DNA of 64,000 bases, from the NCBI GenBank assembly GCA_018831195.1, contig JAHJDP010000087.1, forward strand, positions 1 through 64,000, given 5' to 3'. A program made the translations under genes and the position numbers. A model generated the notes under the pieces. The model worked only from the letters and a program-made list of their open reading frames with translations, had not been told where the DNA came from and ran no database searches. Position 1 is the first letter of the stretch, and each line of letters begins with the position of its first letter. This document shows positions 1 to 64,000 of the stretch, piece by piece. This DNA comes from Candidatus Eisenbacteria bacterium (GTDB lineage Bacteria > Eisenbacteria > RBG-16-71-46 > CAIMUX01 > JAHJDP01).

Positions 1-275
1 GCTGCCTGATCGGGATTTCCGGTTGGGTTCGGGGGGAGGTATGTCTGGGAAGATCGATCGGAGCGCCTACTGCGCTGGGAAGACGCCATCATGGACCGGA
101 TGAGTGGGGATTCGCAGAGGGGACAGGTCAGGAAAGGCTCTTCAAGCTGTCAGACCTTCCTTTGCATCCCGCCATCCCGTATACTAATCCCGGGTGGCTT
201 ATAACCATCAAGAATGTGAACTATCAGATCTTTTTCCGCCTTCCCTTTCCTGGGGGCCGCAGAGGAGCTAAATAA
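1..275 (+). other. Left-edge region, possible 3' end of an upstream reading frame
   Basis: Frame 3 is open from the left edge to a TAA at 273-275, immediately before the next gene's ATG. The roughly 90-residue translation shows no domain I recognise, and GC-rich DNA often lacks stops by chance, so this may be the tail of an upstream gene or non-coding leader. The end of the stretch carries the Shine-Dalgarno site GAGGAG (about 262-267) for the gene at 276. Confidence 0.25.
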
Positions 276-2549
276 ATGAAAATTTCAACAGCTCTTATCG
301 CATTGGGCTATCTCGTTCTCTTTCTTGGGATTCTCCTGGGACCAAGTGCCGCGCTTGGTGATGACTGCCATGACTATTCGAATCATATGCGCTATGTAAG
401 CCGCACACTGAGCGGCTATGACCACCAGGATATCGTTCTCCATGGATCTTACCTGCTCTCCGTCGGCCCGCAGAACGGACTCCTTGTGGCCGATATTTCT
501 GATCCGACGGATCCATTTCCGGTCAGCTCACTCTGGTTGGATTCCTACCAATTCGGTCTCGCGGCCGAAGGCGATCTGGCCGCCATCATGGCCTATACCT
601 CGGATGACGGTGAAATGGAGGGAGAGGGTCCCGCTTCCGGCGCGGTTCAGCTGGTTGATATCTCCGACCCCGCCCATCCTGAGTTCGAGGGAGAGCTTAC
701 TTTCAGGACGGCGCCGGATGATATCGCGATGCACAACAGCCATGTCTATCTGGCCATGCGGAATCTCGTTATTATAGACGCCTCCAATCCCGCCGAACCG
801 GCCACTGTAAACAGAGTGCCTTTCATCAACGCTTCCGAGATTTTGATTTCGGACGGTGTCGCATTTGTTATGGATAACCTGTTCGACGATTCCGGTGTCC
901 TTCACATTCTAGATCTCACGGATCCAGCGGAGCCCCTCGAGATCGCGTCTCTTGAAACGGCCTGGACCGTTAACAATATGGCGATTGATGAAAATCTCCT
1001 GTATCTCGGCTGCCGGCAAGACGCGGCGACAGGAAACCTCCTCGTCATCGATATCTCCGACATCGCGGATCCCTTCTTGGTCAGCACGACCGCATTACCG
1101 ATGTGGCCGCAGGCCCTGGATGTCGACAACGGAGTCGCCACGATTCAATGCCACCTGCTGACAACCTACGATGTCGCTCAACCTGAAGGTCCGGTGAAGC
1201 TCGGCCAGACAGACAGCTCCACCGGCGCCTCCACAATACTCATGCGGGATGGCTACGCTTTCCTGGCGACCGGCACTCATGGGGTGCAGATCTATGATAT
1301 CTCTCACCCCACATCGGCCGATTTTATTGGTTCCAATCCCATCCCGCCCGATCCTGAAGATATTGTCACGGATGGAACTCTCGCCTATGTCGTCGACAGA
1401 TTCCGGGGGCTGCTCGTATTCGACATCTCGGATCCCCTCAAGCCGGCGGAAGTGGCCCAGACGGAGATCCCCGCCTCCGCGACAAGAAGAAAAATCGAGC
1501 GGGCCGGCGATTACGCCTATATCGCCAGCGGCGGGCTGCGCATTGTCGATGTATCGGATCCCCACAACCCACAGCCTCGCGGCGGCGCGGCCGTCGCCGA
1601 GCCTCCTTTCTCCTACAATGTTAAAGTCCGTGGCGATTACGCCTATCTCGGCACGTCCGAGGGCGTCTTGGTTTATCTCATCACGGATCCCGATCATCCC
1701 CTGCGGATGAGCACACTCACATTTGATGACTTCAGCTCCTATCTCGATATCGAAGAAGACTATCTCTATGTCGGTTCCTCCGCCTTTTCTCCGTACAGAT
1801 CCTGGCTCAATGTTCTTGATCTCTCGGTTGATCCGGTTCTTCCGGAACGGGTCGGCTCCGTTGAAATTGACTTCGGCCACGGAATGGTCGAAGTTTTCGG
1901 CGACATCGCCTATGTCGGCGGCCACGATTATGTCGTCAGCACAATGTCTGTTATCGACATTTCCGTACCGGACGCTCCGACACTGCTCGGATCAACGGTC
2001 TGCCCGAATTCTCTCTACGATTTCATGGTTGTCGACGGGATCGGATACGGCGCTTCTCCTTACACCGGTCTTTCCGTCTTCGATTTAACGGAGCCCGCCG
2101 ATCCGCAATTTATGTGTAATGTCCCGATCGAATCGGGGGAGTTGGCTCGTACAATTTGTCTTCTCGGCAATAACATCGCGGTCGGCGCGGACGGCCTGTA
2201 TTACGCCCTTCCACATTGCGATTCATCCGCGGGTAGCGATGGTCCCGTTTCAAATCCGGCGGCCTATAACGCCACCGTCCGCCTGATCGGAGCGCGGCCC
2301 AATCCCTTTAATCCCAAAACATCGATTGATTTCACTTTAACAACCCCGCAGAAAATCAGGGTCGCCATCTATAATCTTGAGGGGCGCCATGTGACCACCC
2401 TCTGTGACAAAGGTTTTTCCCCGGGACCGCATTCGATTGTTTGGAACGGTCTGGATTCCGACGGGCGGCCGGTCGCGTCGAATCTCTATATGATCCGCCT
2501 GGAGGGAGAGCGGGAGCAAGAGGTCAAAAAGGTCATTTACTTGAAATAG
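276..2549 (+). CDS. Secreted LVIVD-repeat beta-propeller protein with FlgD-like C-terminal domain
   Basis: A 757-residue exported protein. Residues 1-28 form a signal peptide (hydrophobic core, then SAALGDD). The body has about 13 repeats of the LVIVD type, each carrying a V(I/F)DISDPxxP-like strand, as in IIDASNPAEP and VFDISDPLKP. Such repeats are predicted to form a beta-propeller, usually on surface proteins. The last 85 or so residues are an FlgD-like Ig domain (NPFNPKTSI, IYNLEGRHV, ending KKVIYLK), a C-terminal module seen on many secreted FCB-group proteins and thought to act in sorting or surface attachment. The start has GAGGAG about 8 nt upstream. It converges on the T6SS operon and shares no obvious operon. 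The ligand or function is unknown. Confidence 0.85.
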   Translation: MKISTALIALGYLVLFLGILLGPSAALGDDCHDYSNHMRYVSRTLSGYDHQDIVLHGSYLLSVGPQNGLLVADISDPTDPFPVSSLWLDSYQFGLAAEGDLAAIMAYTSDDGEMEGEGPASGAVQLVDISDPAHPEFEGELTFRTAPDDIAMHNSHVYLAMRNLVIIDASNPAEPATVNRVPFINASEILISDGVAFVMDNLFDDSGVLHILDLTDPAEPLEIASLETAWTVNNMAIDENLLYLGCRQDAATGNLLVIDISDIADPFLVSTTALPMWPQALDVDNGVATIQCHLLTTYDVAQPEGPVKLGQTDSSTGASTILMRDGYAFLATGTHGVQIYDISHPTSADFIGSNPIPPDPEDIVTDGTLAYVVDRFRGLLVFDISDPLKPAEVAQTEIPASATRRKIERAGDYAYIASGGLRIVDVSDPHNPQPRGGAAVAEPPFSYNVKVRGDYAYLGTSEGVLVYLITDPDHPLRMSTLTFDDFSSYLDIEEDYLYVGSSAFSPYRSWLNVLDLSVDPVLPERVGSVEIDFGHGMVEVFGDIAYVGGHDYVVSTMSVIDISVPDAPTLLGSTVCPNSLYDFMVVDGIGYGASPYTGLSVFDLTEPADPQFMCNVPIESGELARTICLLGNNIAVGADGLYYALPHCDSSAGSDGPVSNPAAYNATVRLIGARPNPFNPKTSIDFTLTTPQKIRVAIYNLEGRHVTTLCDKGFSPGPHSIVWNGLDSDGRPVASNLYMIRLEGEREQEVKKVIYLK

Positions 2550-2618
2550 GCCGGCGAATGAGGCGTCATCGCCGATCAAGACTCATAGGGCGCATTACAC
2601 AATTCTTCAGGACCGGGG

Positions 2619-3599
2619 TCAGTGGCCCAGGGCGCGGTCCAAAGACCTCAGGACCGAGACCAGCGGCTCATCGGAACGCCCGGCCTGCTCCATGGCGCCC
2701 GCTATGAGGGCGTTGTGACTCATTCGCTGCGGAGCGTCATCCTCATCGAGTGGATAAAGATTATCGCTGGAGAGCGCCGGAACGAGCAGCAGTAAGAAGC
2801 GCGCCGGCGGGGGCGTCATATAGTAGAGATCGAGGTGGGCCTGGCTGCGATCCGCGGCCAGCGTCCAGAAGATGATCGGTAACGGGAGCGCGGATCCCAG
2901 AATCACTCGTGACGATTCCAGCCAGAACGTCAGCGCCGGCAGAACATTCTCGGCCTCGGAGGGCATCGGAAAGCGGAAACCAAGGGCCGGTGTGCGGTCA
3001 GGCCGTGTTTGGAAGCGCGGGGCGATATCTAAGAGATTACGGCTGACCCGGCGGACAATCTTGATACCGCCCCCAAAACCCAGAGATTGTGCAAGTTTTC
3101 CGACAGTCCAGCCATCCAGCGGATCCCAATCATTGCCCCGCCCCATTTGATCCATGGGGGGAATGGTCCCGCCCAGATCATTGAGGACCCGGTGCAAATC
3201 ATTTATATCAGACGGATCCCCATCCCGGATCGCCGACGCCGCTTTAACAAACTCCCCGAGGTGCCGAGGGATCGCTGCGGCGTTGAGGGTTGCCGCCGAG
3301 CCGCCGGACCGAAAGAAGGTCGCAAAAGGAAAAGCCCGCCCGCTTTGATCCCTGGAGGGGAAAAGCGCCCCCGCCAGATAGGAACTCGATCCATTGGAGC
3401 GATAAATGAATCCATGGGGAGGCATCTTCTGAAAATGTTCAAGCCAGTCATCGTTCAGGCGCGTCCGGGCAAGGCTTATCGCCTCATCCAGCCAGCGGAC
3501 AAACCCGGCGGCGGCTGGATGATCAGCCTGAGACGAAATGAAATCGGCCGCGACGGGAAGCTTCCCGTAGCAGCCGATTTCATAACCCTTTTCGTTCAT
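2619..3599 (-). CDS. tagF: Type VI secretion system-associated protein TagF
   Basis: About 326 residues. The N-terminus GCYGKLPVAADFIS, followed by a conserved FVRWLDEAI stretch, is the typical opening of TagF, the cytoplasmic protein that in Pseudomonas post-translationally represses H1-T6SS and is often fused or adjacent to the phosphatase PppA. No PppA domain is present here. It is the last gene of the minus-strand T6SS operon, 56 nt after tssM. An in-frame ATG exists at 3623, but the ATG at 3599 has a strong AGGAGG-type site lying between the two, so 3599 is chosen. The C-terminal half is less conserved. Family assignment is firm; the regulatory role is inferred from the family. Confidence 0.85.
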   Translation of the reverse strand: MNEKGYEIGCYGKLPVAADFISSQADHPAAAGFVRWLDEAISLARTRLNDDWLEHFQKMPPHGFIYRSNGSSSYLAGALFPSRDQSGRAFPFATFFRSGGSAATLNAAAIPRHLGEFVKAASAIRDGDPSDINDLHRVLNDLGGTIPPMDQMGRGNDWDPLDGWTVGKLAQSLGFGGGIKIVRRVSRNLLDIAPRFQTRPDRTPALGFRFPMPSEAENVLPALTFWLESSRVILGSALPLPIIFWTLAADRSQAHLDLYYMTPPPARFLLLLVPALSSDNLYPLDEDDAPQRMSHNALIAGAMEQAGRSDEPLVSVLRSLDRALGH

Positions 3600-3655
3600 G
3601 CTTCCCGCTCCGCCTCCTCGCATGAATCACAGAGGATCAATAAAAGTTCAACGCT

Positions 3656-6600
3656 TTAATTCGCCGTAATGTCCCGAGGGAATTGAATCCTCAAGAAATT
3701 CTTCTTCAAAGGATGCCGCGAAGGCAGCCCCCGAACTTCATATGTGACCGTGACATCCCACTTGTCGGCCGGGAAGCGCCAGATCAGCGATACCTCGCCT
3801 TCCGAGCCGCCGACAACGATCTCCTCCGTCCGATCCATGAGCCGGAAGAATCCCCAGGCGCCGTCATATTCCATGGCGGCAAGCGACGCTGTGGTTCCCG
3901 CATCAAGTCGCAGAACCGCGCCCGCCTCCGGGTTGTTTCCCGGCCAGCGAACCGGGCTCCAATTGCGCGCGCCCATATTGTAAATAAACGCTTCGCCCCC
4001 GACATCAAGCCGCATGCTCCTCACGGTGATCCCGGATGCGGCATCGCGCTCCGGCGGACGGGTGCGAATTGAAAAATCAAATCCGGCCGTACTTCTTCCG
4101 CCGGAGAAAAGGGCATGACGGATATGATTCGCTTTTCGCAACTCGCCCAAAAAAGTATTCGTCAGCGTCACGCTTTGGTTTAACACCTGTCCGTCTTCAG
4201 AGACCAAGGAAGCTAGGTTCTCTTCATAAAAGGTCCAGAAAGTCCCGCCTGTGCCGAAGAACTTTTCAAAATCCTTTAAAGACGCATCCACATCGGATGA
4301 TTCGAGAGGATAACGTCCTGCCAATGTTTCCCGGTACTCTTGATAAACCGGATTCCATTTGACTTGCAGATCACTCTGCACGGCGCGGCGTACGGTCCGC
4401 GTGGCGGCAGCCGTTGGCAATCGAAGAATGCGGACCATCTCCGCGGCGACCTGATCTTCCGGTGCTTGTGGAATGCGGGTATCGATCCAGCTCCCGAATC
4501 CCAGATAGGCTTCCGAACGGCGGAGATCCCCGCCCTCGGCGGCGATCGCCGCATACGCCTGCGCCAGGGCGTTGACGCGTTCGAGGTACTCCAGATAGGG
4601 CGCCTTGCCGCTGTTATCCCCGCCCTTCAAAAACCGAAGGGGATTTGAGCTCGTGGGATTGCGGAAGAATTCATTTATGACACCGTACTTCTCAGCGACA
4701 TCCAAAAGGCTCGGATCGGCTTCTTTATCAAAACGGGTGTTCCTCTCCACCTCACGCAACACTTGCAGCAACGGCGAGTTTTCCTTGCCGGCGCGCTCCA
4801 AGAAGGTGCGGGTGGTTTCCACATCCGTCACACCAGCCAATTCAACACCTCGCATATATTCAAGCCAAGCCTCTGCATAACCCAGAGCATATCGTGCCAG
4901 TAAACCATTGCGAATCGATGCCGGCATATCGTTGTAGGTGTTCTCCATCACCCATCCGGTGCGCACCTCTTCCAACTGCTCCAGATATTCACGGACCGGC
5001 CCTTCCCATCCCGCCGCGGAAAAAACGCCCGGAACGACGGCGCTTCCCGTGACCCCGAGATCGATGCTCACTTTGTCCGAGACGGCAACGTCGGGAATTT
5101 TAGAAGAGGCCAATAGGGAAGGATACATTCCATCAGCGGACCAATAGCGGCGGATGACGCTCTGGGCCTCCATATCCATCGATTCATCGCGCCCCGGCAC
5201 AAAATAACTGACGAGCAGATGGGGAAAATCCGAACCATACTCAAGCTGCTTTTCAAGAAGTTGTACATATTCCTGTTGGTTCCGCTCGCTCGAGAGGCCG
5301 CCCGTCAACGGCATCCAATACTCCGACAGGGCCGGCGTGACATCCTTTACCGCCGGCCGCGAGAAACGCGTTCCGGGATCCTGGAGAATGCTCCACGTTT
5401 TGTACCACTGATAATAAGTATCGAATGAAACGCGCAGGGAGTCGGCATTGCGATGAAGCTTGTTGGCGAGCACCGGTGATGCGGGGCGCATGACACCGCC
5501 GAGCAGGACTCTTAGGTAGAGCTCCCGCGCCGCCTCAGCCGCCGGTTCACCTTGATAAGTGCCGAGAAACATCACCTTCGCCATGGTCTGCCCGCGCATA
5601 TCCATCTTCTGGAGCTTTTTGCGAAGGGCGTCCATATCCTTGAGGTGGCCCAAGGTCAGCTCCGGGGAGTGACTCTGCCCCAGCACGGCGACTTTATCGG
5701 ACAGGCGCCGGACATCCCGGATCAGTGAGCGATTGGTTGCGGAGAGGATAAACAAGGCCGCCGCCAAAACAGCCGTCACCACCGCACCGGTAGCAAAGAC
5801 TCTGACCCTCCTCGCGCGCCTACGCCGTTCGCCCGCCGCCGAAGGGCCCGCCATGTGCCGGTCGGGGAAAATAATTTTTGAAAAAACCCGGCGGATAAAA
5901 TAGGACTTCGTCTCGGTCGGCGCGACAGCCATTCCCTCATCTTTAGATGTCAATCCGAATCCGGCGAGCATCGCATTGATGACTTGATCGATCGGCCGGC
6001 CTTCCTGTGTTCCGCTGGTATAGTAGAAACCGCGAAAAATAGGACTCTCCTGATAGGGATTCACGCGGAAGAGATGTTCAATAAATATAGCGAGCCGGTC
6101 TCTCAGCGCTTGGTATTGCAGGGGGAAAAAGTGCAAGTCGGCCCGGGTTTCACTGCGGGTACCCGCCGCCTGCCGTGGAATGCGGGCATTCAACAGCTGC
6201 TGCTCGAGAAGCGCCATCTCGGCCCTGAAGATATCCTCGGCCGTTTCCGTAGCGGATCGATCGCGGGAGATCGTGGCGCCCCAAACCGAGGCCCGCTGAT
6301 CTTTGTTTATATCGCCATAGTACTCTACAAACCCGCGGATCAAATCGCATTTTGTAAAAACAAGATAGACGGGGAAAGAGATCCCCAGACGGTTTATCAA
6401 TTCATCGATGCGGGTTCGGATTTTTTTGGCATGTTCTTCGACGGCTTCGATTCCCCCCTTGACCAAATCCTCTATCGAAACGGCGACAAGCAGACCGTTG
6501 ATCGGTTTGCGGCCCCGGTGGCGCCGGAGCAGATCGAGGAACCCAAGCCATTCCTGTGAATCATCCTCCTCAACCGGGAGGACATACCGGCCGGCCGTAT

Positions 6601-7138
6601 CGAGAATCACCGCTTCTTCGGCAAACCACCAGTCGCAGTTGCGTGTTCCACCGACGCCCTTGACCGATGGATCATTCCGCTTCGGATCGGCATAGGGAAA
6701 ATTGAGACCGGACTTCTTTAGAAGTGTCGTTTTTCCCACAGCGGGCGGGCCGATGATCATATACCAAGGAAGAAAATACAGCGCGCCCCCGCTTCCCCGG
6801 CTCTTGCCGACGCGGGACCGCTTCAATGCCTCGATCGCCTGCTGTAATCCCTCTTTCAACTCTTCGATATCTTTTTCCCGGCCGGGCCGCGATCCATCAA
6901 TTTGGGCTTGCGCCTGTTCTTCAATCGACTTTTCCAAGGCTTTTGATGCACGGGAGGCGCGAACTCGCATGATAAGCATGACGATCATCCAGATCAGGAA
7001 GACCGCGATGATACCGAAGAAAAGATATCGCCTGGGGATTCCGAACTGAGGCCCGAGCCAAAGGGCCATCAGGATGAGACCGGCGGCCCCGGCCGTTACG
7101 AGGCTTTTAGGTTTAAGCAACCGGAACAGCAGATTCAC
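3656..7138 (-). CDS. tssM: Type VI secretion membrane subunit TssM (IcmF)
   Basis: A 1160-residue inner-membrane protein of the TssJLM trans-envelope complex. Two membrane segments lie near residues 13-30 and 38-57. They are followed by a cytoplasmic NTPase-like domain with an intact Walker A GPPAVGKT (about 130-137) and Walker B-like VILDTAGR. A third membrane segment near 445-470 (TGAVVTAVLAAALFIL) leads into the long periplasmic IcmF-related region and a C-terminal beta-rich TssM domain. The length matches the family (about 1100-1200). Some TssM proteins lack Walker A; this one keeps it, so nucleotide binding is plausible. It lies 28 nt after tssL and precedes tagF. Confidence 0.95.
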   Translation of the reverse strand: MNLLFRLLKPKSLVTAGAAGLILMALWLGPQFGIPRRYLFFGIIAVFLIWMIVMLIMRVRASRASKALEKSIEEQAQAQIDGSRPGREKDIEELKEGLQQAIEALKRSRVGKSRGSGGALYFLPWYMIIGPPAVGKTTLLKKSGLNFPYADPKRNDPSVKGVGGTRNCDWWFAEEAVILDTAGRYVLPVEEDDSQEWLGFLDLLRRHRGRKPINGLLVAVSIEDLVKGGIEAVEEHAKKIRTRIDELINRLGISFPVYLVFTKCDLIRGFVEYYGDINKDQRASVWGATISRDRSATETAEDIFRAEMALLEQQLLNARIPRQAAGTRSETRADLHFFPLQYQALRDRLAIFIEHLFRVNPYQESPIFRGFYYTSGTQEGRPIDQVINAMLAGFGLTSKDEGMAVAPTETKSYFIRRVFSKIIFPDRHMAGPSAAGERRRRARRVRVFATGAVVTAVLAAALFILSATNRSLIRDVRRLSDKVAVLGQSHSPELTLGHLKDMDALRKKLQKMDMRGQTMAKVMFLGTYQGEPAAEAARELYLRVLLGGVMRPASPVLANKLHRNADSLRVSFDTYYQWYKTWSILQDPGTRFSRPAVKDVTPALSEYWMPLTGGLSSERNQQEYVQLLEKQLEYGSDFPHLLVSYFVPGRDESMDMEAQSVIRRYWSADGMYPSLLASSKIPDVAVSDKVSIDLGVTGSAVVPGVFSAAGWEGPVREYLEQLEEVRTGWVMENTYNDMPASIRNGLLARYALGYAEAWLEYMRGVELAGVTDVETTRTFLERAGKENSPLLQVLREVERNTRFDKEADPSLLDVAEKYGVINEFFRNPTSSNPLRFLKGGDNSGKAPYLEYLERVNALAQAYAAIAAEGGDLRRSEAYLGFGSWIDTRIPQAPEDQVAAEMVRILRLPTAAATRTVRRAVQSDLQVKWNPVYQEYRETLAGRYPLESSDVDASLKDFEKFFGTGGTFWTFYEENLASLVSEDGQVLNQSVTLTNTFLGELRKANHIRHALFSGGRSTAGFDFSIRTRPPERDAASGITVRSMRLDVGGEAFIYNMGARNWSPVRWPGNNPEAGAVLRLDAGTTASLAAMEYDGAWGFFRLMDRTEEIVVGGSEGEVSLIWRFPADKWDVTVTYEVRGLPSRHPLKKNFLRIQFPRDITAN

Positions 7139-7166
7139 GCCACCTCCAGATGTAGAAGGCTCCTAC

Positions 7167-7943
7167 TCAAAATCCGATCGTCGCCAGCAGGCTCCGGATC
7201 TCATCGGCCGCATGGGATCCCGCAATGCGGGCGACGAGACCGAAGACGATTATAAGGAGGGCCATCGCGGGTATAAAAAGGAGCGCCGTCGCCCAGATTG
7301 GAAATCCTTCACCGACGACCTCGGGGAAATCATCCGGCCGTTTCCAATGCGGCGACAATTTCTCCACCATAAAGATATTGTCCCCCGTCAATTCACGGGC
7401 CAACTCCAGCAGCAGGGCGTCGCGCTTCTCCGGACCACTGAGGACATAGCGCCCGGAGAATCCGAGAACCAGCGCATCGTGATAAACCTCGAGCGCGGGC
7501 CGGTTCTCCCCCGGATTCATGCGCAGCCTGTCGAGCCGCTTGAAAAACTCCTCACCGGCGATATTGATGCCGAAGAGCTGCGATTGCAGCTTCGTCGAAC
7601 GCCAAACATTTTTCCCAGGCCATTGTGAATTGAGAATCGCTTCGTCGAGAAGGGCGACGATGGCGAAGCGGGCTTCATCAACCTGCTGTGTGGAGTACCC
7701 GGCCTCTTTGCCCTCTTTCTCAAATCGTCCCAGCTGATCCAAAATCCTATTGCGGATATCCCCGGGCTCGCCGAGATCGGTCCTCGTGCGCAACGTGACG
7801 ATAAAGGAAAAGAGATCGGAGGACAGAGTGCTCAGCGTCCGGGTGGTTGCGAGGGCCGCCGATGGCCGAGAAGGGTCCCCGCCGGCGCCGAACCCCGCCT
7901 CCGGTGTTTTCCTACTCCGGTTGAACAGATGACCCAGTCCCAT
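7167..7943 (-). CDS. tssL: Type VI secretion membrane subunit TssL (DotU family)
   Basis: 258 residues with the DotU fold: the helical cytoplasmic domain carries the family-typical EARFAIVALLDEAILNSQW stretch, and a single C-terminal membrane anchor lies near residues 215-238. The C-terminus stops about 20 residues after the anchor, so there is no OmpA/peptidoglycan-binding extension. If TssL is to be held to the wall here, another protein must do it. The gene sits 10 nt after tssK and 28 nt before tssM, fitting one operon. TssL pairs with TssM in the inner membrane and contacts TssK. Confidence 0.93.
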   Translation of the reverse strand: MGLGHLFNRSRKTPEAGFGAGGDPSRPSAALATTRTLSTLSSDLFSFIVTLRTRTDLGEPGDIRNRILDQLGRFEKEGKEAGYSTQQVDEARFAIVALLDEAILNSQWPGKNVWRSTKLQSQLFGINIAGEEFFKRLDRLRMNPGENRPALEVYHDALVLGFSGRYVLSGPEKRDALLLELARELTGDNIFMVEKLSPHWKRPDDFPEVVGEGFPIWATALLFIPAMALLIIVFGLVARIAGSHAADEIRSLLATIGF

Positions 7944-7953
7944 GAGACTCCTT

Positions 7954-9297
7954 TCAACCCCAAACCGCGATGAGTTCGAGATGAATCCCCGGGAATTCCG
8001 GTGGGATATAGATCGACAGATTTCGCGAGCCGGCTACAAGATCCCAAACCTCGCCGGATTTTTCCATTTTGAAATAGACATAATTGCCCTGAGCCGGAAG
8101 CGAGGCGGGAAGCGTTTGCGCCAATGTTAAACCAACTCCGGTGAGGGCGTGGGCAAGCAGAAAATCGACCCGGTCGGGCGACGCAATCTTCACCTTCTCC
8201 GGGAAGTTTCTTTGGATTTCCTCGGTGGAGAGGCTCGCCGTAACACCCAGGAACCATGAGACCGAGCCGTCCAGATGCCGGTCATCCTGAATGGCCGCCG
8301 TGTACATTGTCTGATCCATCTTCGTCAGCGGGATCCGCGCGTAATTCTTCGGCAGCGAGATTTCCAACAGCCCCGGAATGCGAGTTCCGAGATCCTTGAA
8401 GACCGGGCCGCTGTGATCGTGTTCATAGGCGGGAATATCCCGGGGTGACTGATCGCTGAGGGTCGTCAGCCGGCCGGCCAGATCGGCCAGCATGAGATAG
8501 ACCATTTCGCCGCTGCACCCTTGGAACCTCAGATAATGTGTCAGCCGGGGAATGGCGCCGTTCAGCGTTCCCAGAAGCCAGAACCCGGCGACGTCATCGC
8601 GGCCGAACTCGGCGGCCCCTTTGCCGCTGTGCCGGCGGCGGTCGCTGAGCTCCGTCGACCGGGTCACCAGGATCTCGAGCAAGCGTTGCAGCAGGCGGAG
8701 GAGATACGGCGAGCCTTCTACGGAAAGCAACGGGGGGACAAACTCTTTCAGATATGTATAACCCCCTTCCGGCTTCCGAACGACACGCGCCAAGGGGAGG
8801 ACATCATATTCCCCAAGGGGATCGTCGGGAAACAGGATCATGAGGTTCGTCCTCGCGACTTCCACCTCGCGCTCATCCTCCCCGGTCACTTCATCCATTG
8901 CGGCGACCGAGACCCTCCGGAAACGCGATTCATGATCATCCCCTGATGACACCTGAATCTGTCCGGGGCGATGCAGGCGCACACCGAGATAAACGGGAAG
9001 CTCCGTCTCCTTGATCGGGAAATGCTCGTCAACATTTCTCGCTTCCGGCGGCTCTTCTCTTTCAGGAGCTCTGAACGGCGCCATGCTGGGGAAGACACCC
9101 GCCGTCTCTTCGATGCGGATCTGCCCGTTTTGCACGGCGGCCTCATCCAGGACAAGTTTGTTAAAACCGTAGGAGAACATCCGTTCGCTGCGGAGCTGGT
9201 CCGCAACGCGTTGTTCATGATAGAAATCCTGCAGCTGAAAATGGTGGGGGGAAAGCAGCATCCCCTCATTCCATATGACTCGGGAGCGTTTACTCAT
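7954..9297 (-). CDS. tssK: Type VI secretion baseplate protein TssK
   Basis: 447 residues, close to the usual TssK length. The N-terminal signature VIWNEGMLLSPHHFQLQD matches the conserved TssK opening (W.EGM.L.PQHFQ.QD). TssK is a cytoplasmic trimer linking the baseplate to the TssJLM membrane complex. Its presence implies that a contractile tail exists somewhere in the genome, although no baseplate TssEFG or sheath genes occur in this window. It lies between tssJ (26 nt upstream) and tssL (10 nt downstream) on the same strand. Confidence 0.95.
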   Translation of the reverse strand: MSKRSRVIWNEGMLLSPHHFQLQDFYHEQRVADQLRSERMFSYGFNKLVLDEAAVQNGQIRIEETAGVFPSMAPFRAPEREEPPEARNVDEHFPIKETELPVYLGVRLHRPGQIQVSSGDDHESRFRRVSVAAMDEVTGEDEREVEVARTNLMILFPDDPLGEYDVLPLARVVRKPEGGYTYLKEFVPPLLSVEGSPYLLRLLQRLLEILVTRSTELSDRRRHSGKGAAEFGRDDVAGFWLLGTLNGAIPRLTHYLRFQGCSGEMVYLMLADLAGRLTTLSDQSPRDIPAYEHDHSGPVFKDLGTRIPGLLEISLPKNYARIPLTKMDQTMYTAAIQDDRHLDGSVSWFLGVTASLSTEEIQRNFPEKVKIASPDRVDFLLAHALTGVGLTLAQTLPASLPAQGNYVYFKMEKSGEVWDLVAGSRNLSIYIPPEFPGIHLELIAVWG

Positions 9298-9323
9298 AGC
9301 ATCACCATTGCCAAGACTCCGCC

Positions 9324-9797
9324 TCAGCGGGCCTCGCGGATACAGAATTTGTCAAATGTCAAAGCCTGGGGGGAAGAGATTTTGTCAATGGGGCTGACCC
9401 ATTTCCAGCAGCTCCCCTCCGTTTGGCAGAAGTTGCCGACGACGGCGATGATCGAGGCGCCGTCCGCGGGTTTCAGGTTCATCGGGATTCTCTGCGAGGG
9501 TTCGAGAATCATCTCCAGTTGGTCTACAAATTCGTCGCCCAACTCCTTTTCCGGATCCCACCAAAGTCCCTGCAATGAGGCGATCGATATCTGTGAGTCG
9601 CCCGAGAGCTGAAAAATGCGGATGGGAAGCGTATTGGCGACTTCCTCGCCGCATGAATTCAACATATCGGTTCCGTTCAAGATCAGCACCAGCTCGCGGC
9701 TTTGAGTCTTCCCTCCAAAGATCCCGCATCCGGAGAACACAACCCCCGCCATGAGAAGTCCCACCACAAATTTCAACACCAGATCACGACGTTTCAT
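9324..9797 (-). CDS. tssJ: Type VI secretion outer-membrane lipoprotein TssJ
   Basis: About 157 residues. It has a lipoprotein signal (MKRRDL, hydrophobic core, lipobox VFSGC with Cys near residue 24) and then a beta-sandwich-like mature domain with LVLILNGTDMLN and the family-like LPIRIFQLSGD. TssJ anchors the TssM periplasmic domain to the outer membrane. The ATG at 9797 gives the best signal peptide; an in-frame ATG lies five codons upstream at 9812. The start overlaps the 3' end of the preceding Fha-C-like gene by 14 nt, indicating translational coupling. Confidence 0.9.
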   Translation of the reverse strand: MKRRDLVLKFVVGLLMAGVVFSGCGIFGGKTQSRELVLILNGTDMLNSCGEEVANTLPIRIFQLSGDSQISIASLQGLWWDPEKELGDEFVDQLEMILEPSQRIPMNLKPADGASIIAVVGNFCQTEGSCWKWVSPIDKISSPQALTFDKFCIREAR

Positions 9798-10449
9798 CCT
9801 TCTCTCCCCCATCCTTCTCTACCCCGTCCTTCTCTACCGCCGTTTTATCTTCCCCGGTCTTCTCTCCCGCCATCTGATGCCTTTGGAGAAACCGAAGATA
9901 CCCTTGCCGGAATCCCTCCCGATGGAACCGCTCATAATCGGCAGCCTCCAGCGCGCGCAACTTTTGGAACCGAAGGAGGTATTCTTCCCATATCGCTTGA
10001 GTCCGCAACGGCCTCCAGCTGCTGTTCATCATTATGGGCCCGACTTTAACTTTTGTCCCTTCCAGTTCGCGGCTCATCGCCTCGGGATCGAATTCATCGA
10101 GGATCTGGCGGGTGCCTTCGGCCACCGCCTCCTGGTATCCCTCGAGCAAGGCGGCATGATGAAGTTTCAGCTCCTGCACCCATTGATGCAATGACCGCCG
10201 GACCGCCTCTTTTTCGGATGATGTGAGGAGCTTCGCCGCCAGATCGTGCGGCTTCAACGAAAGCAACTCCGGATCGGCGCCGGGCAATTGATTCGCCTTT
10301 CGAAATCCGTCCATACCCCGCCACATGTCGAGCAGGAACTCCAGGAGTTCGAGGTTGACGTCGGCCAGAAGACGGGAGAAAGCCTGTTGCCCTGACAGCA
10401 CCTCTTTGGGCAGCGCTTGCGGGGCATCATTGGGTGCTTCCGTTCCCAT
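9784..10449 (-). CDS. T6SS Fha/TagH C-terminal-domain protein lacking an FHA domain
   Basis: About 221 residues. The central region (a helical block from LLADVNLELLEFLLDMWRG through ALLEGYQEAVAE to a DEFDPEAM motif) resembles the C-terminal domain of T6SS FHA proteins (TagH/Fha1). In those proteins an N-terminal phosphothreonine-binding FHA domain comes first. Here the reading frame starts just before the C-terminal domain, and no FHA domain is visible upstream on this strand. The tail is a low-complexity Lys/Glu/Asp repeat (VEKDG-type units). The start ATG at 10449 is preceded by a GAGGA-like site. It is the first gene of the T6SS operon and overlaps tssJ. Assignment rests on pattern resemblance only. 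Confidence 0.6.
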   Translation of the reverse strand: MGTEAPNDAPQALPKEVLSGQQAFSRLLADVNLELLEFLLDMWRGMDGFRKANQLPGADPELLSLKPHDLAAKLLTSSEKEAVRRSLHQWVQELKLHHAALLEGYQEAVAEGTRQILDEFDPEAMSRELEGTKVKVGPIMMNSSWRPLRTQAIWEEYLLRFQKLRALEAADYERFHREGFRQGYLRFLQRHQMAGEKTGEDKTAVEKDGVEKDGGEKDETS

Positions 10450-10673
10450 CGGTCGCCGCTTCCTCTGTTGGAGATCAAGATTACCCGCCCCGAGACCGGC
10501 ACGCCGGTGGCGCTCGGATTCACCTTCAAGGCACACACTATCTTGTGCGAGAGAAATGGGAGCGTCAAGGATGCAGCGGGAGCAGACTCCATATCCCTTG
10601 AACCGATCCCCAAATCTCCCTCACCATAGGTTCATGATCCGGTCGTTTTGATCGGAGGGGGGATTCATCAACA

Positions 10674-10916
10674 ATGACCGATATGACCCGGATTTCAAAC
10701 CTTTCGGCGCCGCGCAGGGACCCCGCCGCCAAGCCTCCCTCCGGTTGGCTGTGGTTCGGCATCGGGATCTTGCTGCTTCTCGGCTCGTTGGCTTTTTCAA
10801 TCCTCCTGCCGCGTGAGCCGATAGGGAAGCTGGAACGTTCCCTCGCGCCCATTGATATGACGATCGAAGCGACATCCGATGCAACGGGTGAAATAGAGGG
10901 ATCAGAGAACCCATGA
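10674..10916 (+). CDS. Small single-span membrane protein, divergent to the T6SS operon
   Basis: 80 residues. The N-terminus is basic and Pro-rich, one membrane segment lies near residues 25-44 (WLWFGIGILLLLGSLAFSILL), and the tail is acidic and probably periplasmic. A purine-rich GGAGGGGGGA lies about 11 nt before the ATG. Its stop overlaps the start of the next gene (ATGA), so the two are translationally coupled. No family is recognised. The divergent position next to the T6SS membrane genes suggests, but does not prove, a role in that envelope apparatus. Confidence 0.6.
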   Translation: MTDMTRISNLSAPRRDPAAKPPSGWLWFGIGILLLLGSLAFSILLPREPIGKLERSLAPIDMTIEATSDATGEIEGSENP

Positions 10917-11917
10917 CCGGGATCCGAGCGGCATCAGGGCGCCGAACAACATCGATTCATGCCGGCAGATGTCTTGAGCGATGCGCCGGAATCCTTATTT
11001 GGCGCCTTGCCGATCCGTCCACCTTGCCTGTCGAGGCGCTCTCCGCCGGAGCCGCCGGCTCCGCGAAGCGGCGCCGTTCAAAAGCCGACACCCTCCTCCG
11101 CATTTTTGGGATGGGTCTGGGGATCGGCGGATTCCTTCTCCTTGCCGCGGGGATCCTTGGCACCCGCGATGTTCGACATCTCACCCAGCGCTACATCACC
11201 AATCCGCCGGGATTTTCCATCCGTCAGACGGCCGATGAGCTGGAGCGGGCCCTTGATCAAGCCTGGTGGCGACCCCTGCAGCCCGGTCTCGCTCCGCGCC
11301 TGAACCGCCTCGCGGACGCCATCCGCCAGGGTCGGCGAACTCTTATGGAGGCCGCCGTTGCCTATTCCAACGCCGGCGAGCGGATGATGGAATACGGTCT
11401 GCCCGGCCGGCTGATTTATGGACCGGAGATCACCCGGCCGATAGTGGAAGCCCTGGCCCGTGTGTCGACCCGATGGCATCGAACCAGCTTGACTTATCTT
11501 CATATACAACAAGTGATAGCGCCATATCTTGAACCCGTCGTGGATCCGTCGCAAAGACTGGTGTTGACCCTGAAGCAGGCCCCGCCGCATCACGCCCTCC
11601 TTATAACAGTTCGCAATGAAGCGGGGCAGGAGATTTATGCCACGCCGCCGATCCCTGTCGGGTCAACCGCGGAAATCCCCTTCCGTCCAGGGTCAATCCT
11701 CACGTTGAGTGATCTGACGCGGCCGGCGAACGACAAGCCGTTTCAGATTCTCGAGGATATAAGCCGGCCGCTGGAAGATCTTTCGGAAAAGAGGCCCCTC
11801 GAATTTCCGGTGCATGGCGCCTCATTTCAGATTGGGTTTTCCGGAGAGCTGGCGGCCGCGGCGCCGCCTTGGGACCGGCTTCCTCCCGCCATCCGCCAGG
11901 AATTGGACATGCCTTAG
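10913..11917 (+). CDS. Unknown inner-membrane protein with large periplasmic domain
   Basis: 334 residues, start codon overlapping the previous stop (ATGA). A basic patch (KRRRSK) precedes one membrane span near residues 68-85 (GLGIGGFLLLAAGILG). The rest would lie in the periplasm: first an alpha-helical part, then a beta-rich part (residues about 210-325). I recognise no family. The topology (short cytoplasmic part, one span, large periplasmic domain) resembles accessory parts of trans-envelope complexes. About 130 nt separate it from the next gene. Confidence 0.6.
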   Translation: MTGIRAASGRRTTSIHAGRCLERCAGILIWRLADPSTLPVEALSAGAAGSAKRRRSKADTLLRIFGMGLGIGGFLLLAAGILGTRDVRHLTQRYITNPPGFSIRQTADELERALDQAWWRPLQPGLAPRLNRLADAIRQGRRTLMEAAVAYSNAGERMMEYGLPGRLIYGPEITRPIVEALARVSTRWHRTSLTYLHIQQVIAPYLEPVVDPSQRLVLTLKQAPPHHALLITVRNEAGQEIYATPPIPVGSTAEIPFRPGSILTLSDLTRPANDKPFQILEDISRPLEDLSEKRPLEFPVHGASFQIGFSGELAAAAPPWDRLPPAIRQELDMP

Positions 11918-12049
11918 AGGCGGCGACACAACATTGGATTCGCTTGTTCTCGGCGCACGACGATTGCTATTCTCGCAAAGAGTCAATATTCAGAATCCGA
12001 TTCTGATCGGATGAAGCCATCAATTGCCCTTCGCAGGGAGGAGATGATC

Positions 12050-13882
12050 ATGTTTTTTAGACGTCATAATTTTCTATGGAGCCTGCTCCTCGTTCTTCCT
12101 CTTCTCTTCGCCGTCGGTTGCAGCGACGACGACAATGGCGGCACCCAACCGACGGGTTCGGATGAGCCGCCGTTATTGGTCACACCGACCGTTCCCACCA
12201 ATGTGACCGTCGGAAACGCCACGGCCGAGGCGATTGTTGAAGGGCAGCTGGCGATGGCTCAAGGGATGGCCTCTTTCGCCACCGCATTTACAGCGCCCGC
12301 CAACAATGCCGATTGGGATGATGTGGGCGGATGTTTCTCTTACACGGTATCCTATCAGGCCTGTACATGGACTTATCGCGTCTGTGAACTCACTTCCGGC
12401 TACGAGTGGACGCTGACCCTCGACGGCGCCTGCGATGGCACGACCTATGCAAACTGGGTGGCGATGAGAATCACCACCAACGCCAACGGCACCGAGGGAA
12501 CGCTTAGAATCTATGGACAAAACACGGCAACGGTGGAATTCGCGGCGGCGTGGACCAGCACGGCGACGTCCGGCACCTGGACATATTATGAGGGTGACAT
12601 TAACGCGTCGAATGTCGCCGCCATCATGGCATGGACTCAGAACACCGACGGCTCATCCGACTGGACCTATACCGTTCCCGCGGATATGAAGTGGGAAACC
12701 CATATTTCCGGCGATGGCGCCTCGGGATATTGGAGATTGTACGAGTGGAACGGCACGGCCTGGTGGCTCACCAGCCAGATCCTTTGGGATGCCGACGGCG
12801 GTTCCTACACGACTTATGATGAACAGGGAGGAATTGTCAGCCAGGAAACCTGGGGCGATGCCGGCGACGATCCGATCTGCCAGGTATCGACGATGACGCT
12901 CGATTTCGAAACGGTCACCATCGGCCAGTCGGCGACACTTTCTTATACAATATCCAACAGCGGCGGCGGGACGCTCACAGGAAGCGTCGGCCCCGGATGT
13001 GATGATTTCCAGATTATACAAGGCTCCGGGAGTTTCAGCCTCGCGGCGGGGGCGAGCCACACGGTGACGATCGCCTTCGCGCCGAGCATCTCCGGTTATC
13101 AAAGCTGCAGCATCGACAATGGGACCGCCTGCGAAAATGTCCTGGCCTTCGGCTTGGGGTCCACCGGCGCGGATGAGCCTGAGTTGCCCGACACGCCGAT
13201 CCCCGATGTCAGCCTGATTGATATCGGCAACACCTTGGCGCAGGGAACGGTCGCGGGGAGCGCTCAGATCATTGCAAGCTTGGTGGGATTCGGGACAGCT
13301 TTCACAAATCCGGCAAACGGCGCCGATTGGGATGATCTCGGCGGCGGTTGCTGGGAATACGAGCTCACCGAAGCCGGGTGCACCTGGACTTATGAGGTCT
13401 GTTTGGACGGCACAGACTTTGTGTGGATCATCACACTCAACGGCACCTGCGACAGCGGGAGCTACAGCAACTGGGTCGCCGTTCGGATCACAGTGAACGA
13501 GGACGGGACCCAAGGCACCTTCGTCATGTACGAGCAGAACTCGACGACGGTCGCCTTCACTCTCGCCTGGACCAGTAACGCGACATCCGGCACTTGGACT
13601 CTTTACAGCGGAACACAGAGCCAGAGCAACCTCATCGGTATCATGACCTGGGTCGACAACGGAGACGGCACCGAGGAATGGACTTGGACCATCCCCGAGA
13701 TGACGCGATGGGAGATGCAACTCAGCAGCAGTGGAACATCCGGCTGGTACAAGGCCTACTACTGGGATGATGATGGTCAAGTTTGGTGGCTCCGCACCGA
13801 GATCACCTGGATGATCAACGGCACCGGTACGATGACGACATACGATGAAGAGGGCGCCGTCGAAGATGAAGAGTCCTGGTAG
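12050..13882 (+). CDS. Large lipoprotein with an internally duplicated module flanking an ASH domain
   Basis: 610 residues from the ATG at 12050. The ATGs at 12011 and 12044 are less likely because the Shine-Dalgarno AGGGAGGAG (12035-12043) is correctly spaced only for 12050. It has a lipoprotein signal with lipobox FAVGC. Two copies of a module of about 220 residues are recognisable: both contain ANxADWDD(V/L)GG, then a CTWTY.VC pair, then AWTS.ATSGTWT, then a Trp-rich end with TTYDE. Between them lies one four-Cys ASH-type Ig domain (CQVSTMTLDFETVTIG...) like the repeats of the protein at 20507. An intrinsic terminator follows. Function unknown; a surface or adhesive role is inferred only from export and repeats. 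Confidence 0.85.
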   Translation: MFFRRHNFLWSLLLVLPLLFAVGCSDDDNGGTQPTGSDEPPLLVTPTVPTNVTVGNATAEAIVEGQLAMAQGMASFATAFTAPANNADWDDVGGCFSYTVSYQACTWTYRVCELTSGYEWTLTLDGACDGTTYANWVAMRITTNANGTEGTLRIYGQNTATVEFAAAWTSTATSGTWTYYEGDINASNVAAIMAWTQNTDGSSDWTYTVPADMKWETHISGDGASGYWRLYEWNGTAWWLTSQILWDADGGSYTTYDEQGGIVSQETWGDAGDDPICQVSTMTLDFETVTIGQSATLSYTISNSGGGTLTGSVGPGCDDFQIIQGSGSFSLAAGASHTVTIAFAPSISGYQSCSIDNGTACENVLAFGLGSTGADEPELPDTPIPDVSLIDIGNTLAQGTVAGSAQIIASLVGFGTAFTNPANGADWDDLGGGCWEYELTEAGCTWTYEVCLDGTDFVWIITLNGTCDSGSYSNWVAVRITVNEDGTQGTFVMYEQNSTTVAFTLAWTSNATSGTWTLYSGTQSQSNLIGIMTWVDNGDGTEEWTWTIPEMTRWEMQLSSSGTSGWYKAYYWDDDGQVWWLRTEITWMINGTGTMTTYDEEGAVEDEESW

Positions 13883-13927
13883 TTTCGACGGAATTAAAGC
13901 CGCTCCTTGCGAAAAGATTGAGATGAG

Positions 13928-13958
13928 ACCGGGCGCCGCGAAAGGCGCCCGGTTTTGT
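13928..13958 (+). terminator. Intrinsic terminator after the duplicated lipoprotein gene
   Basis: A perfect 10-bp stem, ACCGGGCGCC (13928-13937) and GGCGCCCGGT (13944-13953), with a GCGAAA loop and a following T-rich run (TTTTGT). It ends the transcript of the gene at 12050 and separates it from the PEGA/CsgG gene group. It also makes any start of the next gene upstream of this point unlikely. Confidence 0.9.
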
Positions 13959-14102
13959 CACCCGCGCATTCCCGTGTTCGTTGACACTCCCCCCAGACTG
14001 GTGAAGAATGAATCCGCAATGACGACCGGCAAAAAACCCAGCCTGAGACCCGGCGGATGGCGTCTAGCCGCCTCTGCGGAAACCGGGTGGTCTATCCCGC
14101 CC

Positions 14103-15218
14103 ATGAACTTCACGACGGGCCTGATCTTCCTTGGCTTGTTTCTTCCCCTCCTCTTTTCCGCCTGTGGCGGCCAAGGGGGGTTGAAGATTGATGTCCGCGA
14201 TATGTCTAACAACTCGGTCGCCGATGTGGAAATCCGCCAGGTCGGCCAGGACAATCGCCTGCTGGGAAAAACCAATGAAAGCGGTACAGCCACGATCCAC
14301 CCCGACCGGGGAGAGGGCTCCGTTCTGATTAAATTGAACCGGCCCGCCGAAGATGGACGCGTCTACCAGTTCCGTGCTTCCTATACCCTGTCGGAGGAGG
14401 ATTTCCGTGTCGGCGTCAAGGTCATCCGCATTGAAGGGATCGACGGTGAGAGCCCATCCGGACAGATCACGACCAGTCTCTTGCGGCTATCCAGCACGCC
14501 GACAGGAGCCGAAGTTTGGATCAATGGTGCGTATAAAGGCATAACTCCCATCAGCTTACCCGATCTCGCCCCCGGGCGCTCTCTGGTCATCCTGACGAAG
14601 CAGGGTTGGCACCCGGATTCGACCGAGATTTTTCTCGAGGCGGGCGATGAAGTGGAGCACTTCCGGGAGCTCTCCGCCACCGCCGTCAAGACCGCCAGCC
14701 TGGAGATCCTATCGGATCCCTCCGGCGCGGCGATTTATATCGACGGCGCTCCAACCAACCGCACAACACCGGCGACACTGACCGATCTCCAGCCGGGTGA
14801 GCGCCGCGTCCGCTCCAGCCTGAGCGGCTACAAAAATGTGGAGCGGACCGTCCGTCTCAAGGCCGGAGGCGCCGGCTTTATCGATCTCGGCCCACTTCCT
14901 CTCGTTGAATCGACCCCCGCCCCCGTTCCCCGGGACGACTCCAATATCGCCGCCCCCGTGTCTTCGTCGTTCGAGAAACGGTACGGCGTGAGTACCGCCC
15001 CCTATTTCGCGGAAGTTTATATCGACGGCTCCGACCAGAACCTCAATATTCTGGGCAAGTTCAGTTTGACATTGAAAGATGGTCTTCACCGATTCAGGGT
15101 CATCAACCAACAGGCGGGTATCGATCGCGTCCTCACCTATGAGGTCAAGAAGGGCGATCCTAATGACAAATTGATATTGGATTGGAGCAAAGGCGTCGTC
15201 CGCGCCAAGAAAGATTAA
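14103..15218 (+). CDS. PEGA-domain lipoprotein
   Basis: About 371 residues from ATG 14103, giving a short lipoprotein signal ending LLFSAC; an in-frame ATG at 14019 with a longer basic n-region is the alternative. After the Cys comes a carboxypeptidase-regulatory-like beta-sandwich (LKIDVRDMSNNSVADVEIRQ). Two PEGA domains follow (SSTPTGAEVWINGAYKGITP and SDPSGAAIYIDGAPTNRTTP), then a degenerate third (STAPYFAEVYIDG). PEGA domains are common in surface-layer and envelope proteins. It is the first gene after the terminator and lies 68 nt before three CsgG-like genes on the same strand, so a joint envelope role is likely. Confidence 0.8.
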   Translation: MNFTTGLIFLGLFLPLLFSACGGQGGLKIDVRDMSNNSVADVEIRQVGQDNRLLGKTNESGTATIHPDRGEGSVLIKLNRPAEDGRVYQFRASYTLSEEDFRVGVKVIRIEGIDGESPSGQITTSLLRLSSTPTGAEVWINGAYKGITPISLPDLAPGRSLVILTKQGWHPDSTEIFLEAGDEVEHFRELSATAVKTASLEILSDPSGAAIYIDGAPTNRTTPATLTDLQPGERRVRSSLSGYKNVERTVRLKAGGAGFIDLGPLPLVESTPAPVPRDDSNIAAPVSSSFEKRYGVSTAPYFAEVYIDGSDQNLNILGKFSLTLKDGLHRFRVINQQAGIDRVLTYEVKKGDPNDKLILDWSKGVVRAKKD

Positions 15219-15286
15219 CGCTTCTTCGTTGTGGATTTCGGCGCCGTTAACGTTTCAACCAAGTGTTCCGATATGGAGGTGAAACG

Positions 15287-16423
15287 ATGATCCCTTATAC
15301 AAACCGTGAGAATGGCCGTTCCACATCAATCGCCGCAGCCGCCGGGGACATGCTTCTTTTACTTGCCATCGCCTGTCTTCTGCTTGTACCGGTACGCCCC
15401 GCCGAATCCCAGGCGCCGGTTCCCGAGGATCCCTCGCTGGTGGGAGATTCAAAAAGCGTCTGCCAGGCCTTCTGGGATCAGGAATACGACGAAGCGTTGA
15501 AGTTAGCGGATAAAATCCTAAAGACAGAGGAATCCATACCGGTGAAGGTCGGCGTGTACAAATGCACAGCCTGCACCTATGTCGCCAAGGGAGAGCTCCC
15601 CAATGCGATGAAGTCTATCGAGAGCATGCTCCAGCTGGATCCATCCGCCCGTTACTCGCCTGATTATCTCTATCCCCCGCCGGTGCTCGATCTCTATCAC
15701 ACTGTTCGGGAATCACTCTACGCCGGGTCGATGGATATCAAAACCATCGCCATTGGAGATTTCGAAGACAACTCGGTTTTTGTCGACAAGGACGGGAAGT
15801 ATGACTACTCCAAGCTGCGCCTGGCACTCGTCCACACGGTCATGGCCGATCTGGCGCAGGCGACATCATTGAAGATCGTCGACCGGCAGCGCACCGAGAC
15901 GATTCTTAAGGAGATCGAGCTGGGGCAATCGGGTTTCACCGATCCCGAAGAGGCGGTCCGCGCCGGCAAGCTGCTCGGCGCCCAAACCTTTATTTTCGGT
16001 CAATATATGATTCTTAATAAGAACACTGTACGGATCGACGCCCGGGTTGTTCATACAGCGACGGGAGAGGTTATCCTGACGCACAGCACCACCGGCGATT
16101 TCTCTGGCGACCCGGAGAAATTCCTAGCCCTCGAAAGGGATTTGGTGATGGGCCTGGCCGAGGGGATCGAGAAGATTCTGCTTTTGGGCGAGGCGCCCAT
16201 GGAATGCCGGAGCCTGGCCGCATCCTATTTCGATGGAAAAACCAAGACCATCGGCAAGCGCAAGAAATACGTCGAAAGCAAGTTCCTCACGGCGGAGGCG
16301 TTAGAGCTTGAGGACAGAGGCGATCTCAAACAAGCTCGTACGGTCTGGCATTCAGTTGTTGAATTAGATCCCGAAAACGATGTGGCTCGAGCGCGTGTCC
16401 GTTCACTGGACGCACTTCTTTGA
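15287..16423 (+). CDS. CsgG/FlgO-like exported protein, paralogue 1
   Basis: 378 residues; the ATG at 15287 is favoured by GGAGGTG about 8 nt upstream. A signal peptide ends near ESQAP without a lipobox Cys. The N-terminal third is helical and TPR-like. The central domain has the CsgG/FlgO pattern: IKTIAIGDFEDNS, a helix, LKIVDRQRTETILKEIELG, GKLLGAQTFIFGQY and RIDARVVHTATGEVI. A C-terminal TPR-like helix pair follows (LELEDRGDLKQARTVWHSVVELDP). CsgG forms an outer-membrane secretion pore for curli; FlgO-like relatives are periplasmic or outer-membrane proteins of unclear role. Only the fold is inferred here, not pore formation. It is followed 11 nt later by a close paralogue. Confidence 0.8.
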   Translation: MIPYTNRENGRSTSIAAAAGDMLLLLAIACLLLVPVRPAESQAPVPEDPSLVGDSKSVCQAFWDQEYDEALKLADKILKTEESIPVKVGVYKCTACTYVAKGELPNAMKSIESMLQLDPSARYSPDYLYPPPVLDLYHTVRESLYAGSMDIKTIAIGDFEDNSVFVDKDGKYDYSKLRLALVHTVMADLAQATSLKIVDRQRTETILKEIELGQSGFTDPEEAVRAGKLLGAQTFIFGQYMILNKNTVRIDARVVHTATGEVILTHSTTGDFSGDPEKFLALERDLVMGLAEGIEKILLLGEAPMECRSLAASYFDGKTKTIGKRKKYVESKFLTAEALELEDRGDLKQARTVWHSVVELDPENDVARARVRSLDALL

Positions 16424-16434
16424 AAGGGCCGGCC

Positions 16435-17550
16435 ATGATGAAAGAGATCCGGTTGATCCTGCTCGCGGGTGCGCTGCTGCTTGCGGGCGCGCCGCTGCTC
16501 CTCATGACAACCGCGGGGTTCTGTCAAAGCGACATGAATATCACCGAGCAGGACCTGGCTCGTTTCCGGGAAAGCCCGATGGAATTCTTTTTCGAAATGG
16601 AATCGGGTTCTGCGATTCGCGCCGCAGAAATTCTTCTTCAAGAGAAGGATTTACACAATGGTGAGAGAAAAGACATTCTTACCACCATGGGGATGATCTA
16701 TCTGGCAGAGGGTCATCCCCGCGCGGCGCGGGCGTCATTTATGGAATGTATAACTCAGGATCCCCAGGCCGAGTTGACCGGCGCCGCAAAGCTCCCACCG
16801 CCGGTCGTGAATCTCTTCTATTCGCTTCGGGACAGCATTGTCTTGGCGAGACGGATTGAGCGTCCCCTGCAACTCAACACGCTTGCCATCGGGGACATCG
16901 AAAACAACTCCATCATTCCGGGACCGTTCGATCTCGACAAATTCGCAAAGGGGCTGGTTCATATCATCACCACCGATCTCTCCGGGATCGACAACCTCAC
17001 TCTCGTGGACCGGCAGCGCCTTGATGTTCTCCGCCGGGAGATCGAGATGAACAACAACGACGCCATTTTTGATCCCGAGAAACGGGTGGCGTTCGGCAAG
17101 CTTACCGGGGCGGGCTCGTTTCTTTTCGGCAGTCTCATGATGGCCGAAAAGAACAACCTCCGAATCGATCTCCGGCTGGTTGAAACCGAGACCGGTGAAA
17201 TCCTCCTCGCGGAGAGTGTCGACGGCAAAGCCAAGAGCGGATCCGATCTGATCAAGCTGGAACAGAAGCTGGTGGTCGATATCCTAGCCCCAAAAATCAA
17301 AGACCTTCTGGGTGGCGGTCCGGAGGATTGGGATAAAAACTTGAAAAACCAGATTCGTCGGCGAGAGGATGAGAAGTATCTTGTGATGGTGCTGGCAACA
17401 GGTCGGGCCGTGCTGGCTGAAGAGGCGGGCGATTTGGCGGCCGCCGCAACGGCATGGGCCGAGGTTGTCGCGTTGGATCCGAGGAATGAACAGGCCGCCG
17501 GCCGCACCCGTTCTCTGGCCGCCTACGCGGCCTATACCTCGAAGGAGTAA
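16435..17550 (+). CDS. CsgG/FlgO-like exported protein, paralogue 2
   Basis: 371 residues from ATG 16435, with AAAGGG just upstream. The signal peptide ends near AGFCQS; the Cys is preceded by Phe, so lipidation is doubtful. The architecture copies its upstream neighbour: helical N-terminus with the shared KLPPPVVNLFYSLRDS segment, CsgG-like core (LNTLAIGDIENNS, LTLVDRQRLDVLRREIEM, FGKLTGAGSFLFGSL, RIDLRLVETETGEIL), then a C-terminal TPR-like pair (AEEAGDLAAAATAWAEVVALDP). The tandem arrangement and shared architecture indicate gene duplication. A gap of 5 nt to the next gene supports one operon. Confidence 0.8.
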   Translation: MMKEIRLILLAGALLLAGAPLLLMTTAGFCQSDMNITEQDLARFRESPMEFFFEMESGSAIRAAEILLQEKDLHNGERKDILTTMGMIYLAEGHPRAARASFMECITQDPQAELTGAAKLPPPVVNLFYSLRDSIVLARRIERPLQLNTLAIGDIENNSIIPGPFDLDKFAKGLVHIITTDLSGIDNLTLVDRQRLDVLRREIEMNNNDAIFDPEKRVAFGKLTGAGSFLFGSLMMAEKNNLRIDLRLVETETGEILLAESVDGKAKSGSDLIKLEQKLVVDILAPKIKDLLGGGPEDWDKNLKNQIRRREDEKYLVMVLATGRAVLAEEAGDLAAAATAWAEVVALDPRNEQAAGRTRSLAAYAAYTSKE

Positions 17551-17555
17551 CGGAG

Positions 17556-19127
17556 ATGTCAACTTGGAAGTTATTCCTCGTCTCATTCATCTTGTCGTCT
17601 ACCCTCCTGGCGGGATGTTCGGGTGGACCCAAGCCGCAGCACCTCTTCAAACAGGGTGATTACAAAACTGCGCTGGCGCTTTATCAGGAACGCGCGGAGA
17701 GACTCCCCGACAATGCCGAGACCTTCCGCGCTATCGGAGCCTGCCAATATGAGCTCGGGGATGTCACCGCGGCCCTGGCTTCATTGGAAAAGGCCCACGA
17801 ACTGGATTCAAAAGATGCTTCCACGCTTTTCCTGCTCGGACGGGTCAATGAAAAGCTGAATGACCCGGGCGGCGCCCTGGCCGCCTACACCGCCTATATG
17901 GAAAGAAAGCCGGATGCGGTGGAGGTTAGTGCGCGGATGAACCTCCTCCGGCGGCAGATGCTCGAAAAGCAGACGCAGATCCTCGTCGCTCGTGAGGGTA
18001 TGATGACGGCGACGCCCCCCTCCCGGCTGACCCTGGCTGTCTTCGATTTTGAGAACCTCTCGCCCGATTCCTTACTGACACCTCTGGGCAAAGGATTAGC
18101 GGCGATGTTGATCACCGATCTCTCGCAAGCCGATTCGCTGCGCCTGGTGGAACGGCAGCGACTCCAAGTGCTTCTTGATGAATTGGGAATGACGCATGCG
18201 GCGCCGCCGGCGGGGACACCCGCTGACAAGCCGGCGGGAGAACCGGCGGCGACCGCCGATCCGATCCTCCAACTCAAAACAAACTTGGCGACCCTCATCT
18301 CATCGGACGGCACGCCCTATTACAAAGGCCCTTTGGATTCCGAACAAACGACAATGTATAAAAATGCAGTTCGAGCTTTTCAACGCGACGCCGGATTGGT
18401 TGTCGACGGTATCCCCGGTCCCAACACCCGGAATGCCGTGAAGGCCGCGCTGAAGGCACAGACGTCAAAGACGGGGGCCGAAGGATCGGCTTTTGCACAG
18501 GGACGTGCGCCCCGTCTAGGACGTCTCCTCAGCGCAGGAACCCTTCTGCAGGGATCATTTTTAACATTTGAGGAAGGGGCGCAGGTCCGTTTGGACGCCG
18601 ATCTGCTGGCGACGGAAACGGGCAGCCCCCGTGCCGACGTACAACCCGCGGCCGGAAAACTCGAACAGGTCCTCCACTTGGAAAAGGAACTGGTTCTCTC
18701 GATTCTAGCGGCGCTCGGACTCTCTCCCAGTGTCGACGAACGGGCGATTCTCATGGATATGCCGACCGAATCATTTGACGCCTTCCTCGCCTATTGCCGC
18801 GGTTTGGATATGGAGGAGCGCGGCTATCCCGCCCAGGCTGCGGGATACTACCGTGATGCGGCGAATCTCGATCCCGGCTTCCGCATAGCCTCTTCCAGAG
18901 CTGATATCCTATCGGTCACCCCTGAAGATCAAGAAAGCTACGATGCCGGTGAGATGGAAAAGATCGGCGAGACAAAACCACCGACCGATGACCGGCATAT
19001 CCACCAGGGCGAGATCATCGGCCTTGTTCCCCCACCGGAGAAAACGCAGGCCGATCCACAGTTGACCCCGGGGCAAAAGCTACCCACCGAGGGAACCATT
19101 ATTGTTGAAGGGGATGTGCCCAATTGA
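17556..19127 (+). CDS. TPR-CsgG-like lipoprotein with inserted peptidoglycan-binding domain, paralogue 3
   Basis: 523 residues. Lipoprotein signal with lipobox LLAGC (Cys near residue 22). About three TPRs follow (LFKQGDYKTALALYQERAERLPDNAE and on), then the first half of a CsgG-like domain (LTLAVFDFENLSPDS, LRLVERQRLQVLLDELGM). At that point a Pro-rich linker and a PG_binding_1-like domain (RAFQRDAGLVVDGIPGPNTR, near residues 265-290) interrupt it, before the CsgG-like fold resumes (GRLLSAGTLLQGSF, VRLDADLLATETG). A C-terminal TPR-like unit ends the protein. It could tether a CsgG-like assembly to the cell wall. Gap of 5 nt upstream and 8 nt downstream to neighbours. Confidence 0.8.
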   Translation: MSTWKLFLVSFILSSTLLAGCSGGPKPQHLFKQGDYKTALALYQERAERLPDNAETFRAIGACQYELGDVTAALASLEKAHELDSKDASTLFLLGRVNEKLNDPGGALAAYTAYMERKPDAVEVSARMNLLRRQMLEKQTQILVAREGMMTATPPSRLTLAVFDFENLSPDSLLTPLGKGLAAMLITDLSQADSLRLVERQRLQVLLDELGMTHAAPPAGTPADKPAGEPAATADPILQLKTNLATLISSDGTPYYKGPLDSEQTTMYKNAVRAFQRDAGLVVDGIPGPNTRNAVKAALKAQTSKTGAEGSAFAQGRAPRLGRLLSAGTLLQGSFLTFEEGAQVRLDADLLATETGSPRADVQPAAGKLEQVLHLEKELVLSILAALGLSPSVDERAILMDMPTESFDAFLAYCRGLDMEERGYPAQAAGYYRDAANLDPGFRIASSRADILSVTPEDQESYDAGEMEKIGETKPPTDDRHIHQGEIIGLVPPPEKTQADPQLTPGQKLPTEGTIIVEGDVPN

Positions 19128-19135
19128 GGTTCGAT

Positions 19136-20269
19136 ATGAAAAGACGAGCGATGTCCTTGGTCTGTCTGTGCGGCATTCTGTTCTTCGTATTTCCTTTCTC
19201 CCTATTCCCGGCTTCTCTGTGGAATACCCCTATCGCGGCTCAAGATCAGCTCCGTTTCCCTTTCACATACCGCGTGTGGCAAATTGACTCCCCCGGAGAA
19301 AGCTTCGAGATTTCACAATGGATGGGAACGGCTTGGGGTGGATTCTCCTTCGGCGACACCTGGAGCCTCGCCGCGTCAACATCTTCCGCTGGAAGCACAC
19401 TCAATTTGGAGCCTTCGGAATCATTGAACGGTTTAACAAATCTCCGCGCTCAACTCTTCGGATCCTTTCTGGATCATCATTTGCAGTTCCAGGCCGGCGC
19501 CAGCCTCCCGACCGGAAAGCGCGAGCTCACCTTCGAAGAGCTGACCGTTGAAGACAGCCTCTGGAACCCTGTTTTGGGATTTCCACTCCGCCATTACGGA
19601 CAGGGTTTCGACATGAATATCGGGCTCTCATGGGCCATGCCTCTGGGATCGGCATGGGTCTTCGGGCTCGGTGGTTCATACACGATCAACGGAGCCTACG
19701 CCTTGGAAGCAGGGCAGCCCGATTACGAACCCGGCGATGTCGTCAATATCACAACCGGTCTCGACGCCAGCTTCACATCATTGAAGCTGATGCTCGATCT
19801 CACCGGGCGGTTCTTTGGGGCCGATGGTTTTGACGGCGTAGAGGTTTACGACGAAGGTCCCCAATGGGAGGGCCGCCTACAAGCCCAGCTCTTCAGAAGG
19901 AATTTCACCTGGAGCACCCATCTGCAAGCGATCTGGAAGGGCGAAAATGGTATCTTGTCCGCATCCCAACCGGAGATGCCCGATCTCTCTCCCGAGGGAG
20001 GGCGAACACTCCAACTGGCGACGGATGGACGATGGGGTTTGTCCCACCAATGGGCGGCGGGGATCACCCTAAGTTGGATGCAGTTCGTCGGATACGAAGA
20101 TGAAAGCAAGACAGGCTGGTCGGCCGGATTTGGCCCCCTGGTTGGATGGTCCTCAGGCAAGTCCCTCTCCGCAGTCTTGCGGTGGGCGATGCTGACGGGA
20201 GCCTTGGATTCGGGGAATACAGATCTATCGGGGAACGACTTATCCTTGGCGCTCAGCTGGAATCTCTGA
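19136..20269 (+). CDS. Probable outer-membrane beta-barrel protein
   Basis: 377 residues from ATG 19136. The signal peptide (MKRRAMSLVCLCGILFF...) ends near AAQDQ. The mature protein is a succession of alternating amphipathic beta-strands rich in Trp, Gly and Tyr (LQFQAGASLPTGKREL, GLSWAMPLGSAWVFGLGG), with a terminal strand LSLALSWNL whose last residues fit a beta-barrel closing strand. I recognise no specific family. It is the last gene of the CsgG-like operon and so may be the outer-membrane partner of that group. Confidence 0.7.
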   Translation: MKRRAMSLVCLCGILFFVFPFSLFPASLWNTPIAAQDQLRFPFTYRVWQIDSPGESFEISQWMGTAWGGFSFGDTWSLAASTSSAGSTLNLEPSESLNGLTNLRAQLFGSFLDHHLQFQAGASLPTGKRELTFEELTVEDSLWNPVLGFPLRHYGQGFDMNIGLSWAMPLGSAWVFGLGGSYTINGAYALEAGQPDYEPGDVVNITTGLDASFTSLKLMLDLTGRFFGADGFDGVEVYDEGPQWEGRLQAQLFRRNFTWSTHLQAIWKGENGILSASQPEMPDLSPEGGRTLQLATDGRWGLSHQWAAGITLSWMQFVGYEDESKTGWSAGFGPLVGWSSGKSLSAVLRWAMLTGALDSGNTDLSGNDLSLALSWNL

Positions 20270-20460
20270 TTCTAGTTGAAATTGGTTTAATTCTAAAAAG
20301 CAGATTTATTAATGCATACAATCTCATCAGGGTCGATGACTTGGATAGATTCCGTCCAGAAGGTTTGATTCGTTAAAAAACGGCCACCTTGCAAAATGCA
20401 ACGGATTAGAAATATTCCATCCCCGCCTTGGCAACCGTAAAACCCAGGGTGTTTATGTTG

Positions 20461-20466
20461 TATAAT
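20461..20466 (+). promoter_or_regulatory. Candidate -10 element for the ASH-repeat lipoprotein gene
   Basis: TATAAT lies 40 nt before the start codon at 20507 in an AT-rich 237-nt gap. No good -35 hexamer is found at 17 nt spacing, so this is only a candidate promoter. The rest of the gap (20270-20460) shows nothing else convincing. Confidence 0.35.
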
Positions 20467-20506
20467 AATGGGGTGACCACCAACGAACGAGTCGAGGAGG
20501 TATGAC

Positions 20507-23500
20507 ATGTTTTCTATGAAGCACCGGAATCAAGCGATTCGACAATTGGGCATCCTGACTGCCATCATCGGGGCCATGGTGATCATCTTTGTCGCTTGTG
20601 GAGAAGATAAACTCGTTTCCTCCTCCGCGACGGGAACCCTCTCGGTTCAGATGCAGTTTGTGGATAACCCGGCAGGTGCGGGGAAAGCCTTCGGCAATTC
20701 CAACATCGCCCTTATCGACTCAATTCAAGTTTTGGTTTTGGAAGAAGATTCCGACGAGATCGTCGCGCAGGCGATTGTGCCGGTCGCCGAAAACCAAAAC
20801 TCATTCCGCATTTCTCTGGATGTTCCATCGCAGAAAAATCTTCGGATACGCGGCGTGGCGATTGGAACTCCGGCGGATGCCGGATGCGGCGCCTCGACGT
20901 CGGGGTCGGCTTATACCGGCCTGTCGGCTGTGATGTCGGTCCGACCTCGTTGCGAGGAAACAGTTCCGCTCACGATGAACAGCTTTATCCCCGGCATTCA
21001 TATCACATCGATCCAGGGCCCCCTGGTCAATCTTGCCTGGGGACGGGTTCCGGGCGCTGAAGAATATATCCTGCGGACTTTTGATGAGCAGTGTGGATTC
21101 ACCGATCTCGTTCAGGCCGATACGATCGCCATGGTAAACCTTAACGGCAAACTCCTCGAAAGCAGCAATGAGATCCTCCGCGTGCGGGCCGTTAATGCCA
21201 TCTCAACGGGAACATTCTCCGCTCCGATCACCTTGAATGAGCTGCCTCTTTGCCTTGTCGAGCCCGCCTTCATCGATTTCGGTGATGTCAATATCGGTGA
21301 ACTCTCCGAAAGAACTTTCACGATTATAAATGACGGTGGTGGTCTTTTGACCGGTTCCGTCGAATCAACCTGCGACGCCTTTGAGATCATTGAAGGGGCA
21401 GGCAACTTTGAACTCGCGGGAGCAGAGTCCCGCACCGTCACCATCCGTTATCTCCCGACCGCGGCCGGGGATCAGGATTGTACCATTCTCACCGGCACCG
21501 GGTGCGCTCAGGTCCAGATCACCGGATCCGGTGGTGTGCCGGGGTGCGAGATTAGCACCGCCAGCCTCGATTTCGGTTCGATCAAGGTCGGCGAAACGGC
21601 CGATCGCTCCTTTACGGTCAGCAATATCGGAAGCGGCATCGTCCGGGGTTCCATTTCTGCCAATTGCAATCAGTTCGCGGTCATCGAAGGCGCCGGCGAT
21701 TACGTGCTGGCCGCACAGAGCTCCCGCACCGTGACCGTCCGCTATCACCCATCAACAACGGGGAGCCATTCCTGCGCGGTTCAGACCGGAACCCGCTGCG
21801 GCCAGGTATCCCTCACCGGTCATGCGACCAGCCCCAGATGCCAGATCCTTCCGGCTGTTCTCAATTTCGGCGATGTTGTCTTGGGCGCTTCAAAAGAGTT
21901 GTCCTTCCGGGTCACTAATACCGGCACCGGCATTCTGAACGGCGAGATAGGGATTGATTGCGATCAATTTGAAATCGTTTCCGGCGGGGGCGCCTTCGAT
22001 CTAGAGAGTCTCGAATCCATCAGGATTACCGTCCGTTATGCGCCCGATGAACTAGGCGAACATACTTGTACAATTACGACGGGAACCGATTGCTCAGATA
22101 TTACCGTCACCGGCGCATCCCGGAATGGCGACTGCCGCCTCACCGCATCAAACCTTGCCTTCGGCCTGGTGAATGTGGGTGAGTCAAAGGATCTAACTTT
22201 TGGGATCAGCAACCCGGGCGCGGGCAATCTGCATGGGAAAGTCGAAGAGGCTTGTGAACCCTTTGCGATCATTGAAGGGGCCGGCGACTTTGACATTCTC
22301 GGCGCCGGCACGCATACCGTCACGGTCCGCTATAGTCCTACGGCAGACGGCTTCCAGGCTTGCACGATTCAGACGGGCACCTCATGCAACGGCGTACGCG
22401 CCACCGGAACAGCCGAAACGCCTGTATGCCAAATCACCCCGGCCCAGCTCGACTTCGCCGCGCTGAATGTCGGCAGTATGCGCGACCGGTCTTTCACGAT
22501 CAAAAATACCGGCGGCGGCGTGCTGAAAGGATTCATCGAAAGCAACTGCGATCAATTCGCCATCGTCAGAGGCGGCGGCGACTTTGCCCTCGAGAGCCTG
22601 AAATCACGAACCGTTACGGTTCGTTATCAGCCCACGGAATCTGGTGAACACACATGCACCATCCTCACCGGAACGGAATGCGATGTTATCCCCGCGGTGG
22701 GAACAGCGGTTCGACCCGACTGCCTCATCGAGCCCTCCGAGATCGTCTTCGACGCGACGGCGCTCGGCGATTTTCCGGAAAAGACCTTCATCCTCACCAA
22801 TGTCGGCACCGGAATCCTTTCCGGCTTTGTTGAAGTAACCTGTGATGATTTTGAGATCATCGAAGGCGGCGGCGCCTTCAATCTGGGTGTGAATGATACG
22901 CTCACAGTCGTCGTCCGTTACCAACCGATGGTTGCCGGCGAGCACAGCTGTTCTATCCTCACCGGGACAACATGCGGGATGATTCCCGTCTCCGGCACGG
23001 CTCAAGGACCCATCTGTCAAATTGACGCCACCGAGTTTGATTTCGGCGAACTCCTCGTCGGCGAAACCAGCGAACAGACTTTCACATTGAGCAATGTGGG
23101 AATGGGAATGCTCACCGGTTCAATCATCACCGATTGCGATCAATTTGAAATCGTGGCCGGAAGCGGCCCATATGATTTAGGATCGCTTCAAGAGCTCGAG
23201 GTAACGGTCCGTTATCAGCCTACCGAGATCGGTAATCACTCCTGCTCGATCTCTACCGGCACAGAATGCGGATTCATTTATATCACCGGCTCGGCCAACT
23301 CAGCGATCTGCGATGTCAATCCATCCATCCTCGACTTCGACAATTTGGATGTCGGTGATTCAAATGAATTGACCTTCACACTCAGTAATATCGGAGTCGG
23401 AACTCTCTCGGGAGTCATCGAGGCCGATTGCGAGCATTTTGAAATCGTCTCCGGCGGCGGCGCTTTCGATCTTGCCGGCGGCGATGATGTTGTCGTCACG

Positions 23501-25135
23501 GTTCGCTACGAGCCGACAGAGCCGGGCGATCATCTCTGTATTATTGAAACCGGCACTGGATGCACCGTTCTGGCGAGAGCGGGATCGTCGCAGCCCGCTG
23601 CTTGCATTGTTGAGCCCAGCGCCGTCAATTTCGGCGAGGTGACCGTCGGATCCACGAAAGATTTGTCTTTCACTATCACCAACGGCGGTGGTGGAAATCT
23701 AAGCGGTTCGCTTTCACTGAGCTGCGAGCCCTTCACAATCATCAGCGGCGGTGGCGCCTTCAGTCTCGGCTCGCTGGATTCACGGGAGGTTGTGGTTCGC
23801 TATAGCCCCACCTCGGTCGGCAACCATTCCTGCACGGTCGCTTTGAACGGTACGACCTGCGGCAGCGTGGCCTTAACGGGATCGGGCACGCCGGCGCCGC
23901 TCGGCAAAGTCACGCCTTCTGTTCTCGACTTTGGCGTCGTCCCGCTCGGGTACAGCAGCGAACTCACCTTCACGCTCAAAAATATCGGCAGCATCAACTT
24001 GTCCGGCACGGTGACGGAAACCAGCCCGCATTATGAGATTATCGGCGGGAAGGGCGCCTATGAGCTCGCTCCCAATGCACAAATCCAAGTCACCGTCCGC
24101 TTCAAGCCGGTCGCGTACGGATATCAATCGTGCGTGGTGCAGACGGGACGCTATACTCCCAATGTTTCCTGTTTCGGAACCGGCGAGGCGGATGCGGACT
24201 GTTTCTTGAATCCAAGTACGTTGAACTTCGGCGATGTCGTCGTGGGTGAAACCCGCAATCGAAGCTTCACCATTTTGAATGTCGGTGACCATAACTTTAC
24301 CAGCAGCGTCAGCGAAAGCTGCCCCAACTTCGAAATACTCTCCGGCGGCGGAACCTTTACATTATTCCCCGGCGACTCACGTACCGTGACGGCGCGCTTC
24401 TCGCCGACGACGGTGGGATCGCAAAACTGCTATATCAATACGGGAGCCACCTGCGGCGGCGTTTCCTGCAGCGGTGAAGGGATTGAATCTCCCCCGGCAT
24501 GTGATGTGAATCCCACCAGCCTCACCTTCGGTATGGTCGAGGTCGGTGATTGGGAGAACCGCAGCTTCCAGATCACGAATACGGGAGGGAACATCCTCAC
24601 CGGGCAGCCGGTTATCATCGGTAGCAGTTACTTTACCATTATCTCCGGTGGCGGCCCCTACAGCCTGGGCGCCGGGCAGAGTGCGTATGTCACGATACGC
24701 TACCAACCCTTTGTTGAGGGCGCTCATACCTGCAACGTCTCCGTCGGTACCTCGTGCAGCATGGTAGCCTGCTCGGGTGAGGCGGAAGACGGCCCCATCT
24801 GCCATGTGGAGCCCACGCTGGTTGATTTCGGAGAGGTGAAGATCAATCCTTGGACACCCACTTCCGGAAAAACCGACACCTTTGTCATTTCCAATTTGGG
24901 TGGGGGAACGCTCACGGGATCGGTGACGATGCCGGCCGGATGTGTCAGTTTCAGCATATTATCGGGCGGCGGGAGCTTTAGCCTCGGCGCAGGACAATTC
25001 CGCGTCGTCACGGTCCGCTTCAGGCCGCAGGGTGGATATGGCGAATATGAATGCACGGTCGATACGGGAACCGATTGCGACGACGTTACTCTCAAAGGAA
25101 TCGCTATTCCTTGGTCGACATTTAGCGGGAATTAA
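20507..25135 (+). CDS. Giant lipoprotein with 13 ASH (choice-of-anchor D-like) repeats
   Basis: 1542 residues; SD AGGAGGT ends 5 nt before the ATG. Lipobox IFVAC. An N-terminal region of about 250 residues (beta-rich, with an FnIII-like part ITSIQGPLVNLAWGRVPGAEEY) is followed by 13 tandem repeats of 95-100 residues. Each repeat opens with C.(I/V).P...L.FG.V.VG and contains (R/L)(S/T)FT(I/V).N.G.G.L.G, a middle Cys, F.II.G.G.(F/Y), TVRY.P and a C...TGT.C pair. These are ASPM-SPD2-Hydin-type Ig repeats. Most repeats carry four Cys, suggesting disulphide-stapled domains on the cell surface. Repeats 10 and 12 depart from the pattern. No catalytic domain is seen. Its neighbour at 12050 carries one repeat of the same type. 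Confidence 0.9.
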   Translation: MFSMKHRNQAIRQLGILTAIIGAMVIIFVACGEDKLVSSSATGTLSVQMQFVDNPAGAGKAFGNSNIALIDSIQVLVLEEDSDEIVAQAIVPVAENQNSFRISLDVPSQKNLRIRGVAIGTPADAGCGASTSGSAYTGLSAVMSVRPRCEETVPLTMNSFIPGIHITSIQGPLVNLAWGRVPGAEEYILRTFDEQCGFTDLVQADTIAMVNLNGKLLESSNEILRVRAVNAISTGTFSAPITLNELPLCLVEPAFIDFGDVNIGELSERTFTIINDGGGLLTGSVESTCDAFEIIEGAGNFELAGAESRTVTIRYLPTAAGDQDCTILTGTGCAQVQITGSGGVPGCEISTASLDFGSIKVGETADRSFTVSNIGSGIVRGSISANCNQFAVIEGAGDYVLAAQSSRTVTVRYHPSTTGSHSCAVQTGTRCGQVSLTGHATSPRCQILPAVLNFGDVVLGASKELSFRVTNTGTGILNGEIGIDCDQFEIVSGGGAFDLESLESIRITVRYAPDELGEHTCTITTGTDCSDITVTGASRNGDCRLTASNLAFGLVNVGESKDLTFGISNPGAGNLHGKVEEACEPFAIIEGAGDFDILGAGTHTVTVRYSPTADGFQACTIQTGTSCNGVRATGTAETPVCQITPAQLDFAALNVGSMRDRSFTIKNTGGGVLKGFIESNCDQFAIVRGGGDFALESLKSRTVTVRYQPTESGEHTCTILTGTECDVIPAVGTAVRPDCLIEPSEIVFDATALGDFPEKTFILTNVGTGILSGFVEVTCDDFEIIEGGGAFNLGVNDTLTVVVRYQPMVAGEHSCSILTGTTCGMIPVSGTAQGPICQIDATEFDFGELLVGETSEQTFTLSNVGMGMLTGSIITDCDQFEIVAGSGPYDLGSLQELEVTVRYQPTEIGNHSCSISTGTECGFIYITGSANSAICDVNPSILDFDNLDVGDSNELTFTLSNIGVGTLSGVIEADCEHFEIVSGGGAFDLAGGDDVVVTVRYEPTEPGDHLCIIETGTGCTVLARAGSSQPAACIVEPSAVNFGEVTVGSTKDLSFTITNGGGGNLSGSLSLSCEPFTIISGGGAFSLGSLDSREVVVRYSPTSVGNHSCTVALNGTTCGSVALTGSGTPAPLGKVTPSVLDFGVVPLGYSSELTFTLKNIGSINLSGTVTETSPHYEIIGGKGAYELAPNAQIQVTVRFKPVAYGYQSCVVQTGRYTPNVSCFGTGEADADCFLNPSTLNFGDVVVGETRNRSFTILNVGDHNFTSSVSESCPNFEILSGGGTFTLFPGDSRTVTARFSPTTVGSQNCYINTGATCGGVSCSGEGIESPPACDVNPTSLTFGMVEVGDWENRSFQITNTGGNILTGQPVIIGSSYFTIISGGGPYSLGAGQSAYVTIRYQPFVEGAHTCNVSVGTSCSMVACSGEAEDGPICHVEPTLVDFGEVKINPWTPTSGKTDTFVISNLGGGTLTGSVTMPAGCVSFSILSGGGSFSLGAGQFRVVTVRFRPQGGYGEYECTVDTGTDCDDVTLKGIAIPWSTFSGN

Positions 25136-25201
25136 TCGTAGAAGACGGAGCTTCCCGGGGTCGGGACATTGTTGGTCCTGATCCCGGCAAAGACGACAAC
25201 G

Positions 25202-25231
25202 TTCGGGATCGGCTGCTCTTAAGATCCCGAA
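25202..25231 (+). repeat. Inverted repeat in 3' region of the ASH-repeat gene
   Basis: TTCGGGATC (25202-25210) and GATCCCGAA (25223-25231) form a 9-bp perfect stem with a 12-nt loop. No T run follows directly; it may help end or protect the upstream mRNA together with the terminator at 25241. Confidence 0.5.
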
Positions 25232-25240
25232 TCAACCAAG

Positions 25241-25278
25241 AGAGACCGCGGCCCGATAGGGATCGCGGTCTCTTTTGT
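25241..25278 (+). terminator. Intrinsic terminator between the ASH-repeat gene and padR-type gene
   Basis: AGAGACCGCG (25241-25250) pairs with CGCGGTCTCT (25264-25273) around a 13-nt loop, followed by a TTTTG run. It separates the lipoprotein transcript from the efflux operon. Confidence 0.85.
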
Positions 25279-25374
25279 AGATGTCTCGCCGACGAGATTC
25301 AGTAACCTCTTATAATTCAACAGCAAAAATCAGAAAGCCTGAGCATTTATTTCAGTGCATATTATCCCATATTT

Positions 25375-25397
25375 GAGTATTCTATATTCGAATACTC
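25375..25397 (+). promoter_or_regulatory. Palindromic operator upstream of the PadR-type regulator
   Basis: GAGTATTC (25375-25382) and GAATACTC (25390-25397) are perfect inverted 8-mers with a 7-nt AT-rich centre. The flanks (TTT and GAA) extend the dyad with one mismatch. It lies 37 nt before the PadR start codon, in AT-rich DNA suited to a promoter, and PadR proteins commonly repress their own operon by binding such dyads. The protein-site link is inferred. Confidence 0.65.
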
Positions 25398-25433
25398 GAA
25401 AACCGGACGCAAGATCCGAAAAGGAGAGTCGTC

Positions 25434-26015
25434 ATGAGCCTCACCGTCCCGCCAAAGAAGAATGAAATCGCCGCCCTGGGGCTGATTAATTGGCAGCCGA
25501 TGCATGGTTATCTCTTGAATCAGAAGATGCAGCAGCTCGGGCTGGAGCAGTGGGCCAATATATCCCAGTCATCAATCTACTATGCCCTGAATAAATTGAT
25601 GGAGCATGGGGCCGTGACCGTGACGACCGAGAGGGAGGGCAAAGCGCCCGAGCGCACGATCTACCATATTACGGAAAAGGGCCGCCGCCTTCTCGCCGGG
25701 CAACTCCGGGTCGCGATGGGTAAAATCGAATCCGATGATCTTCTTTTCTATCTGTCGATGTCATTCATCGATGCCCTCCCTATCGCCGAGACGATCTCCC
25801 TTCTTGAAGCGAGGGTCGAAAAGTTGAATGAAATTATCAAACTCGAGAAAAGCCAAGCGGGAGAGCCGGGAATGCCGCCCCACCTCATGGCTCTATGCCA
25901 TGTCGGCGCTCGCCATATGAATGTAGAACTTGAATTCTGTTTGGAATTGATCGCGCTGTTCAAATCTCACCCCGATTATTTCGAAACCCTCGGAGGAATG
26001 TCCAATGAAGGTTAA
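25434..26015 (+). CDS. PadR-family transcriptional regulator
   Basis: 193 residues. The N-terminal winged helix has the PadR signature (LGLINWQPMHGYLLNQKM, SQSSIYYALNKLMEHGAV, KAPERTIYHITEKGRR). The C-terminal half is a helical dimerisation domain with a coiled segment near SLLEARVEKLNEIIKLEKSQ. PadR proteins are ligand-responsive repressors, often of multidrug efflux genes, and here the gene leads a TolC/MFP/RND operon. SD AAGGAGAG precedes the ATG. Its stop overlaps the next gene's start by 11 nt, so regulator and efflux genes are probably one transcript under autoregulation. Confidence 0.9.
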   Translation: MSLTVPPKKNEIAALGLINWQPMHGYLLNQKMQQLGLEQWANISQSSIYYALNKLMEHGAVTVTTEREGKAPERTIYHITEKGRRLLAGQLRVAMGKIESDDLLFYLSMSFIDALPIAETISLLEARVEKLNEIIKLEKSQAGEPGMPPHLMALCHVGARHMNVELEFCLELIALFKSHPDYFETLGGMSNEG

Positions 26016-27519
26016 ATCATCGCGAAATATCATCAGCAGGAGCCGGATCGCTTGCGTTTTTGGGAAATCTCCTTCGGCGTCCACGGCGTCAGCCCGCCGG
26101 TTTTTGGCCGCATTATTATTTATGCCGGTCCTCCTCTTTCTCGAATCGCCATGTGATGCTTCTTATACATTATGTGAAGCGGTCAGCCGGGCTTTGGAGC
26201 ATAACCATAACATCGCGGCGAAGAGCCACGCCCTCGATGCAGCTGTCTGGGCGCACCGGCAGGCAAAAGCACAGCTCTTCCCATCACTCTCCCTGCAATC
26301 TTCCTACACCCGGCTCGACGACGAGACGGTGAAACGCGCCAATAGTATCGGACGCGAGTTGACCTTTTTTTATCCGGATACCGCTGGTAACTTCCAGGCC
26401 GAGACGGTCGAGATTCCCCAGACGGTCTTTCGCAACGGATTTGAAACACAGATTACGGCGCAGATGCTGCTTTTTCACCCTACAGTCTGGAATGGGGTCG
26501 CCGCCACCGGTGCGATAAAGGATGCCGCCTATTGGCAGGAAATCCTGACGCGGCAGGAAACAGCGCATCAAACGGTGAGAGCCGGCATCCAACTCCTAAA
26601 AGTCTATTCCTTGATCGAAATTCAGAATGAGCATCTCGCCCAGGCGAGAGAAAATACAGCCCTCGCGGAGAGGCTCTTCTCCGTCGGCCGCTATTCAGAG
26701 GCGGATGTCCTTCGCTGGCGCGTTGAAGAAGCCCGCCGGCAGGGAGAATTGGCCCAGCAGGAGAACCTCCGGCGTGTCAACGCCATGAGTCTCGAAAATC
26801 TGCTCGGTGAACCTTCTGGTGGTTTTCTGGAGCTGGACGATCACCTCCCGCAGCCAATTCTTGATCAAATTGATCTTTTCCTCGGGTTTGATATGAATGA
26901 ATGGTCGGACTTTGAGAGCCGGCCCGTCAACGAGATAATAGAGAATAATCCCACATTGAAGATATTGAACAACTCTGTACGGATTTCTGATCTCGAAAAC
27001 CAACGCAGCAAGACAAAGCTGCTACCCAGCCTCACTCTCAGCGGCTCCTACGGCTGGCAAAATAATAACACTCTTAATCTCGACGGCGCCAAAGCGTGGA
27101 ATGCAAGCCTCGTTTTCAGTCTGCCGATCTTTACAAGTTTCTCCAACTATTCCGAGTGGCAGATGACCAAGCGAAAGGTTCTACAAACCCGCGAGGAAAA
27201 CGAAGTGGCCATCCGAGGGCTCTATCTGAGCGCCGAGGCGGCCAGATCCTCCATACGAAGCAACACCAAGCTTTTGTTGCTGGCCGAAGCCACTTTGGAA
27301 AGCGCGAGACGTAATCTTGAAATCATGCACAGCAATTACACATTGGGACGATTGACGAATCTTGAGTGGATCGATGCTAACTTGACCCTTCAGGAGGCCG
27401 AGCAGATCCATTCAGCCGCTTATTACGATCTCGTTCTCGCCATCGCCGATTTCTTCCAATCGCGGGGAGAAATCCTGGAATTGTTTTCAGGGACGGGCGC
27501 AGAAGGCGTTTCTCATTGA
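26005..27519 (+). CDS. TolC-family outer-membrane efflux protein
   Basis: 504 residues. A signal sequence with long basic n-region ends near SPCDASY. It then has the two-fold repeated TolC architecture: long helical hairpins (ALEHNHNIAAKSHALDAA, QAENTALAERLFSVGRYSEADVLRWRVEEAR) and outer-membrane strands (SLQSSYTRL, LTLSGSYGWQNN). The conserved second half has NLEIMHSNYTLGRLTNLEWIDANLTLQEAE. It supplies the outer-membrane channel of a tripartite pump with the two following genes. The ATG at 26005 overlaps the PadR gene end. Confidence 0.9.
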   Translation: MKVKSSRNIISRSRIACVFGKSPSASTASARRFLAALLFMPVLLFLESPCDASYTLCEAVSRALEHNHNIAAKSHALDAAVWAHRQAKAQLFPSLSLQSSYTRLDDETVKRANSIGRELTFFYPDTAGNFQAETVEIPQTVFRNGFETQITAQMLLFHPTVWNGVAATGAIKDAAYWQEILTRQETAHQTVRAGIQLLKVYSLIEIQNEHLAQARENTALAERLFSVGRYSEADVLRWRVEEARRQGELAQQENLRRVNAMSLENLLGEPSGGFLELDDHLPQPILDQIDLFLGFDMNEWSDFESRPVNEIIENNPTLKILNNSVRISDLENQRSKTKLLPSLTLSGSYGWQNNNTLNLDGAKAWNASLVFSLPIFTSFSNYSEWQMTKRKVLQTREENEVAIRGLYLSAEAARSSIRSNTKLLLLAEATLESARRNLEIMHSNYTLGRLTNLEWIDANLTLQEAEQIHSAAYYDLVLAIADFFQSRGEILELFSGTGAEGVSH

Positions 27520-27555
27520 TAGTTTGACTCACAGAGTGAATGGAGAGGTTCAAAG

Positions 27556-28737
27556 ATGATATTTCAATCAACGAATTCGCCGAACAAGACTGAACCAGCA
27601 CAAGAACACCGGTCGCTGGAAGGGATGAAGCCGTCACCGTCCCTTCCGTTGTTGCCGTCGGTCTTATTAATCAGCTTTTGTCTGGGCGTCATATTCCTCT
27701 CCGCCGGATGTGGCGCCAAGACGGGATCACAGAAGGATACCTCCGCCATTCCGGTGGAAATTTTGACCGTCTCTCCGGATTCCTTGACCGAAACGGCCGT
27801 TTTGACCGGCCTTCTCAAAGCCTACCGGGCTGTCAATGTGGTCAGCGAGGTTGGTGGTGAAATTACCTCAATCCTGCATGATGTCGGTGATCGCGTAGAC
27901 TCAAACATACTCCTCGCCGTTATTGACAAGACCATATCGCGAGAAAGCCTCCATCAGGCTGATGCGGCGGTGATCGCTGCGCTCGCGCGGTTTGAAATGA
28001 CAAGAAACGATTATCAGCGCGATTCGACTTTGTTTAAGACCGGCGATATCGCCGCCGCCGTCTACGATAACAGCCATCTCGCCTATCGAGCGGCCGAAGC
28101 AGAGCTTCTGAGCACCAAAGCGGCGAGGGAACTCGCCAAGCGGCAGCTTGATAAAACCGACCTGCGGGCGCCCTTCAAGGGAACCCTGTCACGGCGTCAT
28201 TGCGATGTCGGAACCTACATTGTCCCAGGCCAGGCGGTTTATCGTATCGTTGATATTGACTCTCTGCGTCTTAGGCTCGGTGTTTCACAAAATGACATGA
28301 TACAGCTGTCGGTTGGAAAGCGTGTCTTAATCACACCCGATGCGCTTAGCGATTGGACATTTGATGGAAAGATCCGTTCGGTTTCTCCCGAGGCGGATGA
28401 AATATCCCACACCTTCAGTGTCGAAGTCGTCATTCCAAATCCGCCGGGATATCCCCTTCGGGATGGATTGGTCGTTCATGCGACTCTGCTCCTCAAGGAG
28501 CATCCCGCCGCTTTCGCTGTTCCCAGAGAAGCGATTCTGAAGCAAGGACCGGAAACATACCTCTTCGTCATAGTGGACTCAACGGCTAAGCGGCGGGCAG
28601 TGGGATTGGGGCCGCTTATCGGTGATCGTTATGTCATCGAGAGTGGATTGAAGAACGGCGATAGAGTGGTCGTCGTCGGGATGCGAAACCTGCGCGAGGA
28701 TTCCGAAATCATTATCGAGAAGCAGCCCAGGCAGTGA
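27556..28737 (+). CDS. RND efflux periplasmic adaptor (membrane fusion lipoprotein)
   Basis: 393 residues. The signal includes a lipobox-like LSAGC (Cys near residue 51). A biotinyl-lipoyl-like half-motif (VVSEVGGEITSILHDVGDRVD) is followed by an alpha-hairpin, the second half (DLRAPFKGTLSRRHCDVGTYIVPGQ), a beta-barrel and a membrane-proximal domain. The ATG at 27556 has GGAGAGG about 7 nt upstream; the internal ATG at 27625 would shorten a long n-region but has its purine run too close. It sits between TolC-like and RND genes. Confidence 0.9.
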   Translation: MIFQSTNSPNKTEPAQEHRSLEGMKPSPSLPLLPSVLLISFCLGVIFLSAGCGAKTGSQKDTSAIPVEILTVSPDSLTETAVLTGLLKAYRAVNVVSEVGGEITSILHDVGDRVDSNILLAVIDKTISRESLHQADAAVIAALARFEMTRNDYQRDSTLFKTGDIAAAVYDNSHLAYRAAEAELLSTKAARELAKRQLDKTDLRAPFKGTLSRRHCDVGTYIVPGQAVYRIVDIDSLRLRLGVSQNDMIQLSVGKRVLITPDALSDWTFDGKIRSVSPEADEISHTFSVEVVIPNPPGYPLRDGLVVHATLLLKEHPAAFAVPREAILKQGPETYLFVIVDSTAKRRAVGLGPLIGDRYVIESGLKNGDRVVVVGMRNLREDSEIIIEKQPRQ

Positions 28738-28750
28738 CCGCCTGGGGAAT

Positions 28751-28770
28751 AAAGCCCTTCGGCTTTTATG
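28751..28770 (+). other. Small hairpin between adaptor and RND genes
   Basis: AAAGCC (28751-28756) and GGCTTT (28761-28766) form a short stem with a CTTC loop and a brief TTTTAT tail, 14 nt after the adaptor stop. It could be a weak intrinsic terminator that lowers pump expression, or an mRNA-processing structure. Confidence 0.35.
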
Positions 28771-28830
28771 GGGCCGGGCATGACGGAGCCATCGAAAGAC
28801 AGTACGTAATGAATCGAAGGAGTTGATGTC

Positions 28831-31800
28831 ATGAGTAAAATGTTGCCGCGCTTTTCCGTGAATCAACCCGTCCTGGTGAACCTTTTGATGTTGGGTATCT
28901 TTCTGGGCGGTCTCTTCGCCTTGATGGCGATGCCGCAGGAATTGAATCCGAATATCAGCTTCAACTGGGCCTTTGTTACAATTCTCTATCCCGGCGCCTC
29001 ACCACAAGAAGTCGAAGATCTCATTATCATTCCCGGCGAAAAAGAACTCGACAAGATTGATAGCGTGGATGAGATCCTGGCTACGGCCGGTGAGGGGTTC
29101 GGATTCTTCTTTCTGAAATTTAAGGATATGTCCGATTCCGATTTCACGGTGAAGCTCCAGGAAGTCCGGATTCAGATCGACAATACAGATCTACCCAACG
29201 ATATCGAGGATCCGATCATCGAGGATTTCGGATCTGATGACTTCATGCCGATCGTGGCGGTCGGCGTTACGTCCGACGGCGATCCCAAGACCGCGTCACT
29301 TATCATCGATGATCTCGCCGAGGATATTGAACGGATCGCCGATGTCGCCAAAGTTCAAGTGTCGGGATTGGAGGACCGGGAAATCTGGGTCGAAGTGGAT
29401 CCTATGAAACTCAATGCGCACAATCTGACCCTTGGCGGCATTGTGCAAGCCCTCAACCAGCGAAATATTAATTTTCCGGGCGGAAACATCACTATCGGGC
29501 GATCTGAATTTCAAATCAGGGCTTTGAGCCGGTTCACCTCCCCCGAAGAAATCAACGATCTTGTTCTAAAGATCGGGCCATCCGGAGGGATTGTATACCT
29601 CGGTGATGTGGCGACCGTCAGGGAAGCGCGCGCCGAACGATCGACTCTATCCAGGCTCAACGGCAAGAACGCCGTTTCAATTTCCGTTTCAAAATCGGCC
29701 CAGGGGTCGACATTCGCTATTGCCGGCCGAGTCAAAGAGCTCGTCAAACAATATCGCGCCGCCAGTCCTGAGGGAATTGAATACACCATCACAATCGATT
29801 CGACCAGGCATATCAGCAGGATTCTCAGCGTTCTTCGTAATAACGCACTCATCGGTATCTCAATAATCTTCATCATCTTGTTGATCTTTCTCGGAAGAGC
29901 CAATGCCCTACTCGCTGCGCTCGGCATCCCGCTGTCCTTCATGATTACTTTTATCCTGATGAAGTTCACTGGAAACACCATCAACGGTTCAAGCGTCTTT
30001 GCGATGATTGTCGTCCTTGGTATCATTGTCGACGACGCCATCATTGTATTGGAAAATGTTCATTGCCACCGGCAGCTGGGGAAACCGCTGCGGGAAGCCG
30101 TGATTGACGGCACGTCGGAGGTTGTGAGTCCGGTAACGTCGGGGATCCTCACGACTATTGCGGCCTTTCTACCGTTGATGTTGCTGCCCGGCATCATGGG
30201 CAAGTTCATGCGTGTTATCCCCCTCGTCGTCAGCCTGGCCCTCGCCGCTTCGCTATTTGAGGCGTTGGTGATGCTGCCGTCTCATATCCACGATTGGACA
30301 GGCGGCTCCACCCGGCACATGAAACCCGAGTTCCGCGGTTATCTATGGCTGCGTGAACGATATGAGCGGATCGTCCGACGTTTTATGAAACGGCGCTATC
30401 TCGTCATGCTGGTGATGACCGTTATCTTGGGCGGTTCTCTCGCGCTGATCCCCCTCGTCGGTATTCAGATGTTCGGCGAGGAAAACCTCGATTTCTTCAC
30501 TATCCTTATAAAACTTCCCGAGGGTACGACACTCGAAGAAACGGATCGCATTATTAGTAAGATCGAATCAGCCGCCTTGAATCTCCCCGCGACTGAAATC
30601 TCATACATAGAGGCCACCCCGGGACTTTACCAAGGTAATGATGACTGGATCATTCGCAATAATGTCGGCCAGGTTCTGGTCAGCCTAATACCGGACAAAG
30701 CAAAACGCAGGCCGATGGATGAGATCATTGCGAGTCTTCGCGATTCTATCGCAACAGTCAGCGGCCTCTCCTCACTGAAGTTTGAAAAGCCGTCGAGCGG
30801 GCCTCCCTCGGCCCCGCCCGTGAGCCTTCGGCTGACCGGAAAATACTTCAGTGAATTGGAACGGGCTGTCGCCGATATCAAGGCGGTTCTCTCCAATACC
30901 GAAGGGGTCTACGACATCCGCGATGACTTCCCGGGGGGAAAGCAGGAAATTCGCTTTGTAATTGATGACGAGCGCGCCGCACTGTACGGACTCACGCCCC
31001 GGGAGATAGCCATTGAGCTTCGCACCGCCATCGGCGGCGTGAAGGCGACGACGTACCGCGAGGGTGATGAAGATATCGATATCATTGTGAAATTTCAGGA
31101 GGAGGCCATTAACTCGCTTGCCGAGATCCGCTCGCTACAGATCTCCACGAAGTCAGGAACGTCCGTCCCTTTGTCGGATGTCGCCGAGATCAGTATTCAT
31201 GATTCCGTGACCGAGATCAAACGACGGAATCTAAAACGTACAATAATTGTCGGAGCTGATATCGACAAATCCGTCACATCGGTCGACCGGGCGATCAAAA
31301 ATATCACACCGGTCTTTGACGAGATCCGCAAGCGATATGAAGAGGTCGATGTCGAGATCGGCGGTGAATTCGAAGAGTTCAATCAAGCTTTCAACGATAT
31401 CGGCAAGCTGTTTGCCATCGGCCTCATGCTGATGTACCTGATACTCGGAACACAATTCAGGTCATACATTCAGCCATTGGTCATCCTTTGCACTATTCCC
31501 TTCGCCTTCATCGGCGCGATGGTCGGTCTCCTCGTCTGCGGCGACAAATTCGGGATTGTGACCCTCTTCGGCGTCGTCGCCTTGGCCGGGATCGTCGTCA
31601 ACGATGCTATTGTCATGATCTCTTTTATCAATGCTGCGCGGCAAAATGGACTGGAGCGATGGGAATCGATTGTCTCCGGCGGGACACAACGGCTGCGCCC
31701 GATAATTCTCACATCGGTCACCACTATCGGTGGGCTGTTACCGACCGTCTTGGGGATCGGCGGCACTTCGAATGTTTGGCGCCCCCTGGCCAATACAATC

Positions 31801-31914
31801 ACCTTCGGCCTGATCGCCTCCACCCTTTTGACCCTGCTGATCATCCCCTGCATTCTCGCCATAATTGACGATTTGAAGGTAAAACTAGGGATGGCATTGA
31901 TAAAGGAAAGATAG
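28831..31914 (+). CDS. RND-family efflux transporter (HAE1-type)
   Basis: 1027 residues, the usual length for an RND pump. The N-terminal membrane segment (PVLVNLLMLGIFLGGLFALMAM) is followed by the periplasmic porter domain (PGASPQEVEDLI), a 5-span block holding the proton-relay motif GIIVDDAIIVLENV, a second periplasmic half and a C-terminal block with GIVVNDAIVMISFINAAR. Together with the TolC-like and adaptor proteins it would export hydrophobic or amphiphilic compounds using proton-motive force. The substrate is unknown. SD GAAGGAG lies 8 nt upstream. Confidence 0.93.
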   Translation: MSKMLPRFSVNQPVLVNLLMLGIFLGGLFALMAMPQELNPNISFNWAFVTILYPGASPQEVEDLIIIPGEKELDKIDSVDEILATAGEGFGFFFLKFKDMSDSDFTVKLQEVRIQIDNTDLPNDIEDPIIEDFGSDDFMPIVAVGVTSDGDPKTASLIIDDLAEDIERIADVAKVQVSGLEDREIWVEVDPMKLNAHNLTLGGIVQALNQRNINFPGGNITIGRSEFQIRALSRFTSPEEINDLVLKIGPSGGIVYLGDVATVREARAERSTLSRLNGKNAVSISVSKSAQGSTFAIAGRVKELVKQYRAASPEGIEYTITIDSTRHISRILSVLRNNALIGISIIFIILLIFLGRANALLAALGIPLSFMITFILMKFTGNTINGSSVFAMIVVLGIIVDDAIIVLENVHCHRQLGKPLREAVIDGTSEVVSPVTSGILTTIAAFLPLMLLPGIMGKFMRVIPLVVSLALAASLFEALVMLPSHIHDWTGGSTRHMKPEFRGYLWLRERYERIVRRFMKRRYLVMLVMTVILGGSLALIPLVGIQMFGEENLDFFTILIKLPEGTTLEETDRIISKIESAALNLPATEISYIEATPGLYQGNDDWIIRNNVGQVLVSLIPDKAKRRPMDEIIASLRDSIATVSGLSSLKFEKPSSGPPSAPPVSLRLTGKYFSELERAVADIKAVLSNTEGVYDIRDDFPGGKQEIRFVIDDERAALYGLTPREIAIELRTAIGGVKATTYREGDEDIDIIVKFQEEAINSLAEIRSLQISTKSGTSVPLSDVAEISIHDSVTEIKRRNLKRTIIVGADIDKSVTSVDRAIKNITPVFDEIRKRYEEVDVEIGGEFEEFNQAFNDIGKLFAIGLMLMYLILGTQFRSYIQPLVILCTIPFAFIGAMVGLLVCGDKFGIVTLFGVVALAGIVVNDAIVMISFINAARQNGLERWESIVSGGTQRLRPIILTSVTTIGGLLPTVLGIGGTSNVWRPLANTITFGLIASTLLTLLIIPCILAIIDDLKVKLGMALIKER

Positions 31915-31937
31915 GGAGAAAAGGGGGGGATCCGTCA

Positions 31938-31962
31938 GGCGGCCGCAAAGGGGCCGGCCGCC
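31938..31962 (+). other. GC hairpin after the RND gene
   Basis: GGCGGCC (31938-31944) and GGCCGCC (31956-31962) can pair with an 11-nt loop, 23 nt after the RND stop. There is no T run, so termination here would not be classical. Confidence 0.35.
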
Positions 31963-32057
31963 CCCAGCGAACGGTCACCAACGAGGATTCGGCGCTGGAC
32001 CTGGCATGCAAGAGTGTTACTCTAAATGCGTCGCCGACCACGGCCGCGGTTTTAGGG

Positions 32058-35000
32058 ATGGGCACGAACCGATGGATGGGGGTTGTGATGTCATCCACAT
32101 GTCCGGGTTTCCGCTGTATCACTTTGGGATTTCTCTCGCTCCTGATCGTCTGTCTTCTGCCCACCGGCTGCGGAAAGGACGCCCGCCCCGGGGAACCCGC
32201 CCCGCTGATGATCAGCCTTTCCTGGAAGGGACTCCCAGCACCGGATGAGGGATCCGTGGAGATCGCCGCCATCCGTATCGCATTATACGATACCGAAGAA
32301 TATCTTGTGACCGAGGGCTGGGACGATGTCGCGGCGGATGATTCGTTCTCGGTGCGGTTGGAGGAGATTCCCCCAGGCGAAGGTTACACTGTCACCGCGG
32401 AAGCCCACGGCCTCTATCACCCGGAGGACGGCAGCTCACCTGACTCGGGCCTGGTTTACTTCGCAAGCCGCCGGCATGATGTCTCGGTGACGGCGAATGA
32501 GATCACACGCATCGTTCTTGAACTCACACCCTTTGTTCCCCTTTTCCATGATCCGATCCTTGATGGGGACTCCCTCCGCCTCAGCTGGACATCCCTCGAT
32601 GAGGCCGATGAGTATTACATTTTCAAATCGATCGGCGCCCCGGTCCCGTACAGAACCGCCGACACGACACTGACTCTGAATTGGGTCGTCGAGCGGGCTC
32701 GGCAGGACCGCATCCTTTTCCGGCTTCAGGCGCGCAATAGTTTAACCCAGGGGGCCCGTGGCGATACATTGGGTGTCGAATCCCCGCAGACTCCGGGCGC
32801 GGCTTTTGTCATCGATTCCTACTCCCCACAACAAGGGCAGACGATCTCGGCGAACGACTCGCTCGTCATAACCCTTAACCGAGGCGTCGATCCCGCAACC
32901 CTGATCAATGGCCAAACGGTCTATGTTACGGCCGGCTCGGAAGAAGCGCTCATCAACGATCCGGTCATTTCACAAAACGGGCGGCGCATCGAAATCTATC
33001 CCCAAATTGAATGGGCCGGCGGCGCCATGCACGCATTGACCCTGACCACCGGCATCACCGACTCCGCCGGTATGGCCCTCGACGGCTATTCCCCAACCCC
33101 CGACCCCGAGAACTTCGAATTGTCATTCTATGTCGACCTGATTCCGAATCGCGCACCGGGGACGCCTGTTCTCATTTCGCCGGATGACGGAACGGTCGAC
33201 CTCCCGCCGGTCTTTGGTTTCCTGTGGAGAGCCTCAACGGATCCGGACGGCGACCCTGTCACCTACGACTTCCACGCTACACCGAGCATCGGTCATCCGA
33301 TCTTCCGGGAGGCGGTGGCCGATACGTATGTCATCATCTCCCTCTCCAGTTATACTCCGGGGATTGACTTCACCTGGTATGTAGAGGCTAAGGATCCGCA
33401 TGGTGCCGGCGCTTCATCTGCCACGCGATCTTTCACATTAATGGATACGCCCGCAATACCAACGGATCTCCGGGCGCTGCTCCGCAGCGACACACGAATA
33501 ACCGTCGGCTGGACCGACAACTCGACCAGCGAATTGGGATTTCTTCTCGATCGCAAAGGGCCGGCGGACAATGAATTCGTACCGCAGCCCGCCCTGGACG
33601 CGGATGTGACGTCATACGAAGACAGCGGGCTCTTACCCCTGCAGACTGTTTCATACCGCGTCCGATCCTACAACGATATAGGAGCATCGGCGCCTTCCGA
33701 AACCCTCACCGTCCGGACACGGCCGGCCACGCCATCCGATGTCTCGGCGCATTGGATCTCTCCGGAACGGATCGCCGTTGAGTGGAGCTCGTCATTCCGT
33801 TCAGCGCTTTTGCCGGCGGATCTCTTTCTCGTGGAACGTTCCGTCGATGGCTCGCCCTTCTTGAATGCGCGAACCCTTTCCGGTCAATCGAGTCTCTGGA
33901 TTGACAACGATGTCAATCCAGAACAGGAGTATGCCTACCGGCTGTTGGCGATCGTCGTTTCGCCGCCCGATACATCAGCCGTTTCGGAGACAGCCCTGGC
34001 GCAAACATCGATACCGACACCCCTCGATTTCAATGTTGAAGCGCTGGATACCCGGACCGTCGCCCTGACATGGTCCTATCAGGCCCCATCACCGGACAGC
34101 TTCCTCGTTCACCGCAGGGAACTCCAGACGCTCGAGTTCAGCCCGCTCATGACAGTGCCGGGCATGGAACGCTCCGCGGCCGATAATAGCGTGCTGCCGG
34201 GGCGTGCCTATGATTACCGCCTTCTCGCCGTCGCCGGGACCGACACCTCATTCCATACGCCGACCGAAAACGTTATCGTTCCGATCAATCCTCCCGATCC
34301 GATCTCGGTTACCGGGTACAGCCCCACCGAAATCATCGTGAGCTGGACCTATAACGATCCCGACCCCTTGGGATTCCTCATCGAGCGGAGGGATCCGGGG
34401 GAACAATCTTTTGTACAAATCGATGATGTTCCCGGCGGCTATGACACGATCCTCGACTCAGATCTTGAGTCGGTATCCCTCTATGCCTACCGAATCAAGG
34501 CTTATGATGTCGCCGACACCTCGGCGGCCAGCGTTATCGAATCCGCTTATACATTAACCGGGCTTCCATCAGCGCCGAGGAACCTCAGAGCGGAAGGCGT
34601 CTCATACAGCATTATTCAACTAACATGGGATGAACCCGATTCCGGCTCGGTTGACAGCTATACGATCGAAGGGATCCTTGGCGGAGAAGGCCAATGGCAG
34701 GAGCTCGGCACGACGGGCGCCGACACGCTGACCTTCGTTCACGCGGGTCTTGGATGGCGCAACTATTGGATCTACCGCGTCATTGCCGCCAACAACTACG
34801 GTCCGGGCGATCCGTCATCGCAGGCCGGAGCACGGCCGCTCCTTCCGGCGCCGCAGACGCTCTATGCGGAATCAACAGCGCCGGATGTTATACAAATCCA
34901 ATGGTCCTACGACTTCAACGCCAATCCCGAGGCTTATGATTTCACCGTCCAACGGGCCGTCGGGGAAGGCGGATCCTTTGAAGACCATCTTGCGAATATC

Positions 35001-36440
35001 CCCGGCGACTGGAGGCTGTTCGCCGACTACCCATTGGAGCCCGCCACCCTCTATACTTACCGGGTGAGGGCGGAAGACGACTACGGCGTTTCGATCTGGA
35101 GCCCCGAGGCTTCCGATACAACCGAAGCCAACGCCGTTCCCGGTACGCCAACCAATGTGAACCTTGAGCTTCTCTCGGCGTATCAGGTCCGTCTCTCCTG
35201 GTCGATAGGCAATGGAGGCGCACCGGAAGGTTATGAGATCCGCAAACAGCGGATGCAGGATTCGAGTTTACTCGACTATGATGAGGTCTCCGCCGATCAA
35301 GAGGCCTATATCGACACGGTCCTTCCGGCCCGGCGTTATCGCTACGCCGTCCGGGCCTATAATTCCAGCGGCGCTTCAGCCTGGTCGGAAACCGTCGAGA
35401 ATTGGACAACCGGGTGGCGGAAACTCACGCCTCAAGGTGACGGCCCCGAACTCAACGAGGCGGGCGGCGCGTATGACGAGCCCGGCGACCGGTGGGTCAT
35501 CTTCGGCGGCACTGATCAGCAATTGGGTTTTGCCGGCGATTTTATAAGCGACGACCTCTGGTCCTTATCGTTTGGGGACAGCGCCTGGACACTCGTCGAT
35601 GCCGGCGGGGATCCTCCTCCCGGCGCCTACGCCATGAACGCCGCCTCCGACCCGGCCGACCGGCGCTTCTTCTTCATAGGCGGACGCGGCTATAGCGATT
35701 ACTGGAATTACCGGAGTGTATGGGTCCTGGATCTGAACACCGATACCTGGAGCTCTCTTCCCGACCAGAGCCCGACAACCGGCACTTTTATTGAAGGCGT
35801 GCTGATCTACCGCTCTACGCCTGAGAATTGGTACTTGCATGGCGGATGGTCCGCCGGATTTGACGGCCAGCACCCCACATCGATGGAAAAACTCATCTGG
35901 GGAGGCGTTGAATTCTCCGAATGGTATTGGGTGCGCCAGGACCGCCCATATGACCCCGTTCCGGTCTCCGGCCATTGCGGCTTTTACAATAACAACCGGA
36001 ACCGGCTGGTCGTCTTCGGCGGGGAAATCGGAATGCTGACCTACGGCACACCGATCAACACCCTTTACACCGTCAATGTGGGATCCGACACCGATTCCTG
36101 GATCGCCGAGGTGACGACCGGCGATATCCCACCGGCCCGCGCGCGCCATGCCGCCGCCTTCGATGCCGATAACGAAATATTATATGTCTTCGGCGGGCTG
36201 GTCGGCAATCAGGCTTTCCGGTTCAATGATTTGTATATGTGCCCGGTGGGAACTTCCAATCCTGACCTATACAAATGGACGAGACTGGGGGTTGATCTTC
36301 TCCCCCAAGACACCCCCGAGGCGAGAGAAGGCGCCTTGATGATGCTGGATCCTGCAAGGGCTCGATTGGTTCTCTTCGGCGGATGGGATGGATCGAACGC
36401 GCTGGGTGATGTTTGGATTTATCAACTCGGTGCGCCGTAA
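32058..36440 (+). CDS. Giant FnIII-Kelch lipoprotein
   Basis: 1460 residues (start 32058, or the in-frame ATG at 32088, which gives a normal-length signal). Lipobox LPTGC. The order is: a beta-sandwich domain with GEGYTVTAEAHG; an Ig-like Big_5/SbsA-type domain (SYSPQQGQTISANDSLVITLNR); a cadherin/Ig-like domain; about seven FnIII-like domains marked by IAVEWSSS, VALTWSYQ, IIQLTWDEP and VRLSWSIG; and six Kelch motifs near residues 1130-1460 (RWVIFGG, RFFFIGG, WYLHGG, LVVFGG, ILYVFGG, LVLFGG). The C-terminus would form a six-bladed beta-propeller held away from the membrane by a rod of FnIII modules. Adhesion or ligand binding is plausible; no catalytic motif is visible. Confidence 0.85.
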   Translation: MGTNRWMGVVMSSTCPGFRCITLGFLSLLIVCLLPTGCGKDARPGEPAPLMISLSWKGLPAPDEGSVEIAAIRIALYDTEEYLVTEGWDDVAADDSFSVRLEEIPPGEGYTVTAEAHGLYHPEDGSSPDSGLVYFASRRHDVSVTANEITRIVLELTPFVPLFHDPILDGDSLRLSWTSLDEADEYYIFKSIGAPVPYRTADTTLTLNWVVERARQDRILFRLQARNSLTQGARGDTLGVESPQTPGAAFVIDSYSPQQGQTISANDSLVITLNRGVDPATLINGQTVYVTAGSEEALINDPVISQNGRRIEIYPQIEWAGGAMHALTLTTGITDSAGMALDGYSPTPDPENFELSFYVDLIPNRAPGTPVLISPDDGTVDLPPVFGFLWRASTDPDGDPVTYDFHATPSIGHPIFREAVADTYVIISLSSYTPGIDFTWYVEAKDPHGAGASSATRSFTLMDTPAIPTDLRALLRSDTRITVGWTDNSTSELGFLLDRKGPADNEFVPQPALDADVTSYEDSGLLPLQTVSYRVRSYNDIGASAPSETLTVRTRPATPSDVSAHWISPERIAVEWSSSFRSALLPADLFLVERSVDGSPFLNARTLSGQSSLWIDNDVNPEQEYAYRLLAIVVSPPDTSAVSETALAQTSIPTPLDFNVEALDTRTVALTWSYQAPSPDSFLVHRRELQTLEFSPLMTVPGMERSAADNSVLPGRAYDYRLLAVAGTDTSFHTPTENVIVPINPPDPISVTGYSPTEIIVSWTYNDPDPLGFLIERRDPGEQSFVQIDDVPGGYDTILDSDLESVSLYAYRIKAYDVADTSAASVIESAYTLTGLPSAPRNLRAEGVSYSIIQLTWDEPDSGSVDSYTIEGILGGEGQWQELGTTGADTLTFVHAGLGWRNYWIYRVIAANNYGPGDPSSQAGARPLLPAPQTLYAESTAPDVIQIQWSYDFNANPEAYDFTVQRAVGEGGSFEDHLANIPGDWRLFADYPLEPATLYTYRVRAEDDYGVSIWSPEASDTTEANAVPGTPTNVNLELLSAYQVRLSWSIGNGGAPEGYEIRKQRMQDSSLLDYDEVSADQEAYIDTVLPARRYRYAVRAYNSSGASAWSETVENWTTGWRKLTPQGDGPELNEAGGAYDEPGDRWVIFGGTDQQLGFAGDFISDDLWSLSFGDSAWTLVDAGGDPPPGAYAMNAASDPADRRFFFIGGRGYSDYWNYRSVWVLDLNTDTWSSLPDQSPTTGTFIEGVLIYRSTPENWYLHGGWSAGFDGQHPTSMEKLIWGGVEFSEWYWVRQDRPYDPVPVSGHCGFYNNNRNRLVVFGGEIGMLTYGTPINTLYTVNVGSDTDSWIAEVTTGDIPPARARHAAAFDADNEILYVFGGLVGNQAFRFNDLYMCPVGTSNPDLYKWTRLGVDLLPQDTPEAREGALMMLDPARARLVLFGGWDGSNALGDVWIYQLGAP

Positions 36441-36468
36441 GATTGTTACACCGGCGTGAGCGCGCCGC

Positions 36469-36984
36469 CTAGGCCAATCCGAAAACCGGCGGGTAAGCCA
36501 CGCTCCCTTTCACATTGGACAGGGCGCCGGGAACCAACTCCAAAACCATAAAATTTTCATCCGGCACCGGCAGCGAACAGGCCAATCCCAGCGGCCGGGC
36601 CGGAGAAAACCCAAATCGCGAATAATACTCAGGATCGCCGACCACTATCACGATGCGGTGATTCAGGTTTGCCGCAGCCTGGTTGCCGTACCGGACCAAT
36701 GCTGAACCGATCCCCTGATTCTGAAAATCAGGCCGTACGGCGATCGGCGCCAAGGCCAGCGCCCGGTGCTCCCCGGCTTCGGATTTGATGATCAAGGGGC
36801 TGTAGAGAATGTGGCCGATAAGCTGCCGGTCAACCTCGGCGACAAGCGAAAGTTGCGGATCAAAATCGTCGGAGTCGCGAATCGCGTCGACAAGATCAGC
36901 TTCATGCTTCTGTCCGAAAGCGAGGAGGTGCACTCCTCGTATCGCCTCGGTATCCGACTCCTGCTCCGGGCGGATCGATATCAT
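36469..36984 (-). CDS. GNAT-family N-acetyltransferase
   Basis: 171 residues. It has the GNAT fold with acetyl-CoA-binding motif A (APIAVRPDFQNQGIGSALVRYG, containing Q-N-Q-G-I-G-S) and the later EYYSRFGFSPA segment, typical of the YhbS-like branch. The substrate is unknown. It converges with the FnIII-Kelch gene (28-nt gap) and lies 121 nt after the exported-hydrolase gene on the same strand; co-transcription with it is possible. Confidence 0.9.
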   Translation of the reverse strand: MISIRPEQESDTEAIRGVHLLAFGQKHEADLVDAIRDSDDFDPQLSLVAEVDRQLIGHILYSPLIIKSEAGEHRALALAPIAVRPDFQNQGIGSALVRYGNQAAANLNHRIVIVVGDPEYYSRFGFSPARPLGLACSLPVPDENFMVLELVPGALSNVKGSVAYPPVFGLA

Positions 36985-37105
36985 GAATCATCCCCTCAAT
37001 CGGCTTGATAAACAGAACTCATGGAATGAGCTTAAGGGGATAGCGGATGAATCTCAAGCACCTTCCGACATCCAACGAAACAGCCACTCAAGGGATACCA
37101 ATGGA

Positions 37106-39607
37106 TCACCTCAGGAGCAGCATTTTGCGCGTCACCCTCCGATTCTGCGCCGACAAACGGCAGAAGTAGACTCCCGATCCCGCTTGAAGGGCTGCATTAT
37201 TGCGGCCATCCCACTCCAAGATATGCGGTCCGGCCGGGAAGCTCCTGTGAGCGAGCGAGCGAACGCAGTGTCCGGCGACACTATAGATATCAATCTCGAC
37301 ATCACTTTTCGCCGCTAAAACAAAAGAGATTTTTGTGTTGGCGGCAAAAGGATTCGGTTTGTTTTGATGGAGAGCATAACCTTGATCGGGACCCAGAACG
37401 TCGCCCACACCGGTTACGGAATTCATCTTGTTGATCCGCGCGAGTGGGTCGCCGAGAAAGACATAAGACCGTGCTGTATGGCGCACATCAAGCCTGTCTG
37501 GAAACTCTTCAAGAAGCCTTTGAACCGCAACCAGAAACGATTCGGCGGCCGGCCTGTCGGGATCGGCATACAGCTCTTGAACAAAATACTTCGCGAAGAC
37601 AGCATTTGTCGGTTGCCACGATCCTGTGGTAGGTCCGACCCACGCCATAGCGCCTTTATCCCATGACGCTAAAAACTTTTCGGCTATGGGCGCCCCATAA
37701 TCCGGATCTTCGGTCCGCGCAAAATCCGCTCCGTCACAGGAGCCGGATAGAACCAGGGCCGCGTGGGTCCCATACGGGTCAAGCATGCCCATGTCCCATG
37801 GATTTGCCGCATTGGTTTGATCAAAGAAATTTGCCGGCCAGGATCGATTTGAGTAGCTGCTGAGCATGAGGAGCAGCTCCGGCCTGTAAAGATTCCAATG
37901 ATCGGCCGCGGCCTCATTTCTGGCGCCGCCGCTTGGGATATCCGACTCGTAGAGATGTTGAATCCAAAGCCCGCCGGGCAATTCGCCTTCGACCTGTTGC
38001 GCGGCATCGCGCGCACATTGTCCGTCGCCCAGGCCGTCATGATCAAGATCACCGACAAAAAAGCCGACAGATTGAGCGCCGTGCGATCCGCTATCGAAGA
38101 ATTGATTCATCTCCAGTTTATGACCAAACGCCCAGACATCTTCTACATTGTTAAATGGCAGCCGCGCCAGAACGACGTCCGGCATCTCATCATTGTCGAT
38201 GTCCTGATAGGGTTGATCCGTCATCCAATAGGGTGTGACATAGGCGGTGTTCAAACCCCGGGAGGCCGTGTCGGATACAGCGAAGGTCGGAATAATATCC
38301 TTTGCCGGCTGCCCCCTCTCCGAATAGCCGGAAGCCAGGTACCCGTTATGAATACTCAACCAGTCACCGGTCCAGTATTGCCCGCCCTGCTCGGCCAGAT
38401 CAAACCACTGCCAATCATTTGCATCACCCACCAAAAGGAAGAAGCGGGCTCCCGACGCCGCCCACGAAGCGATTTCACCCTTGAGATGGGCGCGAAAACT
38501 TCCAGGATCGGCGGGATAGTCATCAATCTCCTCGATCATAACGCTGTAGCCGTATCCACCCCAGAATTCAGCATAGGTATATTCAAGGGCCTCTCTGAAT
38601 TTCAGCGGGCAAAAGATGACAACGGTCTCATCTCGGCCCAGCTGTGGAATCGAGGATAAATAACCATTGTTTAGCCGGCTCTGTCGCAGACAATCAATTC
38701 GATCGCGCAGGAATTCTATCGTTGGGCGCGGTTCGACATTGTGTGTTACTTGATTTGTGTGTGTGGCGGCACCATGAAAAATCTCTTGGCCATTTGCCTC
38801 AACTTCAACCAGCCGGAACCACTCATGGCCGCCGCCGATTTCGACATGATGGAACCCCGCCCCCGGGCTAAGGGGCGGGGTCAACGAATTCCAGGGGCCG
38901 GCAAGGGTGTAGCTTCCATCGATTCTATAATGAGACGTGCGGTGTTCGCTCGAGACCTTCCATTGAGCGACTCCGTCGACGACGGCAAAACCGTGTACAA
39001 CAGCCGCTGGATTATCAGGGCGGTAGAATTTTATATCCGTTTGATCATATGGACAATGATTCCATCTGTGCCGGACTAATGGTCCTTTGCCCCATTTGGA
39101 GACAAGATAACCCGGAATAGCGGTTGTTATCGCTGAATGATTACCATTTGGGAAATTGGCCTTCCTTGGGCCCCCGGCCGAGAAAACAGTCACTGTTTCC
39201 GGATTGACGCCATCAACTTCAAAGTAGCTGCCATCTTCCCAATAGATGTCCTCTGCCACTATGACTTCATTATATGTCGAACAATACTCAGCTTTCCCCA
39301 TCCCAATCCAGACAGGATCGCCACCCTCAGAAGCATGCCAGGCATAACCATGGCAATTATAAGTAAGCGTGGACTCCTTCAATATTTCTGCGTCCCACCC
39401 GCTGAACGCGATAAGAAACTCGACGTCAACGTTCCATGTCTGAATGGAATCATACGGGGCCTCATCCCGAACCCAGGCGCAGGGTACCATCGAGCCATTC
39501 GGCGTATGGACATCGAGCGCAGGATAATCCTCGGCATGGGCGGGACCAAGAAAGATAAATCCACTAAGCGCGAGGAGAAGGGCCGGGTAACTCACGAACC
39601 GGATCAT
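37106..39607 (-). CDS. Exported protein: NlpC/CHAP-like Cys domain, C25-like domain lacking its His, FlgD-like C-terminus
   Basis: 833 residues with signal peptide (ends GPAHAED). Residues about 75-195 hold YNCHGYAW (Cys85), GNHSAI (His157) and SKWGKGPLVRHRW (His180), a pattern like NlpC/P60- or CHAP-type Cys hydrolases. Residues about 325-720 look like a peptidase C25 (gingipain) fold: VVIFCPLKF, FFLLVGDAND, PDVVLARLPF, ALVLSGSCDGADF (Cys624) and FLGDPLARI. Where the family normally has Gly-His-Gly this protein reads SSYSNRSW, so the usual catalytic His is replaced (apparently by Tyr585). An FlgD-like tail ends RKMLLLR. The start follows the previous gene by 11 nt. It is the last gene of a sigma-54-type operon. 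Activity and target are unknown. Confidence 0.75.
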   Translation of the reverse strand: MIRFVSYPALLLALSGFIFLGPAHAEDYPALDVHTPNGSMVPCAWVRDEAPYDSIQTWNVDVEFLIAFSGWDAEILKESTLTYNCHGYAWHASEGGDPVWIGMGKAEYCSTYNEVIVAEDIYWEDGSYFEVDGVNPETVTVFSAGGPRKANFPNGNHSAITTAIPGYLVSKWGKGPLVRHRWNHCPYDQTDIKFYRPDNPAAVVHGFAVVDGVAQWKVSSEHRTSHYRIDGSYTLAGPWNSLTPPLSPGAGFHHVEIGGGHEWFRLVEVEANGQEIFHGAATHTNQVTHNVEPRPTIEFLRDRIDCLRQSRLNNGYLSSIPQLGRDETVVIFCPLKFREALEYTYAEFWGGYGYSVMIEEIDDYPADPGSFRAHLKGEIASWAASGARFFLLVGDANDWQWFDLAEQGGQYWTGDWLSIHNGYLASGYSERGQPAKDIIPTFAVSDTASRGLNTAYVTPYWMTDQPYQDIDNDEMPDVVLARLPFNNVEDVWAFGHKLEMNQFFDSGSHGAQSVGFFVGDLDHDGLGDGQCARDAAQQVEGELPGGLWIQHLYESDIPSGGARNEAAADHWNLYRPELLLMLSSYSNRSWPANFFDQTNAANPWDMGMLDPYGTHAALVLSGSCDGADFARTEDPDYGAPIAEKFLASWDKGAMAWVGPTTGSWQPTNAVFAKYFVQELYADPDRPAAESFLVAVQRLLEEFPDRLDVRHTARSYVFLGDPLARINKMNSVTGVGDVLGPDQGYALHQNKPNPFAANTKISFVLAAKSDVEIDIYSVAGHCVRSLAHRSFPAGPHILEWDGRNNAALQAGSGVYFCRLSAQNRRVTRKMLLLR

Positions 39608-39618
39608 TTTTATCGCCC

Positions 39619-40401
39619 TTAATCATTACCCCTGATAAATTTTTCAATAAACCCACTCAGGGTCGACATTCCTCTTTTTGTGCTCTGCGTCATGGCTGTG
39701 GGATAATCCAGAAATTCAAGTATATCTGTACTTGTATTGACGTCGTGAAAGAAAGGCGAGTCTTCAACACTCTGAAAAAGGCGGCCCATCAGCAGGTGAA
39801 TAGTGACATCTCCTTCTCGTTGCCGGAGCCTTGTCGTGTATCTGTCGCCGCACAGGGCCAATAACCTATGCTTTTCTTCGGTCGAAAGACCGGATAAAAT
39901 TTCCGGGATACTCAACATGGACTCCAACAAAGCAAAATCCCATTCGAAATACATTTTCTTGATCCGGGGCCAATCGGGATCGAGTAGAGCTGGGTCCAAT
40001 GCTTGATATACTTTTAGTATAGCGGATCCGGCATCAGGTCTTTGTAGCAGTTCCCAACGAAATCCTAGCGGCTTGTGTTCTGGAGATGGGATGGAAGCGG
40101 GAAGGGCACCATCGCTGCTAAAATTCCAGAAATGGCGATCAGGATATTTCAGACAGGTCCAGGCCAAACCTAAGGTAGACATTGTGCTCAAAACCGAATC
40201 GGGAACTTGAATCGCTTTCCTTCTGTCCTGCTCCTCCATCTCATTCCATTCAGGAGTGCCGGGAACAACAGGGAAGTCATACACGTCTATATTGTCGTAG
40301 GATATTAAATGAAACATATCATAATCGGTGTCACTTGCAGATGCCCTGCTATTTGGAACAAATGATACAACCAAGAACAGGAAAGCGATTATGACCTTCA
40401 T
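39619..40401 (-). CDS. Unknown exported protein
   Basis: About 260 residues from ATG 40401, preceded by GGGGAGGAAA. The signal peptide is MKVIIAFLFLVVSFVPNSRASASD. The mature part is helical, with a conserved-looking block IPEILSGLSTEEKHRLLALCGDRYTTRLRQREGD and another near SVEDSPFFHDVNTSTDILEFLDYP. No family is recognised. It lies between a lipoprotein gene (34 nt upstream) and the large Cys-hydrolase gene (11 nt downstream), so it probably acts with them, perhaps as an inhibitor or chaperone; that is a guess from position. Confidence 0.6.
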   Translation of the reverse strand: MKVIIAFLFLVVSFVPNSRASASDTDYDMFHLISYDNIDVYDFPVVPGTPEWNEMEEQDRRKAIQVPDSVLSTMSTLGLAWTCLKYPDRHFWNFSSDGALPASIPSPEHKPLGFRWELLQRPDAGSAILKVYQALDPALLDPDWPRIKKMYFEWDFALLESMLSIPEILSGLSTEEKHRLLALCGDRYTTRLRQREGDVTIHLLMGRLFQSVEDSPFFHDVNTSTDILEFLDYPTAMTQSTKRGMSTLSGFIEKFIRGND

Positions 40402-40435
40402 GTTTCCTCCCCTCAAGAACCAAGGCACTCCACCC

Positions 40436-40927
40436 TCACCCTTCATCTTTGGGTTTTGGAATGCAAATGGGGTCATTGGGATGTACCTGGCACCATTTGA
40501 TCAACGACCAAGACAATAGCGCATTATCCCCTTGCGGGAAGAGATAATTCTCGATGTCTGATACAATATTGGGATCTGTGATTCTGGGCATCTCGTAGCC
40601 ATAGAACAGCTTTCCGGCGGTCTTGGCAACAAGGGTTTCAATCATGTCCGGATCTCTCACTTCAACGGCAAGGGCCGGAATGGTTCCGGTGCGATAAGCA
40701 TAAATGATCAGGATCTCATCAACCGCGCCTGCTTTTGATTCGAAAACCATCCAGGGCCATTCGGTTCCATCCAGGGAGCGTGTTGAAGGCATCCCGGTCG
40801 GGTCATGCCCAGTCGAAGATTTGGACGACACACTGTCTTCACTGCATCCCATCATTCCTAATCCCATCGTTCCCATGATGATGCCGCCTCCGATAAGGAG
40901 GCACAGAATGGTAATCCTTGCGCCCAT
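40436..40927 (-). CDS. Unknown lipoprotein, first gene of the sigma-54-type operon
   Basis: 163 residues from ATG 40927, with SD GGGAGGG about 6 nt upstream. The signal peptide ends at a Cys in GLGMMGCSEDS, a slightly unusual lipobox (Met-Gly before Cys). A Ser/Thr/Pro linker of about 30 residues leads to a small domain (WPWMVFESKAGAVDEILIIYAYR...LSWSLIKWCQVHPNDPICIPKP) with two late Cys. Function unknown. It is directly downstream of a sigma-54 promoter match at 40982-40996. Confidence 0.6.
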   Translation of the reverse strand: MGARITILCLLIGGGIIMGTMGLGMMGCSEDSVSSKSSTGHDPTGMPSTRSLDGTEWPWMVFESKAGAVDEILIIYAYRTGTIPALAVEVRDPDMIETLVAKTAGKLFYGYEMPRITDPNIVSDIENYLFPQGDNALLSWSLIKWCQVHPNDPICIPKPKDEG

Positions 40928-40981
40928 GACTTTCCCTCCCAATCGCGATCTCATGAGTGAGTCCAATCAACTTTCTAGTGG

Positions 40982-40996
40982 GCAATAATCATGCCG
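40982..40996 (-). promoter_or_regulatory. Sigma-54 (-24/-12) promoter
   Basis: On the minus strand the sequence reads CGGCATGATTATTGC. It aligns with the consensus TGGCACG-N4-TTGC with correct GG-to-GC spacing (12 nt from first G to G), matching the invariant GG and GC and the TTGC block. Transcription would begin near 40970, giving a leader of about 40 nt before ATG 40927. The neighbouring gene encodes a sigma-54 activator, which strongly supports the call. Confidence 0.75.
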
Positions 40997-41174
40997 GGGG
41001 AGAGAAGAGGCGGGAAGCGCACCGGGTTTTGGGCGGAATATGATTAGGTCGCCCAACGCGCTGATATCATATGAATTGCGAGGTCAGGGCCGTTGTTCTC
41101 TGTAGAGGGGAGCCGCGTTCTCATCTTGAACAAAACAGGCGACCGTGTCTGAAAAGTGAGATTTCGTAACCCAG

Positions 41175-41200
41175 CGGACACTCCGGACACAATCGGACAC
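41175..41200 (+). promoter_or_regulatory. Heptamer array I: three direct CGGACAC copies
   Basis: CGGACAC occurs at 41175-41181, 41184-41190 and 41194-41200, about one helical turn apart, so all three face the same side of the DNA. The cluster is about 205-230 bp upstream of the predicted sigma-54 transcription start, a usual distance for an enhancer site. Binding by the adjacent activator is inferred. Confidence 0.7.
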
Positions 41201-41374
41201 TTTTTATGATTACAACGTAGACACGCGGTTCCCATTCGGATTCACAAAATGAGGCTGCCGGCGGAGAGCAGATAACTCTTCAATAGAAAACAGGTTATAA
41301 TGCCGCCCCGATTCGCTGCCAGCGCCAAGAGCCTTGTTGGGATTCGCGCTCTTGCGTCTATCTGGGATGAAAAT

Positions 41375-41409
41375 GTGTCCGGGGTGTCCGCCCGGACACT
41401 TTCGGACAC
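41375..41409. promoter_or_regulatory. Heptamer array II: palindromic GTGTCCG x2 / CGGACAC x2
   Basis: GTGTCCG at 41375-41381 and 41384-41390 faces CGGACAC at 41393-41399 and 41403-41409. The centre TGTCCG-CC-CGGACA is a perfect dyad. Spacing is 9-10 bp between all units, implying a cooperative, symmetric protein assembly. It lies about 405-440 bp upstream of the sigma-54 start and about 100 bp from the 3' end of the activator gene. Confidence 0.75.
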
Positions 41410-41513
41410 TGTGATTGAACCGAATGCCGATGCCCACCGGAAAAAAATGAAGATTCTTCGCAGCTTTTTGTGAAATCTCTGGAATTGAAAAGGTGCGGGC
41501 GCAAAAGGTGAGC

Positions 41514-43883
41514 TTAACGAAGGATTCGATAGACCATCTGGCGTGATATCCCCAGCATTTTGGCCGCCCGGCTCCGGTTTCCTCCGGCCGCGGCAAGTGC
41601 GGACACAACCCTGTCTCTGCTCGGACGCTCAATGGCAACTGGTGAGGGCTTCAGCGCTGAATCGAGAAGCATCTCCCGGATGACCGCCGGATCGAACGAT
41701 GCGCCATTCCCTATGCCATTGAATCGGAGCCTGAGCGCGCGCACGAAATGATCAAGCTCGCGGATATTTCCAGGCCATGAATGCTCCCGGAAAACAAGCA
41801 GACCCGCCTCCTCGACCAATCCCTTAGGAAGGGCGCTGCCGGCGCCATGGTGATTCCACAGGTGGCGGATGAGGAGGGCAAGGTCTTCCAACCGGTTCCG
41901 CAGGGGAGGGAGATCAATCCGGCCTTGAGCCAGCCGGTAATAGAGATCTTTCCGGAAGAGGCCCATCTTTAGTTTCTGCGGGAGATCTTTTTGTGTGGCG
42001 GATACGATACCCAGCTGAATATTGTGAATGGCTGTTGAGCCCAGCGCCTTCACCTCGCCGCGATCAAGAAAACGCAGCAAGGCGACTTGAGCCCGGGGCG
42101 ACAACTCCCCCACTTCATCCAAAAAGAGCGTTCCCCCTTCGGCCTCCCGCACCAAACCGCGCCGGTTGCGCGTTGCCCCCGTGAAGGCGCCCGCGTCAGC
42201 GCCGAAGAGCTCGCTTTGTATAAGGGCGTCGGGACAGGCGCCGCAATTGAAGGGAACAAAGCGCCCTCTCCGGCCGGCAAGCTTGTGAATCCCCCGCGCC
42301 ACGAGCTCTTTTCCCGTCCCCGTCTCACCCGTGAGAAGGATAAAAGCTCCGTCTTCCGCCAGTCGACGCGCTTTCTCCAAGACACGCTTCATCGGAAGAG
42401 ATCCGGTGATAAGGCCGATCTCATTCCAGATGGGATTTAAAGCCATAGAAGTTTGTGCATCCGTCAGTGCGCCCTTCGGCGCAGCCTTTACCGCACCCTT
42501 GGGTTTCGGCCGGGAAAAATCCAAACGCTCGAAATGACCAGAGGGTCCTTCTGACGCGCGGGTCTTCATGTTTGCCTGCAATAGCTGATGGCGCCAGCCG
42601 GATACGAGATCGGCTTTCTGGCCCAGGTTCATTTTTCGCAAAAGATCTTGTGCTCGAAGAGCGGTTTGTTCAGCTTTATCATTCATGCCTTGGGATTCGA
42701 GAGCCAAGCTGAGAAGACCCCACCCCTGGGCTTCTTCCCAATCCATCCCGCATTGGGATGCGAGATCGATGGCGTTTCGCGCCGCCTTCTCCGCCCGCGG
42801 CCACTTTGACTCAGCGCAGGCCAGCAAGGAGAATCTTAAATAGCACTCGACAACCAGATCTCCCGCCGGCGAAAGACAGTCGGCCAGACGGCGGCAGAGG
42901 TTCAGGGCTCGGTGCGCCCTACCAAAATGTCCACTCGTCGCCATAACCTCACCGAGGAACTCCAGAGATAGACATTCTTCACGCGGCATCTCCATCCGGC
43001 GGGCCATGCGCCAGCAGCTTAAGAGCAGGCGGCGGGCCTCCGGCCAGTCACCACAGCGGCCCGCGAGCATGCCCTGTCCCAAAGCCGATCGCAAGATCAA
43101 GGTTGCATGACCTATCTGTCGCGCCTGTTTATGAGCCTGCGCGAACGTCGCGTGACTTTGCTCGAGGAGACCCATCCGATTAAGGAGCCAAGCGCGATTA
43201 AGCAGGACGCGCACAACGCCGGTCAGATCACCGCCATCGCGACGGAGTTGTTCTGATTTTCCATAAAACCGGAGCGATTCCTCAAGCCGTCCTCGGATGC
43301 GGAGCACATTGGCCATCTGGCCGCAGGTCTTGCCCCAGAGAACACGATCGCCATAACGCTCGGCCAGTTCGAGGGCCTCGGCCGCCTTGGCCTCGGCCTC
43401 CTCAAGATTGCCGAGTCTCATGAGGGGTGTGACGGTCTGGATGAGAATCAAAACAGCGGTTTGCGGGTTGGCTTTCGCGAGAACATCCGGGCCCATCCGT
43501 CGACAAAGGTCCAGGGATGAAGGGTAATCGCCACTCTCGGATAGAATATAAGCCAGGACGGCCGTGCCGCGGACTTGTATTTCCGCCGAAACCGAGCCGG
43601 CGCTTTGAAGCAGGTCGCGGAGGACAGGGGTCCATACTCTGAGCTCCTTGGTTTTACGGAGCGCTTGGCAGCTCTCTAAGTAGCATGAAACAAGAGCTAA
43701 ACGATCATCCCTTTCGGGGATCCCTTCAATCGAAGTTGAAACGATAGGTTGGAGAAGCTCGTAGGCATGGGTCGGTGAAGCAGCATCCAGGTATAGCCGG
43801 GCTCGACGAAGACAGCTAGCCAATGCCTCGGCTGGAAGATGAGATGAAGTCGAAAGATGTTCCCCGCACCCCTCCAGACTCAT
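41514..43883 (-). CDS. TPR-containing sigma-54-dependent transcriptional activator
   Basis: 789 residues. The N-terminal 400 or so residues are TPR/MalT-like helical repeats with no receiver, GAF or PAS domain. The AAA+ domain carries Walker A GETGTGKE (about 519-526), the sigma-54 contact loop GAFTGA (about 565-570), Walker B GGTLFLDE and the FRKDLYYRL region. A Fis-type HTH ends the protein (AAGGNRSRAAKMLGISRQMVYRIL). The ATG at 43883 is chosen because GAGGAG lies at 43891-43896; an upstream TTG is not needed. The TPR region would sense a protein or peptide signal. The operators and sigma-54 promoter just downstream suggest it drives the operon at 40927-37106. Confidence 0.93.
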   Translation of the reverse strand: MSLEGCGEHLSTSSHLPAEALASCLRRARLYLDAASPTHAYELLQPIVSTSIEGIPERDDRLALVSCYLESCQALRKTKELRVWTPVLRDLLQSAGSVSAEIQVRGTAVLAYILSESGDYPSSLDLCRRMGPDVLAKANPQTAVLILIQTVTPLMRLGNLEEAEAKAAEALELAERYGDRVLWGKTCGQMANVLRIRGRLEESLRFYGKSEQLRRDGGDLTGVVRVLLNRAWLLNRMGLLEQSHATFAQAHKQARQIGHATLILRSALGQGMLAGRCGDWPEARRLLLSCWRMARRMEMPREECLSLEFLGEVMATSGHFGRAHRALNLCRRLADCLSPAGDLVVECYLRFSLLACAESKWPRAEKAARNAIDLASQCGMDWEEAQGWGLLSLALESQGMNDKAEQTALRAQDLLRKMNLGQKADLVSGWRHQLLQANMKTRASEGPSGHFERLDFSRPKPKGAVKAAPKGALTDAQTSMALNPIWNEIGLITGSLPMKRVLEKARRLAEDGAFILLTGETGTGKELVARGIHKLAGRRGRFVPFNCGACPDALIQSELFGADAGAFTGATRNRRGLVREAEGGTLFLDEVGELSPRAQVALLRFLDRGEVKALGSTAIHNIQLGIVSATQKDLPQKLKMGLFRKDLYYRLAQGRIDLPPLRNRLEDLALLIRHLWNHHGAGSALPKGLVEEAGLLVFREHSWPGNIRELDHFVRALRLRFNGIGNGASFDPAVIREMLLDSALKPSPVAIERPSRDRVVSALAAAGGNRSRAAKMLGISRQMVYRILR

Positions 43884-43955
43884 TTCGAATCTCCTCAACA
43901 GGAGTAAGGCATCTGATGCTTAGAACAATCCCCCAATTCCAGCTTTTCGACCTGG

Positions 43956-44312
43956 TCAGCGGAGCAACCAGTTTAACAGCCACAACTGAACCCGGGTGGA
44001 AAACGGCATTGGGGTTCGCTCGGCTTGAAAAGGACGCACGGTGGAATGCGCACGTTCAGCGCCGACGTTTTTTTCCGCCGTACTTTTACAATCCAGCACA
44101 TGCCCAAGGTCGCTGTTTTTGGCCGGCAAAGGAGTGAATTCAGGCTCATCTCCATCCCCATCCGAATTGGAATAGGGATCCCGTGTCGGTGTTCCCGAAT
44201 AAGCGGAAGCGATAGAGGGAAGGGTTGCCAGGAAGCCGATAAGAAGCAAAGCCAGGACTCCATAGGACACGATCAGCATTCGGAAAGCACGGAAAACTTT
44301 AGCATGGTTCAT
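43956..44312 (-). CDS. Small exported or membrane-anchored protein upstream of the activator
   Basis: 118 residues from ATG 44312 (SD GAGGAG at 44321-44326). One hydrophobic segment, MLIVSYGVLALLLIGFLATLPSIASAYS, serves as signal peptide or anchor. The rest is short and polar with DSDGDGDEPE, two features of a flexible, possibly calcium-binding, segment. Its stop is 72 nt before the activator start, so they may be co-transcribed. It could supply the signal the TPR activator senses, but that is speculation. Confidence 0.5.
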   Translation of the reverse strand: MNHAKVFRAFRMLIVSYGVLALLLIGFLATLPSIASAYSGTPTRDPYSNSDGDGDEPEFTPLPAKNSDLGHVLDCKSTAEKNVGAERAHSTVRPFQAERTPMPFSTRVQLWLLNWLLR

Positions 44313-44677
44313 GAAGACCACTCCTCAGATCTGCAATGAATACCGGACGACCTCGCAGATCGCAAAGACAGCGCTTCCAATGTGCATTCATTTTCAGATC
44401 TATTGTCAAAAATTGTCAAGGTTTTTCTGAGCTAATGGATTAGCCCCAGTAAAGATATCGGTATGAGGCGGGGGAACCTTCATAGGAGGAAGCTGACAAT
44501 CCAAAGGCCTGCTTCCGGCGCCGCAAAGCGTTGCCGGGGATCCGGCTATCTTGTTGAAATGCCTGCACCAGGGGCTGGTGACCGCGCTTACTAACGATTA
44601 TGATAGGCCCCATTTAGAAGCAAGCTTCGGTGCAAGTCCGCATTGCAAGGCTAGATCTATCTACCATTAGACATAGG
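44313..44677. other. Intergenic region with tandem TTGTCAA repeats
   Basis: About 365 nt upstream of the small exported-protein gene. ATTGTCAA is repeated at 44402-44409 and 44412-44419; read on the minus strand this is TTGACAAT twice, 10 bp apart, resembling -35 boxes for the gene starting at 44312, though no clear -10 follows. A short minus-strand reading frame is listed separately. GGGGC...GCCCC pairing near 44570-44610 is possible, but I cannot assign an RNA family. Confidence 0.35.
44440..44613 (-). CDS. Possible 57-residue protein or gene remnant
   Basis: An uninterrupted minus-strand frame from ATG 44613 to TAA 44440. The translation is basic in the middle (NALRRRKQAFG) and ends ASYRYLYWG. 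It has a plausible protein-like composition, but there is no good ribosome-binding site and no family is recognised. It could be the surviving end of a decayed gene. Confidence 0.2.
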   Translation of the reverse strand: MGPIIIVSKRGHQPLVQAFQQDSRIPGNALRRRKQAFGLSASSYEGSPASYRYLYWG

Positions 44678-45787
44678 CTATCTTAGGAGCAGCAACTTCC
44701 CCATCCGTGACCGTTCACCCACCTGTAACCGGTAGAAATAGAGGCCGGATGGCTCCAGTTCAGCGTTCCACGAGGCATGATGACTTCCCGCCGCCCGGAC
44801 GCCGTCAACGAGTGTGGCCCGCTTGCGGCCGGCAATATTATAAATATCGATGTGGACATCGGCCGCGTCTTTAAGTTCATAGGAAAAATGGGCCTTATTC
44901 TTGAATGGGTTGGATCCGGTCTCAAAAACAATTTCAGTACCGGGGGTTACCGCACCCTCAACCGACGTCAGGTCAACCGGCAGAAAATCCACGGAATTTG
45001 TATAGAAATTCGGAACGGCGATCAAATCGTGAACGGCGTCATAATAGATATCGGCGGGTCCGTCATGGCCGGTCGAGAACGTTTCCGGCGGGCCGCTGAG
45101 CGCCGGATCATACCGGAGCACCGCGCTGTAATACCAGCTGGAGATATAAAAGGAACCGCCACTATCAACCGTAATACCATCGACACTGGGGATCTGTGTG
45201 TTCATCACGACAGAGACCGATGAATCAGCGATATCGATCGCTTTCATCGGGTAACCGGCTTCGTTCTGCATGACGGTGAGAAGGCGGTCATTCGGCGCAT
45301 CAAAGATGATACCGTTCGGCATATTCAGATCCGCATCCACAAAAACAGACCAGCTGTGATCGGGCCGGATTTTATAGATTTTGCTGTTATAGAAATCAGT
45401 CACATAGAGATTGCCGCTGTCGTCGGATGTGATGCCATTGAGCATCCCCGGATCCGTGATCCAAATACTTGCGATCCTTTCGCCCGTTTCCAGATCGAAG
45501 CCGATGAGCGCGATATCAGGCTCCCCGCTCGATGCAACATAAAGAATGCCGTTTAAAATGTGCAATCCGGCGATCTTGGTGAGAGACGTATTGAAATAGG
45601 ATTGTTGATGCGCTGCATCGATCGCGACAATACTGCCGTCGCCGTAGTTCGAGACGAGATAGCGATCCCGCGGGGCGTCATAAACAACGCTCTCGGGTTG
45701 ATTCAGAAGATTTTGGGCATGACCCGGAAGGGCCGGCAATCCGCTGAAAACCAAGGCGAGAAGAAGCACTGAAATCAAGATTCTCAT
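44678..45787 (-). CDS. Secreted SMP-30/NHL-like beta-propeller with FlgD-like C-terminus
   Basis: 369 residues. The signal peptide ends LPGHAQN. The propeller carries repeats such as VVYDAPRDRYLVSNYGDGSIVAID and GITSDDSGNLYVTDFYNSKIYKI, as in SMP-30/gluconolactonase and NHL-repeat proteins. The FlgD-like tail (GSNPFKNKAHFSYEL, SGLYFYRLQVG, ending GKLLLLR) matches the other secreted proteins here. The SD GGGAGG sits only 6 nt before ATG and is buried in a predicted stem (45794-45852), so translation or transcription is probably controlled by the leader. Enzymatic activity is not established. Confidence 0.85.
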   Translation of the reverse strand: MRILISVLLLALVFSGLPALPGHAQNLLNQPESVVYDAPRDRYLVSNYGDGSIVAIDAAHQQSYFNTSLTKIAGLHILNGILYVASSGEPDIALIGFDLETGERIASIWITDPGMLNGITSDDSGNLYVTDFYNSKIYKIRPDHSWSVFVDADLNMPNGIIFDAPNDRLLTVMQNEAGYPMKAIDIADSSVSVVMNTQIPSVDGITVDSGGSFYISSWYYSAVLRYDPALSGPPETFSTGHDGPADIYYDAVHDLIAVPNFYTNSVDFLPVDLTSVEGAVTPGTEIVFETGSNPFKNKAHFSYELKDAADVHIDIYNIAGRKRATLVDGVRAAGSHHASWNAELEPSGLYFYRLQVGERSRMGKLLLLR

Positions 45788-45852
45788 AAAAAACCTCCCG
45801 GCCGGAATGTTGTTCAGCCCGCTGGTATGAGTACGGGCCGAAGGCCGGGAGG
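45788..45852 (-). promoter_or_regulatory. Terminator-like stem that contains the ribosome-binding site of the next gene
   Basis: In the minus-strand RNA, CCTCCCGGCC (45852-45843) pairs perfectly with GGCCGGGAGG (45803-45794). The 3' arm includes the Shine-Dalgarno GGGAGG and is followed by six U (45793-45788) directly before the AUG at 45787. The 39-nt loop can hold a GCCCG/CGGGC hairpin. A competing upstream hairpin, GAGGG-AAA-CCCTC, uses part of the same 5' arm. This is the layout of an attenuator or riboswitch expression platform. No known riboswitch class is recognised. Confidence 0.65.
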
Positions 45853-45898
45853 GTTTCCCTCACAAGCCATCTTGCCTGCGCCGGCGCTACTCACCGGT

Positions 45899-45913
45899 CT
45901 CAGATTATCTGAG
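45899..45913 (-). other. Short hairpin at the stop of the dockerin-like gene
   Basis: CTCAGA (45899-45904) and TCTGAG (45908-45913) pair around the TTA complement of the stop codon. It may belong to the leader of the following gene or aid termination. There is no T run. Confidence 0.3.
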
Positions 45914-47713
45914 CAAAATCATCCGCGTCTTCGCGCATCCCCTTGATGAGGAGAGCTTCACAAAATAGACGCCGGATGGAACATCCTCCCCGCGATCCGA
46001 CCGCGTATCCCACTGAAGGAGGCTCCCCGAATCCAGTGATCCCTTATAAAGATGCCGGACAAGGCGGCCGGCCACATCGAATATCCCGACATCCGTCGGG
46101 ATCGCTTCATCGAGATTGAAGGTCAGTGATACATTGTGGCCCGCCGGATTAGGGCTGCAGGTGATCCTCACCGGGATCAGATCCGCAACCGTCCAATCGC
46201 CCACTCCCGACAACCCGCAACCGAGGGAATCATACCCGGCGTCTACATTAATACCGCCCGAGGCGATCATTCTGAATCCCATACGGCGGAGTGGATCTCT
46301 CTGCGCCCAACTAAGAGTTCTCGCCCCGCAGCCGTTGACCCAAATGCGTCCCGGTGTGGCATCGGTCAGATAAAATGTAACACCCAAGACATCATGTGGG
46401 CCGCTATCCATGGGAGGCAGCAATGGATAGGCGCCGTCTTCAAGAACCAGGGTCGTGGGATAAGCGGTGTTGTCGATATTGATATTGGGTGTGACCAGCA
46501 CGCAGAGGTCAATCCCGGCAATCCCGTCGCAGCCTTCAACAACAACATGCGCCGTGGCGGGTTGATAGGGGGCCAGATCGATCCGGTCGAGATCGTCCGT
46601 AGGGTCGGCAGAGAAATTGATTCGGACGGTTCCCGCGCAGCTATCCGGAACCACGCCGCAGGTGGCGCAGGGTGTTACCGGTCCATGCTGAAAGAAACTA
46701 TCGGAGAAGACCAGAAAATCCTCGATCCCCACCACGCCGTTGTCATTGAAATCCGCGCTGGGATCGTAACTCCCGCCATAGGCTTCACCAAAGAGAACAA
46801 GATCCAGAAGATCGACCCAGCAATCGTGATTCATTTCAGTCCAACCGGTCGTCTGATAAGCATCCTGGCCGCAGAATTCGCACGGTTCAAAATCCCACGC
46901 GCCATCGCCGCAGTATGGTTCCTGCGGGCCGCAGTTGCCCAAGGAATCAGGCGGCGGATAGGCGTTGATCCCCCCGAAGGCCACCGTCTCAAAATTCATG
47001 AGCCGAGGCGGATTGACCTGAGCCCATTGAAGCCCCTGGTTGGAATGCATTGTACAATCTCTGATCTTCACCCAGGCCGGCTCGCTGTCGGTGACATAGG
47101 CATGAAACTCCCCCTGATATCTCGCCGGTGAGCCGTCCGATGGGGTCATCCCCCATAGAGCCTCGGTCGAAAAATCGCCTTCGACATTACTCGAGGCGTA
47201 GAAACAGGCATCCGCGGATGTCATACCAACGCACCCCTCAAGGACAATAAAAACTCTGAATTCCTCGAAGGGCGCAATATCGATTCGATCAACGTCCTCC
47301 TCGGCATCCATCGAAAAATTGATTCTTGCGATCCCCATGCAGCTGTCGGGCACAACGCCGCAGGGGTCGCAGGGATCCACCTCATAGTCATGAAAATAGC
47401 TGGTGCCGAACAAATAATAATCGCCGGCATTAACAAAGCCATCATCATTAAAATCGGCGCTGGCCGTCCAATAGGATCCAAGGAACGGCTGCGCGAAGAT
47501 CCCGAAATCGACAATGTTGACGATGCAATCATGCGTCATATCCGTATAAACAAAACCGGATTCCCAGTAGCAATCCTGGCCGCAATACTCGCAGGCTTCC
47601 CAGATATGGTCGCCGCAAGAGCGGTCAACTGCGATCACGGCGGGCGAAAGAAAGAGAAGACATCCAATGATAAAGAGGAATATAAAGGGATGAAGAGGCC
47701 GGCGGCTGTTCAT
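45905..47713 (-). CDS. Secreted dockerin-like protein with duplicated modules and FlgD-like C-terminus
   Basis: 602 residues; SD GGAGGTG precedes ATG 47713. After the signal peptide (ends SPAVIAVD) come two copies of a module of about 240 residues. Each has a Cys-rich entry (CGDHIWEACEYCGQDC / CGDGAWDFEPCEFCGQD), two calcium-loop-like dockerin repeats (DMTHDCIVNIVDF and DFNDDGFVNAGDY; MNHDCWVDLLDLVLF and DFNDNGVVGIEDF), a CGVVPDSC linker and a beta-sandwich (GIARINFS, RIDIAPF). An FlgD-like tail ends TRMILLR. Dockerin loops bind calcium and often cohesins; no cohesin gene is visible here. Confidence 0.85.
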   Translation of the reverse strand: MNSRRPLHPFIFLFIIGCLLFLSPAVIAVDRSCGDHIWEACEYCGQDCYWESGFVYTDMTHDCIVNIVDFGIFAQPFLGSYWTASADFNDDGFVNAGDYYLFGTSYFHDYEVDPCDPCGVVPDSCMGIARINFSMDAEEDVDRIDIAPFEEFRVFIVLEGCVGMTSADACFYASSNVEGDFSTEALWGMTPSDGSPARYQGEFHAYVTDSEPAWVKIRDCTMHSNQGLQWAQVNPPRLMNFETVAFGGINAYPPPDSLGNCGPQEPYCGDGAWDFEPCEFCGQDAYQTTGWTEMNHDCWVDLLDLVLFGEAYGGSYDPSADFNDNGVVGIEDFLVFSDSFFQHGPVTPCATCGVVPDSCAGTVRINFSADPTDDLDRIDLAPYQPATAHVVVEGCDGIAGIDLCVLVTPNINIDNTAYPTTLVLEDGAYPLLPPMDSGPHDVLGVTFYLTDATPGRIWVNGCGARTLSWAQRDPLRRMGFRMIASGGINVDAGYDSLGCGLSGVGDWTVADLIPVRITCSPNPAGHNVSLTFNLDEAIPTDVGIFDVAGRLVRHLYKGSLDSGSLLQWDTRSDRGEDVPSGVYFVKLSSSRGCAKTRMILLR

Positions 47714-47783
47714 GGGACACCTCCGAAAGATTAATGTCTGGCCAAGGATCTTATTTTAATAACAACAGAATGACGACACGAGT

Positions 47784-47829
47784 CTTTCAAACCAAGCTTA
47801 TTATAGGCGGTTTTGGGGAGATTTGAAAG
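47784..47829. repeat. Inverted repeat upstream of the dockerin-like gene
   Basis: CTTTCAAA (47784-47791) and TTTGAAAG (47822-47829) are perfect inverted 8-mers 30 nt apart, about 70-115 nt before the start codon at 47713. It could be an operator pair or part of a leader fold. The remaining 223-nt gap between genes holds no coding sequence I trust. Confidence 0.35.
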
Positions 47830-47936
47830 ATCCAAGATAGCGGCGGGACAGCGGGCCGATCATCCGCGTGCTCTCGATGGCGGGAATGAGATTCATCGGG
47901 GGTCGCCGGCCGCTTACAGTGTATGCAACGCCGCCG

Positions 47937-49217
47937 TCAGGAGGGTATCAACCGGTAATACCGCCGCTTGCCGAGACGGATCATGAGTCCATCGCCGCCC
48001 TTGGCTTTCACCATCTCCGGATCGAAAAGGGCCGCGACATCGCCGACCGTCTCCTGTTCGACATAGAATCCACCCTGCTGGATCAGGCGCCGCGCTTCGC
48101 CCTTCGATTTGGTTAGATTGAGCGCCGCCAGAGCGTCAATCCAGGTCGGACCATTGCGCATGAGATCATCCGTCACTTTAACAATTTGAATTTCATCGGG
48201 CGCGGCCTTCTCTTGTACGACCCGGCGGAAATGTTCCTCAGCCTCCTTCGCCGCGGCCGCTCCGTGGTACATTTCAACCAGCCGTCCGGCAAGGCGCTTC
48301 TTAATCTCCATCGGATTGCCGCCGCTCTTCAGCTCGGCCAGAATCTTGTCGATCTCATCCATCGGCCAGCCCGAGGTGAGTTCCACATAGGCCGGCAATT
48401 GCTCGTCGGAGACCCGCATCGTCTTCCCGAACATATCCTCAGGCGTGCTGCGGATATCGATTGTGTTGCCGTATGACTTAGACATTTTCCGCCCGTCGGT
48501 CCCATCGATGAGCGGTACGGTGATCATGACATGAGGCCGTGCTCCGAAATGTTTTTGTATCTCACGGCCGGCGAGAAGATTGAAATGCTGATCGTAAGCG
48601 CCGACCTGCACATCGCATTCGAGCGCGTGCGCATCGTATCCCTGCATGAGGGCGTAGAGCGACTCATGAAAGCGCAGGCTTTCGCCGCGATCCAGCCGGT
48701 CTTTAAAATCCCGCCGGCTGATAATCTGGCGCAGAGGGAAAATGGAGGCGAGTTCTACAATATCGGCAAACTGCAGTTTCGCCAGCCACTCGCCGTTGTA
48801 ACGAACCTCGGTCTTCTCCTCATCCAGCACCTTGAAGGCCTGTTCGCAGTAGGTCTTGGCGAGCCCCAGCACTTCTTCGTGTGTAAAACGGCGGCGCGTT
48901 TTGTCTTGTCCCGTCGGATCGCCGATCATGGCGGTGTAATCACCGATGAGAAAGATAACCTGATGCCCCAGCTCCTGAAACTGGCGGAGCTTTTGCAGCG
49001 GGACAAAGTGACCGACATGAAGATTCGGGCTGGTCGGATCGACACCGAGATAAATCCGCAGCTGCTTTCCCTCTTTGAGAATCTCCCGCAGCTCCTCGGT
49101 CATCTGCTCGCGCAGCGTCTTCTCCGTTGGAGCCGTATCCCAATTGACCTCATCCGCAAACTGCGTTCCCCGCAACAGAATGGAGAGTTGCTCATCGATC
49201 GAAAGCTTTGTCGCCAC
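47937..49217 (-). CDS. tyrS: Tyrosyl-tRNA synthetase
   Basis: 426 residues. The class I signatures are present: HVGH (the HIGH box, in PTSPNLHVGHFVPL) and KMSKS (in GRKMSKSYGNTI). A C-terminal S4-like RNA-binding domain follows (DALAALNLTKSKGEARRLIQQGGFYV). It attaches tyrosine to tRNA-Tyr in the cytoplasm. The start codon is GTG at 49217, with AAGGAGGAG about 10 nt upstream. It is the last gene after archease and rtcB on the same strand (61 nt after rtcB). Confidence 0.97.
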   Translation of the reverse strand: MATKLSIDEQLSILLRGTQFADEVNWDTAPTEKTLREQMTEELREILKEGKQLRIYLGVDPTSPNLHVGHFVPLQKLRQFQELGHQVIFLIGDYTAMIGDPTGQDKTRRRFTHEEVLGLAKTYCEQAFKVLDEEKTEVRYNGEWLAKLQFADIVELASIFPLRQIISRRDFKDRLDRGESLRFHESLYALMQGYDAHALECDVQVGAYDQHFNLLAGREIQKHFGARPHVMITVPLIDGTDGRKMSKSYGNTIDIRSTPEDMFGKTMRVSDEQLPAYVELTSGWPMDEIDKILAELKSGGNPMEIKKRLAGRLVEMYHGAAAAKEAEEHFRRVVQEKAAPDEIQIVKVTDDLMRNGPTWIDALAALNLTKSKGEARRLIQQGGFYVEQETVGDVAALFDPEMVKAKGGDGLMIRLGKRRYYRLIPS

Positions 49218-49278
49218 CAGCCTGTCTCCTCCTTATGAACCAACCCGCGCGCCAACCTCCACGCCACGCCAAAGATGC

Positions 49279-50727
49279 CTATCCCTTAATCACTCCGATC
49301 GGCCTGAGACGGGCGACCTTAAGGCTGATTCCCGCCAGCTCCATCGTATCGACCACATCGGCCACATTTTTATAAGCGCCCCGCATCTCTTCGGCCAGGG
49401 TGCGGCGCCCCTGAGCCATGACGGTAATCCCCTCCTCCGACAATTCAGCAGCAAGATCCCTCCCGGCAAAGGTCTTCACCGCCTGCGTCCGGCTCATCAC
49501 GCGGCCGGCCCCGTGCGCCGTGCTGCCAAAAGTTTCCTCGAGGCTCTTGGGTGTCCCCACCGCGAGGTAGGAGCAGGAGCCCATATCCCCCGGAATGATG
49601 ATCGGCTGCCCGACGCTACGGCCGGGCCGGGTCCCCTGCGGCCAGAAAGCGCGCGTGGCCCCCTTGCGATGCACACAGAGCCGCCGGGTCTTGCCGCCGA
49701 CCTGGTGATTTTCGAGCTTCGCAATATTGTGGCAGACATCATAGACGAGACTTAATCCCAGGTCGCGCGGATGGCAGCTCAGCCCCTCCAAAAAGGCCTT
49801 CTCGGCTAAGTGCATGATAGTCTGTCGATTAGCCCAGGCGTAATTGGCCGCCGCAAACATTGCCGCCAGATAGCCACGCCCCTCTTCCGATTCCACCGGT
49901 GCGCAGGCTAACTGGCGGTCTGGTATCTCTATATTATATCGACGGATAGCCCGTCCCATCAATTTTAGATAATCATCGCAGATCTGGTATCCAAAGCCGC
50001 GGGAGCCGGTATGGATCATGAGAGTGATCTGTCCTTCGCGGATGCCGAATTCTCGTGCCGCCTCGGGATGATAGATCTCTTCCACCACCTCGATCTCGGC
50101 AAAATGATTGCCCGAGCCGAGGGTGCCGACCTGCTCCGACCCGCGGTCCATCGCCCGTTGACTGACCCTGTCGGGGTCCGCCCCGGGTAAGGATCCGCCA
50201 TCTTCAATGAAGTTTAGATCATCGGATTTCCCATAGCCGCGCTTGACGGCCCATCGGGCGCCGTTCTTGATCAGGTCGAGCATTTCCTGGTGGCCGGCCC
50301 TTTTAACGGCGCCGTGCGAACCGACGCCGCACGGGATATGGCGGAACATTGAGGCGACCAGCTTCTGGATCTTCGGCTGCACATCTTCCAGCTGCAGCTG
50401 CGTCGTCGCCAAACGAACGCCGCAATTGATATCGTATCCGACGCCGCCCGGAGAAATGACACCCCCCGCCGCCGGATCGGTAGCCGCCACGCCGCCGATC
50501 GGGAAACCGTATCCCCAATGGATATCGGGCATCGCGAGAGAATATCCGACAATCCCCGGAAGATGAGCGACGTTCGCGACCTGCTCCAATCCGCCTTCTG
50601 AACGCAGCTGTTCCAGTAGCGGCTTGGTAGCGTAAATCCGACCCGGAACGCGCATTTTTCCCGTTTTGGGGATTTCCCACAACCAATCTTTAACGCGTTC
50701 TAATTTTATGGGAGGACCGGATTTCAT
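49279..50727 (-). CDS. rtcB: RNA-splicing ligase RtcB
   Basis: 482 residues from ATG 50727 (MKSGPPIKLERVKDWLWEIPK); the longer upstream frame reads poorly and the trimmed length matches the family. It has the metal-binding DINCGVR, GSGNHFAEIEV and HTGSRGFGYQIC motifs, and the guanylylated histidine in AHGAGRVMSR. RtcB joins 2',3'-cyclic phosphate and 5'-OH RNA ends using GTP and Mn2+, in tRNA splicing or RNA repair. Archease, its activator, is encoded upstream on the same strand. Confidence 0.97.
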   Translation of the reverse strand: MKSGPPIKLERVKDWLWEIPKTGKMRVPGRIYATKPLLEQLRSEGGLEQVANVAHLPGIVGYSLAMPDIHWGYGFPIGGVAATDPAAGGVISPGGVGYDINCGVRLATTQLQLEDVQPKIQKLVASMFRHIPCGVGSHGAVKRAGHQEMLDLIKNGARWAVKRGYGKSDDLNFIEDGGSLPGADPDRVSQRAMDRGSEQVGTLGSGNHFAEIEVVEEIYHPEAAREFGIREGQITLMIHTGSRGFGYQICDDYLKLMGRAIRRYNIEIPDRQLACAPVESEEGRGYLAAMFAAANYAWANRQTIMHLAEKAFLEGLSCHPRDLGLSLVYDVCHNIAKLENHQVGGKTRRLCVHRKGATRAFWPQGTRPGRSVGQPIIIPGDMGSCSYLAVGTPKSLEETFGSTAHGAGRVMSRTQAVKTFAGRDLAAELSEEGITVMAQGRRTLAEEMRGAYKNVADVVDTMELAGISLKVARLRPIGVIKG

Positions 50728-50834
50728 CGAGCGCCTGCTTTTAAATAAGCCCCCGGCGGCGTCATAGCAATGTGTCGCCGCTTTTACGAAAATTCGAATC
50801 GATTTACCGAAAATGAGACAAAACCGGAAAAGGT

Positions 50835-51377
50835 TCAAGTATCCAAAATCAACGCGACGCGATAGATGATTTTTCCACCGGCTGGGTTCTCAGACCTGAT
50901 CTTCAGATTATGATAGGTCGCCGCCTTGATATCGGTGTAGGCCTCGTGCCGGCCGGGATCCCACATCTCCCCGGTGATCACGCCCTCAAGGCGCCAAACA
51001 TTTTCAACCCCGGCCTTTTCCACATCCGCCTTTTCTGGATCCTGCTCTCCTGGTTCTTGCTTTGACGGCGGCAAAATTCTCACCTGAAATCGCCGGCCTA
51101 TAAAACCCGATCCGGACCAGAGATAGAGGAATTCCTGCAACCACGAAACAAGCAGCTCCTCCAGATCCCAACCTTCAACCTCGACGCGGCGCTGAACCAA
51201 TGGATCAATCCGAGTGATGTCGACCGAGAGGGAGGCGACGCCTTCCGCCGCCTGCTCGAAGAGGCCCTCCAAGGTCGGCGCCCAAACCCGCAGACCGATA
51301 TCGGCGGTATGATCCATCACCTCCCATCCCGCTGCGGGGTCGCCCGTTGCATCATTTTCCGGCTCAAAATCCGTCAT
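50835..51377 (-). CDS. Archease, RtcB cofactor
   Basis: 180 residues. The core begins with the archease signature VMDHTADIGLRVWAPTLEGLFEQAAEG and ends with the conserved strand VALILDT. Compared with the usual length of about 140 it has an N-terminal extension of about 18 residues and a charged insert near residues 108-130 (KQEPGEQDPEKADVEKAG). Archease speeds RtcB guanylylation and multiple turnover. It lies 107 nt upstream of rtcB and is divergent from the small gene at 51486. Confidence 0.93.
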   Translation of the reverse strand: MTDFEPENDATGDPAAGWEVMDHTADIGLRVWAPTLEGLFEQAAEGVASLSVDITRIDPLVQRRVEVEGWDLEELLVSWLQEFLYLWSGSGFIGRRFQVRILPPSKQEPGEQDPEKADVEKAGVENVWRLEGVITGEMWDPGRHEAYTDIKAATYHNLKIRSENPAGGKIIYRVALILDT

Positions 51378-51485
51378 CGATCCGCTCTTCCCCTGTCATC
51401 AGGGCTGGGTTATCTTTGGAGAGTAACCGAACTTAAAATAAATCTCGCGCAGATCAACCGCGATTACCAGGGAAGGAAGGCCGAA

Positions 51486-51860
51486 ATGGAAGGACAAACG
51501 ATTACGATACGAAAATTCCTGGATCAATTTGCCGTCGTTGAGGGGACGATTTTTAATATCGGCCATGAATCTGCATCGGTGGATCTCAACGGCACTTTTC
51601 GATGGTCGGATGAGGGGGATTGGGTCAGCCTGGTGCGCAAGGGCTGCGGGTGTGAAATACATTTAAAAAAGTCTGCTCTTTGCAATATTGTTCTCGGCAG
51701 TACACAGACCGGTTTCGGCGGCAATCCTTTCATGGATGTTGTTGACGAGGAAGGACGGCGAATCCTACGGGTTTACCTCCACACTCCTGAGGCTCAAAAG
51801 GTTGTACAGGCTCTTCGTGAGAAAATGGGAAATCCGGAATCGATTGCCATCAAACATTGA
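51486..51860 (+). CDS. Conserved-looking small protein of unknown function
   Basis: 124 residues from ATG 51486 (GGAAGG just upstream). It has no signal peptide. The sequence is beta-rich (ITIRKFLDQFAVVEGTIFNIGHESASVDLNG, GCGCEIHLKKSALCNIVLG, VYLHTPEAQKVVQALREKM). It contains a GCGC and another Cys about 11 residues later, which might bind a metal or haem. No family is recognised with confidence. It precedes the nine-haem cytochrome by 40 nt on the same strand, so a role in haem handling is possible but unproven. Confidence 0.5.
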   Translation: MEGQTITIRKFLDQFAVVEGTIFNIGHESASVDLNGTFRWSDEGDWVSLVRKGCGCEIHLKKSALCNIVLGSTQTGFGGNPFMDVVDEEGRRILRVYLHTPEAQKVVQALREKMGNPESIAIKH

Positions 51861-51900
51861 TTCGGGCGATTCATTTACCGAGGTTCATAGGAGGTGCAAT

Positions 51901-53394
51901 GTGAAAAAAGGTTTCTTGGCCCTCGGTTTGTTATCGCTTCTTCTTCTGCTCGGATGCGGTGACGATAATGAATGTCCCGCCATTCCCGATCCCGCAGTGA
52001 AAATCACCTACATGGCCTATTACCCTGATTCAGTCAGCGTCGGCGGTCTCGTCGATTTGGCGGTAGAAGCGACAGGCAATGACCTGACCTATGAGTGGAC
52101 CGCCACCTCCGGATCCTTTTTGGATGATGAGGGGGATTACGCGACCTGGAAGGCCCCCGATGAACCGACTACGGCAAGGATCACCGCCGTCGTCTCCAGT
52201 CCCGATGGGACGGCGGCGCGATCGGTTATCGTGGCCGTCGCCATGTATATCCCTGAAGCGCGGCCCTACTATCTGAGCGCCGCGACCTGCGCCGAATGTC
52301 ATTTTGATGATCCTGAATACCGTCAATGGCTGGGATCGGGGCATGCCAAGGCCTGGGCCGACTTGGGATCAAGCGCTCCATTGCAGTTCGAATGTTATGG
52401 ATGCCACACGGTCGGTTACAATGACGCCGATGCCAACGGCGCCTATCTTAACAACGGCGGATACGACGAAACCGCCGTTGAGAGGCTCACTAATGTACAA
52501 TGCGAGTCCTGCCACGGACCGCTAGGCGGACCCAGCGATTTCAGCGGGATTGTCGACCATGACAGCCAGCGGCTCGGCTCGGAACTCATGGGGATGGGAA
52601 CGGCCGAAAATCCCACCGGCTGCGGCGTTTGCCACTCGGGTTATCATAGGGATTATGCCGCGGAATGGCGGGCGACCGGCCACGCGCGCAGCCACGCAAC
52701 AGAGGGCGTCGCCGGAGATCCGACCTGCACGCCGTGTCATACCGGCGAAGGATTCGTTGATGAATTTGTCCACGGCACCGGAGCCGGAATCTACGGCGAG
52801 GATACGATCCCGCTGACCTGTGTCGTCTGCCACGATCCCCACGATCCCACACATCAGGGGATGCTTCGCGAAGAACATGCCGATCTTCTCTGCGTGAAGT
52901 GCCACACATCGGATGACGCCCTGCTGGCGGGCGCACCGCATCACCCTCAGGTCGATCTCTTGAAAGGCGATGGCGCCGTCGAGTATGCCGGTGCGGCCTA
53001 TACAAACTCACCCCATCGGGATGATGTGCCCGATCTCTGCGCGACGTGCCATTTGACAAAGAAACCCTACGAAAGCCCGGTTTCGCCGGACTACACGCAT
53101 CATGACTACGCGCCGCGGCCGGAATCCTGCGCCGAATGCCACAACGATGTGGGGGACGCCGCGTCGCTGGATGATCTGGAATTTCTCACCGATGCCCGCG
53201 CGGCGATCGATTTGTTGATCGATGAGCTGGAAGCGGAGCTGGAAGCGGCCGCCTCCGACACGACGCAGGCTTATATCGACGCCTTGTATAACTTGGAATT
53301 CGTGAAGGGCGACGGCAGCCGGGGAGCGCATAATTTTCTTTACGCAAAGAGCGTCCTGGAAGCGGCCATCGACAATTTTGACCCGGGAAAATAG
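51901..53394 (+). CDS. Nine-haem lipoprotein cytochrome c with N-terminal Ig-like domain
   Basis: 497 residues from a GTG start at 51901, with GGAGGTG about 5 nt upstream. Lipoprotein signal (lipobox LLLGC). An Ig/PKD-like domain of about 85 residues (VKITYMAYYPDSVSVGG...EWTATSGSF) precedes the haem region. Nine CxxCH motifs are present: CAECH, CYGCH, CESCH, CGVCH, CTPCH, CVVCH, CVKCH, CATCH, CAECH. Order and spacing recall cytochrome c554-like and other multihaem proteins. The C-terminus is a helical coil (LIDELEAELEAAASDTTQAYID). It would carry electrons in the periplasm or on the cell surface. Confidence 0.92.
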   Translation: MKKGFLALGLLSLLLLLGCGDDNECPAIPDPAVKITYMAYYPDSVSVGGLVDLAVEATGNDLTYEWTATSGSFLDDEGDYATWKAPDEPTTARITAVVSSPDGTAARSVIVAVAMYIPEARPYYLSAATCAECHFDDPEYRQWLGSGHAKAWADLGSSAPLQFECYGCHTVGYNDADANGAYLNNGGYDETAVERLTNVQCESCHGPLGGPSDFSGIVDHDSQRLGSELMGMGTAENPTGCGVCHSGYHRDYAAEWRATGHARSHATEGVAGDPTCTPCHTGEGFVDEFVHGTGAGIYGEDTIPLTCVVCHDPHDPTHQGMLREEHADLLCVKCHTSDDALLAGAPHHPQVDLLKGDGAVEYAGAAYTNSPHRDDVPDLCATCHLTKKPYESPVSPDYTHHDYAPRPESCAECHNDVGDAASLDDLEFLTDARAAIDLLIDELEAELEAAASDTTQAYIDALYNLEFVKGDGSRGAHNFLYAKSVLEAAIDNFDPGK

Positions 53395-53413
53395 GATTAT
53401 AAGAATTGAGTCG

Positions 53414-53436
53414 GACGCCGCAGGTCTTCCGGCGTC
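53414..53436. terminator. Possible bidirectional terminator hairpin
   Basis: GACGCCG (53414-53420) and CGGCGTC (53430-53436) form a 7-bp stem with a 9-nt loop between the convergent cytochrome and lipoate-ligase genes. No strong T run follows on either strand. Confidence 0.4.
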
Positions 53437-53437
53437 A

Positions 53438-54076
53438 TCATAAGGCCGCCAGCGTCTCTTTCAATGCGGCTTGAGTCAGCCGCCCGGCCAGCTGCAGCGC
53501 CGGATTCTCTGAGGGAGGCCATGGAAGGGCCGCCAAAAACTCCCGATGCTCCCGCCCCATCCGGTGATTCGGTTCTCTCGGCGGATGTTGTAAATACCGC
53601 TCGATGAGATCAAAACGTGGATTCACCAGCAGCGTTGTCGAGTAGTAGAGATAATTCCGTTTGCGCTGGATACAACTGCCGCCGACTTTCTTTCCGCCGA
53701 CGACCAGGTCGGAGATGCCGTCCTGATAAACCGCCGGGATCCCGGCGTCAGCCAGCCTGGCTATCAGCCAGGATGAAATCTTGTTGAAATACCCGCTATT
53801 CCCGGAAATCCCTTCTGTGGGCAGAACCACCGAAACAATCACATTTCCGGGATCCAAAACAACCGCGCAACCGCCGCCATACCGCTGATAGACCGGCACA
53901 CCGTCCTCGATGCAGTGTTCCACGTGCAGCTCGACCCCGGGCTTGCTGCCGCGGCCGATCACGACGGCGATCTCATCAGGCAGATATACTTTAACATGGG
54001 GGCTTCGATCGGTGAGGACAGCCCGTATGAGATCGTCATCAAATGTATAGGGTTTAATGTCGAGAGAATCACTCAC
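53438..54076 (-). CDS. lplA: Lipoate-protein ligase A-like protein
   Basis: 212 residues from a GTG at 54076, 1 nt after the lpdA stop. It has the biotin/lipoate ligase fold signatures: RYGGGCAVVLDPGNVIVSVVLP, then ISDLVVGGKKVGGSCIQRKRNYLYYSTTLLVNP with the catalytic Lys in GGKKVGG. It is shorter than most LplA/LipM proteins and lacks the usual first strand and helix with ALDE. It would attach lipoate to the E2 subunit encoded two genes upstream. Whether it uses free lipoate or transfers octanoate cannot be read from the sequence. Confidence 0.8.
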   Translation of the reverse strand: MSDSLDIKPYTFDDDLIRAVLTDRSPHVKVYLPDEIAVVIGRGSKPGVELHVEHCIEDGVPVYQRYGGGCAVVLDPGNVIVSVVLPTEGISGNSGYFNKISSWLIARLADAGIPAVYQDGISDLVVGGKKVGGSCIQRKRNYLYYSTTLLVNPRFDLIERYLQHPPREPNHRMGREHREFLAALPWPPSENPALQLAGRLTQAALKETLAAL

Positions 54077-54077
54077 G

Positions 54078-55505
54078 TCAGGAGTCTTTGCGCTTCCTGG
54101 GCGGAGAAATGTGAACCGCCTCGCCCGCGGCGACTTCGGCCGCCTCCATGATCGATTCAGAGAGGGTCGGATGCGGGTGGATCGTGACGATGATATCCTC
54201 GAGGGTCGCGCCCATCTCAATCGCCAGCGTCCCCTCCGCGATCAGCTCGGAGGCCAAGGGCCCCACCATGCCAACACCGAGAACGAGCCCGGAATCGGGG
54301 GCGGATAGGATCTTTACCAATCCATCGGTGCGGCCGATGGCTTGCGCACGGCCCAGTGCCTGCAGGGGAAACCGGCCGACATGAACCTCGATCCCCTTTT
54401 GCTTCGCTTCGATCTCCGTCAAGCCGGTCCAAGCAATCTCCGGATCGGTAAAGATCACGGCGGGAATGGCGCGATTGTCAAAGGCCGATTTGTGACCGCA
54501 CAGAACCTCGGCCGCCACATGAGCCTCGCGGCTGGCCTTATGCGCCAGCATCGGCCCGGGAACAACATCGCCGATCGCGAAGATATGTGGGACGGATGTC
54601 CGGCACTCTTCATTGACTTCAATGAAACCGTGATCATTCACGGTGACTCCGGCGCTATCCAACCCGAGCCTGTCGGTATTGGGCTGTCTTCCGACAGCGA
54701 TGAGAACCTTTTCTGTTTCCAGTTGCTGTCTTGCCCCCTCGTGCTCAACACCGACGAGATACCCTTCACCCGATTCCTTGATGTCAACGACTTTTGAGCC
54801 GTATAGAATTTTCGAAAAGCGCTTTTCAGCATGCTTGACCATAACCTGAACAAGATCCTGATCGGCTCCCGGCAGGAGTTCAGGCAGAAATTCAACAACT
54901 GTTATCGCGGAACCTAATCCGGCATAGACCAAACCGAGCTCAATCCCGATATAGCCGCCGCCGACAATCAGCAGCCGCTCCGGGATTTCGGGGATCTTCA
55001 ATGCTTCGGTCGAGGTCCAGAGATTCATATCTTTCGCGGGCGGGATCGTGCGCACCCGTGATCCGGTGGCAATTATACAATGTTTAAACTCTATTCCTGA
55101 AACATCACCACCCTCGATCGTAAGGGTGGACTTGCTGTCAAAGACCGCCCGGCCGCGAATCACTTCGATACCCCGGCGTTTCATAAGGCCGTCAATACCA
55201 CCGGTGAGCTTGTTGATGACCGAATCGGTCCAATCTCTCAGCTTGTTCAGATCAACATTGATATCCTTGAACGTAAAACCAAACTTTTCGGCGTCTTTTG
55301 CAGCCTGTAAAACCTCAACGGCATTGATCAATACTTTTGACGGGATGCATCCCTCAAGCAGGCAGGTGCCGCCCAGCTTATCCCTGTCATCGATCAAAAC
55401 GACCTCTTTGCCCAGGTCGGCCGCGCGGATCGCCGCGACATAACCGCCGGGGCCGCCGCCGATGACAACGACTTCCGCCTCGGTTTTCAAGCTACCCATC
55501 ACCAT
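54078..55505 (-). CDS. lpdA: Dihydrolipoamide dehydrogenase (E3)
   Basis: 475 residues. FAD-binding GGGPGGYVAAIRAADLG at the N-terminus, redox-active disulphide in GGTCLLEGCIPSK, NAD-binding VGGGYIGIELG, and a C-terminal dimer interface with HPHPTLSES carrying the catalytic His-Glu region. It reoxidises dihydrolipoamide on the E2 subunit with NAD+. It follows pdhC by 48 nt and is tightly coupled to the lipoate ligase gene. Confidence 0.97.
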   Translation of the reverse strand: MVMGSLKTEAEVVVIGGGPGGYVAAIRAADLGKEVVLIDDRDKLGGTCLLEGCIPSKVLINAVEVLQAAKDAEKFGFTFKDINVDLNKLRDWTDSVINKLTGGIDGLMKRRGIEVIRGRAVFDSKSTLTIEGGDVSGIEFKHCIIATGSRVRTIPPAKDMNLWTSTEALKIPEIPERLLIVGGGYIGIELGLVYAGLGSAITVVEFLPELLPGADQDLVQVMVKHAEKRFSKILYGSKVVDIKESGEGYLVGVEHEGARQQLETEKVLIAVGRQPNTDRLGLDSAGVTVNDHGFIEVNEECRTSVPHIFAIGDVVPGPMLAHKASREAHVAAEVLCGHKSAFDNRAIPAVIFTDPEIAWTGLTEIEAKQKGIEVHVGRFPLQALGRAQAIGRTDGLVKILSAPDSGLVLGVGMVGPLASELIAEGTLAIEMGATLEDIIVTIHPHPTLSESIMEAAEVAAGEAVHISPPRKRKDS

Positions 55506-55553
55506 ATCGCAATCCTTTGTTTAAGAGGCTCGAAACTCGTCAAACTTTTCCGT

Positions 55554-56879
55554 TTACGTTTCCAACAGCAAAAGATTCGGATCCGACAATGTCCGGACCA
55601 TTTCTGATACAAACCTCGCCGCATCGGCGCCGTCGGTGATTCGGTGATCAAAGGCCAGCGTCAGCGGAAGCATCTTGCGGATGACGATTTGGCCGTCGCG
55701 GACAACCGCTTTGTCCTGCGCAGCGCCCATGGCCAGGATCGCCACTTCCGGGTAGTTGATGGTCGGGAGCAGGGCGGTTCCGCCCATCGGCCCGACATTT
55801 GTTATTGTGAATGTCCCGCCCTGCAGATCCTGAACCGCGATTTTCCCATCCCGCGCCGCCGCGGCTAATCTTTCAATCTCCGCGGAAACTTCGATGATGC
55901 TCTTCCGGTCGGTTTCACGGATGACGGGCACGATCAAACCCCGGCCTGTATCCACGGCGATCCCGATATTGTAATACTTCTTATAAATGATTTGATCTTT
56001 GAAGTGATCCAAACTCGCGTTAAAGGAGGGCGCCGCCCGCAATCCGGCGGTGACCGCCTTGATCACGAAAGATAGGAGGGTCAGGTGCCCGCCCGGCTTG
56101 CCCTTCCGCCTTTCATTCTCCCTTTTGCGGAAAGCTTCGAGATCGGTCACATCGGCTTCGTCCATGTGCGCTACATGCGGGATCAGCGAGAAAGAGGTGA
56201 TCATTTTCCGGGCGACTTTGCGGCGGATGGATCGAAGCTTTTCTATTTCGATAAGACCCCATTGGCTGAAATCGGGAAGCGGTTCAATGTCGAGGTAGGG
56301 TATCGCCGATGCGGCCCGCGCGGCGAATTCCGTTTCAGGTGAAGCGACGATATCGAGAGGGCAGACCCTTTTCTCGGGCGCCGCCGCACCGCCGGTTCCA
56401 TGGAATCGTTTCACATCCTCGCCCGTCACCCGCCCCGCCGGGCCGGTTGCCGGCACGGTGCGGATATCAACACCCAGCTCGCGTGCCAGCCTTCGGGTCG
56501 CGGGCGCCGCCGCGACAGGTCCCGCGCTCATCACCGCCGCCACGGGCGCCGCGGGTGCCGCTGGAGCCGCGGGTGCCTGGGCCGCCGGAGCCACGGATTC
56601 CTTTTCAGCAACTCCTTTGTCGTCAACGGCGACCGTTCCACCGGTCCCGTCATCAATGACAACAATGACATCCCCGACATTGATAATGCCGCCGACATCA
56701 CCGCTCAGCCGGGCGATGGTGCCGCCTTTTGGAGAGGGAATGGTTACCGCGGCCTTATCCGTTTCAACGTCGACCAAGGGATCGTCCTCATTGATCTTAT
56801 CCCCGGCAGCGATATACCATTTGAGAATCTCGCCCTCTTGAATTCCTTCGCCAAGATCCGGGAGCTTGAACTCGTACAT
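55554..56879 (-). CDS. pdhC: Pyruvate dehydrogenase E2, dihydrolipoamide acetyltransferase
   Basis: 441 residues. A single lipoyl domain occupies residues 1-80 (lipoyl-lysine in VETDKAAVTIPSP). An Ala/Pro-rich hinge near 95-125 leads to an E3-binding domain (ATRRLARELGVDIRTVPATGPAGRVTGEDV). The catalytic domain has the active-site motif FDHRITDGADAARF. The acyl group cannot be fixed from E2 alone, but the E1 proteins look like pyruvate dehydrogenase. Gene order is pdhA-pdhB-pdhC-lpdA-lplA. Confidence 0.93.
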   Translation of the reverse strand: MYEFKLPDLGEGIQEGEILKWYIAAGDKINEDDPLVDVETDKAAVTIPSPKGGTIARLSGDVGGIINVGDVIVVIDDGTGGTVAVDDKGVAEKESVAPAAQAPAAPAAPAAPVAAVMSAGPVAAAPATRRLARELGVDIRTVPATGPAGRVTGEDVKRFHGTGGAAAPEKRVCPLDIVASPETEFAARAASAIPYLDIEPLPDFSQWGLIEIEKLRSIRRKVARKMITSFSLIPHVAHMDEADVTDLEAFRKRENERRKGKPGGHLTLLSFVIKAVTAGLRAAPSFNASLDHFKDQIIYKKYYNIGIAVDTGRGLIVPVIRETDRKSIIEVSAEIERLAAAARDGKIAVQDLQGGTFTITNVGPMGGTALLPTINYPEVAILAMGAAQDKAVVRDGQIVIRKMLPLTLAFDHRITDGADAARFVSEMVRTLSDPNLLLLET

Positions 56880-56888
56880 AATTCTCTC

Positions 56889-57869
56889 CTAATAGTTCAA
56901 TGTTTCCTCAATGGCTTTGTAGATATTTTCCTGGCCGGGAACATAGTTCATCTCCCTCCCAAAGTAGGGAGTCATCACATCATAATTCGTCAACCGCTTC
57001 ACCGGCGCTTCCAGATACATGAGAGCCCGGTCATTAATCTGGGCGATGACTTCGGATGCGATTCCCATCGTCTTCGGCGCTTCTTGTACAATGACGCACC
57101 GCCCGGTTTTCTTCACCGATTCCGCCACCGTCAGGCCGTCCATCGGATTCATCGTCAGCAAATCGATCAACTCGACGGATTTTCCAAGCTTCTCTTTGAT
57201 TTCATCGACGGCTTTTATTGCCGGCCGCATCATAGCGCCCCAGGCGATCACGGTGATATCCGACCCCTCCTGTACAATTTGGGCCTTCCCAATCTCCATG
57301 ATCTCCTCCTCCTCGGGAACCTCCTCGCGGAAGGCCCGGTAGGAACGCTTCGGCTCCATGAAGATAACCGGATCGGGATCCCGGATGGCCGCCAGCAGCA
57401 GCGCCCGCGCGTTTCTCGGCGTGGACGGGATAACAACTTTTACACCTGGAATTGTTGAGTAAAGCCCTTCCCGGCTTTCACTGTGATGCTCCAGCGCCCG
57501 GACACCGCCGCCGTAGGGCATTCTGATAACCAGGGGAACATTCCATTCGCCCAACGACCGGCCCCTGAATCTCGAGGCGTGCCCTTCCAACTGATGAACC
57601 ATGAGATAGGAGAATCCGGAGAACTGCATTTCACCCACCGGTTTCATCCCAGCCAGGGCCATCCCGATCGAGGTGCCGATGATAGCCGACTCAGCCAATG
57701 GGGTGTCGATGACCCGGCTTTCGCCGAACTTTTCAAGGAGGCCGGCGGTGACGCGGAAAACACCTTCATCCCGGCCGACATCTTCACCAAGGACGATGAC
57801 GCTCTCATCTTTCGCCATCTCCGTCTCCAGCGCCAGATTGATCGCTTGAACCATATTCAACTTCGCCAT
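56889..57869 (-). CDS. pdhB: Pyruvate dehydrogenase E1 beta subunit
   Basis: 326 residues with the transketolase-like E1-beta fold: MVQAINLALETEMAKDESVIVLGEDVG, then VIDTPLAESAIIGTSIGMALAGMKPV, and a C-terminal domain ending NVPGQENIYKAIEETL-like. It forms the alpha2beta2 thiamin-diphosphate enzyme with the product of pdhA, whose stop is 3 nt upstream. Ribosome coupling is likely. Confidence 0.95.
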   Translation of the reverse strand: MAKLNMVQAINLALETEMAKDESVIVLGEDVGRDEGVFRVTAGLLEKFGESRVIDTPLAESAIIGTSIGMALAGMKPVGEMQFSGFSYLMVHQLEGHASRFRGRSLGEWNVPLVIRMPYGGGVRALEHHSESREGLYSTIPGVKVVIPSTPRNARALLLAAIRDPDPVIFMEPKRSYRAFREEVPEEEEIMEIGKAQIVQEGSDITVIAWGAMMRPAIKAVDEIKEKLGKSVELIDLLTMNPMDGLTVAESVKKTGRCVIVQEAPKTMGIASEVIAQINDRALMYLEAPVKRLTNYDVMTPYFGREMNYVPGQENIYKAIEETLNY

Positions 57870-57871
57870 CG

Positions 57872-58948
57872 TCAGCTTCCTTTCCTCTTCAAGAAATCCT
57901 GCTTTTGCTCTTCAAGCTCGGGAGTCATTTTGGCAAAAACATGATCGAAGCAAGCCTCGGGCGGGAGCTCGGTAAATTCTTCGAATGCCTTCACGCCGGC
58001 GTCGATTTCCTCTTTTGTCGCCCCCTGCAATGCCTCTTCTTTTTGTTCATCCCATAAACCCTTATCTTCGAGATATTTTTTAAAGCGGATAAGAGGATCT
58101 TTCGCCTGCCATCCCTCAACCTCATCATCTTGGCGGTATTTTTTCGGGTCATCCGCCGTTGTGTGCATCATCAACCGGTAGGTCACCGCTTCAATTAGTG
58201 TCGGTCCGCCGCCGGTGCGCGCCCTTTCAAGCGCCTCTTTTGTCGCGACATACATGCCAAGGGGATCGTTGCCGTCGACCTGGATGCCGGGAATATCAAA
58301 GGCGATCGATTTTTGCGCCAGAGTCTTGGAGCTCGTCTGCTTCTCCCGCGGCAGCGAGATCGCCCACTGGTTGTTTTGTACGATAAAAACAACCGGGACA
58401 TTCCAAACGCCCGCGAAGTTCAACGCTTCATGGAAATCGCCTTCAGATGTGGCGCCGTCGCCCATGATACAGATTACCGACGTATCCTTTTCGCCTTGGT
58501 ACTTCATAGCGTATCCGATCCCGACGGCATGAAGCGCCTGCCCCGCCACAATGATCGACACGGGAAGAATCCGCCGGTTGCCGGATCTTTTGTTCCCCTC
58601 CTCAAAGCCGTTATAATACAACAGTGTTTGTGTAATCGTTTCGCCCCGCAACAGACGTGCGCCCGTCTCGCGGAAGGCGCCGACGAACCAATCCTTGTCA
58701 TTCATTAAGAAGGCGGGGACAATGTGGGCCGCTTCCTGCCCCGTACTCGGGGCGAAGGTGCCGATGCGGCCCTGCCGTTGCAGATTTAACATGCGTTGAT
58801 CGACGGCGCGGCCCATAACCATCCCGCGATAGAGGGCGAGGAGATCCTCATCGCTGATCTTGGGCTCCAGCTCTTTGTCGACATTGCCCGATGCGTCGAG
58901 AATTTGCAGATACGACACAGAGTAATGACCAACCTCTTTTATTGGCAT
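57872..58948 (-). CDS. pdhA: Pyruvate dehydrogenase E1 alpha subunit
   Basis: 358 residues from ATG 58948, which has ACAGGAG about 7 nt upstream; an in-frame ATG at 58978 is less likely. The thiamin-diphosphate motif GDGATSEGDFHEALNFAG...QNNQWAIS is intact. STGQEAAHIVPAFLMNDKDW and GPTLIEAVTYRLMMHT...DDPKKYR resemble the Gram-positive-type PdhA rather than branched-chain E1. First gene of the pdh operon. Confidence 0.95.
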   Translation of the reverse strand: MPIKEVGHYSVSYLQILDASGNVDKELEPKISDEDLLALYRGMVMGRAVDQRMLNLQRQGRIGTFAPSTGQEAAHIVPAFLMNDKDWFVGAFRETGARLLRGETITQTLLYYNGFEEGNKRSGNRRILPVSIIVAGQALHAVGIGYAMKYQGEKDTSVICIMGDGATSEGDFHEALNFAGVWNVPVVFIVQNNQWAISLPREKQTSSKTLAQKSIAFDIPGIQVDGNDPLGMYVATKEALERARTGGGPTLIEAVTYRLMMHTTADDPKKYRQDDEVEGWQAKDPLIRFKKYLEDKGLWDEQKEEALQGATKEEIDAGVKAFEEFTELPPEACFDHVFAKMTPELEEQKQDFLKRKGS

Positions 58949-59294
58949 AGAAGACTCCTGTACGACTGATTTTTCCACCGGCGTAAAAACAACTCAAATT
59001 GGCCAAACATCTGATAATACCAGATCCGCGGCGCCTGAACCACCCTCTCCTTCATACAACTAATAGGAGGTACCGACAAGAAATCTAAGACACTTGAGCG
59101 GCATCTTGGTTTCAATCAGCAGGATAAAAACATCATTAGAATCCATAATCATTCGGGACATTTAGAATGAACGGATCGAATCGACAACGGGCAACCCGAT
59201 GCCGTTAAAGGGGTTTTGGCCGGCGAGGCGGTACCCGGGGCGGTTGGAATCCAGTGCTGTACCCTTCGCCGGTTCCAGCTCCCAAAATCCCTCA
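58949..59294 (-). promoter_or_regulatory. pdh promoter region with operator-like dyad
   Basis: On the minus strand an extended -10 box, TGG-TATTAT, lies at 59022-59014. It is framed by an inverted repeat ATCTG (59009-59013) and CAGAT (59021-59025), so a repressor bound there would cover the -10. A second small dyad, TTGGCCAA, is at 58999-59006. Transcription would start near 59007, about 60 nt before pdhA. No good -35 is seen, as is common with extended -10 promoters. The rest of the gap up to kup's stop shows nothing clear. Confidence 0.45.
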
Positions 59295-61256
59295 TTAGAT
59301 TTCCAGCTGAATTCCCACCTCGATGATTTGATTGTTGGGAATGTCATAGAAAGTGGCGACATTTTGTGCATTTCTCGACATAAAGGAAAAAAGCATTGAT
59401 CGGATGGCTTTTATACCGCCATGTTTCTTTTGTACAAGTCGTTCCCGTCCGAGAAAGAAGCTCATCTTCTCCATCTTGAAATCGAAACCCTTCTCGCGGA
59501 TCAACGCGAGAATATTTCCAACTTTGGGATCCTCCATAAAGCCGTAATGAGCAATGACCTTATAAAAACCATTCCCCAATTTGAATTCCTCGACCTTCTC
59601 GTCATTCGGGACCCGCGGAACCTCCTCCGTTTTAAAATGCAGGAAAAGAATATCACTGTGCAGCACTTTGTTGTGGATCAAATTCTGAACTAACGCCGCC
59701 GGAACGATATCCGGATTCCCCGATAGAAAAACCGCCTGGCCGCTGATGCGATATGGAGGATCGTCCGTCAGCCTCGCTTGGAACTCTTCAAATGTTGGCG
59801 TCAGACCTTTCAACTGAGTCGATAACGACTCCCGGCCGCGTTTCCAGGTGATCATCATGAAATAGATCATTCCTCCTATGACCAATGGAAACCAAGCACC
59901 GTGGAATATCTTACTGATATTCGCTCCAAAAAAGGCAATATCGACGACAAGGAAGACACAGACCGGAAGACCCGCGGAGAACCTTGACCAGCCCCAGCGC
60001 TCCCTGGCTACCACATAGAAGAGGATTGTGGCGATCAACATCGTCGATGTGACGGCGACGCCATAGGCGGCCGCGAGCTTGCTGGTCGTGCGAAATGCGA
60101 GAACAAGACAGATTGTGGCCGCCATAAGAATCCAATTGACGAGCGGAACATAAATCTGCCCAAGATGCTTCACTGAGGTGTGGAGAATTCTCAGCCGCGG
60201 GAAATATCCGAGACGGATCGCCTGGCGGGTGAGCGAAAAGGCGCCCGTGATGACGGCCTGGGAAGCAATGATCGTCGCCGCCGTGGCCAGTATAACCATC
60301 GGAATCAACCCCCAGGAGGGCACCATAGCGTAGAAGGGGTGGTGGGCTTTTTCAGGGTCGGCCAGCAATAGAGCTCCCTGCCCGAAGTAATTCAATAACA
60401 ACGCCGGCAAGACCAAAACAATCCAGACCAATCGAATGGGACGCCGTCCGAAATGTCCCATATCCGCATAGAGCGCCTCCGCACCCGTGACCACCAGAAA
60501 CACGGCGCCGAGGACCAGGAAACCGTGCACTTGGTTGTTGATAAGAAAAGCGACCCCATACCATGGGAACATAGCCATCAGGATTTTTGGGTTTAACGTT
60601 ATCTGAATAAAACCCAGAATCCCGAGAGCGCAAAACCAAACAAAAATGACCGGCCCGAAGAGCGCCCCCACCTTGGCGGTGCCGCGGCTTTGCAGAAGAA
60701 AAAGACAAGCCAGGATAATGACCGTGGCGGGGATTACAAAATAGTGAAAAGCCGGGGCGATGATTTTCACACCCTCAATAGCGCTCAAGACCGAAATGGC
60801 CGGCGTGATCATGCCATCCCCATAGAGCAGAGACGCGGCGAACAGGCCCGCCGTCACAAGAATCCATCTGGCCCTTGTTGTTTTCAGCTGCTTGGGTTGT
60901 ATCAGCGCCGTGAGGGCGATGACGCCACCCTCTCCATGATTATCCGCTCTGAGGATAAAGGTCAGATATTTGAGAGTGACAACGATAATGAGCGCCCAAA
61001 ACATGAGAGAAAGAACACCGAGCACATTATCCGTCGAGATGGCGATGCCGTATTGTCCGTGAAAACACTCGCGGATGGCATAGAGCGGGCTGGTTCCAAT
61101 ATCACCGAAGACCACACCGAGCGCCGCCAAAGAGAGCGCCGCCAGGTGATGGTGGCTTGAGCCTGCTGCACGAAGTTTCTTTTCTTCTGATGGCTTGATC
61201 GGTGTCGTCACGCTATGAACCGGCTTTTTTAAATGGCCCCGCAATAAAGATCCCAT
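59295..61256 (-). CDS. kup: Kup-family potassium uptake transporter
   Basis: 653 residues, typical for Kup. The N-terminal signature LAALSLAALGVVFGDIGTSPLYAIRECF is followed by about 12 membrane segments (including GVLSLMFWALIIVVTLKYL and YGDGMITPAISVLSAIEGV) and a soluble C-terminal domain of about 200 residues with FEEFQARLTDDPPYRISGQAVFLS. It would import K+ with H+. It sits downstream of a 63-nt gap after a small membrane-protein gene on the same strand. Confidence 0.96.
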   Translation of the reverse strand: MGSLLRGHLKKPVHSVTTPIKPSEEKKLRAAGSSHHHLAALSLAALGVVFGDIGTSPLYAIRECFHGQYGIAISTDNVLGVLSLMFWALIIVVTLKYLTFILRADNHGEGGVIALTALIQPKQLKTTRARWILVTAGLFAASLLYGDGMITPAISVLSAIEGVKIIAPAFHYFVIPATVIILACLFLLQSRGTAKVGALFGPVIFVWFCALGILGFIQITLNPKILMAMFPWYGVAFLINNQVHGFLVLGAVFLVVTGAEALYADMGHFGRRPIRLVWIVLVLPALLLNYFGQGALLLADPEKAHHPFYAMVPSWGLIPMVILATAATIIASQAVITGAFSLTRQAIRLGYFPRLRILHTSVKHLGQIYVPLVNWILMAATICLVLAFRTTSKLAAAYGVAVTSTMLIATILFYVVARERWGWSRFSAGLPVCVFLVVDIAFFGANISKIFHGAWFPLVIGGMIYFMMITWKRGRESLSTQLKGLTPTFEEFQARLTDDPPYRISGQAVFLSGNPDIVPAALVQNLIHNKVLHSDILFLHFKTEEVPRVPNDEKVEEFKLGNGFYKVIAHYGFMEDPKVGNILALIREKGFDFKMEKMSFFLGRERLVQKKHGGIKAIRSMLFSFMSRNAQNVATFYDIPNNQIIEVGIQLEI

Positions 61257-61319
61257 TTGGATCCAACTGGCCGGGGCCCTCCGTCAACCATTCATATTGT
61301 GACTCTTTTGACGGTTCAC

Positions 61320-61718
61320 TCAAGGGGCACCAGCAACCTCACGGTATACCGGCGCGGGCATTCCCCTCAAATCATTGTGGTTCAGGAAATACCAGAGGGT
61401 GAGCGATCCGATCACGGTCCCGGTCGGAAACTTGAATAACTCCATGCACGCCAACACCATAGCCATCCTGCGCGCCCACGGCCGCTGCCGCCAGAGCCCC
61501 CATCCGGCGATGAAAAAGAGCACCGCAGAAGCCGCAACCAAGAGCGAAGCCCCCGAGAGGAGAACGGTCAGAAGAGTCAATTCACCGCCAGAAACCCCAA
61601 ACAGGCCATTCCACGCAAGAGCCAAAACTCCTTGAGCGACCATAAATCCTATCGAGAATAAACCGGCCACCGCGAAGTGCCAGCAAGCCAGCATTGTGAT
61701 CCCTTCAGAGCGTTTCAT
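61320..61718 (-). CDS. Small four-span membrane protein of unknown function
   Basis: 132 residues with four predicted membrane helices (MLACWHFAVAGLFSIGFMVAQG, LLTVLLSGASLLVAASAVLFFIAGWGLW, MAMVLACMELFKFPTGTVIGSLTLWYF). Basic loops RQRPWARR suggest cytoplasmic sides. It resembles small membrane proteins of unknown function often found scattered in genomes; I cannot name a family. It is divergent from the ABC-transporter genes. Confidence 0.65.
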   Translation of the reverse strand: MKRSEGITMLACWHFAVAGLFSIGFMVAQGVLALAWNGLFGVSGGELTLLTVLLSGASLLVAASAVLFFIAGWGLWRQRPWARRMAMVLACMELFKFPTGTVIGSLTLWYFLNHNDLRGMPAPVYREVAGAP

Positions 61719-61786
61719 CGTCTTTCCCCTTTCGCCTGGATTACGGCGCCGCGGGGGAAATATTCACAAATTCCGCCGCTGGGCCC

Positions 61787-61813
61787 TTGTCAAAGTTGTC
61801 AAAGTTGTTAAAG
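61787..61813 (-). repeat. Three tandem 9-bp repeats between divergent genes
   Basis: TTGTCAAAG at 61787-61795 and 61796-61804, and TTGTTAAAG at 61805-61813. Read on the minus strand these give repeated TTGACA boxes upstream of the gene at 61718. They may be overlapping -35 elements or a short operator array, or simple slippage. Confidence 0.6.
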
Positions 61814-61929
61814 CGGACGATGCGAGGATCAATGACAGGCTCTCGAGGGAACTCTTTGTGACGCCTTTTCGTATTTTGCACATCACCTCGACAATGGTAG
61901 GATGCGGATTCACCAGGGGGCGGGCCGTC

Positions 61930-62658
61930 ATGCGAAACCTAAATATCGCTCTGCAGAGTTGCCTCGCGCCGATGGCTTCGGCCCGCGCCATCAAGATAAC
62001 CCTGGCGATCTCGCTGCTCTTTCTTGCAACCGTCATCACCGGCCGTGTCCTCGGTTTTGTGAGCATCAGCAATCTCGCTCATCTCCGGGCCCTTGTCTTG
62101 ATTCCCGGGCTTCCCATTGCGGCCATTATCCTTTCGGAAATGGCGTTGCGGGATGGCATCTCGCAAAAGACATTGCTCTACCCGCTTCTCGGCCCCGTTT
62201 CGCGCCCCGCACTCGCCGTTGTCCGCACCCTGGTTACAGCCCTGATTCTCATCACCGGCGCCACCCTTCTTATTCTCATCCTGCATTTTCTAAGACATGC
62301 CGGATGGGGCTCTTTCCCGCGCGAATTTTACTCTATTCTCCTCGGCGCCCTGGCCTATACCGGCCTTTTCAGCGTCATTCATCTTTTTACAAAAAGAGGG
62401 ATGATCATTTCTCTCGCCGTCTACTTTATTTTCGATCACTTTATCGGCCAGATCCCATTCTCAATCAGAAGCATCGTCCCCTCATATCATTTGAGGCTGT
62501 TAACGAATCTGGAGGAGACATTCCAGATACCGATCTCCATGCACCTGGAATCGGGCACAGTCCTCGAATCTTCTGTTTATCTTATCATTATGGCCGCTAT
62601 CGGATTCGGGCTCACAGCCTCCATCTTTTCAAAAAAGAATCTCGGGGAGTTGTGTTAA
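61930..62658 (+). CDS. Multi-span membrane protein, probable ABC-2-type permease partner
   Basis: About 242 residues from ATG 61930 (an in-frame ATG at 61894 is possible; upstream frame is open but reads unlike protein). About six membrane segments are visible (ITLAISLLFLATVITGRVLGF, LVLIPGLPIAAIIL, TLVTALILITGATLLILIL, FYSILLGALAYTGLFSVI, MIISLAVYFIFDHFI, SVYLIIMAAIGFGLTASIF). It abuts the ABC ATPase gene directly (stop 62658, start 62659). The C-terminus is short and soluble. Confidence 0.7.
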   Translation: MRNLNIALQSCLAPMASARAIKITLAISLLFLATVITGRVLGFVSISNLAHLRALVLIPGLPIAAIILSEMALRDGISQKTLLYPLLGPVSRPALAVVRTLVTALILITGATLLILILHFLRHAGWGSFPREFYSILLGALAYTGLFSVIHLFTKRGMIISLAVYFIFDHFIGQIPFSIRSIVPSYHLRLLTNLEETFQIPISMHLESGTVLESSVYLIIMAAIGFGLTASIFSKKNLGELC

Positions 62659-63594
62659 ATGAGCGCGCCGTGGATCGAGCTCAATAATGTTCAACTCTCC
62701 AGGGGAGGGCGGCCGGTCCTGCAGGGAATCACCGCCAGTCTTTCCGGCCGGGCCATCGGCCTGGTCGGCGTCAATGGTTCCGGAAAATCGACCCTCATCG
62801 GCGCTCTTCTCGGCGTCTTGCGGGCGCACACCGGCTCTATAAAAATTTTGGGCCGGTCCATTCCCGAAGAGGCGATGGAAGTTCGCGCCCGCGCCGGCGT
62901 CATGGCGGAGCAGGCCGGGATCTTTCCCGGCGGATCGGGTGTTGACGCCGTGACCTTCGCCGGCACCCTCAGCGGTCTGCCCCGCCGCGAATCGTTGCGC
63001 CGCGCCCATCGAGCGCTGGATGCTCTCGATGTCGGCGAAGACCGGTACCGGCCGACAAAGGGCTACTCCACCGGAATGCGGCAGCGATGCAAGCTCGCCA
63101 TGAGCCTCGTACACGGCCCGGAAATTCTAATCCTCGACGAACCGACGGTCGGACTCGATCCCAAGGGCCGGATGCAGCTTCTGTCGCTCATTCGGGATCT
63201 GAGGGATGAGGGGCGCAAAATACTCCTGAGTACCCACATTCTTCAAGACGCCGAATTCCTCTGCGATGATCTTCTGCTGCTGGAGGCGGGCACCATCTCC
63301 TACTTCGGTCCTGTCGCCAATTTAACAAAAGCCGGAACGCGGCAATATGTCGCAGAAGGAACCGGCTTCGTTGATGACTTCATCCAATCGCTGAAGGGCG
63401 CCGGCATGGAGATCCTGCATTTCACGAACAACCGCCTCTCCTTCCTCGCCCGCAATGATGATGACCTGCGGCTTTTTTGGCAGGCGGCGGCGGAGCGCAA
63501 TGTGGAAATCCGTCAATTGTCCCGGGAAATCGCAACCCTCGAGGACGCCGTCGTCGATGTGATGGAGCAGAATATGGTACGAAACAATGTCTGA
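62659..63594 (+). CDS. ABC transporter ATP-binding protein
   Basis: 311 residues. Walker A GVNGSGKST, signature YSTGMRQRCKLA, Walker B ILILDEPTVGLD, and switch His in LLSTHIL. The signature has TGMRQ in place of the common SGGQ, as in many ABC-2 exporters of the ABCA/NatA type. A C-terminal regulatory part of about 90 residues follows. It overlaps the next gene by 8 nt and abuts the membrane gene upstream. The substrate is unknown. Confidence 0.92.
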   Translation: MSAPWIELNNVQLSRGGRPVLQGITASLSGRAIGLVGVNGSGKSTLIGALLGVLRAHTGSIKILGRSIPEEAMEVRARAGVMAEQAGIFPGGSGVDAVTFAGTLSGLPRRESLRRAHRALDALDVGEDRYRPTKGYSTGMRQRCKLAMSLVHGPEILILDEPTVGLDPKGRMQLLSLIRDLRDEGRKILLSTHILQDAEFLCDDLLLLEAGTISYFGPVANLTKAGTRQYVAEGTGFVDDFIQSLKGAGMEILHFTNNRLSFLARNDDDLRLFWQAAAERNVEIRQLSREIATLEDAVVDVMEQNMVRNNV

Positions 63595-64000
63595 TCAGAA
63601 CCGCGCGCCCTCCTCATTCCAGGTCGTGAGAGCGATCGCACAGCGCGAATTCAACATTGGATTGCGCAGCAAGCTTATCAAACTTCTCTTTCTCGCCTCA
63701 ACGCTGCCGCCACTCGTGCTGACAATTATCCTCATTGTTCGCACCATCGCCAAGCAGTCGACCGGCTTCGATCTGGGCTGGGACCCGATGCTTTGGTTCT
63801 TGAGATTTCAAACCCTGCCGATTGCACTTCTAGCCCTCCGGCTGGGCACGCCCAGTGTCGCGCGCGATCGCGCCGAGGAAGTTCTCTTTCTTTACGCCAC
63901 CCGGCCCGTCCATCCCTGGCATTATGCTCTGGGGAAGATGCTGGCCGTCGCGATACCGGCCGCGGCCTTGCTTCTATTCCCGGGAATTCTCATCGGCATT
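63587..64000 (+). CDS. ABC-2-type permease, 5' part only
   Basis: The first 138 codons, cut by the right edge. The start ATG at 63587 overlaps the ATPase gene's stop. Two membrane segments are visible (LLFLASTLPPLVLTIILIV and AVAIPAAALLLFPGILIGI), with QREFNIGLRSKLIKLLF at the N-terminus and RAEEVLFLYATRPVHPWHYALGK between, a layout common in ABC-2 permeases. It probably pairs with the ATPase just upstream. Confidence 0.8.
   Translation, partial: MSDQNRAPSSFQVVRAIAQREFNIGLRSKLIKLLFLASTLPPLVLTIILIVRTIAKQSTGFDLGWDPMLWFLRFQTLPIALLALRLGTPSVARDRAEEVLFLYATRPVHPWHYALGKMLAVAIPAAALLLFPGILIGI

What the first reader, a model, noticed from the sequence alone, without database searches (positions are those of the whole stretch)
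40928..43883. Sigma-54 circuit: TPR activator, seven-heptamer enhancer array and a matched promoter
The activator gene has an intact GAFTGA loop but TPRs instead of the usual sensor domains. Next to it lie CGGACAC x3 (41175-41200) and a symmetric GTGTCCG x2/CGGACAC x2 block (41375-41409), all at helical-turn spacing, then a -24/-12 promoter with correct GG/GC spacing. The whole switch and its target operon are contiguous.
Basis: partly seen in the sequence, partly recalled or inferred. Interest (0 to 1): 0.8.

Follow-up and report, generated by a model that had tools for sequence, protein, structure and literature searches.

The report
TPR-sensor sigma-54 enhancer circuit, Eisenbacteria
A bacterium from a poorly studied phylum carries a self-contained gene switch (an activator with a peptide-receptor-like sensor, two arrays of its probable docking sites, and a matching sigma-54 promoter before genes for secreted proteins); the genome holds a diverged second copy, and relatives pair such activators with a small exported protein that could be the signal.

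Summary
All seven heptamers, the TPR/AAA+/Fis-HTH activator with GAFTGA, and a -24/-12 element with GG-N10-GC are where stated. Single CGGACAC heptamers are ordinary (560 in 5.24 Mb; reversed control 475). Clusters are not: GTGTCCG-N(1-4)-GTGTCC occurs only here and in one paralogous cassette on contig C30 (activator 69% identical, two arrays, a 13/14 sigma-54 promoter, a related lipoprotein). Array-array distance is 174 vs 173 bp and array-promoter distance 177 vs 179 bp, although the spacer sequence has mostly diverged. In a second Eisenbacteria genus a related activator is linked to TGTCTCC arrays, one of them 115 bp upstream of a sigma-54-like promoter before a secreted C25 peptidase homologous to the window one. 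The sigma-54 circuit is thus well supported by comparison; binding and transcription are inferred. New: class-wide, the gene just upstream of TPR activators encodes a small exported protein (32/42, vs 14/185 background genes and 0/10 non-TPR activators). Three relatives carry repeated ALGEEFPE ending at the C-terminus. The modelled TPR domain is closest by TM-score to Rap pheromone receptors. A peptide-sensing sigma-54 switch is plausible but unproven.

The parts
43956..44312 (-). small exported protein, 118 aa: signal peptide, DGDGDE motif, hydrophobic C-terminus ...RVQLWLLNWLLR; its stop lies 72 bp upstream of the activator start codon
   Evidence: no Pfam or NCBIfam match
41514..43883 (-). 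sigma-54 activator, 789 aa: N-terminal TPR superhelix, AAA+ with GAFTGA, C-terminal Fis-type HTH
42174..42191 (-). GAFTGA sigma-54 contact loop
41520..41579 (-). Fis-type HTH, recognition helix GISRQMVYR
41375..41409 (.). distal array: GTGTCCG x2 then CGGACAC x2 (symmetric block)
41175..41200 (.). proximal array: CGGACAC x3 (GTGTCCG x3 in the direction of the operon)
40981..40997 (-). -24/-12 sigma-54 promoter CCGGCATGATTATTGCC, 177 bp downstream of the proximal array
40436..40927 (-). lipoprotein, 163 aa, first gene of the target operon; homologue only in the paralogous cassette (41%)
39619..40401 (-). exported protein of unknown family, second gene of the target operon
37106..39607 (-). secreted peptidase family C25 protein with C-terminal sorting tail, third gene of the target operon
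   Evidence: homologue behind an array in a second genus

Best explanation
The region is a compact sigma-54 regulatory cassette. The TPR activator is probably made from a sigma-70-type promoter (inferred from a consensus-like site at 44419-44390) together with a small exported protein. When its TPR sensor is in the active state, the activator binds the two heptamer arrays through its Fis-type HTH, assembles on them as an AAA+ ring and, by looping of roughly 180-400 bp of DNA, remodels RpoN-polymerase at the -24/-12 promoter. This transcribes the lipoprotein, exported protein and C25 peptidase operon. The sensor input is probably a peptide or protein ligand of the TPR groove, and the co-encoded exported protein is the leading candidate. 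Shown by sequence and comparison: the parts, their geometry, their duplication and their partial conservation in another genus. Inferred: binding, looping, sigma-54 dependence and the ligand.
For: AAA+, GAFTGA and HTH_8 are intact and one RpoN is present. GTGTCCG-N(1-4)-GTGTCC occurs only in the two cassettes in 5.24 Mb, with 0 in the reversed control. Paralogous cassette C30: activator 69% identical, arrays at 1731-1766 and 1940-1955, promoter TTGGCACGGAGATTGTA 13/14, lipoprotein 41% identical, E=4e-43. Inter-array spacers are 174 vs 173 bp and array-to-promoter 177 vs 179 bp, although ungapped spacer identity is only 36% and 31%. Second genus (G005:C33, Ca. Eisenbacteria Loclat_bin-10216): activator with the related recognition helix GVSRQHGYR; a TGTCTCC array 100 bp behind its gene and a second array of six heptamers (10-11 bp steps, one of 21) lying 115 bp upstream of ATGGCACGGAAGTTGAG; downstream a secreted C25 protein homologous to the window one, E=4e-11. 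G010 has a mixed-orientation TGTCTCC array near its TPR activator. Triple TGTCYCS arrays: 9 hits at 6 places vs 1 for the reversed control in 47 genomes, 3 of the 6 places linked to TPR activators.
Against: No transcript, footprint or sigma-54 dependence data. The window promoter is only 11/14, and the C30 and G005 elements deviate at -12 (GT, GA instead of GC). In G005:C33 the array behind the activator, and the G010 array, have no good -24/-12 element next to them. Several relatives with nearly the same recognition helix (L066, L111) lack a TGTC array of this type within 1.5 kb. TGTCCCG arrays also occur in a phage-like region of the same genome.
Confidence: 0.75

Rival explanations
1. The arrays are operators of a different DNA-binding protein (for example a repressor); the sigma-54 promoter is controlled by some other activator or is fortuitous.
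For: No binding data; relatives with a similar HTH lack the arrays; TGTCCCG arrays also occur away from TPR activators.
Against: In this genome the GTGTCCG arrays exist only next to the two paralogous activators; array to promoter distance is kept at 177/179 bp; related motif and C25 operon are linked to a related activator in a second genus.
Confidence: 0.15
2. The symmetric distal block is a transcription terminator of the activator gene, and the repeats are a by-product of hairpin or tandem-repeat dynamics.
For: 41399-41375 (- strand) scores as a terminator-like hairpin; it lies about 100 bp behind the activator stop codon; tandem repeats are common around some relatives.
Against: The tail is not a run of T (ATTTTCATCC); the proximal array consists only of direct repeats and cannot form the hairpin; Tandem Repeats Finder sees no tandem array at 41175-41410; the same heptamer is used with changed spacing in C30.
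Confidence: 0.08
3. Sensor side: the small exported protein is a translational secretion monitor (SecM/VemP-like leader) that controls synthesis of the activator from the same mRNA, and is not a diffusible ligand.
For: Upstream position in the operon with short gaps, a signal sequence and a conserved hydrophobic-basic C-terminus are also features of secretion-monitor leaders (own knowledge).
Against: Repeated ALGEEFPE units ending exactly at the C-terminus in three relatives have no evident role in arrest; no common arrest motif was seen; the TPR receptor fold suggests ligand binding.
Confidence: 0.25

Closest known systems
Sigma-54 activators (bacterial enhancer-binding proteins: NtrC, NifA, ZraR, FleQ, PspF)
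   Same: AAA+ domain with GAFTGA, Fis-type HTH, upstream sites acting on a -24/-12 promoter
   Different: About 450-residue TPR sensor instead of receiver, GAF, PAS or V4R; arrays of direct heptamers at 9-10 bp (plus one symmetric block) instead of the usual pair of dyads (own knowledge)
RRNPPA peptide-pheromone receptors (Rap, NprR, PlcR, AimR) with adjacent propeptide genes (PMC9765709)
   Same: TPR receptor with best TM-score to Rap-CSF 4gyo (0.78 by target) and NprR 5dbk 0.72; small exported protein encoded immediately next to the receptor; multi-copy repeats ending at the C-terminus in some members
   Different: Sensor fused to a sigma-54 AAA+ activator with C-terminal Fis-type HTH; Eisenbacteria/Krumholzibacteria instead of Firmicutes; partner longer than typical; no import or peptide binding shown
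MalT-type TPR regulators
   Same: TPR_MalT-like region in the sensor (below the Pfam cut-off)
   Different: No STAND NTPase and no LuxR HTH; sigma-54 activator instead

Membership tests
bacterial sigma-54 activator (enhancer-binding protein) | Sigma54_activat AAA+ domain with Walker A/B | tested here: met
   E=1.6e-55; GETGTGK and LFLDE
bacterial sigma-54 activator (enhancer-binding protein) | GAFTGA loop | tested here: met
   residues 565-570, window 42174-42191
bacterial sigma-54 activator (enhancer-binding protein) | DNA-binding HTH | tested here: met
   HTH_8 E=1.1e-7
bacterial sigma-54 activator (enhancer-binding protein) | RpoN in the genome | tested here: met
   one Sigma54_DBD, E=1.2e-56
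bacterial sigma-54 activator (enhancer-binding protein) | -24/-12 target promoter with upstream activator sites | tested here: met
   sequence match and paralogue footprint; function not tested
bacterial sigma-54 activator (enhancer-binding protein) | ATP-dependent activation of RpoN-polymerase from the arrays | not testable with these tools
   needs in vitro transcription or a deletion
RRNPPA peptide-pheromone systems | TPR peptide-receptor fold | tested here: met
   AlphaFold2 model pLDDT 84.8; best TM to Rap 4gyo 0.78; TPR similarity is generic, so weak
RRNPPA peptide-pheromone systems | exported propeptide gene adjacent to the receptor gene | tested here: met
   32/42 vs 14/185, 0/10 non-TPR activators; export judged by a crude signal-peptide rule; that it is a propeptide is not shown
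RRNPPA peptide-pheromone systems | mature peptide at the C-terminus of the propeptide | tested here: inconclusive
   ALGEEFPE repeats end at the C-terminus in three relatives; the window protein has no repeats, only the shared hydrophobic-basic C-terminus
RRNPPA peptide-pheromone systems | domain layout: N-terminal HTH, or no DNA-binding domain, with C-terminal TPRs | tested here: not met
   TPRs are N-terminal; HTH is C-terminal, Fis type, behind AAA+
RRNPPA peptide-pheromone systems | re-import of the peptide (oligopeptide permease) and binding to the receptor | not tested
   no search for the permease and no binding data

The most novel reading that the evidence does not exclude
The cassette is one member of a class-wide family of peptide-sensing sigma-54 switches in Eisenbacteria/Krumholzibacteria: a TPR pheromone receptor fused to a sigma-54 activator reads a peptide cut from the co-encoded small exported protein and turns on secreted surface proteins such as C25 peptidases through dedicated heptamer arrays. 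It would be an RRNPP-like cell-cell signalling architecture outside the Firmicutes, wired to sigma-54.
Probability: 0.33. Interest if true: 0.9.

Novelty: new variant of a known kind. Interest (0 to 1): 0.66.

Why it matters
Sigma-54 activators are known with many sensor domains. In the open-access library searched here I found no paper on a TPR sensor combined with a co-encoded small exported protein. The pairing recurs across a whole class of uncultured bacteria, so it would give a first handle on how these organisms sense and what they switch on, and it can be tested with a single reporter cassette. The paralogous pair with kept distances but diverged spacer sequence is a natural experiment on enhancer-promoter geometry.

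Tried and rejected
Counting single heptamers as evidence: rejected, they are near background. Homology between upstream small proteins by BLAST: none detectable in the pair tried; the shared features emerge only from position, signal peptide, GDxD motif and C-terminus. The first control set of about 1040-aa TPR activators failed as a control because 19 of 19 also had the partner; replaced by unrelated genes and non-TPR activators. General motif discovery around other TPR activators gave mostly shuffle-level clusters. A TGTCCCG array on own contig C77 looked like another target but lies in a phage-like region. Lipoprotein relatives in other genomes: none in 47 genomes. N-terminal half of the C30 activator: not in the assembly. 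Literature: no paper in the open library combines sigma-54 with TPR sensors or RRNPP in this sense (searches failed).

Full report
WHAT WAS CLAIMED AND WHAT IS THERE. The heptamers are exactly at the stated places: CGGACAC at 41175, 41184 and 41194, and GTGTCCG, GTGTCCG, CGGACAC, CGGACAC at 41375, 41384, 41393 and 41403. The - strand gene 41514-43883 encodes a 789-residue protein with TPRs, a sigma-54 AAA+ domain, an AAA lid and a Fis-type HTH; Walker A, GAFTGA and Walker B are intact. On the - strand, CCGGCATGATTATTGCC at 40997-40981 has GG-N10-GC and 11 of 14 consensus positions. It lies 70 bp before the start codon of a lipoprotein gene preceded by GGGAGGG.

IS IT MORE THAN CHANCE. The single heptamer is ordinary: 560 copies in 5.24 Mb, against 475 for the reversed pattern. 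At that density the whole genome should hold about 0.001 triples within 26 bp and 2.5e-6 quadruples in 35 bp. The pattern GTGTCCG-N(1-4)-GTGTCC occurs only at this locus and on contig C30, with none for the reversed control. Promoter-like sites with GG and at least 11/14 occur at 1.25e-4 per strand-base, so about 0.03 are expected between the proximal array and the start codon.

THE PARALOGOUS CASSETTE. C30 carries an activator 69% identical over residues 235-788 (the contig starts inside the gene and the N-terminal part is not in the assembly). It is followed by a distal array GTGTCCG-GAAA-GTGTCCG-GT-TGTCCG-GAG-CGGACAC, a proximal array GTGTCCG-GA-GTGTCCA, a better sigma-54 promoter TTGGCACGGAGATTGTA (13/14), and a lipoprotein 41% identical to the one in the window. 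The spacer between the arrays is 174 bp here and 173 bp there; array to promoter is 177 and 179 bp. Ungapped identity in those spacers is only 36% and 31%. The inter-array spacer still shows residual similarity (1 of 2000 shuffles as high), so some of the equal length may be inheritance and not selection. The second genes of the two operons are unrelated. The lipoprotein family is found in no other of 47 genomes of the class.

A SECOND GENUS. The organism belongs to Candidatus Eisenbacteria: the nearest named relatives are from that group. In relative G005 (Loclat_bin-10216) a TPR activator with recognition helix GVSRQHGYR (window: GISRQMVYR) is followed 100 bp behind its gene by TGTCTCC repeats spaced 11, 21 and 11 bp. 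A pattern scan of the class found an extended copy of that array 10 kb upstream. It has six heptamers at 11, 21, 11, 11 and 10 bp, and 115 bp later ATGGCACGGAAGTTGAG (11/14, GA instead of GC at -12), then a 41-codon ORF and a 500-residue secreted C25 protein with a sorting tail. That protein is homologous to the C25 protein of the window operon (E=4e-11). No other C25 gene was found by tblastn in the 174 other loci held (1.14 Mb). So activator type, array type, promoter type and one target gene family recur together in another genus. Relative G010 has a mixed-orientation TGTCTCC array near its activator, without a good promoter. Other relatives with similar recognition helices lack such arrays nearby, so the rule is not general.

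MECHANISM. Best reading: the activator binds both arrays, and the ring formed there contacts RpoN-polymerase about 180 and 390 bp away by looping, driving the lipoprotein / exported protein / C25 operon. Parts and geometry are shown by sequence; binding, looping and sigma-54 dependence are inferred. Arrays of direct half-sites at just under one turn, plus one symmetric block, are unusual next to the pairs of dyads of NtrC or NifA (own knowledge).

THE SENSOR SIDE. The gene directly upstream of the activator (44312-43956) encodes a 118-residue exported protein without any family match. The same arrangement recurs class-wide. Using one fixed rule (60-140 aa, crude signal peptide, ribosome-binding site, stop within 200 bp upstream), 32 of 42 TPR activators have it, against 14 of 185 other genes in the same loci, of which at least six are themselves TPR activators without an exact GAFTGA, and 0 of 10 non-TPR activators. 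The two other complete TPR activators of this genome that were read also have it, and four further MAGs among the more distant named relatives too. The proteins share a signal peptide, a GD(P/G/N)D motif near residue 42-65 (G in 40, D in 33, P in 29 and D in 33 of 44 aligned) and a hydrophobic-basic C-terminus often ending LR or LRF. In three genomes the partner carries 2, 3 or 5 copies of ALGEEFPE (one copy GLGEEFPE), the last one exactly at the C-terminus. [quoted passage not shown] The AlphaFold2 model of the TPR region (residues 1-475, pLDDT 84.8, 22 helices) has its best E-values to LGN but its best TM-scores, among the 50 matches listed, to Rap-CSF 4gyo (0.78 by target length, 4.6 A), Phi3T Rap and NprR. 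This makes a peptide input plausible, not shown. A SecM-like leader role for the small gene is the main rival.

MEMBERSHIP. It is a sigma-54 activator by every feature testable here. It works like an RRNPPA receptor on the sensor side at most; it fails that family's domain layout (C-terminal Fis HTH behind AAA+), and import and binding were not tested, so it is not filed there.

LIMITS. Draft assembly; no expression data; export calls rest on a hydropathy rule; arrays with both activator and promoter are known from only three places in two genera.

Noticed in passing
L049:3182-3580; L111 and L115, just upstream of the activator genes: Small exported proteins with 5, 2 and 3 copies of ALGEEFPE-type repeats, the last copy at the very C-terminus, encoded just upstream of TPR sigma-54 activators.
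   Followed up: partly
L172:5737-5782 (own contig C77:113736-113781): Five TGTCCCG-type heptamers at 10-bp spacing in an intergenic stretch of what looks like a prophage (packaging and portal-like genes); binder unknown.
   Followed up: partly
L173:7470-7595: 41-codon ORF (MVQAQLSCSSPLW...GCFVCGKFE) directly behind the array and sigma-54-like promoter in G005, ahead of the C25 gene; two close cysteines at the C-terminus.
   Followed up: no
L111:164-435 and 3541-3849: Several different short tandem repeat arrays (15-43 bp units) on both sides of a TPR activator gene on a 3.9-kb contig.
   Followed up: no
window 37106-39607: The C25 protein has a SGSCDG motif fitting the catalytic cysteine, but no obvious His-Gly was seen by eye; it may not be an active peptidase.
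   Followed up: no
L062:6910-10029 (C77) and L063:7310-10411 (C12): Two further TPR sigma-54 activators (1039 and 1033 aa) of the same genome, each with a small exported GDxD-type protein just upstream.
   Followed up: partly
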